From an uncultured Faecalibacterium sp. (GTDB lineage: Bacteria; Bacillota; Clostridia; Oscillospirales; Ruminococcaceae): a stretch of DNA of 27,715 nt. The notes beneath the pieces were generated by a model. That model saw only the letters and a list, made by a program, of their open reading frames with translations, was not told the origin of the DNA and did no database searches. The stretch lies in the NCBI GenBank assembly GCA_934525735.1, contig CAKSZM010000015.1:1-27715 (forward strand). The letters run 5' to 3'. Below, piece by piece: positions 1 through 27,715 of this stretch. Position 1 is the first letter of the stretch, and the number at the start of each line of letters is the position of its first letter. Both the position numbers and the translations under genes were made by a program.

Positions 1-573
1 CACAAGAAGCTGGCTACCACCTTCATCTACGTTACCCACGACCAGACCGAGGCTATGACCATGGGCGACCGTATCGTCGTTATGAAGGACGGTATCATCC
101 AGCAGGTCGATACCCCGCAGAACCTGTACGATATGCCGTGCAACATGTTCGTTGCAGGCTTCATCGGCAGCCCCCAGATGAACTTCCTGGACGGCACCCT
201 GATCAAGAAGGGCGAGCTGTACGGCATTGACCTGGGCGGCGACGTGATCCCCCTGCCCAAGGAGAAGACCGCCGACGGCAAGCTGGATGCTTACGTTGGC
301 AAGAAGGTCAAGATGGGCATCCGTCCCGAGGATATCGACGACGAGCCCGAGTTCATGGCAAAGCACACCGACTGCCAGCTGGATGCTCAGGTCGATGTCT
401 CTGAGATGATGGGTGCTGAGATCTACCTGTACCTGGAGTACAAGGGCAACAAGATGACCGCCCGCGTGGCTCCCACCTCCAAGGCACGCAACGGAGACAC
501 CGTCCGCGTGGCATTCGATCCCCACAAGGTGCACCTGTTCGACATCGAGACCGAGCAGACCATCCTGAACTAA
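1..573 (+). CDS. ABC transporter ATP-binding protein, MalK/UgpC/MsmK type (5'-truncated)
   Basis: The reading frame is open from base 1, so the gene starts upstream and only its C-terminal 190 residues are visible. They begin just before the H-loop (YVTHDQTEAM). The D-loop/H-loop tail is followed by the usual regulatory extension, GFIGSPQMNF and a TOBE-type beta domain with the GIRPEDI motif. This layout is typical of the ATPases that power carbohydrate ABC importers of the MalK/UgpC/MsmK group, which often serve several permeases. Walker A and the signature motif lie outside the window. A strong terminator follows the stop codon, so it is the last gene of its transcript. The substrate cannot be told from this fragment. 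Confidence 0.93.
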   Translation, partial: HKKLATTFIYVTHDQTEAMTMGDRIVVMKDGIIQQVDTPQNLYDMPCNMFVAGFIGSPQMNFLDGTLIKKGELYGIDLGGDVIPLPKEKTADGKLDAYVGKKVKMGIRPEDIDDEPEFMAKHTDCQLDAQVDVSEMMGAEIYLYLEYKGNKMTARVAPTSKARNGDTVRVAFDPHKVHLFDIETEQTILN

Positions 574-614
574 GCAAACTTTGCGTCGATCATTTTTGAT
601 CCTCCTATCATAAG

Positions 615-652
615 AAAAACCGCCGAAGGGAAACCTCCGGCGGTTTTTCGTT
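615..652 (+). terminator. Rho-independent terminator of the ABC ATPase gene
   Basis: An 11-bp perfect stem (AAAAACCGCCG at 615-625 with CGGCGGTTTTT at 638-648) is followed by a T-rich tract, about 40 bases after the stop codon. Confidence 0.9.
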
Positions 653-663
653 TTGGGGAAAAA

Positions 664-750
664 CCTCTCAGTCTGCTCCCCGAAGAGGGGAGCTTAACTC
701 CCTCAGTCGCCTACGGCGACAGCTCCCTCAGGGAGGGAGCCTTTGGAGTG
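664..750. repeat. Short intergenic folded repeat (REP/MITE-like)
   Basis: Three nested or adjacent inverted repeats are packed into about 80 bases: GCTCCCC/GGGGAGC (675-681/687-693), CTCCCTC/GAGGGAG (698-704/733-739) and, inside the latter, GTCGCC/GGCGAC (706-711/715-720). The compact multi-hairpin form resembles the abundant intergenic repeats of Faecalibacterium and relatives; this is recalled, not checked. It encodes nothing visible. Copy number in the genome would settle it. Confidence 0.55.
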
Positions 751-875
751 ACGGGAAAGTTTTCGGTATTGCAAAAAGGCGTCCCTAAGATGGGCGGCTT
801 CCCACACGGCACCGCGCTTCCGTAAGAAGCGGCGCTGTAAATGCCGTTTTCCTTCACGACCCCACCCGTGAAAAT

Positions 876-911
876 GGGGTTCAGAAACGCCCGCAGGCGT
901 TTCTGAACCCC
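876..911. terminator. 16-bp perfect inverted repeat, probable terminator of the minus-strand operon
   Basis: GGGGTTCAGAAACGCC (876-891) and GGCGTTTCTGAACCCC (896-911) form a perfect 16-bp stem with a CGCA loop. It lies about 60 bases past the LysR stop codon. On the minus strand the following T-tract is short (CATTTTC), so termination may be imperfect. The stretch 751-875 holds no gene, only weak hairpins. Confidence 0.55.
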
Positions 912-969
912 GAAATAAAAATATTTCTTCCGCTGATTATGCCCAGAGCAACGCGGCGGGCATTTCGAA

Positions 970-1860
970 TCATTTTATCTGTGCCCCTTGCCGCACCAGC
1001 TCGATGAACACATTCATTTGCGGGGTCACCCACTTGTCCCGGTGGTGGAACAGCTGCCGGTGCATCTCGACCGCACAGTCCGGCACGTTCAGCCGGACCA
1101 GACGCCCTGCTGCCAGCGCCGGACGTACAACGTATTCCGGCAAAAAGGAAAGCCCCATGCCCTGCTCCACCATCTGGCACAGCAGAGCGGCGCTGCCCAG
1201 CTCCAGATAGGGGTGAACGGACAGCCCCCGGGCGGCGAGGCGCTGATCCAGTGCGTCGCGGTAGCTCATGCCCCGTTCGGTGAGCAGAAACTCCTGCTTT
1301 GTCAGCTCTTCCAGCGTGACCGCTTCCTGCCCGGCCAGCGGGTGCCCGACCGGCGCAATAAAGCAGACCGGCTCCGGCACGTCGGCGGCCGGCACGATGT
1401 TCGGCTGCAGCAGGGGCTGATCCAGCGTGTAGCAAAGATCCACCTGATTGGTGGCCAGCATCTGCAGCATCCCGTCGGCGGTGGCGGTGCAGAGCACCAG
1501 CTCCACCTGCGGGCAGAGCGCGTGGTAGCGCTTCAGCAGACTGGGAAGAAAGGCGGAACATACCGAGTCCGCCAGCGCGATGCGCAGGCTGCCGCTGACC
1601 TGCCGGGCGGGCTGCAGCGCGGCCTGCGCCTGTTCTGCTGTGACCAGCAGGGTGCGTGCATAGCCCAGAAAAGTCTGCCCGGCGTCGGTCAGGCGGACCG
1701 TCTTGCCCACCCGGTCGAACAGCGGCGCGCCCAGCTCGGCTTCCAGCTGTGCGATCTGGGAGGATACTGCCGACTGGGAATAGCCCAGCTGCCGGGCTGT
1801 GCGGGAAAAGCTGTGCAGCTCAGCGATGTGCAGAAAGGTGTTGATATTCCGCAGTTCCAT
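970..1860 (-). CDS. LysR-family transcriptional regulator
   Basis: The 296-aa protein has the full LysR layout. The N-terminal winged HTH includes SFSRTARQLGYSQSAVSSQI at about residues 17-36 and the wing-side stretch APLFDRVGKTVRLTDAG. A linker helix and a type-2 periplasmic-binding-like effector domain follow (about residues 90-290). The length is normal for the family. It is the last gene of a minus-strand run and begins 12 bases after the trmO stop codon, with a GAGAGG Shine-Dalgarno overlapping that stop. LysR proteins usually control a divergent neighbour or their own operon. No divergent partner is adjacent here, so the target and ligand are unknown. Confidence 0.93.
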   Translation of the reverse strand: MELRNINTFLHIAELHSFSRTARQLGYSQSAVSSQIAQLEAELGAPLFDRVGKTVRLTDAGQTFLGYARTLLVTAEQAQAALQPARQVSGSLRIALADSVCSAFLPSLLKRYHALCPQVELVLCTATADGMLQMLATNQVDLCYTLDQPLLQPNIVPAADVPEPVCFIAPVGHPLAGQEAVTLEELTKQEFLLTERGMSYRDALDQRLAARGLSVHPYLELGSAALLCQMVEQGMGLSFLPEYVVRPALAAGRLVRLNVPDCAVEMHRQLFHHRDKWVTPQMNVFIELVRQGAQIK

Positions 1861-1872
1861 AGATGCATCCTC

Positions 1873-2571
1873 TCAGCGGCGGCCGATGCCGGTCACGGTC
1901 AGCACTTCGCCATCCACCCGGAAATGGACTTCCAGCCCGGCAAACTCCATGCCGTATACCCGCTCCGGGTCATGCTGGTAGGAGGGCCGCGGGTCGCTGG
2001 CAAGCACGCCGGTCAGGGCGTCGCGGTCGGCTGCAGGAACCTGCGCCAGCAGGTCGGGCGGGAACTCCACCTGCAGCAGGTGCATCCGGGTCTGCCCGGT
2101 AAAGCCCTCGGAAGCGTCCGGATGGCAGTCGGCGTAGGGAATGTAGGGCTTGATATCGTAGATTGGGGTGCCGTCCATCAGGTCGGCGCCCCGCACGATG
2201 AGCACCGGGCCGACGTCCGGCCGGTGCTCGATGGCCTCCAGCTTGACGCTGGAAAGCCCCAGCGGGTTGGGCCGGAAGGGAGAGCGGGTGGCAAATACGC
2301 CCATGCGGGTGTTGCCGCCCAGACGCGGTGGGCGCACAGTGGGGGACCAGCTGTCCCGCACGGCACCGGAAAACTGCCACACAAGCCAGATGTGGCTGAA
2401 ATCTTCCAGCCCGCGCACGGCGTCGGCGTTGCGGTATTCCGGGGTGAAGACCACTTCGCCCCGCAGGCTGTCCACAAGGCCGCTCTGGCGCGGGATACCG
2501 AACTTGGTGGGAAAGGCAGTATGGATATGTGCGATGACCTTCAAGGTCATTTCTTCGGGTGCTTTGGGCAT
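1873..2571 (-). CDS. trmO: tRNA (N6-threonylcarbamoyl-A37)-N6-methyltransferase TrmO (TsaA/YaeB family)
   Basis: The 232-aa product matches the TrmO/UPF0066 family in length and motifs: IAHIHTAFPTKFGIPRQSG near the N terminus, LEDFSHIWLVWQFS at about residues 55-70, and TRMGVFATRSPFRPNPLGLS at about 89-108. TrmO uses S-adenosylmethionine to N6-methylate t6A37 in ANN-decoding tRNA-Thr and has an unusual beta-barrel fold. The start is supported by AAGGAG seven bases upstream, just past the stop of the 72-aa gene. It lies third in the minus-strand operon. Grouping with an S24 repressor and a LysR regulator gives no obvious functional link. Confidence 0.93.
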   Translation of the reverse strand: MPKAPEEMTLKVIAHIHTAFPTKFGIPRQSGLVDSLRGEVVFTPEYRNADAVRGLEDFSHIWLVWQFSGAVRDSWSPTVRPPRLGGNTRMGVFATRSPFRPNPLGLSSVKLEAIEHRPDVGPVLIVRGADLMDGTPIYDIKPYIPYADCHPDASEGFTGQTRMHLLQVEFPPDLLAQVPAADRDALTGVLASDPRPSYQHDPERVYGMEFAGLEVHFRVDGEVLTVTGIGRR

Positions 2572-2586
2572 AAGGCAGCTCCTTAT

Positions 2587-2805
2587 TCAGTAGATTTTTT
2601 CAATGATGCAGTCCGGCGGGATGCAGTACCGGGCACGAAAGCTTTCCAGCTCCTGCGGGGTGCGGATGAGCTGGACTTCCTCGAAATGGCCGTCAGTGTG
2701 CAGGAACCCGGCAACCTGCTCCCCGGTGCAGATGCTGCACCGCAGGGCGGGCCGCTGCACGGCGGGGTCATAGGAAACCGAGGTTTTCTTTCGGGAAAAG
2801 AACAT
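2587..2805 (-). CDS. 72-aa conserved hypothetical protein with a CxxC knuckle
   Basis: A short ORF begins at ATG 2805 with a strong AGGAGG eight bases upstream, between the S24 gene (20-base gap) and trmO (15-base gap). The product starts MFFSRKKTSVSYDP and contains RCSICTGEQVAGF (Cys23, Cys26) and a further pair Cys61/Cys66 near the C terminus. Small clostridial proteins of this shape are sometimes annotated automatically as aspartate dehydrogenase, but 72 residues cannot hold that enzyme. A zinc-ribbon-like or redox role is possible. No function is assigned. A longer in-frame extension to 3111 overlaps the S24 gene and is discarded as a shadow. Confidence 0.8.
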   Translation of the reverse strand: MFFSRKKTSVSYDPAVQRPALRCSICTGEQVAGFLHTDGHFEEVQLIRTPQELESFRARYCIPPDCIIEKIY

Positions 2806-2825
2806 GGCGGTTCCTCCTGCAATCG

Positions 2826-3446
2826 TTACAGTCCGCGGCAGAAGCCGACGGCCTTGCCCTCGATGCGGATCTCGTTCAGCTGGGGGCCGGTGTAGACCAT
2901 GGGAGGGCAGACGGCGGCGTTGTCGGCCAGCAGCATCACAGTGTCGCCCTGCTGATGAAAATGCTTCAGGGTGGCTTCCTCGCCGATGCGTACTGCGGCG
3001 ATCTCGCCCTGCTCTACTTCGGGCTGGCAGCGGATGCACACGATGTCGCCGTCGCAGATGGTGGGGGACATGCTGTCGCCGTGGCATGTCAGGGCAAAGT
3101 CTGCCCTCCATGCAGCCGGAACACCGATATAACTTTCAATGTTCTGCTCGGCAAGGATGGGGGTACCACAGGCAATGGAACCCACCAGAGGGACTTTCAC
3201 CATCTTCGGCAGCGGTTCAAAACCCGGCGGGGGCGGGCAGAGCGTATCCAGCCCCAGCAGGTAGGCCGGGGTGGTTTCCAGCGCGGCGGCCAGCTCTTCC
3301 AGCTTGGACTGCGGGATGTCGTTGATGCCCTTTTCCAGCTTGGTGATGGAGGACTTGGAGCGGTAGCCCATGCGCTGGGCCAGCTGCTCCTGCGACAGAC
3401 CCAGCTCCTCACGGCGCAGGCGCAGACGGGCGGACAGTTCAGACAT
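2826..3446 (-). CDS. XRE-family/S24 self-cleaving repressor (LexA/CI-like)
   Basis: The 206-aa protein combines an N-terminal XRE helix-turn-helix (residues 5-65, including LGLSQEQLAQRMGYRSKSSI) with a C-terminal S24 peptidase domain. The probable autocleavage site is Cys93-Gly94 in GSIACGTPI. The catalytic dyad is Ser125 (CHGDSMSP) and Lys161 (EEATLKHF). Proteins of this type repress DNA-damage or phage genes until RecA-stimulated cleavage. This could be a housekeeping SOS-like repressor or a phage-derived switch. The adjacent Cro-like gene favours a phage-style origin. It heads the minus-strand operon with its own consensus promoter facing the divergent genes. Confidence 0.92.
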   Translation of the reverse strand: MSELSARLRLRREELGLSQEQLAQRMGYRSKSSITKLEKGINDIPQSKLEELAAALETTPAYLLGLDTLCPPPPGFEPLPKMVKVPLVGSIACGTPILAEQNIESYIGVPAAWRADFALTCHGDSMSPTICDGDIVCIRCQPEVEQGEIAAVRIGEEATLKHFHQQGDTVMLLADNAAVCPPMVYTGPQLNEIRIEGKAVGFCRGL

Positions 3447-3502
3447 ATAAAACCTCTCCTGAAACCATAATGTTGTAAAAATGCGAAGAACACTCCATCC
3501 AT

Positions 3503-3531
3503 AGTATACCAGAAAAGTTCTTAAAAATCAA
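3503..3531 (-). promoter_or_regulatory. Sigma-A promoter of the S24 repressor operon
   Basis: On the minus strand TTGATT (3531-3526) is followed by a 17-base spacer and TATACT (3508-3503), about 57 bases before the repressor start. A TCAAC half-site (3528-3532) overlaps the -35. Confidence 0.8.
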
Positions 3532-3558
3532 CTTCTTTCGGCGAATTTCGAAAAATAG

Positions 3559-3588
3559 GTTGACAGTGAATCAACATGAGAATATAAT
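3559..3588 (+). promoter_or_regulatory. Consensus sigma-A promoter with an overlapping operator-like palindrome
   Basis: TTGACA (3560-3565), a 17-base spacer and TATAAT (3583-3588) form a perfect consensus promoter for the Cro-like gene. GTTGA-N7-TCAAC (3559-3563/3571-3575) overlaps its -35. The same pentamer overlaps the -35 of the divergent promoter, so one regulator, plausibly the S24 protein, could control both. The palindrome's role is inferred. Confidence 0.8.
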
Positions 3589-3638
3589 ACAACCAAAGAT
3601 TGTTATAAACAAAGCCGATAACGAAAAGGAGAACAGAA

Positions 3639-4193
<555 letters not shown>

Positions 4194-4194
<1 letters not shown>

Positions 4195-4240
4195 AAAATC
4201 CCCCGAAGCCGTGCAGGAAAGGCAGGCCCGGGGGATTTTT
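4194..4240. terminator. Bidirectional terminator between convergent genes
   Basis: AAAAATCCCCCG (4194-4205) pairs perfectly with CGGGGGATTTTT (4229-4240). A/T tracts on both sides let it serve the plus-strand gene, whose stop codon overlaps the stem, and the minus-strand Cys-rich peptide gene. Confidence 0.88.
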
Positions 4241-4245
4241 GGCGT

Positions 4246-4410
4246 TCAGTGCTTTTTGGGGTCGGGGTTTTCGCAGCGGCTGTGGCAGGAAGCACAGTTG
4301 CCGCCGCAGCCCTCGCCCTTCCAGCCGCCCTGCTTGGAGATCCAGACAACGGCCAGTGCAAACAGCACGATCAGTACGATCAGGGTGATGATTCCGCGAA
4401 GTGTCAGCAT
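4246..4410 (-). CDS. FeoB-associated-type Cys-rich membrane peptide (54 aa)
   Basis: An uninterrupted 54-aa ORF starts at ATG 4410 with GAGGT about eight bases upstream. It encodes one N-terminal membrane helix (IITLIVLIVLFALAVVWI, residues 7-24) followed by a short cytosolic-type tail with Cys35, Cys39, Cys42 and Cys46 (CGGNCASCHSRC). This matches the form of the FeoB-associated Cys-rich membrane proteins that accompany ferrous iron transporters. No feoA or feoB is in the window, so the name describes form only. The terminator at 4194-4240 lies directly after the stop codon. Confidence is good that it is a gene and moderate on the family. Confidence 0.75.
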   Translation of the reverse strand: MLTLRGIITLIVLIVLFALAVVWISKQGGWKGEGCGGNCASCHSRCENPDPKKH

Positions 4411-4522
4411 TTTTTGTTACCTCTTTTCCCGCATGGGGAGTTTCTGGTTCCAGTATACACGATTTCGGCGCAGAGAGCAATGTCTGACGGAAAAGAAAAA
4501 GTGTGATTTTTTTAAAATTGGG

Positions 4523-4551
4523 GCTTGCAATTTGTCAGATGCCGTGCTATA
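4523..4551 (+). promoter_or_regulatory. Promoter of tRNA-Val
   Basis: TTGCAA (4523-4528), a 17-base spacer and TATAAT (4546-4551) lie 44 bases before the tRNA. Confidence 0.85.
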
Positions 4552-4594
4552 ATAATCACGTTCCAGTTCGGAGCGAACAGAACAAAGTGAACAT

Positions 4595-4671
4595 GGAGGA
4601 TTAGCTCAGCTGGTTAGAGCACCTGCATCACACGCAGGGGGTCTGGGGTTCGAGTCCCTAATTCTCCACCA
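4595..4671 (+). tRNA. tRNA-Val (anticodon CAC)
   Basis: The full cloverleaf is visible. The acceptor stem GGAGGAT pairs with ATTCTCC. The D arm is GCTC/GAGC, the anticodon stem CCTGC/GCAGG has loop ATCACAC (anticodon CAC), and the T arm has loop TTCGAGT. CCA is encoded at the 3' end. It has its own promoter and terminator. An inverted degenerate copy of its 3' half follows at about 4705-4732. Confidence 0.96.
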
Positions 4672-4673
4672 CG

Positions 4674-4703
4674 AGGCCGTTGTCGATAGACAACGGCCTT
4701 TTT
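4674..4703 (+). terminator. Terminator of tRNA-Val
   Basis: AGGCCGTTGTC (4674-4684) and GACAACGGCCT (4689-4699) form an 11-bp stem with a GATA loop, followed by a T-run. Confidence 0.93.
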
Positions 4704-4738
4704 CGTGTGTAGAGAATCAGAAAACGCAACCCGTAAGG

Positions 4739-4819
4739 CGGCACGAAGTGCCGTAAGCAATCAGCCCGGTGGGCTGCTGCTTAGCCCGCGAGCGCCACCC
4801 TCTAGGAATGTCTACCGGG
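4739..4819 (+). repeat. Candidate structured RNA/repeat, copy 1
   Basis: This 81-base segment aligns without gaps to 26685-26765 (my count is 68 of 81 identical). Hairpin 1 is CGGCAC-GAA-GTGCCG (4739-4753). Hairpin 2 is AAGCA-at-CAGCCC-ggt-GGGCTG-c-TGCTT (4755-4782). The invariant AGCCCGCG and TAGGAATGTCTACCGGG blocks follow. Relative to copy 2, an A:T pair in hairpin 1 becomes G:C on both sides, a compensatory change. A peptide-coding reading (SNQPGGLLLSPR) is also open in both copies and cannot be excluded. The family is not recognised. Confidence 0.6.
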
Positions 4820-4851
4820 GACGCAGCCGTTCGGCTTGGGATTTTTTCTTT

Positions 4852-4995
4852 ATGGCGAACGGGTTTGGCATGGTTGCCTTGATTTCCCTGTACTTCGTCA
4901 TCAAGTGGGCAGGAAAGAACGGCATAAAAGAAGCCTGTACGGATATTACCGGAAAGAAATCTAATGTAACGTTTTCTCCTTTTGTGCGTTATTAG
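4852..4995 (+). CDS. Doubtful 47-aa hypothetical membrane peptide
   Basis: The ORF from ATG 4852 encodes a peptide with one hydrophobic stretch (GMVALISLYFVIKWAGKNGI, residues 6-25) and a polar tail. No convincing Shine-Dalgarno precedes the ATG; the upstream bases are T-rich. A possible ECF promoter for the next operon lies inside its 3' end (4965-4990). It may be a decayed remnant of a mobile-element peptide. I rate it less likely than not to be expressed. The longer frame starting at 4705 runs through the structured repeat and is not used. Confidence 0.3.
   Translation: MANGFGMVALISLYFVIKWAGKNGIKEACTDITGKKSNVTFSPFVRY
4965..4990 (+). promoter_or_regulatory. Candidate ECF-sigma promoter (autoregulatory)
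   Basis: TGTAAC (4965-4970), a 16-base spacer and CGTT (4987-4990) resemble the TGAAAC-N16-CGTA/C pattern of ECF sigma factors. The site lies 38 bases before the anti-sigma gene of an ECF operon, where an autoregulated promoter is expected. No sigma-A promoter is apparent there. Confidence 0.55.
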
Positions 4996-5027
4996 GGTGA
5001 AACAGCCTGAAAAAGGAGGAAAAGACG

Positions 5028-5714
5028 ATGAAACTGAATTGTGAAGTCATCCGCGATTTACTGCCGCTCTATGCCGAACATATTGCAAGTCCGGCCAGTA
5101 CCGCACTGGTGGAGGAGCATTTGCAGGAATGCGATGCCTGCCGCGCGGAACTGGAACAGATGCAGATGCCAGTGCCCGTATTGCCGGAACCCCGGCCGGA
5201 AGCACCGTTACAGAAGCTCAAAGCCACCCTGCGCCGGAAGAGCCTCCGGGCAGGTGCAGCAGCGGTGCTGGCAGCACTGTGCGCCGTGGCGCTGGTGTTT
5301 TGGATGGGCACGCTCTGTACCCCGGTCACAGCAGAGGAAGCCGGATTCTGGACCTACAGCAAAAAAGAGGACGGTGCCAATCTTTGCGTGCTGGAAGTGC
5401 AGGGAAAGAATGTCCGACTGGAAACAGTCGATGGTTTCAGCTGGGGCAAACCGGACATTACTGTCCGCGCCGTGCGGTACAGTTTCCCGCAGCTCCATGC
5501 GGTGCTGTCTGGGCTGGTGGGCACAGAAAAAGCATCCACCAGCATTACGGTTTCCCGTACGCAATCCCTGACTGTGGAGTGCGCAGACGAAACACGGTAT
5601 TATCTGGACAGCCAGCAGGTGGAGCGCTTCATTGCAGGGGAGAACCCGGACGGCACTGTGCGGTACGGGTATGGCACTGAGGAGCAATACGGACGTGACT
5701 TTGAGAAGGGCTGA
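5028..5714 (+). CDS. Zinc-finger (zf-HC2) anti-sigma factor, membrane-anchored
   Basis: The 228-aa protein begins with a putative zinc-binding anti-sigma domain: Cys5, then His31-x3-Cys35-x2-Cys38 (EEHLQECDACRAEL). A linker rich in Pro and Glu and a single membrane helix at about residues 75-95 follow (AAAVLAALCAVALVFWMGTL). The rest is probably extracytoplasmic. Such proteins hold their partner ECF sigma factor at the membrane until a signal releases it. GGAGG lies a few bases before the ATG. The ECF sigma gene starts two bases after its stop codon. The order is unusual, since the sigma gene normally comes first. Confidence 0.88.
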   Translation: MKLNCEVIRDLLPLYAEHIASPASTALVEEHLQECDACRAELEQMQMPVPVLPEPRPEAPLQKLKATLRRKSLRAGAAAVLAALCAVALVFWMGTLCTPVTAEEAGFWTYSKKEDGANLCVLEVQGKNVRLETVDGFSWGKPDITVRAVRYSFPQLHAVLSGLVGTEKASTSITVSRTQSLTVECADETRYYLDSQQVERFIAGENPDGTVRYGYGTEEQYGRDFEKG

Positions 5715-5716
5715 TT

Positions 5717-6202
5717 ATGGACATTGATACTGTTTACCGGCTCTATTTCAAGGATGTGTACCTGTTTTTGCAGGGGTTGGCCCGCTCGGAACCTCTGGCC
5801 GAAGAGCTGACGCAGGAAACGTTTTTCAAGGCACTGAACGGCCTGAAGGATTTTGACGGAAAGCAGGATGTGCGGGCGTGGCTGTTTACGGTGGCGCGCA
5901 ACTGCTATTACAGCTACTGCCGCAAAACAAAGCATACTGCCCCGCTGGAAGATGCGGAAACAAAACCGGCGGATACGCCGGACATTGCTCAGTTGCTGGT
6001 GGACAAGGATGCAGCTTTTACAGTGCATCAATACCTGCATGAGCTGGAGGAACCGTACAAAGAGGTGTTCAGCCTGCGGGTGTTCGGCGAACTTTCCTTT
6101 GAGAATATTGGAGCCATCTTCGGCCACAATGCCGCATGGGCACGGGTGACCTACTACCGCGCCAAGACAAAACTGCGCACCATGCTGGAAAATAAGACCT
6201 GA
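5717..6202 (+). CDS. ECF-type sigma-70 factor
   Basis: The 161-aa protein contains region 2 (about residues 5-70, with LAEELTQETFFKALNGLKDF and VRAWLFTVARNCYYSYCRK) and region 4 (about residues 110-155, with PYKEVFSLRVFGELSFENIG and the recognition helix near ARVTYYRAKTKL). Region 3 is absent, as in ECF sigmas. It directs RNA polymerase to a small regulon, probably including its own operon. The start follows the anti-sigma stop by two bases, implying translational coupling. A strong terminator ends the operon. The signal sensed is unknown. Confidence 0.93.
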   Translation: MDIDTVYRLYFKDVYLFLQGLARSEPLAEELTQETFFKALNGLKDFDGKQDVRAWLFTVARNCYYSYCRKTKHTAPLEDAETKPADTPDIAQLLVDKDAAFTVHQYLHELEEPYKEVFSLRVFGELSFENIGAIFGHNAAWARVTYYRAKTKLRTMLENKT

Positions 6203-6228
6203 AAGTTCGCGTTTGCAAGCGAAAAAAG

Positions 6229-6273
6229 AAGCGGCCCGGAGCCTGTGCGATACAGGTGCCGGGCCGCTTTTGT
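6229..6273. terminator. Bidirectional terminator
   Basis: AAGCGGCCCGG (6229-6239) pairs with CCGGGCCGCTT (6259-6269), with an inner GCCTGT/ACAGGT stem. T-tracts flank it on both strands, so it can end the sigma operon and the convergent ABC transporter operon. Confidence 0.85.
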
Positions 6274-6356
6274 GATTGATTCCAACTGTTTGTGGGAGTG
6301 ATGGGGGTGCACGAGATGAAGGAGAAAGACAAGGAAAAGCAGAGAGAAAATTGGAA

Positions 6357-7304
6357 TCAACGGGTTGTCTTTTTGCGGGAGGAAATGAGCACGGCCAGGA
6401 ACAGAACGATGCCGTAAATGATCTTCTGCACGCCCTGCGAAAGGCTCATTGCAGCCAGAAGGCCGTCCAGAATGATGATGACAAAGCTGCCGGCAATGGC
6501 GCCGATGTAACTGCCGCTGCCGCCTACCAGAGAAATGCCGCCGATGGCAACGGCAGAAACAGAGGCCATCTGGTAGGTATCGCCCATGCCGAGGTAGAGC
6601 TGGCTGAGCTTGCCGCTGTACAGCATGCCGGCCAGAGCGGCCATCATGCCGCAGAATGCATAGGCGCTGAGCTTGATCTTCTTGACGGAAACACCGGAAA
6701 ACAGCGAGACCTGCTCACTGGTGCCGACGCCGTACAGTTTGCGGCCGTAAGGTGTTTTGACCAGCAGGATCCATGCGGCCACAGAGACCAGCATCCACAA
6801 AAGGAACAGGGTCGAAATGCCGCCGATGTCGCCCACGGCCAGATCTTTGATGACCTGCGGGATGCTGCCGCCTGGGGTGCCGCCGGTGAAACCGACCAGC
6901 AGGCCCTGATAGATGATGTTGGAGGCCATGGTCATGATGACCGGAGCAATGCCGACGTAGGCGATGCCGAAGCCGTTGATCGCGCCCATCAGGGCGCCGG
7001 CCAGCAGGACGATGGGAACGGCGTAGATCAGCCGGATGTTTTCGCCGCCGGTGAGCATGGCGCACAGGTAACCGCCGATGCAGAAGATCCACGGAACAGA
7101 AAGATCCATGCCGCCAGTCAGGATGGGAAAAGTCTGTCCCAGTGCGGTAAAGCCCAGCACGGCGATGGAAATGGACAGGACTTTCAGATTTGCTGCATTG
7201 GCGTAGCCCGGTTTTACAATGGAAACAAAGGCCAGCAGGGCAGCAGCAACGACAAAGGTAAGAATGATGGAAGAGTTTTGCTTCCAGAATTTTTTCGCAG
7301 TCAT
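6357..7304 (-). CDS. ABC sugar transporter permease, RbsC type (second permease)
   Basis: The 315-aa polytopic membrane protein belongs to the BPD_transp_2 family of ribose/galactose-type permeases. It has many hydrophobic segments and the family block GQTFPILTGGMDLSV (about residues 58-72), with a conserved GGISLVGGSGSYIGAIAGS stretch in the C-terminal half. It is the last gene of the minus-strand import operon. Its ATG overlaps the stop codon of the first permease by one base. Two different permeases imply a heterodimeric channel. A bidirectional terminator lies downstream. The substrate is inferred from neighbours to be an acidic sugar or its lactone. Confidence 0.92.
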   Translation of the reverse strand: MTAKKFWKQNSSIILTFVVAAALLAFVSIVKPGYANAANLKVLSISIAVLGFTALGQTFPILTGGMDLSVPWIFCIGGYLCAMLTGGENIRLIYAVPIVLLAGALMGAINGFGIAYVGIAPVIMTMASNIIYQGLLVGFTGGTPGGSIPQVIKDLAVGDIGGISTLFLLWMLVSVAAWILLVKTPYGRKLYGVGTSEQVSLFSGVSVKKIKLSAYAFCGMMAALAGMLYSGKLSQLYLGMGDTYQMASVSAVAIGGISLVGGSGSYIGAIAGSFVIIILDGLLAAMSLSQGVQKIIYGIVLFLAVLISSRKKTTR

Positions 7305-8308
7305 CAGCCAATGCCCTCCTTACGTTTGCGCAGCACCGTACCATAAGCGCTGAGTGCAACTGCCAGAATCAGCAGTACGCCCTGCACAAGGCTGGACCAG
7401 TACGAAGATACGTTCATGAACACCAGAAGATCGGAGATGTAGCGCAGGACAAATGCGCCCACAACGCTGCCGACGATACCGCCGGAACCGCCGGAAAGAG
7501 CAGTGCCGCCGATAACGGCTGCGGAGATCGAAGTCATCACGAAGTCTGCACCGGCGGTGGGGGAGCCGGACGCAACGGAAGCGGTGCGGAACATACCGGA
7601 CAGGGCGGCAAAACCGCCGGAGATCGCATAAGCGATGATGCGGGTGCGCATGACCGAAATGCCGTTCAGGTTTGCGGCCTTTTCCGAGCTGCCGATCGCA
7701 TAAATGCTCTGACACAGGGCTGTGCGCTTGAAGTAGCACCAGATCAGCAGCAGAATAACCAGCAGGATCGCCGAGACAGGCACAACACCAAAGCGGTGCA
7801 TCAGGTGGGTGATATAGAGCGAGGGCACGATGCCGCCGTCGACTTTCAGGATCAGAAGCGCTGCGCCCAGACAGATCGACTGAGTAGCCAGCGTGACGAT
7901 GAACGGCTGCAGCTTGGTTTTTTCGATGATGTAGCCGTTGAAGCATCCGATGCCGACGCCGATCAGCAGGCTGAGGGTCGTCCACAGGGCAATGCTGCCC
8001 GGTGTGTCGTGCATCTGCGTAACGGTAATGCAGTTCGTGATACAGATGATACCGCCGACCGACAGGTCAAAACCGCCTGTCAGAAGGACAAATGTCTGGC
8101 CGATCGCGACCAGAATGAGCGAAAAAGCAGAATCGCATTTGTTGGCAAGATAACGGGCGCTGAGCGTATTGCTGTTCAGACAGCCCATGATCGCAATGAT
8201 CAGGATCAGCATGACATACGGGATCAGCGCGATCCAGTTATCTGCCAGCTTTTTGCGCAGTGAACCTTTTTTCTTCACGAATAACGCTCCTTCCGTTGGG
8301 TCAGGCAC
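7304..8308 (-). CDS. ABC sugar transporter permease, RbsC type (first permease)
   Basis: The 334-aa polytopic membrane protein is of the same family as its downstream neighbour, with the matching block GQTFVLLTGGFDLSVGGIIC (about residues 68-87) and GGTALSGGSGGIVGSVVGAF near residues 258-277. The basic N terminus (KKKGSLRKKL) is likely cytosolic. Its start overlaps the ATPase gene by eight bases and its end overlaps the second permease by one, so the three are translationally coupled. It forms half of the membrane channel for the importer. Confidence 0.92.
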   Translation of the reverse strand: MPDPTEGALFVKKKGSLRKKLADNWIALIPYVMLILIIAIMGCLNSNTLSARYLANKCDSAFSLILVAIGQTFVLLTGGFDLSVGGIICITNCITVTQMHDTPGSIALWTTLSLLIGVGIGCFNGYIIEKTKLQPFIVTLATQSICLGAALLILKVDGGIVPSLYITHLMHRFGVVPVSAILLVILLLIWCYFKRTALCQSIYAIGSSEKAANLNGISVMRTRIIAYAISGGFAALSGMFRTASVASGSPTAGADFVMTSISAAVIGGTALSGGSGGIVGSVVGAFVLRYISDLLVFMNVSSYWSSLVQGVLLILAVALSAYGTVLRKRKEGIG

Positions 8309-9800
8309 CGGCCTGCATACCGATGGATGCTCCGATGATGTTTTCTTTGGTCAGGGCGCTGCCCTTCAGGTCGGCACCAATCCTGCCGTCGTGCATGACG
8401 ACCACGCGGTCGCATACATGCACCAGCTCTTCCACGTCGGTGGAAAAGAAGATGACGGCGCGCCCGTTCTGGGCAAAATCGCGGACAAGGCCGAACATTT
8501 CCTTCTTTGTGCCGACATCAACGCCGCGGGTGATATCGTGCAGAAGCAGCAGCTCCGGCTTGCAGGACATGATCTTGGCCATCAGCACTTTTTGCTGGTT
8601 GCCGCCGGACAGATCCTGAACAGGCGTTTCGGGGCCGTTGGCCTTCACCGCCAGAACATCCATGTACTGCTTGATGATGGCGTTTTCTTTCTCCGGGCTG
8701 ATGAACGGCCCTTTGGTCAGCATGTCGATGCTGGGGAGAGAGATGTTGTAGCCGATGCTCTTGGCAAGGAACAGGCCCTGCACGCCGCGCTCTTCCGGCA
8801 CAAGGGCAATGCCCTGACGCAGTGCGCTGCGGGGATCTTTCAGGGTGATGGGTTTTCCGTTCAGCAGGATCTCACCCTTGGCCTGATGCACGCCGAACAG
8901 AGAAAGCAGAAGTTCGGCCTGTCCCTGGCCTGCCAGACCGCCCACGCCCAGGACTTCGCCCCGGTGAAGGGTGAGGTCTACGCCGTTCAGCGCACGGTTA
9001 TAGCGCAGGCCGCGGATGTCCAGCATCACATCCGGCTCCGTGCGGTCAATGATCTCGGGGAAATAGCCGGACATCTTGCGGCCCAGCATCATGGCAATGA
9101 CCTGATCCATGTCCAGATTCTCGTCGACCTTCAGATCGCCGGCGTAGGTGCCGTTGCGCAGGATGGAAATGTTGTCGCAGCCGTCCTGGATCTCGCTCAT
9201 GCGGTGAGAGATGAAGATCACGATCTTGCCTTCGTTGGCCAGCCGGCGCGCCAGCGCCAACAGCCATTTGACGCGGTTCTCGGTCAGGGCGCTGGTGGCC
9301 TCGTCCAGAATGATGATCTCGGGATCCTTGGAAAGGACTTTCAGGATCTCGATGATCTGCTTTTGCGAAAGCGGGATGCGGCCGGCTTTGGCGTGGGGAT
9401 CAATCTCGGTCACGTCATACTTGGCAAACAGCTCTTCGCACATCTGATACAGCTTTTTATAATCAAACATTCCGAAGCGGTTTTTGGGGATGCGGCCGAT
9501 GAAGATATTTTCGGCAACGCTCAGCTCCGGGATGAAGCTCAGCTCCTGATAGACACAGCCGATGCCGTACCGCATGGCATCGGACGGATTGCGGATCTGC
9601 GCTGTCTGCCCGAACACCCGGATCTCACCGGAATCGGGGCGGTAAGCACCGGCAAGGATCTTGAGCAGGGTGCTTTTGCCCGCGCCGTTTTCGCCCAGCA
9701 GTGCATGGACTTCGCCGCGATTGCAGGAAAAAGTCACGTCCTGCAGCGCATAGTTTCCGTTAAAGGATTTTGAGATATGATTCAGTTCCAGATCTGCCAT
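8301..9800 (-). CDS. ABC sugar transporter ATPase, RbsA/MglA type (two fused ATPase domains)
   Basis: The 499-aa protein carries two tandem ABC domains. Domain 1 has Walker A GENGAGKST (residues 36-44), signature-like LSQKQIIEI and Walker B IIILDEATSAL. Domain 2 has the usual degenerate P-loop (GLAGQGQAEL), signature LSGGNQQKV, and a Walker B region reading LLLLHDITRG where LxLDEPTRG is usual, so domain 2 is probably non-catalytic. Start ATG 9800 is preferred over GTG 9809 because AGGGAG sits eight bases before it. It powers the two adjacent permeases. A partial terminator separates it from the binding-protein gene. Confidence 0.93.
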   Translation of the reverse strand: MADLELNHISKSFNGNYALQDVTFSCNRGEVHALLGENGAGKSTLLKILAGAYRPDSGEIRVFGQTAQIRNPSDAMRYGIGCVYQELSFIPELSVAENIFIGRIPKNRFGMFDYKKLYQMCEELFAKYDVTEIDPHAKAGRIPLSQKQIIEILKVLSKDPEIIILDEATSALTENRVKWLLALARRLANEGKIVIFISHRMSEIQDGCDNISILRNGTYAGDLKVDENLDMDQVIAMMLGRKMSGYFPEIIDRTEPDVMLDIRGLRYNRALNGVDLTLHRGEVLGVGGLAGQGQAELLLSLFGVHQAKGEILLNGKPITLKDPRSALRQGIALVPEERGVQGLFLAKSIGYNISLPSIDMLTKGPFISPEKENAIIKQYMDVLAVKANGPETPVQDLSGGNQQKVLMAKIMSCKPELLLLHDITRGVDVGTKKEMFGLVRDFAQNGRAVIFFSTDVEELVHVCDRVVVMHDGRIGADLKGSALTKENIIGASIGMQAGA

Positions 9801-9841
9801 TTCATGCACTCCCTTTGCTTGGTGATGAAGGCGTTCTCTCT

Positions 9842-9883
9842 AAAAATATCGGCCAACACCGCAGAAAGCTGTGTGGCCGATAT
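9842..9883 (-). terminator. Intra-operon hairpin/partial terminator after the binding-protein gene
   Basis: ATATCGGCC...ACAC (9846-9859) pairs with GTGTGGCCGATAT (9871-9883) with one bulged base. On the minus strand it is followed by TTTTTAG. Such hairpins often let the binding protein be made in excess over the ATPase and permeases. Confidence 0.65.
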
Positions 9884-9902
9884 GTTACAGATCACGCAGA
9901 AC

Positions 9903-11021
9903 TCAGGCGGTGTAATTGCTGATCTCGTCAATGGTCAGGGTGATGGTATCAAAGTCTGCAGGCAGTGCGGGCCAGTCCATGCCGTCGGGCACATCCTCCC
10001 AGACATTCTCGCCCATCTTTACCACAGTGGAAGGCAGGCCGACATCGATATCGGCGTCCTTTTCGTTCACGAAGATGCCCGGCGTTACCAGAGTGTCCTG
10101 CTCCACGGTCTCACCGTCCAGCACGCGGACGGCAACATCCAGAGCGATAACGGACAGGCCCGGGCAGTTATTGCCGATGATGGCATCCAGATCGTTGTTC
10201 AGCATGGTCTTCATGCCGAGGTTGGTATCGAATGCGGAGATGGGGATCATCTTCATGCCGGCCTGCGTCAGTGCGGAATAGCAGGACTCCACATAGGCCT
10301 GGCAGAAGATGCCGTCCAGATCGGGGTTGGCGGCCAGAACGCTGGCCAGCTGCTCCTGACATACGCCGTCGGCATACTGGGAAGCAAACTCGGAGACGAC
10401 GTTCATGTTGGATGCTTCAAAGACGGACATGGCGGCTTCATAAATGGTGTTGCCGTTGGTGGAGCCGGGCATACCGGTATCGACGGCGATCTTTGCGCCT
10501 TCGCCGCACTTGCTGCACAGGTACTTGGCCCATGCTTCGACCATGGAAATAAAGTCGGTCTGTACGGTGTAAACGCCGTCTGCGGAGATGATCGAGTCAA
10601 AGGAAACGACCGTGATGCCGGCGTCCTGTGCGCGCTTGACCGAGGGCAGCAGTGCGCTGGAAGAAGAAGCGTCGACCAGGATCGCGTTGTAGCCCTGCTC
10701 CACCATGGCGTCGATGGCAGCGGACTGAGCCTCGGCGGAATTTTCGCTGTTGATGATCGTCAGATCCAGCTTGCTGGCGTAGGGCTCCTTGGTGGCAGCC
10801 ACTTCAGCACACTTGATCATGATCTGGCGCCAGTCGTTGCCCATAAAGGCGTTGCTCAGAGCGATCTTGTATTTGCCGCCGGCAGCGGAAGCGGCGGAGC
10901 CGGAACCTGCAGCAGCGGAAGAAGAAGCGGCGGAACCGCCGCAGGCGGTCAGGGCACCGGACGCAGCCACGATACCGGCAGCTTTCAGAAAATCACGGCG
11001 GGAAATCTTTTTCATAGACAT
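9903..11021 (-). CDS. Sugar ABC transporter substrate-binding lipoprotein (PBP type I)
   Basis: The 372-aa precursor has a twin-arginine-like signal (SRRDFLKAAG, residues 7-16) ending in lipobox LTAC with Cys27 as the likely lipidated residue. A Gly/Ser/Ala-rich linker and a type-I periplasmic binding fold of the ribose-binding family follow (YKIALSNAFMGNDWRQIMIK at the start of lobe 1; hinge-region ISAFDTNLGMK). It captures the substrate at the cell surface for the permeases. GGAG lies eight bases before the ATG. It follows the UlaG-like gene by 68 bases and precedes a partial terminator. The ligand cannot be read from sequence. Confidence 0.93.
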   Translation of the reverse strand: MSMKKISRRDFLKAAGIVAASGALTACGGSAASSSAAAGSGSAASAAGGKYKIALSNAFMGNDWRQIMIKCAEVAATKEPYASKLDLTIINSENSAEAQSAAIDAMVEQGYNAILVDASSSSALLPSVKRAQDAGITVVSFDSIISADGVYTVQTDFISMVEAWAKYLCSKCGEGAKIAVDTGMPGSTNGNTIYEAAMSVFEASNMNVVSEFASQYADGVCQEQLASVLAANPDLDGIFCQAYVESCYSALTQAGMKMIPISAFDTNLGMKTMLNNDLDAIIGNNCPGLSVIALDVAVRVLDGETVEQDTLVTPGIFVNEKDADIDVGLPSTVVKMGENVWEDVPDGMDWPALPADFDTITLTIDEISNYTA

Positions 11022-11089
11022 GGCAAATTCTCCTTTTTACCTTTTGATTGATACAATGAGTCCGGCGGAGCCGGGCATGATTCTGAGTT

Positions 11090-11851
11090 TCAGCGTGGAT
11101 AAGTGATCCGCTCGCCCTGACACATCACAAAGAACGGAACATCCGGTGCGATCGCACGCATGGCATCCTGGAAATGCCCCGGGTCGCCATGGTGATGCGC
11201 AAAGGTCCAGAAGTGGCAGGGGATCGTCAGCCGGGGCGAAGCCTGCTGCGCCAGCATGGCGGCATCGCGTTCGTTCATGTTTCCGAACTCGCCGTTGATG
11301 GGTGCGATCAGCAGATCCGTTTCCCGCTCCGTGACGGGGCGCATCCGGCGGGACTGATAGCTGGTGTCGCCGGTAAAGTAGATCCGGACGCCCTCAGTCT
11401 CGATCCAGAAGCCCAGTGCGTCAGGGGCGGAATCGCCGTGGTCGGCCCAGACAGCTTCCACAGAAAAGCCGTCCTGCTGAGCCGTGTCGCCGATCTGCAT
11501 TCCGGTGACACGGCTCATGTCGAAGCCGGCATCGCGGCAGATGCGCTCGGATGCTTTGCAGCAGTACAGGTGTGCGCCGTTCCGCATCAGCGAGGGCAGG
11601 CTGTCCATGTCAAGGTGGTCTGCATGTTCATGACTGGCGAGGATCACATCCGGGGCCAGTTCCTCCGGTTCGGCAACGGCCATCATGAGCCGGCGGCTGC
11701 CGTCGGTCTTCTCTACATAATCAGAAAGATAGGCGTCGATCAGCATGACCTTGCCGAGACTGTTTTTGATCAGGAAGCCCGCCTGGCCGAGCCAGTACAG
11801 ATGAATGTGGCCCGGATCGGGGGTCGCTTCCAGCATTTTCAAAAATTTCAT
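11090..11851 (-). CDS. UlaG-like metallo-beta-lactamase-fold hydrolase, probable sugar-acid lactonase
   Basis: The 253-aa protein starts at ATG 11851, where GGAG lies upstream. The longer frame to 12052 runs through the promoter and is rejected. It has the MBL metal motif SHEHADHLD (His74, His76, Asp78, His79), WADHGDSAPDALGFWI, YFTGDTSY and the C-terminal HFWTFAHHHGDP block typical of UlaG, the L-ascorbate-6-phosphate lactonase. No ascorbate PTS is near. As first gene of the importer operon, opposite aldonate enzymes, it may open an imported lactone to its free acid. The exact substrate is inferred. Confidence 0.85.
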   Translation of the reverse strand: MKFLKMLEATPDPGHIHLYWLGQAGFLIKNSLGKVMLIDAYLSDYVEKTDGSRRLMMAVAEPEELAPDVILASHEHADHLDMDSLPSLMRNGAHLYCCKASERICRDAGFDMSRVTGMQIGDTAQQDGFSVEAVWADHGDSAPDALGFWIETEGVRIYFTGDTSYQSRRMRPVTERETDLLIAPINGEFGNMNERDAAMLAQQASPRLTIPCHFWTFAHHHGDPGHFQDAMRAIAPDVPFFVMCQGERITYPR

Positions 11852-11900
11852 GCAGGAGCTCCTTTCGGCTGTACGGAATGAAAGAAAAGATTTGTTTGGG

Positions 11901-11932
11901 TGTTGAATGATGTGATACAAGTTTTGCACCAT
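11901..11932. promoter_or_regulatory. Operator-like repeat A (minus-strand operon)
   Basis: The segment TGTTGAATGATGTGATACAA, continuing GTTTTGCACCAT, nearly repeats 12329-12358. It lies just downstream of the -10 of the minus-strand promoter, a position suited to a repressor. The ATACAA core also occurs at the GntR gene promoter. Confidence 0.6.
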
Positions 11933-11933
11933 G

Positions 11934-11962
11934 ATTATCGCAAAATAAATGACAAAAGTCAA
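11934..11962 (-). promoter_or_regulatory. Promoter of the lactonase-ABC importer operon
   Basis: On the minus strand TTGACT (11962-11957), a 17-base spacer and GATAAT (11939-11934) lie 83 bases before the UlaG-like start. Confidence 0.75.
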
Positions 11963-12017
11963 TACTCTATGGTGAACCTGACCAAAAATTGACGATTTCA
12001 ACTTGTTTTTGTACTGA

Positions 12018-12230
12018 AACAAGTATTTTTGCACAAAGCAAAAAGAATACAAGAGGGGACATCATGAAGAACAGATAGAACTGACATACAAAAACTGGAA
12101 GGAATGGAAATACATGGACATTGCAGAGGACAATTGGATTGATAAATCCATAACGAGTGGATTCCCGGCAACGGCAGTCCAGATATATCAGTCTGAAATG
12201 GAATTTTCAGGGATGATTCAGAGACTATAA
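12018..12230 (+). pseudogene. Possible C-terminal remnant of an unknown protein in the AT-rich promoter gap
   Basis: A stop-bounded frame of 70 codons reads like real protein in its second half (YKNWKEWKYMDIAEDNWIDK, then FPATAVQIYQSEMEFSGMIQ) but has no start codon with a Shine-Dalgarno. Its only ATG is internal. The 396-base segment holding it (11933-12328) is clearly more AT-rich than both flanks and lies between the two operator-like repeats. It may be a decayed gene fragment or chance. The family is not recognised. Confidence 0.3.
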
Positions 12231-12295
12231 TAGGTATCAATAAGCGAGACTTGAAACGGGATTTGCAGAAATTTGAAGAAAATCAGGAAAAAGAC

Positions 12296-12323
12296 TTGCT
12301 TTTTCACTTGTATTGTGTATACT
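12296..12323 (+). promoter_or_regulatory. Promoter of the aldonate catabolic operon
   Basis: TTGCTT (12296-12301), a 16-base spacer and TATACT (12318-12323) precede operator-like repeat B. A CTTGTAT half-site (12307-12313) sits inside the spacer. Confidence 0.65.
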
Positions 12324-12328
12324 AAAGC

Positions 12329-12358
12329 TGTTGATTGATGTAATACAAGTCGCACCAT
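12329..12358. promoter_or_regulatory. Operator-like repeat B (plus-strand operon)
   Basis: TGTTGATTGATGTAATACAA, continuing GTCGCACCAT, matches repeat A with two substitutions in the first 22 bases and a two-base gap. It covers the expected transcription start of the dehydrogenase operon. It is probably the site of the GntR regulator encoded downstream; this is inference from position and the shared ATACAA core. Confidence 0.6.
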
Positions 12359-12428
12359 ACAAAAAGCTTTTGACGGGGCGCGCCGGGCCGTGAGCGCGGC
12401 GGGGCGCCCTGATACAGGAGGAAAGGCA

Positions 12429-13460
12429 ATGAAAGCATGTGTTGTGACTGAACCGTATCACTACGAGATCCGCGAGGTTCCAATCCCGGAACCGCAGGCA
12501 GGCCAGATCCAGATCCGGATGATGGCAGCCGGTGTATGCGGCAGTGATATCCATATCTTCAAAGGAGAAAACCCGAACTCCCGCTATCCGCTGATCCCGG
12601 GGCATGAGAATGTCGGCATCGTCACGAAGGTGGGCGAGGGCTGCAGCCGGATCAAGGTCGGCGACCATGTGGTCGTGGATTACGTCATGCGCTGCGGCGA
12701 ATGCTACCAGTGCCGGCACGGCCGCGGCAATGTCTGCGAGCATGTTCTGGTGCGCGGCAGCGGTACGGACGGCGGCTGGCGTGAGTACTGGTGCGTGGAA
12801 GAACCTTATGTCTACAAGATCGCAGATTCGATCCCCTGGAAGGATGCGGCTCTGATCGAGCCGCTGACCATCGGCGAGCACTGCACGGCCCGCGCCGGGA
12901 TCTGCGAGGATGATGTGGTGTTCATTCTGGGCACCGGCACGATCGGCACCATCATTGCGCAGGCCTGCAAGCTCAAGGGCGCAAAGACGGTGATCTGCTG
13001 CGATATCAGCGACAGCAGCCTGGAGCGCAGCAAGCAGTTCGGCGCAGATTATACCGTCAACAGCAAAACGCAGGATATCGTGGCAGAGGTGCAGAAGATC
13101 ACCGAGGGGCACGGCTGCACAGTCGCATTTGATTCCGCATGCTTCCCCGGCAGTCTGACCATGGTCATGCAGCCCGGCATCGTGTGCAATGCGGGCCGTG
13201 TGGTTCCGATGGGCTTCTGCACAGCACCGGAAAAGATCACGCAGCAGATGATCAACGGCCGCGAACTGACCATTGTCGGCACCCGCATGAGCCTGAACCA
13301 GTGGATCCCCACCGCACAGAAAATGGCGGAGGGCAAGTACCATATGGAGGGCCTGGCAACCACCTTTGTGAAGTTCAGCGAGATCGATAAGGTGTTCCAG
13401 AACATCGTGCATCCTGACCCGGAAGTCAAGAAGACCGTCATCCTGTTTGACGAAGACTGA
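12429..13460 (+). CDS. Zinc-dependent MDR dehydrogenase, L-gulonate/L-galactonate 5-dehydrogenase-like (RspB/LgoD type)
   Basis: The 343-aa medium-chain dehydrogenase starts at ATG 12429 behind AGGAGG. Catalytic zinc ligands Cys37 (GVCGSDIH), His59 and Glu60 (PGHEN) are present, as is the structural zinc tetrad Cys89, Cys92, Cys95 and Cys103. The nucleotide fold has GTGTIGT. The C-terminal block DSACFPGSL followed by MGFCTAPEKITQQMINGREL resembles RspB, reported to oxidise L-gulonate to D-fructuronate. LgoD, acting on L-galactonate, is a close alternative. It is the first gene of the plus-strand operon, and its co-occurrence with a ManD/RspA protein supports an aldonate role. Confidence 0.85.
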   Translation: MKACVVTEPYHYEIREVPIPEPQAGQIQIRMMAAGVCGSDIHIFKGENPNSRYPLIPGHENVGIVTKVGEGCSRIKVGDHVVVDYVMRCGECYQCRHGRGNVCEHVLVRGSGTDGGWREYWCVEEPYVYKIADSIPWKDAALIEPLTIGEHCTARAGICEDDVVFILGTGTIGTIIAQACKLKGAKTVICCDISDSSLERSKQFGADYTVNSKTQDIVAEVQKITEGHGCTVAFDSACFPGSLTMVMQPGIVCNAGRVVPMGFCTAPEKITQQMINGRELTIVGTRMSLNQWIPTAQKMAEGKYHMEGLATTFVKFSEIDKVFQNIVHPDPEVKKTVILFDED

Positions 13461-13490
13461 GCAAGACCCTTTACGGACAGGAGCAGCACA

Positions 13491-14816
13491 ATGACGGATA
13501 AAACTGCAAAACCCGGACTGCGGCTTGTGGAAGAAGGCGGGATTCCGGAACACAAGCTGGAACGTGCAGTGGATGAGCTGCTTGCGCAGTACGGATCCTT
13601 GAAAAAAGTTCTGATCATCCCGCCGGATTATACCCGCTGTTACTCCTGCGCGGGCATCCTGACCCGTCTGCTGTACAGCAAGCTGACCGCAGAAGGCGCG
13701 GCAGTCCATGTGATGCCGGCTCTTGGAACGCATATGCCGATGGAAACCTCCGAGAAAAAAGCTTTTTTCGGGGATGTCGTACCGGACAGTGCGATCCTGA
13801 TCCACCGCTGGCAGACCGACACGGTCACACTGGGATATGTGCCGGAAGAATATGTGGCAGAGATCAGCGGCGGCCTTTACCGGGAACAGGTGGAGGTGGA
13901 AGTGAACCATCTTCTGGCGGACGGCGGCTACGACCGGATCTTTTCTGTGGGGCAGGTAGTCCCGCACGAGATCGTCGGGATGGCTAACTATTCCAAGAAC
14001 CTGTTCGTCGGTGTCGGCGGGCGCGCCATGATCAACAAGAGCCACATGCTTTCGGCGATCTGCGGAATGGAAAAAGCGCTTGGCAACCGGGACACACCGG
14101 CCCGCAAGCTGTACGACTATGCACAGCAGCATTTTGTGGACGGAAAGATCCCCGTCACCTTCCTGCTGACCGTCACAACGGTCCAGAGGGAGCAGGTCAC
14201 GCTGCATGGGCTGTTTGCCGGCGATGACCGGGAAACGTTCGAGCAGGCCTGTGCCCTGAGCCAGAAACTCAACATCAATTATCTGCCCCGCCGTGCCGGA
14301 AAAGTTGTGGCCTATCTTAACCCGGAAGAGCTGAAAAGCACATGGGTAGGGAACAAGGGCGTCTACCGCACCCGCATGATCGTGGAGGACGGCGGCGAAC
14401 TTCTGCTGCTGGCGCCGGGAGTGGGCGCTTTCGGCGAAAACCCGGAAACGGACGGCATCATCCGGAAATACGGTTACACGGATACCGGAACGATCATGGA
14501 ACTGTACCGGAAGGGTGCGTTCGAGCAGTGCAGTATGTGCGCAGCACATCTGCTGCAGGGCGTGACCGACGGACGCTTTACCATCACCTATGCCACAAAG
14601 CCGGAAAAGCTTTCCCGTCAGGAAGTGGAGGGCGCTGGTTATCAGTGGGCAGACTACAACGAGATCTGCAAACGGTATGATCCCGCCGTGCTGAATGACG
14701 GCTGGCACACTGCGCCGGACGGCGAAGAATTTTATTATGTATCCGCTCCTGCGACCGGGCTGTGGAAATGTCAGGCAGAAAATGCCGTGGAACACCCCGC
14801 ACAGGCACAGGACTAA
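13491..14816 (+). CDS. LarA-family nickel-pincer racemase/epimerase, probable sugar-acid 2-epimerase
   Basis: The 441-aa protein belongs to the lactate racemase LarA (DUF2088) family. Residues matching the LarA active site are visible: His81 (ALGTHMP), His159 and Lys169 (PHEIVGMANYSKNLFVGVGG) and His185 (NKSHM). The lysine is the expected attachment point of the nickel-pincer nucleotide. Family members invert the C2 hydroxyl of 2-hydroxy acids, and some act on aldonates. Lying between a gulonate-type dehydrogenase and a KduD-like SDR, it probably interconverts C2-epimeric aldonates. The cofactor genes larB, larC and larE are not in the window. The start has a GGAG upstream. Confidence 0.85.
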   Translation: MTDKTAKPGLRLVEEGGIPEHKLERAVDELLAQYGSLKKVLIIPPDYTRCYSCAGILTRLLYSKLTAEGAAVHVMPALGTHMPMETSEKKAFFGDVVPDSAILIHRWQTDTVTLGYVPEEYVAEISGGLYREQVEVEVNHLLADGGYDRIFSVGQVVPHEIVGMANYSKNLFVGVGGRAMINKSHMLSAICGMEKALGNRDTPARKLYDYAQQHFVDGKIPVTFLLTVTTVQREQVTLHGLFAGDDRETFEQACALSQKLNINYLPRRAGKVVAYLNPEELKSTWVGNKGVYRTRMIVEDGGELLLLAPGVGAFGENPETDGIIRKYGYTDTGTIMELYRKGAFEQCSMCAAHLLQGVTDGRFTITYATKPEKLSRQEVEGAGYQWADYNEICKRYDPAVLNDGWHTAPDGEEFYYVSAPATGLWKCQAENAVEHPAQAQD

Positions 14817-14868
14817 GAACGAAAACGCAAAAAAGAGAAAACAGGTACAAGTAAAGGAGAGTTTTATT

Positions 14869-15636
14869 ATGGCTGCATCTTCTAAGTTTGATATTGCCGG
14901 TAAGCACGCGATCGTCACCGGCGGCGCACAGGGTCTGTCCCGCGGTATGGCCGAGGGTCTGCTGGAGGCCGGCTGCAAGGTCGTGATCATCGATGTCCAG
15001 AAGGAAAAGGTCGAGAAGGTCTGCGAAGAGTACCGCGCAAAGGGTCTGGAAGCTTATGCCGTCATCGGCAATCTGGCTGACCGCGACGACCTGAACCGCG
15101 CATTTGACGAAGCACTGCAGATCCTGGACGGCCGTCTGGACGTTCTGATCCCCGCTGCAGGCATCCAGCGCCGTTACCTGCCCGAGGAGTTCCCCGCAGA
15201 GCAGTGGGATCTGGTGATGAAGATCAACCTGGATCATGTCTGGTTCATGATCCAGCGCTCGCTGCAGGTCATGCTCAAGCAGCCCACCGGCGGCAAGATC
15301 ATCACCATCGGCTCCATGGCTTCTTACTTCGGCTGCACCACCGTGCCTGCCTACACCGCTACCAAGGGCGCCGTTGCTCAGCTGACCAAGAGTGTCGCTG
15401 TTGACTGCGCCGGCCGCGGCATCAACATCAACTGCATCTGCCCGGGCTATATGGATACCGAGATGTGCGCCAATATGACGCAGGAGCGCAAGGACGAGTG
15501 CACCAAGCGTATCCCCGCAGGCCGCTGGGGTCTGCCCGAGGATATGAAGGGCCCGGTCATCTTCCTGGCTTCCGCTGCTTCCGACTACCTGAACGGTGCG
15601 CTGATCCCCGTGGACGGCGGCTATCTGGTCAAGTGA
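14869..15636 (+). CDS. Short-chain dehydrogenase, KduD/UxuB(YjmF)-like keto-acid oxidoreductase
   Basis: The 255-aa classical SDR starts at ATG 14869 behind AAAGGAGAG; the ORF extension to 14695 overlaps the LarA gene and is rejected. Catalytic residues are Asn120, Ser149 (IGSMASY), Tyr162 and Lys166 (YTATK). The cofactor motif reads TGGAQGLSRG, lacking the third glycine of TGxxxGxG, and the NNAG motif is replaced by PAAG. The AGIQRR segment is typical of KduD and gluconate-5-dehydrogenase types. SDR-type fructuronate reductases are also known. With ManD next, reduction of D-fructuronate to D-mannonate is an attractive but unproven role. Confidence 0.85.
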   Translation: MAASSKFDIAGKHAIVTGGAQGLSRGMAEGLLEAGCKVVIIDVQKEKVEKVCEEYRAKGLEAYAVIGNLADRDDLNRAFDEALQILDGRLDVLIPAAGIQRRYLPEEFPAEQWDLVMKINLDHVWFMIQRSLQVMLKQPTGGKIITIGSMASYFGCTTVPAYTATKGAVAQLTKSVAVDCAGRGININCICPGYMDTEMCANMTQERKDECTKRIPAGRWGLPEDMKGPVIFLASAASDYLNGALIPVDGGYLVK

Positions 15637-15672
15637 TCATCTGAAACGCTTAAAAAAGGGAGGAACCCTGTC

Positions 15673-16923
15673 ATGGCCCCTACCATACGCGACATTAAAG
15701 TGATCTGCACCGCCCCTGAGGGCATCAATCTGGTGGTTGTCAAGGTGGAGACCAGCGAGCCGGGCCTGTACGGTCTGGGCTGCGCCACCTTCGCTTACCG
15801 CCACCTGACGGTGCAGCATCTCATTGAGACCTACCTGCGTCCGCTGCTGATCGGCAAGGATGTGCGCAACATCTCTGACCTGTGGCAGCTGATGCACCAG
15901 AACGCTTACTGGCGCTGCGGCCCCATCGTCAACAATGCCATCTCCGGCGTGGATATGGCTCTGTGGGACATCAAGGGCAAGATGGCCAACATGCCGGTCT
16001 ATGATCTGTTCGGCGGCAAGATGCGCGCCGGTGTGCCGGTGTACCGCCATGTGGACGGTGCAGATGTGGACGAGATCTGCGAAAATATCGAAAAATACCG
16101 TTCTATCGGCGTCAGACATATCCGCTGCCAGTGCGGCGGCTATGGCGGCGGCGGCTTCGGCCCGGCCCCCGAGTGGGCGGCAAAAGGGGCGGAGCCGGGC
16201 GTGTATCTGGACAGCAAAAAGTACATGCGCGATACCCTGAAACTGTTTGACGGCATCCGCGCCAAGGAAGGCTTCGACATCGATCTGGTGCACGATGTGC
16301 ACGAGCGCATCCACCCCACCGAGGCTGTCACTTTCGTCAAGGAGATGGAGCCTTACAAGCTGTTCTTTATGGAGGATGTGGTGCCTCTGGAACAGGTGGA
16401 GTGGCTGGACAAGATCAAACAGACCAGCGTTACCCCGCTGAGTCAGGGCGAGCTGTTCAACAACCCTGCCGAGTACAAGAAGCTGGTGCAGAACCGCAGC
16501 ATCGATTACATGCGCGTGCATCTGAGCCAGGTGGGCGGCATCACCCCGGCCCGCAAGCTGCAGATGTTCTGCGAGCAGTACGGTGTGCGCATCTGCTGGC
16601 ACGGCCCCGGCGATATGAGTCCGCTGGCCCATGCGGCCAACATCCACATCGATCTGGCGGCCCAGAATCTCGGCCTGCAGGAGTGGAGCGGCATTGAACC
16701 GCCCAACTTCGTGATCCAGAAGCTCAAGGACAACCACGGTGCTCTGCTGGAAGTGTTCCCCGGCATGCCGGAGTACGGCGGCGACGGCTTTGTCTACGCC
16801 AACGACAAGCCCGGCCTCGGTGTGGATCTGGATGAAAAGGAAGCCGCAAAGTATCCCTGCGAGAATACGGTGACCACATGGACCCAGACCCGGAACCGTG
16901 ACGGCAGCCTGCAGACACCGTGA
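15673..16923 (+). CDS. D-mannonate dehydratase family protein (ManD/RspA, enolase superfamily)
   Basis: The 416-aa protein matches the ManD/RspA branch of the enolase superfamily in length and motifs. Metal ligands are Asp208, Glu234 (FFMEDVVP) and Glu260 (SQGELFNNP). Catalytic-site candidates are His210 (VHDVHERIHP), His310 (CWHGPGDMSPLAH) and Tyr157 in the glycine-rich loop. ManD removes water from D-mannonate to give 2-keto-3-deoxygluconate; some relatives act on D-gluconate or have very low activity. GGGAGG lies ten bases before the ATG. It ends the catabolic operon; the regulator gene follows with its own promoter. Confidence 0.9.
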   Translation: MAPTIRDIKVICTAPEGINLVVVKVETSEPGLYGLGCATFAYRHLTVQHLIETYLRPLLIGKDVRNISDLWQLMHQNAYWRCGPIVNNAISGVDMALWDIKGKMANMPVYDLFGGKMRAGVPVYRHVDGADVDEICENIEKYRSIGVRHIRCQCGGYGGGGFGPAPEWAAKGAEPGVYLDSKKYMRDTLKLFDGIRAKEGFDIDLVHDVHERIHPTEAVTFVKEMEPYKLFFMEDVVPLEQVEWLDKIKQTSVTPLSQGELFNNPAEYKKLVQNRSIDYMRVHLSQVGGITPARKLQMFCEQYGVRICWHGPGDMSPLAHAANIHIDLAAQNLGLQEWSGIEPPNFVIQKLKDNHGALLEVFPGMPEYGGDGFVYANDKPGLGVDLDEKEAAKYPCENTVTTWTQTRNRDGSLQTP

Positions 16924-16942
16924 GAAATCAAACAGTCACTGC

Positions 16943-16975
16943 TTGTATTTGTATGAACGACATGTTATAATACAA
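16943..16975 (+). promoter_or_regulatory. Promoter and putative autoregulatory operator of the GntR gene
   Basis: TTGTAT (16943-16948), a 17-base spacer and TATAAT (16966-16971) form a promoter. TTGTAT and ATACAA (16970-16975) are an inverted pair sharing the core of operator-like repeats A and B. Confidence 0.7.
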
Positions 16976-17023
16976 CCAGGAGGAGCGAATTTCCCGAAAT
17001 CAAAAGAAAGTGAGACAGGTGTT

Positions 17024-17707
17024 GTGGCGGACAAAGGCAGTGTGACCAGAAGCGTATGCAAGTATATCCAGGAAAATATCGAGGCAGGCCGGTGGCAGGT
17101 CGGCGAAAAGATCCCGAGCGAAAATGAGCTTTGCGGCGAGCTGGGCGTCAGCCGGGTCTCGGTGCGCAGCGCCCTGCAGCAGTTCATTGCGCTGGGCGTG
17201 CTGGAAAGCGTGCGCGGAAAAGGGACTTTTCTGATCTCGAATGATCTTTCCATCTTCAAACCTGCCCCGGACAGCAAGCCGCAGCAGCGTGAAACGATCG
17301 ATGATATGAAATACATTATCGAGTTTCGCAGCCTGATCGAACCGGCTCTGTGCGCAAAGGCGGCAGAATCGGCAACACCGGAGCTGACGGATAAGCTCAC
17401 GCAGCTGCTCAATCAGATGAAGGCATCGATCGGGCAGGGAAAGAGCTATATTCAGGCGGATATGGAGTTCCATCTGGAAATCGCCCGTGCAAATCAGAAC
17501 CCGGTGACAGTTTCGATCATGCAGGAGGTCTTCCAGCGCCGCAGAGAGCTGGGCGAAATGTACAGCCTTGCAAACGGATATTACGGCGGAGTCTACTACC
17601 ACGGATTGATTCTGGATGCGATCCGGAAGCATGATCCCAAAAGTGCGAAGGCACTGATGCTGGAACACCTGCAAAGAGATATTCTGGATATGGAAGCGGC
17701 AGAGTAA
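17024..17707 (+). CDS. GntR-family (FadR subfamily, FCD domain) regulator
   Basis: The 227-aa protein has an N-terminal winged HTH (GEKIPSENELCGELGVSRVS, then LESVRGKGTFL) and an all-helical FCD effector domain. Putative metal-binding residues lie in ADMEFHLEIA, YYHGLIL and LMLEHLQRDI. FadR-type regulators of this class commonly sense hexuronates, gluconate or similar acids and repress the adjacent catabolic genes. GTG 17024 is chosen as start because the promoter at 16943-16971 excludes the upstream ATG and the N terminus then has normal length. A perfect AGGAGG at 16978-16983 has no start codon at proper distance, so the start is uncertain. Confidence 0.88.
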   Translation: MADKGSVTRSVCKYIQENIEAGRWQVGEKIPSENELCGELGVSRVSVRSALQQFIALGVLESVRGKGTFLISNDLSIFKPAPDSKPQQRETIDDMKYIIEFRSLIEPALCAKAAESATPELTDKLTQLLNQMKASIGQGKSYIQADMEFHLEIARANQNPVTVSIMQEVFQRRRELGEMYSLANGYYGGVYYHGLILDAIRKHDPKSAKALMLEHLQRDILDMEAAE

Positions 17708-17751
17708 ACGGCGGCGCAGAACGCACGGAAATCTCGGCCTGAAGCAAAAGC

Positions 17752-17805
17752 AACGCCCCCGAGTGGAGAACATGCAGCGGCAGATCTTCACGCGGGGGCG
17801 TTTTG
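17752..17805 (+). terminator. Terminator of the GntR gene
   Basis: AACGCCCCCG (17752-17761) pairs with CGGGGGCGTT (17793-17802), with an inner GTG-AGA/TCT-CAC stem, followed by a short T-run. Confidence 0.8.
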
Positions 17806-17811
17806 TACGGA

Positions 17812-17840
17812 TTGAAAATTCCGGCAGGACCATCTATAAT
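17812..17840 (+). promoter_or_regulatory. Promoter of the GNAT gene
   Basis: TTGAAA (17812-17817), a 17-base spacer and TATAAT (17835-17840) lie 57 bases before the start codon. Confidence 0.8.
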
Positions 17841-17897
17841 AGATCCCGGAAATACGGCTGCCTGCAAACGGCGGCAATTGATCGAAGGAGAGACGAT

Positions 17898-18383
17898 ATG
17901 CAGATGATCCGGACGGCATCCATGGAGGACCTGGATGCGATCACAGCGGTGGAAGCCGCCTGCTTCCCGGCCGCAGAAGCCGCCACCCGGGAAGAGTTTT
18001 CGGGGCGGCTGCGCCATTATGCCGGCCATTTCTGGCTGCTGTTTGAAGACGGCAGGCTGGTATCCTTTGTGGACGGCATGGTCACAAACCGGCCGGACCT
18101 GACCGACGAGATGTACGCAGACGCTTCCCTCCACGACCCGGCGGGGGAATGGCAGATGATCTTCGGGGTGAACACGCTGCCGGAGTTCCGCCGCCGCGGC
18201 CTTGCCGGACAGCTGCTGCGCCGCGCCATTGCGGACGCAAAGGCGCAGGGCCGCAAGGGGCTTGTGCTGACCTGCAAGGACAGGCTGGTGCATTATTATG
18301 CGTCTTTCGGGTTTGTCAGCGAAGGCGTGTCCGGCTCCACCCACGGCGGGGTGGTGTGGTATCAGATGCGGCTGACCTTTTAA
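17898..18383 (+). CDS. GNAT-family N-acetyltransferase
   Basis: The 161-aa protein has the GNAT fold. The N-terminal strand is MIRTASMEDLDAITAVEAAC, and the acetyl-CoA-binding motif A is at about residues 95-110 (IFGVNTLPEFRRRGLAGQLL, with RRRGLAG as the pyrophosphate loop). A late motif, VHYYASFGFVSEG, resembles arylalkylamine-type acetyltransferases. It transfers acetyl from acetyl-CoA to an unknown amine. AAGGAG lies eight to nine bases before the ATG; another in-frame ATG two codons on is a possible alternative. It is a single-gene unit between its own promoter and a bidirectional terminator, with no visible link to the sugar-acid island. Confidence 0.9.
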   Translation: MQMIRTASMEDLDAITAVEAACFPAAEAATREEFSGRLRHYAGHFWLLFEDGRLVSFVDGMVTNRPDLTDEMYADASLHDPAGEWQMIFGVNTLPEFRRRGLAGQLLRRAIADAKAQGRKGLVLTCKDRLVHYYASFGFVSEGVSGSTHGGVVWYQMRLTF

Positions 18384-18387
18384 TGAA

Positions 18388-18422
18388 GAAAACGCCTGCG
18401 GCAGAGAGCTGCAGGCGTTTTC
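18388..18422. terminator. Bidirectional terminator between convergent genes
   Basis: GAAAACGCCTGC (18388-18399) pairs with GCAGGCGTTTTC (18411-18422), a 12-bp perfect stem with A/T tracts on both sides, directly between the GNAT and transglycosylase stop codons. Confidence 0.88.
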
Positions 18423-18423
18423 G

Positions 18424-19167
18424 TTAACCGGCGGTCAGAAGCTTCAATTGCTGTGCTTCGGCAGCGATGGCGTCGGCGTCGTTCTGGGTCAGGGCATGGC
18501 ATTTGACCATCCGCTTCAGCACGGTCTGAGTGCGCTTGAGCGCAAGCTCCGGGCTGCTGGCATAGGCGGAAGGCGCGTTGGGCAGGCCGGCCAGAACCAC
18601 CGCCTCGGCGTCGGTGAGCTGGCTGGCAGTCTTGCCGAAGTAACCTTCGGCGGCTTCCTCGATGCCGTAGCACCCGCTGCCGAAGTAGATGGTGTTGGCG
18701 TACATCTCAAAGATCTGCTGTTTGGTATAGTTCTTTTCAATGTCGATGGCGGCAAAGACTTCGGCGGCCTTGCGGGTCATCCGCTTCTCCTGCGTGAACA
18801 GGGCATTTTTGGCCAGCTGCTGGGTCAGGGTGCTTCCGCCCTCGGCCAGCGAGCGGGTGCGCAGGTCGGCCAGCAGTGCCCGGGCGATGGCTCCCGGGTC
18901 GATGCCTTTGTGGGTCATAAAGTGCTCGTCCTCGGTACAGATGACCGCATCGATGTAGCGCTGTGGCAGGGAATCGTAGGCGGCGTAATGAGTGCGCGAG
19001 CGGATGGTATCATATAAGATAGAAATGGGCGTGACGGCGGCAGCGCTCTCGTAGAGCTGGTGCCCCTGATACACGAACCAGCCGCAGGCGGCCAGAAGCC
19101 CCAGCAGCAGGACCAGCAGAATGGTCAGAAGAGACTGCTGCAGAAAACGGAAAAACCGGTGAAACAT
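18424..19167 (-). CDS. Monofunctional peptidoglycan glycosyltransferase (GT51, MtgA-like)
   Basis: The 247-aa membrane protein has an N-terminal anchor (LLTILLVLLLGLLAACGWFV, residues 13-32) and a single GT51 domain. The family motifs are intact: AVICTEDEHFMTHKGID with catalytic Glu79, GGSTLTQQLAKN (residues 110-121), and YANTIYFGSGCYGIEEAA around 156-173. It polymerises lipid II into glycan strands outside the membrane. No transpeptidase domain follows, so it is the monofunctional type rather than a class A PBP. A TATAAT on the minus strand at 19217-19212 could be its -10, though no good -35 is seen. Confidence 0.93.
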   Translation of the reverse strand: MFHRFFRFLQQSLLTILLVLLLGLLAACGWFVYQGHQLYESAAAVTPISILYDTIRSRTHYAAYDSLPQRYIDAVICTEDEHFMTHKGIDPGAIARALLADLRTRSLAEGGSTLTQQLAKNALFTQEKRMTRKAAEVFAAIDIEKNYTKQQIFEMYANTIYFGSGCYGIEEAAEGYFGKTASQLTDAEAVVLAGLPNAPSAYASSPELALKRTQTVLKRMVKCHALTQNDADAIAAEAQQLKLLTAG

Positions 19168-19375
19168 CGGAAAACTCCTTTTTTGAATGGGAAAACACGG
19201 ATATCTTATTTATTATACAGGATATTTTTGAAGGTTCTGTGACTGAAAAAGGTCGTCAGAGAAAAAGACAAGAAGCTATAGTCCTACTCTTGACCAACCT
19301 GCACAAGCAGGGTGCAAAAATGCGGGGACGGAATCGTGCAGAAAACTCAATTTGGGAAAAATAAGAATTAACCTA

Positions 19376-19404
19376 TTGACAAACTGGGTAAAAGAGAATA
19401 TAAT
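19376..19404 (+). promoter_or_regulatory. Consensus promoter of the metY leader transcript
   Basis: TTGACA (19376-19381), a 17-base spacer and TATAAT (19399-19404) match the sigma-A consensus exactly. Transcription would begin near 19411, giving a leader of about 330 bases before metY. A stem ACAAGCC/GGCTTGT (19420-19426/19454-19460) opens the leader. The stretch 19168-19375 upstream holds no gene. Confidence 0.9.
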
Positions 19405-19501
19405 GCAGACAACAAATCCACAAGCCTTGTAGGAAAATGAAAACAAGGTTTCCGGCTTGTAGATGAGTGGGAAAGAAACTGTTTGAAAGGAGGGCACTGA
19501 A

Positions 19502-19633
19502 ATGAAGCTGATTTGGAATGACCTGCTGCATTCAAACTTCCGCTGTGGGCGAATGTGCGGTGACCGGGCAGAACATCTGGCTGTGAACTGTACGATGCCC
19601 TCTTGTTGTGCACGAATGTGTACCCGAATGTGA
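19502..19633 (+). CDS. Cys/Met-rich leader peptide of metY (43 aa)
   Basis: A 43-codon ORF begins at ATG 19502 with AAAGGAGGG a few bases upstream, well inside the metY leader. It encodes six cysteines (positions 15, 19, 30, 35, 36, 40) and four internal or terminal methionines (18, 32, 39, 43). They concentrate in the last third (NCTMPSCCARMCTRM). A terminator lies about 30 bases after its stop codon, then metY. This is the architecture of a ribosome-mediated attenuation leader sensing charged tRNA-Cys or tRNA-Met. It was recognised from composition and position. No homolog was looked up, and a structural peptide is possible but less likely. Confidence 0.75.
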   Translation: MKLIWNDLLHSNFRCGRMCGDRAEHLAVNCTMPSCCARMCTRM

Positions 19634-19663
19634 CATCGACAGCAAAATGCTGATTTGTATTTG

Positions 19664-19698
19664 CCCGGTGCGTTCTGTATCACGCATCGGGAATTTTT
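19664..19698 (+). terminator. Attenuator terminator in the metY leader
   Basis: CCCGGTGCG (19664-19672) pairs with CGCATCGGG (19683-19691), nine pairs with one G-T wobble, followed by AATTTTT. Its 5' arm (TGCCCGGT, 19662-19669) is also perfectly complementary to ACCGGGCA at 19563-19570 in the leader ORF, a possible antiterminator. Confidence 0.75.
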
Positions 19699-19744
19699 GT
19701 ATCAGACAATTATACAAAAAGTTGAAATAGAGAGGTAAAATACT

Positions 19745-21034
19745 ATGTCTAACTATAAATTTGAGACCCTGCAGCTTCACGTTGGCCAGGAGCAGGCTGA
19801 TCCCGCAACCGATTCCCGCGCAGTGCCCATTTACCAGACCACTTCCTATGTGTTCCGCAACAGCCAGCACGCAGCTGACCGTTTCGGTCTGGCAGACGCA
19901 GGCAACATCTACGGCCGTCTGACCAACTCCACTCAGGATGTGTTCGAGAAGCGCATCGCTGCTCTGGAGGGCGGCGTGGCTGCTCTGGCAACCGCTTCCG
20001 GCGCTGCTGCCATCACCTACACCATCGAGGCACTGGCACAGGCCGGCGACCACATCGTGGCACAGAAGACCATCTACGGCGGCAGCTACAACCTGCTGGA
20101 GCACACCCTGACGCGGTTCGGTGTCACCACCACCTTTGTCAATGCACATGAGCTGGCTGAGGTGGAGAATGCCATCCAGCCCAACACCAAGGCCATCTAT
20201 CTGGAAACTCTGGGCAACCCCAACAGCGACATCCCCGATATCGACGCCATCGCTGCCATCGCTCACAAGCACGGCCTGCCGCTGGTCATCGATAACACCT
20301 TCGGCACCCCGTACCTGATCCGCCCCATCGAGCACGGCGCTGACATCGTGGTTCATTCCGCTACCAAGTTCATTGGCGGCCACGGCACCACCCTGGGCGG
20401 CATCATTGTGGATAGCGGCAAGTTCGACTGGAAGGCAAGCGGCAAGTACGGCAACATTGCTGATCCCAACCCCAGCTACCATGGCGTTTCCTTCGCCGAT
20501 GCAGCCGGCCCCGCTGCGTTCGTCACCTACATCCGTGCTATCCTGCTGCGTGATACCGGCGCTACCATTTCTCCGTTCAACGCCTTCCTGCTGCTGCAGG
20601 GCACCGAGACCCTGAGCCTGCGCATTGAACGCCATGTGGAGAACACCAAGAAGGTCGTCGAGTTCCTGGCAAACCATCCGCAGGTCGAGAAGGTCAACCA
20701 CCCCTCTCTGCCGGATCATCCGGATCACGCCCTGTACGAGAAGTACTTCCCCAACGGCGGTGCTTCCATCTTCACCTTCAACATCAAGGGCGGCCGTGAG
20801 GAAGCATTCAAGTTCATCGACAACCTGAAGGTCTTCTCTCTGCTGGCAAACGTTGCTGACGTGAAGAGCCTGGTCATCCACCCGGCTTCCACCACCCACA
20901 GCCAGCTGAACGATCAGGAGCTGGCCGAGCAGCAGATCTACCAGAACACCATCCGTCTGTCCATCGGCACCGAGCACATCGATGATATCATCGCCGACCT
21001 GGAAGCCGGTTTCGCAGCCGTCCGCGGCGAGTAA
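19745..21034 (+). CDS. metY: O-acetylhomoserine aminocarboxypropyltransferase (sulfhydrylase)
   Basis: The 429-aa PLP enzyme of the Cys/Met metabolism class makes homocysteine from O-acetylhomoserine and sulfide. The PLP lysine is Lys208 in HSATKFIGGHGTTLGG. Other family landmarks are YQTTSYVFRNSQHAADRFGL near residues 30-49, the glycine/tyrosine cofactor loop (NIYGRLTNST) and LETLGNPNSDIPDI. The length (about 430) fits MetY rather than the shorter MetB or MetC. GAGAGG precedes the ATG. Expression probably depends on read-through of the leader terminator. Some homologs also make cysteine from O-acetylserine, which would fit a Cys-sensing leader. A very strong terminator follows. Confidence 0.94.
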   Translation: MSNYKFETLQLHVGQEQADPATDSRAVPIYQTTSYVFRNSQHAADRFGLADAGNIYGRLTNSTQDVFEKRIAALEGGVAALATASGAAAITYTIEALAQAGDHIVAQKTIYGGSYNLLEHTLTRFGVTTTFVNAHELAEVENAIQPNTKAIYLETLGNPNSDIPDIDAIAAIAHKHGLPLVIDNTFGTPYLIRPIEHGADIVVHSATKFIGGHGTTLGGIIVDSGKFDWKASGKYGNIADPNPSYHGVSFADAAGPAAFVTYIRAILLRDTGATISPFNAFLLLQGTETLSLRIERHVENTKKVVEFLANHPQVEKVNHPSLPDHPDHALYEKYFPNGGASIFTFNIKGGREEAFKFIDNLKVFSLLANVADVKSLVIHPASTTHSQLNDQELAEQQIYQNTIRLSIGTEHIDDIIADLEAGFAAVRGE

Positions 21035-21157
21035 ATCCCCGTCTCCTTCCAGACTCCGATGGGATGCCTTGTCTTTCTTCTTTTTCTCCTCCGTGTGTGT
21101 ATCGTATCCCTTGTGTAAACTTCATCTGGAACTCCTGATTCCATAATTCCTGAACAC

Positions 21158-21203
21158 AGCAGCAGACCCCCGCCGGATTACCGGCGGGGGTCTGCTGCTT
21201 TTG
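21158..21203 (+). terminator. Strong terminator downstream of metY
   Basis: A 19-bp perfect stem (21158-21176 with 21181-21199, loop ATTA) ends in CTTTT. The stem begins AGCAGCAGACCCCC. Confidence 0.9.
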
Positions 21204-21210
21204 GCTGCAA

Positions 21211-21254
21211 AAATAAAAACGGGCAGGAGCTTTTCCAGAAGCTTCTGCCCGTTT
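21211..21254 (-). terminator. Terminator of the PTS IIA gene
   Basis: AAACGGGCAG and CTGCCCGTTT (21217-21226/21245-21254) with an inner AGCTT/AAGCT pairing are followed on the minus strand by a run of T residues. Confidence 0.85.
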
Positions 21255-21265
21255 CAGGACAAAGA

Positions 21266-21781
21266 TCAGAACTTGAACAGCGGAGTGCCGGCCAGAATGT
21301 CGCCCTCAGCCAGCATCTTCAGCTCGCCCAGATCATCGCCGTTGGTGACGATGATGGCAGTAGCAGTGGGGTGGCCTGCGGCGCGGATGGCGTCCAGATC
21401 GATCTTCAGCAGGGGAGTGCCGGCCTTGACCTTGTCGCCTTCCTTGACCAGAGCCTTGAAGCCCTTACCGTTCATCTCGACGGTGTCCATGCCGACATGG
21501 ATCAGGATCTCGATGCCGTCATCGCTGGTCAGACCCACAGCGTGCAGGGTGGAAGCCACCTGATTCACAGTGCCGTCAAACGGAGCGTACACGGTCTTGC
21601 CGGTAGGCTCGATGCCGCAGCCGGGTCCGAGGATGCCCTGTGCAAAGGTCTCGTCGGGGATGTCGGCCTGTGCCAGCACCTTGCCGCGCAGGGGAGCCAG
21701 AACCGTCTTGCTCTGGCCAAAGAATTTGGCGGTCTCTTCCTCTTCGGTCTTGCCGCCGAACAGCTTGTCAAAAAATCCCAT
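21266..21781 (-). CDS. crr: PTS glucose-type IIA component (EIIA-Glc)
   Basis: The 171-aa cytosolic protein is a stand-alone IIA domain of the glucose family. The phosphorylated histidine is His95 in LIHVGMDTVEMNG and the partner histidine is His80 (STLHAVGL). The PFDGTV and GTPLLKIDLDAI motifs also fit. It accepts phosphate from HPr and passes it to IIB domains. In clostridia a free IIA often serves several IICB permeases, none of which is nearby. The N-terminal 25 residues are an acidic, flexible extension. AAGGAAGG precedes the ATG and a terminator follows closely, so it is a single-gene unit. Confidence 0.93.
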   Translation of the reverse strand: MGFFDKLFGGKTEEEETAKFFGQSKTVLAPLRGKVLAQADIPDETFAQGILGPGCGIEPTGKTVYAPFDGTVNQVASTLHAVGLTSDDGIEILIHVGMDTVEMNGKGFKALVKEGDKVKAGTPLLKIDLDAIRAAGHPTATAIIVTNGDDLGELKMLAEGDILAGTPLFKF

Positions 21782-21926
21782 GGTTAATTACCTTCCTTCC
21801 AATCACTTACAGGACACGGCAGCTGCAGTGCCCGGTCAAATGTTGTTCTATCAAAAAGATACCATACCGTGCCGGAAAATGCAATCGATAACCTGCATAA
21901 AGTGCAGAGAAAATCTTCGGCACCGC

Positions 21927-22949
21927 TCACATCAGGTCGATCAGCTGTTCCACTTCTTCCATCCGGGTGGCCCAGCTGGTGGCGATGCGCATCACGGTGT
22001 GGGTGTCATCGTACTTTTCCCAGAAACCGAACTTTGCCTTGCCTTCCAGTGCGGCCAGCTGGCTGTTTTCGAGGATGGGGAACACCTGATTGGTGGGCGA
22101 ATCCATGTAGAATCGGTAGCCCTTGGCGGCAAGACCTTCCTTCAGGCGGTCGGCGGTTTCAATGGCGTTTTTGCTGATGCGGGTGTACAGGTCATCGGTG
22201 AACAGCACATCGAACTGCAGACCCATCAGGCGGCCCTTTGCCAGCAGGGCGCCCTGCTGCTTGACCATGGTCATGAAGTGAGCCGGGGCGCCGTGGGGGA
22301 ACACCACTGCTTCGCCGCACAGAGCACCCACCTTGGTGCCGCCGATGTAGAACACGTCGGTGAGCCGGGCAATATCGGCCAGCGTCACATCAGTGCCCTT
22401 TGCCATCAGGCCGTAGCCGAGACGTGCGCCGTCCATAAACAGGGGCATGTGGTACTCCTGACACACGGCGTGCAGCTCTTCCAGCTCGGTCTTGCTGTAC
22501 AGGGTGCCGTACTCGGACGGGTGGGAGATATACACCATGCCGGGAAAGACCATGTGGTCATGATTGTCATCGGCGTAGAAGGTGGCGCACCAGTTCCGCA
22601 CATCGGCGGCGGAGACTTTGCCCTCATGGCCGGGCAGAGCGATGACCTTGTGGCCGGTGTACTCGATGGCACCGGCTTCGTGGGCGGCCACATGGCCGGT
22701 GGCGGCAGCCATCACACCTTGCCAGCGCTGCAGCATGGAGGCAATGACGATGGCGTTGGTCTGGGTGCCGCCGGAAATGAAATATACATCGGCCTCGGGG
22801 CAGCTGCAGGCCGCACGGATCTTTTCCTTTGCGCTGGCGCAATAGGGGTCGGTGCCGTAGCCGGGCACCTTTTCGAAATTGGTCTCCACGAGCTTTTTCA
22901 GGATGTCGGGGTGTGCACCCTCGCAGTAGTCGTTTTCAAAGTACAGCAT
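21927..22949 (-). CDS. Low-specificity L-threonine aldolase family PLP enzyme
   Basis: The 340-aa protein starts at ATG 22949, preceded by AAGGAG at seven bases. The longer frame to 23036 lacks this and is rejected. PLP lysine is Lys206 (FYIGGTKVGALCG); His90 (HVAAHEAGA) is the ring-stacking histidine; FMDGARLGYG holds the PLP-binding Asp and Arg. The family cleaves L-threonine or L-allo-threonine to glycine and acetaldehyde. A related beta-eliminating lyase activity is possible. It is a single-gene unit. The 145-base gap between it and the PTS gene holds no visible feature apart from short A/T-rich stretches. Confidence 0.88.
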   Translation of the reverse strand: MLYFENDYCEGAHPDILKKLVETNFEKVPGYGTDPYCASAKEKIRAACSCPEADVYFISGGTQTNAIVIASMLQRWQGVMAAATGHVAAHEAGAIEYTGHKVIALPGHEGKVSAADVRNWCATFYADDNHDHMVFPGMVYISHPSEYGTLYSKTELEELHAVCQEYHMPLFMDGARLGYGLMAKGTDVTLADIARLTDVFYIGGTKVGALCGEAVVFPHGAPAHFMTMVKQQGALLAKGRLMGLQFDVLFTDDLYTRISKNAIETADRLKEGLAAKGYRFYMDSPTNQVFPILENSQLAALEGKAKFGFWEKYDDTHTVMRIATSWATRMEEVEQLIDLM

Positions 22950-23102
22950 GGCGATGCTCCTTACGTTATAATAAGTATGATAATAAGATTTGAAGGCTGA
23001 TAAAATCATTCTACTACGGGGCAGGTGGGAAGTCAATCGGAGAAACTCCCAGCCCTCTGGCAGTTCCGCAAAAGCTTTTTTGCTGTTTCTTTAATCTGCC
23101 TG

Positions 23103-23111
23103 TGGTATAAT
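23103..23111 (+). promoter_or_regulatory. Extended -10 promoter of the two-component/permease operon
   Basis: TGTGGTATAAT ends in a consensus -10 (23106-23111) with a TGG extension. No good -35 lies at 17 bases. It is 40 bases before the kinase start. Confidence 0.6.
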
Positions 23112-23151
23112 ATTAAAATGAGAAAATATAATTCGGAGAAGGAGGATGCAT

Positions 23152-24243
23152 ATGCGGAAGCGTTCCCTGCTGAATGTGCTACACGATGCGCTTGTGATGG
23201 CTGCAGCGCTGTGCGCGGCTTACGGTATGGTGTTGCTCACACAGGAGATCATGGGCCGGATCGACGGCGTTGCCATGCTGATCTTCATGCTGGCTGTTTT
23301 CGTCACATCCATGTATACCGAGGGCTATGTGTGGGGCGTGGCGGCATCGCTCATCAGTGTTCTGGCGGTGAACTTTGCTTTCCTGTCGCCCTATCTGGCG
23401 TTCAACTTCACCCTGCCGGAAAACCTGTTTTCCGGCCTTGTAATGCTGGCGGTCTCCATCATGACCAGCACCCTGACCACCCGCATCAAATTGCAGGAAC
23501 AGCTGCGCATGGAAAGCGAAAAGGAAAAGATGCGCGCAAACCTTCTGCGTGCGGTCTCCCACGATCTGCGCACGCCGCTGACCTCCATCTACGGAGCCTG
23601 CTCCACGGTCATTGAGAATTACGACTCGCTGGAAAAAGAACAGACCATGAAGCTACTGAACGATGCCTGCTCGGATGCCCAGTGGCTGAACCGCATGGTG
23701 GAAAATCTGCTCTCTGTCACCCGCATCGACAGCGAGAAGGTCACCGTGCAGAAAACGCCTACCGTGCTGGAAGAGCTGCTGGATACGGTGGTGGTCAAGT
23801 TCCGCAAGCGCTACCCGAATGTTCCGGTGCAGCTGGATCTGCCGGATGAGTTCATCGTGATCCCGATGGACTCCATGCTCATCCAGCAGGTGCTGATGAA
23901 CCTGTTGGAGAACGCCGCCCTTCACGCCGAGGGCATGACAAAGCTGACTTTGCGGGTGTTCACTATGGGCAGCCGGGCCGTGTTCGCAGTGTCCGACAAC
24001 GGCTGCGGCATCCCGAAGGAAAAGCTGAAAAAGCTCTTTACCGGCATGGTGGTCTCGGATCCGGACGCCCCGGCGGACAGCGGCAAGCACGGCATGGGCA
24101 TCGGCCTGTCGGTGTGTGCGGCCATCATCAAGGCGCACGGCGGCGAGATCAAGGCGGAGAGCACCCCCGGCGAGGGAACGACCATCCGCTTCTGGCTGGA
24201 AACGGAAGAAATCGAATTGGAGGATGCAGAAGATGAGCAATAA
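23152..24243 (+). CDS. KdpD-like sensor histidine kinase (DUF4118 type)
   Basis: The 363-aa kinase starts at ATG 23152, six bases after AGGAGG; the ATG at 23146 abuts that site and is rejected. The N-terminal DUF4118 domain has about four membrane helices (residues 12-108). A HisKA domain follows with His137 in AVSHDLRTPLTSIYG. The HATPase domain has N box LMNLLENAALHA, SDNGCGIP and GMGIGLSVC. It resembles the C-terminal half of KdpD without its universal-stress and nucleotide-binding N-terminal domains, so K+ sensing need not apply. The response regulator gene overlaps its last 11 bases. Its signal is unknown. Confidence 0.92.
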   Translation: MRKRSLLNVLHDALVMAAALCAAYGMVLLTQEIMGRIDGVAMLIFMLAVFVTSMYTEGYVWGVAASLISVLAVNFAFLSPYLAFNFTLPENLFSGLVMLAVSIMTSTLTTRIKLQEQLRMESEKEKMRANLLRAVSHDLRTPLTSIYGACSTVIENYDSLEKEQTMKLLNDACSDAQWLNRMVENLLSVTRIDSEKVTVQKTPTVLEELLDTVVVKFRKRYPNVPVQLDLPDEFIVIPMDSMLIQQVLMNLLENAALHAEGMTKLTLRVFTMGSRAVFAVSDNGCGIPKEKLKKLFTGMVVSDPDAPADSGKHGMGIGLSVCAAIIKAHGGEIKAESTPGEGTTIRFWLETEEIELEDAEDEQ

Positions 24244-24967
24244 TAAGTATAAAGTTCTTGTCGTAGAGGACGAAGCCAATATCTGCAGCTTTATCGAAAC
24301 GCTGCTCACCACCAATGCGTATCAGGCACTGGTGGCTCAGACCTGTGCCATGGGGCTGACCCTGTTCGCCTCGCACAACCCGGACCTTGTGATCCTGGAT
24401 CTTGGCCTGCCGGATCGGGACGGGCTGGAGTTTATCCGAACGGTGCGCCAGAAGTACATGACCCCGATCATCGTGCTGTCGGCCCGCACCGACGAGTCGG
24501 ATAAGATCGGGGCGCTGGATCTCGGTGCGAATGACTATATCACAAAGCCGTTCAGCACCGGAGAGCTGCTGGCCCGTGTGCGCGCTGCGCTGCGTCTGAG
24601 CCGCTACAGCGCCCAGAACGGCGGCAACGCGCCGGACGGCGAGTTCCGTGCGCAGGGCCTGCACATCAACTACGACCGCCGCAAAGTGTTCGTGGAGGAG
24701 CAGGAGGTGCGCCTGACCCAGACCGAGTATAACATCGTGGCGTTCCTGTCCCAGCACGCGGGCCGCGTGATGACCTACGCGGCGATCGTCAAGGCTATCT
24801 GGGGCGACACCGATGTGGGCAGCACCAAAAAGCTGCAGGTCAACATGGCCAATATCCGCAAGAAGCTGGGCAGCCGCCCGGGCAGCAATGCGTACATCAT
24901 GAATGAACTGGGCGTCGGCTACCGCATGGTGGACGAGGACGCCCGCAGCGGGGAGAATGCTGAATGA
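24233..24967 (+). CDS. KdpE-like response regulator (OmpR/PhoB family)
   Basis: The 244-aa protein starts at ATG 24233, inside the end of the kinase gene. The longer frame from 24116 overlaps the kinase and is a shadow. The receiver domain has VVEDEA, phosphoacceptor Asp56 (LVILDLGLP) and Lys106 (DYITKPFS). The winged-helix output domain ends with the usual GVGYRMVDE. It pairs with the upstream kinase and overlaps the downstream permease gene by four bases (ATGA), so it probably acts on this operon. No kdpFABC or trk genes are in the window. Confidence 0.94.
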   Translation: MSNNKYKVLVVEDEANICSFIETLLTTNAYQALVAQTCAMGLTLFASHNPDLVILDLGLPDRDGLEFIRTVRQKYMTPIIVLSARTDESDKIGALDLGANDYITKPFSTGELLARVRAALRLSRYSAQNGGNAPDGEFRAQGLHINYDRRKVFVEEQEVRLTQTEYNIVAFLSQHAGRVMTYAAIVKAIWGDTDVGSTKKLQVNMANIRKKLGSRPGSNAYIMNELGVGYRMVDEDARSGENAE

Positions 24968-26286
24968 CACTGGCTCTTGTGCTGTTTGCTGTCACCTATT
25001 TTCTGATGCTCCGTTTTCCGCAGTACCGCCCATGGATGGCGCTGTGCAGTGCGGCGGTGTTCATCGCGCTGGGTGAAGTGGGCGTGTATGATTTTTCGCT
25101 CCGGGAAGCGCTGGGAGCGGTGGATTATAACGTCCTGCTCATGATGGCAGGCACGATGGGCACAGTGGCGCTGTTCATCGAGAGCCGGATGCCCGCCCGT
25201 CTGGCCGAGATGCTCATTGTCCGGGTGCCGGATGTCCGGTGGGCGGTGTGCATGCTGGCATTGTTTGCGGGGGTCATCAGCGCCTTTGTGGACAATGTGG
25301 CCACCGTTTTGATGGTGGCGCCTGTGGGCCTTGCCATAGCCCGTAAGCTGAAGATCTCGCCGGTGCCGGTGCTCATCGCCATTGCGGTGTCCTCCAATCT
25401 GCAGGGTGCGGCCACGCTGGTGGGCGACACAACGAGCATCCTGCTTGGCAGCTTTGCAGAGATGAACTTCTTCGACTTTTTCTGGATGCAGGGCCGCCCG
25501 GGCATTTTCTGGGGAGTGGAGCTGGGGGCGCTGGCAGCGCTGTTGGTGCTGCTGTGGCTGTTCCGGCACGAAACGCAGCCGGTGGATGCAAAGGTGGAGA
25601 CCGAAGTAGACGACGATGTGCCTGCGGCCCTGATGGTGCTGACGGTTGGGCTGCTGATCGCGGCGTCCTTTTTGCCGGAGCCGAAAACAGGCTGGCTGCA
25701 CACGCTGTATGAGCTGCGCAGCGGGCTTGTATGCATGGGTCTGTGCCTGTTTGGCACGGTCCGCGCCTGCCTGCGGGCAGGCAGTGTCCGGCCTTTTGGC
25801 CGCATAGTGAAGGAGCTGGACCGGGACACCCTGCTGCTGCTTTTCGGGCTGTTCATTGTCATCGACGGCATCCGCGCGGCGGGAGTCATCGATGCGGCGG
25901 CGCAGCTGTTCCATCTGGCAGCGGGGGAGGACCCGTTCCGGCTGTTTACGCTGCTGGTAGTGGTCTCGGTGGTGCTGTCGGCATTTATCGATAACATCCC
26001 CTATGTGGCTGCCATGCTGCCGGTGGTGCAGGGCATCGCCGCCCTCATGAACAACGGCGCAGGGATGGAGCCGTATGTATTCTACTTCGGGCTGCTCACC
26101 GGGGCCACACTGGGCGGCAATCTGACCCCGATCGGTGCATCGGCTAATATTGCCGCCATCGGCATCCTGCGCAAAAACGGCGAAGCCGTTTCCGCCCGGG
26201 ATTTCCTGCGCGTCGGCGTGCCGTTCACGCTGGCCGCTGTTGCAGCGGGGTATATTTACCTGTGGCTCGTGTGGGGCCGGGCATAG
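24964..26286 (+). CDS. SLC13/ArsB/NhaD-type (ion transporter superfamily) membrane permease
   Basis: The 440-aa protein has about ten to twelve hydrophobic helices arranged as two inverted-repeat halves. Matching signature loops are SAFVDNVATVLMVAPV (about residues 100-115) and SAFIDNIPYVAAMLPV (about 338-353). They are followed by SNLQGAATLVGD and TGATLGGNLTPIGASANI respectively. This is the pattern of the ArsB/NhaD/SLC13 superfamily, which moves arsenite, Na+/H+, citrate, dicarboxylates or sulfate. No substrate is predicted. Translational coupling to a KdpDE-like pair suggests the system regulates ion or organic-anion transport. A terminator follows about 75 bases downstream. Confidence 0.9.
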   Translation: MTLALVLFAVTYFLMLRFPQYRPWMALCSAAVFIALGEVGVYDFSLREALGAVDYNVLLMMAGTMGTVALFIESRMPARLAEMLIVRVPDVRWAVCMLALFAGVISAFVDNVATVLMVAPVGLAIARKLKISPVPVLIAIAVSSNLQGAATLVGDTTSILLGSFAEMNFFDFFWMQGRPGIFWGVELGALAALLVLLWLFRHETQPVDAKVETEVDDDVPAALMVLTVGLLIAASFLPEPKTGWLHTLYELRSGLVCMGLCLFGTVRACLRAGSVRPFGRIVKELDRDTLLLLFGLFIVIDGIRAAGVIDAAAQLFHLAAGEDPFRLFTLLVVVSVVLSAFIDNIPYVAAMLPVVQGIAALMNNGAGMEPYVFYFGLLTGATLGGNLTPIGASANIAAIGILRKNGEAVSARDFLRVGVPFTLAAVAAGYIYLWLVWGRA

Positions 26287-26362
26287 GTGCGGTATGTACT
26301 GGCACCCGGAGAAAGAAACTGGCGCTGACCGGAAAGCAGACCGGAAAACAAGGAAAAATGGC

Positions 26363-26406
26363 AGCCCGCTGCATTGCCGGAAAACCGGCCTGCGGCGGGC
26401 TTTTTT
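26363..26406 (+). terminator. Terminator of the two-component/permease operon
   Basis: AGCCCGC/GCGGGCT outer stem with an inner GCCGG/CCGGC hairpin is followed by TTTTTT. Confidence 0.85.
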
Positions 26407-26456
26407 GCGAAAGTATGATGTTTTGCAAAAAGAAGAAAAGTTTTTTGAAAAAACGC

Positions 26457-26484
26457 TTGACATTCCCCGGATATCTGGTATAAT
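26457..26484 (+). promoter_or_regulatory. Promoter of tRNA-Leu
   Basis: TTGACA (26457-26462), a 16-base spacer and TATAAT (26479-26484), with a TGG extension, lie 44 bases before the tRNA. Confidence 0.88.
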
Positions 26485-26528
26485 AACTATCGTTCCGAGC
26501 GACACGGCTTACGAACAAAACAGAATAT

Positions 26529-26615
26529 GCGGATATGGCGGAATTGGCAGACGCGTTAGATTCAGGTTCTAATCGGGGCAACTCGGTGGAGGTTCAAGTC
26601 CTCTTATCCGCACCA
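26529..26615 (+). tRNA. tRNA-Leu (anticodon CAG)
   Basis: Class II tRNA of 87 bases. The acceptor GCGGATA pairs with TATCCGC. The anticodon stem TTAGA/TCTAA has loop TTCAGGT (anticodon CAG), there is a long variable arm with CGGGGCAACTCGG, and the T loop is TTCAAGT. CCA is encoded. A promoter, a terminator and an inverted copy of its 3' end surround it. Confidence 0.96.
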
Positions 26616-26651
26616 AGAAAAACCAGAACACAAATGTGTTCTGGTTTTTCT
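26616..26651 (+). terminator. Terminator of tRNA-Leu
   Basis: AGAAAAACCAGAACAC (26616-26631) and GTGTTCTGGTTTTTCT (26636-26651) form a 16-bp perfect stem with an AAAT loop, followed by TTTT. Confidence 0.93.
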
Positions 26652-26656
26652 TTTTC

Positions 26657-26677
26657 GGTGCGAAAGAGGACTTGAAC
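26657..26677 (-). repeat. Inverted partial copy of the tRNA-Leu 3' end
   Basis: GGTGCGAAAGAGGACTTGAAC is the reverse complement of the tRNA-Leu 3' end (26592-26614) apart from a short internal deletion and one base. It lies 42 bases after the tRNA, beyond the terminator. A weaker counterpart follows tRNA-Val at 4705-4732. Confidence 0.75.
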
Positions 26678-26684
26678 AGGGCGG

Positions 26685-26765
26685 CGGCGCACAGCGCCGC
26701 AAGCAATCAGCCCAGTGGGCTGTTGCTTAGCCCGCGGTTCCCAACCTGTAGGAATGTCTACCGGG
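26685..26765 (+). repeat. Candidate structured RNA/repeat, copy 2
   Basis: This is an ungapped 81-base match to 4739-4819. Hairpin 1 is CGGCGC-ACA-GCGCCG (26685-26699), extended here by one outer pair. Hairpin 2 is AAGCA-at-CAGCCC-agt-GGGCTG-t-TGCTT (26701-26728). Substitutions between copies fall in loops, in a four-base variable spot (26737-26740), or as a compensatory pair. A terminator-like hairpin follows 21 bases later, so it could end a short transcript. No promoter is evident directly upstream; read-through from the tRNA is possible. Confidence 0.6.
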
Positions 26766-26786
26766 AGGACTACCGCTGAAATAGAT

Positions 26787-26828
26787 AATCCGAACTTTTT
26801 CTCGATAGGAGAAGGGTTCGGATTTTTT
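26787..26828 (+). terminator. Terminator-like hairpin after structured repeat copy 2
   Basis: AATCCGAAC (26787-26795) pairs with GTTCGGATT (26816-26824), with an inner TTCTC/GGAGAA stem, followed by a T-run. Confidence 0.75.
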
Positions 26829-26954
26829 GTTTTCTTCGGGAACGAGAGCAACGGCTCTTCCCTGACGGCTGTGTGTCCAAAACCTTATCAGAAGAAAGAC
26901 CGTATCACAAAGGTCACAACTGTAAAGGTGCCGTAAGGTAGAAAGGACACAAAC

Positions 26955-27227
26955 ATGAAGTATGATGAAAGCATTTGCAAATTCAACATGGACACCGGCT
27001 GCGTGGAGCTGCTGCTCCGAGATGGGAGAATGATCTCCATTGACTGCACCGGGGTCGAGGATGCGCTGGATAAAAATGGCTGGAAAGTAGTTGAACATGG
27101 TGTTATCCGTATACTTCATACGGTTGGAACTTGTTACACCTGTAATCGCCGCGCAGAGAAAATCACCGATTTATCGCGTGAGGCAATTCGGTACTTTACC
27201 TCTTCCAACGGAAGTTCCATCGCATGA
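26955..27227 (+). CDS. DUF6061-like small protein, probably chimeric or truncated
   Basis: The 90-aa ORF starts at ATG 26955 behind GAAAGGAC. The first 38 residues (MKYDESICKFNMDTGCVELL, then DGRMISIDCTGVEDAL) look like the N terminus of DUF6061 proteins carried on clostridial integrative elements. After that the sequence no longer resembles what I recall of the family. The last 31 codons lie opposite the 3' part of the minus-strand primase-like fragment, so the ORF probably runs across a deletion junction. Function unknown. The 189 bases upstream, after the structured repeat, hold only the terminator-like hairpin. Confidence 0.5.
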   Translation: MKYDESICKFNMDTGCVELLLRDGRMISIDCTGVEDALDKNGWKVVEHGVIRILHTVGTCYTCNRRAEKITDLSREAIRYFTSSNGSSIA

Positions 27228-27523
27228 CTTTCCGTGTACTGTAAGCAATTCTGGATAACTGCGTCTGGCGGAAACTCTCCAACTTCATCCTTGAACATAC
27301 TTTTGAGCTTGATTTTCAGCCGACTGTCGTTCAAATTGTAGGCTTCCAGTTTTCCATTCGTTTTGGGGATATGGATAAAGATTCCGTTTTTCGTATGGGA
27401 AATTCGATACCGCTGAATCATTTCCAAAAGGATGTCTTCCTGTTTTTTCTTCGGTTCCTTGTTCTCCTGATTGACCACTGCATTTTCCGATGTTTCTGTA
27501 GATTTTTTCTTTGCCATAATCAT
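27134..27523 (-). pseudogene. N-terminal fragment resembling an ICE/phage primase-helicase protein
   Basis: A 129-aa ORF opens with a charged, Lys/Glu-rich stretch (MIMAKKKSTETSENAVVNQE). It continues with RYRISHTKNGIFIHI, then SRLKIKLKSMFKDEVGEFPP and QNCLQYTESHAMELPLEEVK. This layout resembles the N-terminal module that precedes the catalytic domains of some ICE, plasmid or phage primase/helicase proteins; the resemblance is from memory. Those domains are missing, as the frame stops soon after YRIASRD, overlapping the plus-strand DUF6061-like ORF. GGAGGG sits before the first ATG. It is probably a remnant of an element once inserted beside tRNA-Leu. Confidence 0.5.
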
Positions 27524-27656
27524 TTTCCCTCCGTCATTGTCTTTCTTTTAGTCGTTTGATACGACCTTTCTGAATAAAGTGTATGCAACTACCCGGCGAT
27601 AAATGTCAAGAAATAGGATAACTGGAAAATGACCTTAAAATGTAGAAATCAACAGA

Positions 27657-27690
27657 AAAGAGGTGCGGATTTTTATCTCCGTACCTCTTT
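27657..27690. terminator. 13-bp hairpin near the window end
   Basis: AAAGAGGTGCGGA (27657-27669) pairs with TCCGTACCTCTTT (27678-27690) with one wobble. T-rich flanks suggest a terminator. The surrounding 27524-27715 shows no gene and is AT-rich. Confidence 0.6.
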
Positions 27691-27715
27691 CGTATGTTGG
27701 ATTATTCAGTTCTGA

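Follow-up and report, generated by a model that had tools for sequence, protein, structure and literature searches.

Sulfur amino acid genes in the Firmicutes are usually credited to S-box or T-box RNAs or to protein regulators. Arrest peptides with a role in the control of metabolic genes include the tryptophan-responsive TnaC and the MTO1 region of plant CGS1. In the Actinobacteria, short reading frames with Cys codons lie before sulfur genes, as described for Mycobacterium cys operons and Bifidobacterium cbs in the available text of PMC1262725. Leader-peptide attenuators also occur in the Firmicutes, where His leader peptides precede hisS in bacilli; the authors of that report state that they were aware of no earlier leader-peptide system outside the Proteobacteria and Actinobacteria, ermC apart (PMC2965389).

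Here we describe a leader upstream of metY in an uncultured Faecalibacterium sp. The window is the whole 27,715-nt stretch of contig CAKSZM010000015.1 that was analyzed.

The metY leader in Faecalibacterium

The initial annotation of the window described a perfect sigma-A promoter, a Cys- and Met-containing reading frame with a good Shine-Dalgarno sequence, and a terminator hairpin with a U tract followed by metY. All of these observations were confirmed (Table 1). In the alignment of upstream regions, several Faecalibacterium relatives likewise have a sigma-A type promoter. The leader reading frame contains six Cys codons (15, 19, 30, 35, 36, and 40), four of which lie within codons 30-43, and four Met codons after the start (18, 32, 39, and 43). 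Proteins near-identical to the leader peptide are found in the databases, one of them annotated as hypothetical protein [Faecalibacterium] and the others without a name. The product of the downstream gene scored 630.9 against TIGR01326 (cut-off 495.1) and, among the matches listed, is 98% identical to MetY of Faecalibacterium sp. I4-3-84 (locus L001).

Table 1. Elements of the metY leader locus, with positions in the window
Feature	Position	Strand	Basis
Sigma-A type promoter, TTGACA-N17-TATAAT	19376-19404	+	12/12 consensus matches
AGGAGG, Shine-Dalgarno sequence of leader ORF	19488-19493	+	Sequence
Leader ORF, 43 codons	19502-19633	+	ORF list and relatives
Conserved 18-residue core, here MKLIWNDLLHSNFRCGRM (family FxxLLRxNFRxGRM)	19502-19555	+	Met is residue 18 in 64/74 type-1 leaders
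Cys15 codon TGT	19544-19546	+	13/14 Faecalibacterium-type leaders
Arg17-Met18, CGA-ATG, proposed main stall site	19550-19555	+	14/14 Faecalibacterium-type leaders
Cys19 codon TGC	19556-19558	+	Cys in 4/14 Faecalibacterium-type leaders
A5, ACCGGGCA, antiterminator 5' arm	19563-19570	+	Complementarity, window and family
Cys30 codon TGT, possible second stall site	19589-19591	+	14/14 Faecalibacterium-type leaders; folding
Met32 codon, possible second stall site	19595-19597	+	Folding; Met at this column in 5/14 Faecalibacterium-type leaders
A3, TGCCC, potential anti-antiterminator through pairing with GGGCA of A5	19596-19600	+	CCC of Pro33 in 14/14 Faecalibacterium-type leaders
Second CGA-ATG pair, Arg38-Met39	19613-19618	+	14/14 Faecalibacterium-type leaders
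T5, TGCCCGGT, partner of A5 and terminator 5' arm	19662-19669	+	Complementarity
Intrinsic terminator, stem 19664-19691 and U tract (AATTTTT tail)	19664-19698	+	Sequence
GAGAGG, metY Shine-Dalgarno sequence	19730-19735	+	Sequence
metY, O-acetylhomoserine sulfhydrylase, 429 aa	19745-21034	+	TIGR01326

The complementarity claimed between A5 and the 5' arm of the terminator is exact. The alternative helix between GGGCA of A5 and TGCCC is possible, and the invariant CCC of Pro33 is compatible with it. As a whole, the 295-nt leader is more stable than shuffled sequences (z = -2.84), with 1 of 200 shuffles equally good. A second hairpin, CAGCAAAATGCTG, which resembles a terminator but is weaker, lies just 5' of T5 (19640-19652) and has a T-rich tail.

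The 429 residues of MetY in the window include neither Cys nor any internal Met. Among 108 MetY orthologues from loci with and without a leader, the median was 0 for both residues, and 90 lacked Cys. Such a Cys-free protein would suit an enzyme made in sulfur starvation. At one locus (L055, 2501-4370), the metY match spans 1870 bases, compared with about 1280 usually, as if interrupted by an insertion.

We favor, with a probability of roughly 0.6, transcription attenuation mediated by the ribosome, in which too little charged tRNA for Cys and/or Met is the signal. On shortage of either amino acid the ribosome would wait at Cys15, Met18, and Cys19, around the Arg17-Met18 pair, and in the window there would be a second waiting region around Cys30-Met32. 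The waiting ribosome would leave ACCGGGCA open to pair with TGCCCGGT as the latter emerges, and the terminator would thereby be pre-empted and metY transcribed. When reading is fast, the ribosome would cover ACCGGGCA and run on to the stop codon; with ACCGGGCA covered, or caught by TGCCC, the terminator would form. The CGA codon and the conserved nascent chain perhaps sharpen the wait at Met18, and Cys30 and Met32 are likely to act as helpers within the genus Faecalibacterium. We infer the signal and the direction of the response, and the favored ribosome positions are computed ones that depend on the footprint assumed.

A family of leaders with a conserved Arg-Met pair

Upstream regions of metY were taken from at least 80 named loci and 30 further loci, and small reading frames with a shared motif were found in them. 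Pattern matching against 391 genomes of the window's class supplied additional loci, as did other searches. From 118 candidates, 20 without a start codon or a sulfur gene were dropped, and 98 were kept. The resulting 97 distinct peptides are mostly from Clostridia, with others from Treponema and from one Bacilli genome, as judged by record titles. Many of the bacteria concerned live in the gut or the rumen. Type 1 (n = 74) has the sequence FxxLLRxNFRxGRM followed by a variable tail. Type 2 (n = 23) has a variable N terminus followed mostly by M-C-C-R-M-x-x-S-R-A, and its members were found partly through CGAATG and CCGG themselves.

The strict leader motif is present at 46 of 108 distinct metY loci. 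By eye, a looser form, in some cases weak, was recognized at 15 more; examples are x-R-M-C with CGA-ATG and, in loci titled Treponema, NFRNG[VL]M. Locus L013, for example, has the looser form and lacks the strict motif. No leader was seen by eye in the remaining 47 loci (e.g. L007, L017, and L030). Besides the start genome, 30 pattern-search places with GGNCGAATG were followed, of which 25 were before metY, 2 before NlpA/MetQ-type lipoproteins (PF03180), and 3 unrelated. Type-2 leaders precede metY in 13 of 23 cases, MetQ-type lipoproteins in 4 (one identified by Pfam and three judged by eye), and an amino-acid ABC permease in 3 (the one scanned was above the TIGR01726 cut-off). Single type-2 leaders precede an ABC substrate-binding-like protein that is below all cut-offs shown, a PLP enzyme of the cystathionine gamma-synthase/lyase group that is below the cut-offs shown, and a cysteine-synthase-like fragment (PF00291). 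At locus L256, the reading frame after the leader encodes only the C-terminal part of a cysteine-synthase-like protein.

Outside the Clostridia, the pattern CGAATG-N6-TCCCGG matched 76 of 200 genomes of Atopobacter's class, and none of the 25 places examined there (20 plus five) was kept as a leader; the two Atopobacter leaders (L047 and L185) came from other searches. In the phylum of Treponema zioleckii, NFRxGRM matched 8 of 120 genomes at 10 places, among which the only known leader was that of the start genome. The other leaders titled Treponema came from the MetY match listing.

The scan motif itself fixed Phe/Tyr13, Arg/Lys14, Gly16, Arg17, and Met18. Outside this motif, in the 36 type-1 leaders found via MetY (window included), Asn12 is present in all 36, Arg10 in 31, Leu8 in 30, and Phe5 in 27. 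Within the same set, Arg10 is encoded by six codons (AGA 10, CGC 8, CGG 6, AGG 3, CGT 2, and CGA 2), Arg14 by five (CGC 12, CGT 12, AGG 6, AGA 3, and CGA 3), and Gly16 by all four Gly codons. Because codons vary freely under a conserved peptide, selection appears to act on the amino acids and not on the RNA alone. Conserved nascent-chain residues independent of codon choice are thus present, in the main type (type 1) only. This conservation in relatives supports the proposal in the initial annotation that the leader is translated.

The codon choice at Arg17 is different in kind, with CGA in 32 of the 36 leaders; in the metY genes that follow, 31 of the 1085 codons for Arg are CGA. With the defining site left out, Met or Cys follows CGA in 42 of 58 cases and other Arg codons in 36 of 291. 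The 14 Faecalibacterium-type leaders contribute 24 of the 42, and related species count repeatedly. In type 2 alone the corresponding values are 10 of 14 and 5 of 79. CGA was read slowly in a bacterial his-leader assay, according to the available text of PMC4046918.

Cysteine is the commonest residue after Met18. Among the 23 type-2 leaders, Cys occupies position -9 in 19 and position -6 in 17, and every terminator-type leader (n = 40) has at least one Cys. Some short leaders carry Cys near their stop codon, and six type-2 reading frames (L077, L248, L249, L250, L252, and L254) end CGA-TGT-TGA (Arg-Cys-stop). In four type-2 leaders (L250, L252, L051, and L059), the leader Shine-Dalgarno sequence (e.g. 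GGAGGCG) is complementary by eye to a CGCCT late in the reading frame; pairing of the two could silence the leader once a first ribosome has translated it.

The initial interpretation, in which Cys and Met codons clustered at codons 30-43 exert control, is partly supported by these comparisons. Sulfur codons do lie at the control site, but the conserved site is codons 15-19. A leader reading frame was found in relatives, but it is not always Cys-rich: 12 of the 97 leaders lack Cys, and Cys is therefore not the signal in every member. Eleven of these 12 stop exactly after GRM. One further type-1 leader ends in this way, L178, whose only Cys is in an N-terminal extension that is itself doubtful.

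One Met codon on its own makes a weak sensor of the classical kind. Neither the conserved nascent chain nor the fixed length is required by the tRNA-scarcity account. A tentative reading, less likely than not, is that the leader is a nascent-chain-assisted sensor, in which the 18-residue peptide and a slow CGA codon in the P site make entry of Met- or Cys-tRNA limiting, so that one Met or Cys codon would be enough. Such a cassette would act through a terminator in some lineages; in others it may act on the ribosome-binding site of the gene.

The main rival to attenuation is a metabolite-sensing arrest peptide, which we consider rather doubtful. In this account a free metabolite, whether methionine, S-adenosylmethionine, cysteine, or another, would cause FxxLLRxNFRxGRM to stall the ribosome at Arg17-Met18, much as tryptophan does with TnaC, and the Cys codons would be secondary. 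This proposal would account for Phe5, Leu8, Arg10, and Asn12 being conserved with free synonymous change, for the shared length to Met18 in 64 of 74 type-1 leaders, for the 11 Cys-free leaders that end exactly GRM-stop, and for Cys following Met18 in only 15 of 36 leaders. It fits poorly with type 2, in which CGA-ATG is retained while the N terminus is variable and MMCCRM-like residues replace NFRxG, and with divergent metY leaders that end x-R-M-C without NFRxG.

Alternative pairings and ribosome position

ACCGGGCA and TGCCCGGT have counterparts in relatives. The search for A5 was limited to +6 to +20, counted from the A of the conserved ATG, so the position found for A5 (6-11) arises partly by construction. 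An exact complement of at least 8 nt is present downstream of this segment in 33 of 45 long leaders, compared with 0.61 expected from shuffles. In 40 of the 45, a match of at least 6 nt lies 80-142 nt further on and is followed by a T tract, marking the terminator 5' arm; L036, L067, L084, L115, and L122 lack this arrangement. Three of the 14 Faecalibacterium-type leaders have no exact A5/T5/T-tract match.

Double changes that preserve pairing are present at three positions. The first is C-G in 29 leaders and A-T in 8, with three other states; the 8 A-T leaders are all Faecalibacterium-type and probably represent one event. The second is G-C in 32, A-T in 4 (L005, L015, L019, and Atopobacter L185), and G-T in 4. 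The third is A-T in 31 and T-A in 3, with a few mismatches. In Atopobacter L185, for example, CTCCCGGACA pairs with TGTCCGGGAG. Given these complements, terminator arms, and compensatory changes, the choice between antiterminator and terminator proposed in the initial annotation is real at the family level.

The effect of ribosome position was computed by folding with a ribosome mask. In scan (a), the whole leader was folded with a mask from P-14 to P+15 in 40 scored leaders. With the P site at -3 to +27 the terminator is nearly certain, and a ribosome at Met18 favors the terminator. In type 2, the antiterminator reaches 0.73 and 0.70 with the P site at -12 and -9, respectively, placing the Cys codons at -9 and -6 in the A site; values of 0.62-0.73 are also obtained elsewhere upstream, and of 0.70-0.76 at +39 to +45. 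A stop codon in the A site gives a mean of 0.27 for the antiterminator versus 0.74 for the terminator (38 leaders, all types). Grouped by A-site residue, the antiterminator averages 0.47 for Cys and 0.29 for Met, with higher values for Gln (0.59), Val (0.55), and Phe (0.51). For the window, the terminator prevails almost throughout: the antiterminator peaks at 0.56, with Met32 in the A site, and does not form at Met18, Cys30, Cys35, or Cys36. Because the mask extending to +15 favors the terminator with a ribosome at Met18, we considered a repressing stall at Arg17-Met18, with the ribosome covering A5, and judge it less likely than the attenuator set out above.

Scan (b) used nascent RNA ending just past T5 and a mask from P-12 to P+10, again in 40 leaders. 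This shorter mask was adopted after the result of scan (a) was known, because RNA stems, such as those of frameshift signals, can form about 5 nt behind the codon in the A site. When the A site holds the conserved Met, the antiterminator is at least 0.5 in 40 of 40 leaders; two codons later, this is so in 2 of 40. At the stop codon, 28 of 40 leaders still reach 0.5 (mean 0.71). Without a ribosome the mean is 0.83, being 0.44 for the Faecalibacterium type and 0.97 for type 2. Because the antiterminator is the default fold without a ribosome (0.97) outside the Faecalibacterium type, the off state there is unexplained by the nascent-RNA fold. In the window, the antiterminator value is 0.04 without a ribosome, 0.99 with Met18 in the A site, 0.87 with Cys19, 0.11 with Cys30, 0.97 with Met32, 0.46 with Cys35, and 0.00 with the stop codon.

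The 3' edge of the mask was varied from +9 to +15 for the window and 11 of the 14 Faecalibacterium-type leaders. In the window, the value with Met18 in the A site is 0.99 up to an edge of +12, 0.86 at +13, and 0.25 at +15; with Cys15 in the A site the antiterminator requires an edge of +14. Met32 gives 0.97-0.98 at all edges. Cys30 gives 0.94-0.96 at edges of at least +11 and 0.02-0.11 at shorter ones. A specific on-position near Met18 is thus predicted clearly only for the Faecalibacterium type. The energy model favors the design in general terms without singling out an exact codon.

The exact scheme of the initial annotation, a Cys-only attenuator read at Cys30, Cys35, and Cys36, is improbable on this evidence. 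The part of it that fares best is Cys30, encoded by TGT in every Faecalibacterium-type leader and responsive to the mask in the window, and Cys35 gives intermediate values there (0.45-0.84). Cys36 gives at most 0.01 at every edge, as does the stop codon (0.00), and Cys35 and Cys36 occur together in 5 of 14 relatives. Across the 11 genus members, moreover, Cys30 gives 0.41-0.47 at edges of at least +11, no better than no ribosome (0.44), and outside the genus no Cys is fixed at this place in the leader alignments. Sensing of Cys alone at codons 30-43 is further weakened by the Cys-free leaders.

In 51 leaders without CCGG behind the Met codon, metY or metQ starts 2-155 nt past the stop codon, mostly 40-80 nt. 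The Shine-Dalgarno sequence of metY is less often unpaired in these short leaders than with shuffled upstream sequence (0.324 versus 0.438; n = 46, P = 0.002). With a ribosome at the Met codon, 12 of 46 sites are more open by 0.1 and 4 less, with no clear peak; the profile with the larger mask is slightly suggestive of Shine-Dalgarno release (n = 51).

Comparison with known regulatory leaders

The window leader was compared with described RNA and protein families. No Rfam family reaches its gathering score there, which speaks against a known small-molecule riboswitch, and the S-box and T-box covariance models gave no match. A 461-nt stretch gave three Rfam matches up to E = 5, all far below gathering scores. 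The leaders of 20 further leader loci likewise had no riboswitch match; elsewhere in these loci, L049 contains a tRNA, and L002 has a c-di-GMP-I riboswitch that lies downstream of metY. In 20 metY loci that lack the strict motif, an S-box or T-box might have taken the place of the leader; the one match was a purine riboswitch on the other strand of L032. Pfam gave no family for the window leader and NCBIfam none for seven leaders. A literature search covering titles and abstract openings, with few subscription journals and no bioRxiv, found no description of this leader. A riboswitch or protein-binding leader RNA whose translation is incidental would explain why CGA-ATG is nearly fixed at the nucleotide level in type 1, but it is very improbable given the Rfam results, the synonymous variation at Arg10, Arg14, and Gly16, which points to selection on the peptide, and the explanation of CCGG by pairing with the terminator arm.

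The leader resembles S-box and T-box systems in its probable use of transcription attenuation before met and cys genes, and differs from them in that no Rfam match was found in the window, the 20 other leader loci, or the 20 metY loci without the strict motif. It probably represents a leader-peptide system for sulfur genes in Clostridia and, by record titles, Treponema, without an Rfam match in 21 loci or an NCBIfam match in seven leaders. With the hisS leaders of bacilli it shares leader-peptide attenuation in the Firmicutes; the amino acid differs, being His in those leaders according to the available text of PMC2965389.

In the Actinobacterial leaders, too, a short Cys-containing reading frame precedes sulfur amino acid genes. 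In the available text of PMC1262725, these have Cys runs near the stop codon and, in Mycobacterium, no conserved terminator hairpin. Here, in contrast, an intrinsic terminator and an antiterminator accompany a different peptide. A Cys run near the stop codon of the Actinobacterial kind was not found as a family feature, Cys35-36 of the window being present in 5 of 14 relatives and type 2 having Cys at -9 and -6.

As with TnaC and the MTO1 region of CGS1, a conserved nascent chain would here take part in the control of a metabolic gene, any arrest by it being putative. The conserved core with free synonymous change should allow the contributions of nascent chain, P-site codon, and tRNA charging to be told apart in commensals such as Faecalibacterium.

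With the trp- and his-type attenuators, the leader has in common a reading frame with its own Shine-Dalgarno sequence, control codons, and a mutually exclusive antiterminator and terminator. It differs from them in having one conserved Met codon behind a near-fixed CGA codon instead of a run, in combining Cys and Met codons, in its conserved 18-residue peptide (main type), and in its Clostridia host. We regard it as a new variant among the known leader-peptide attenuators.
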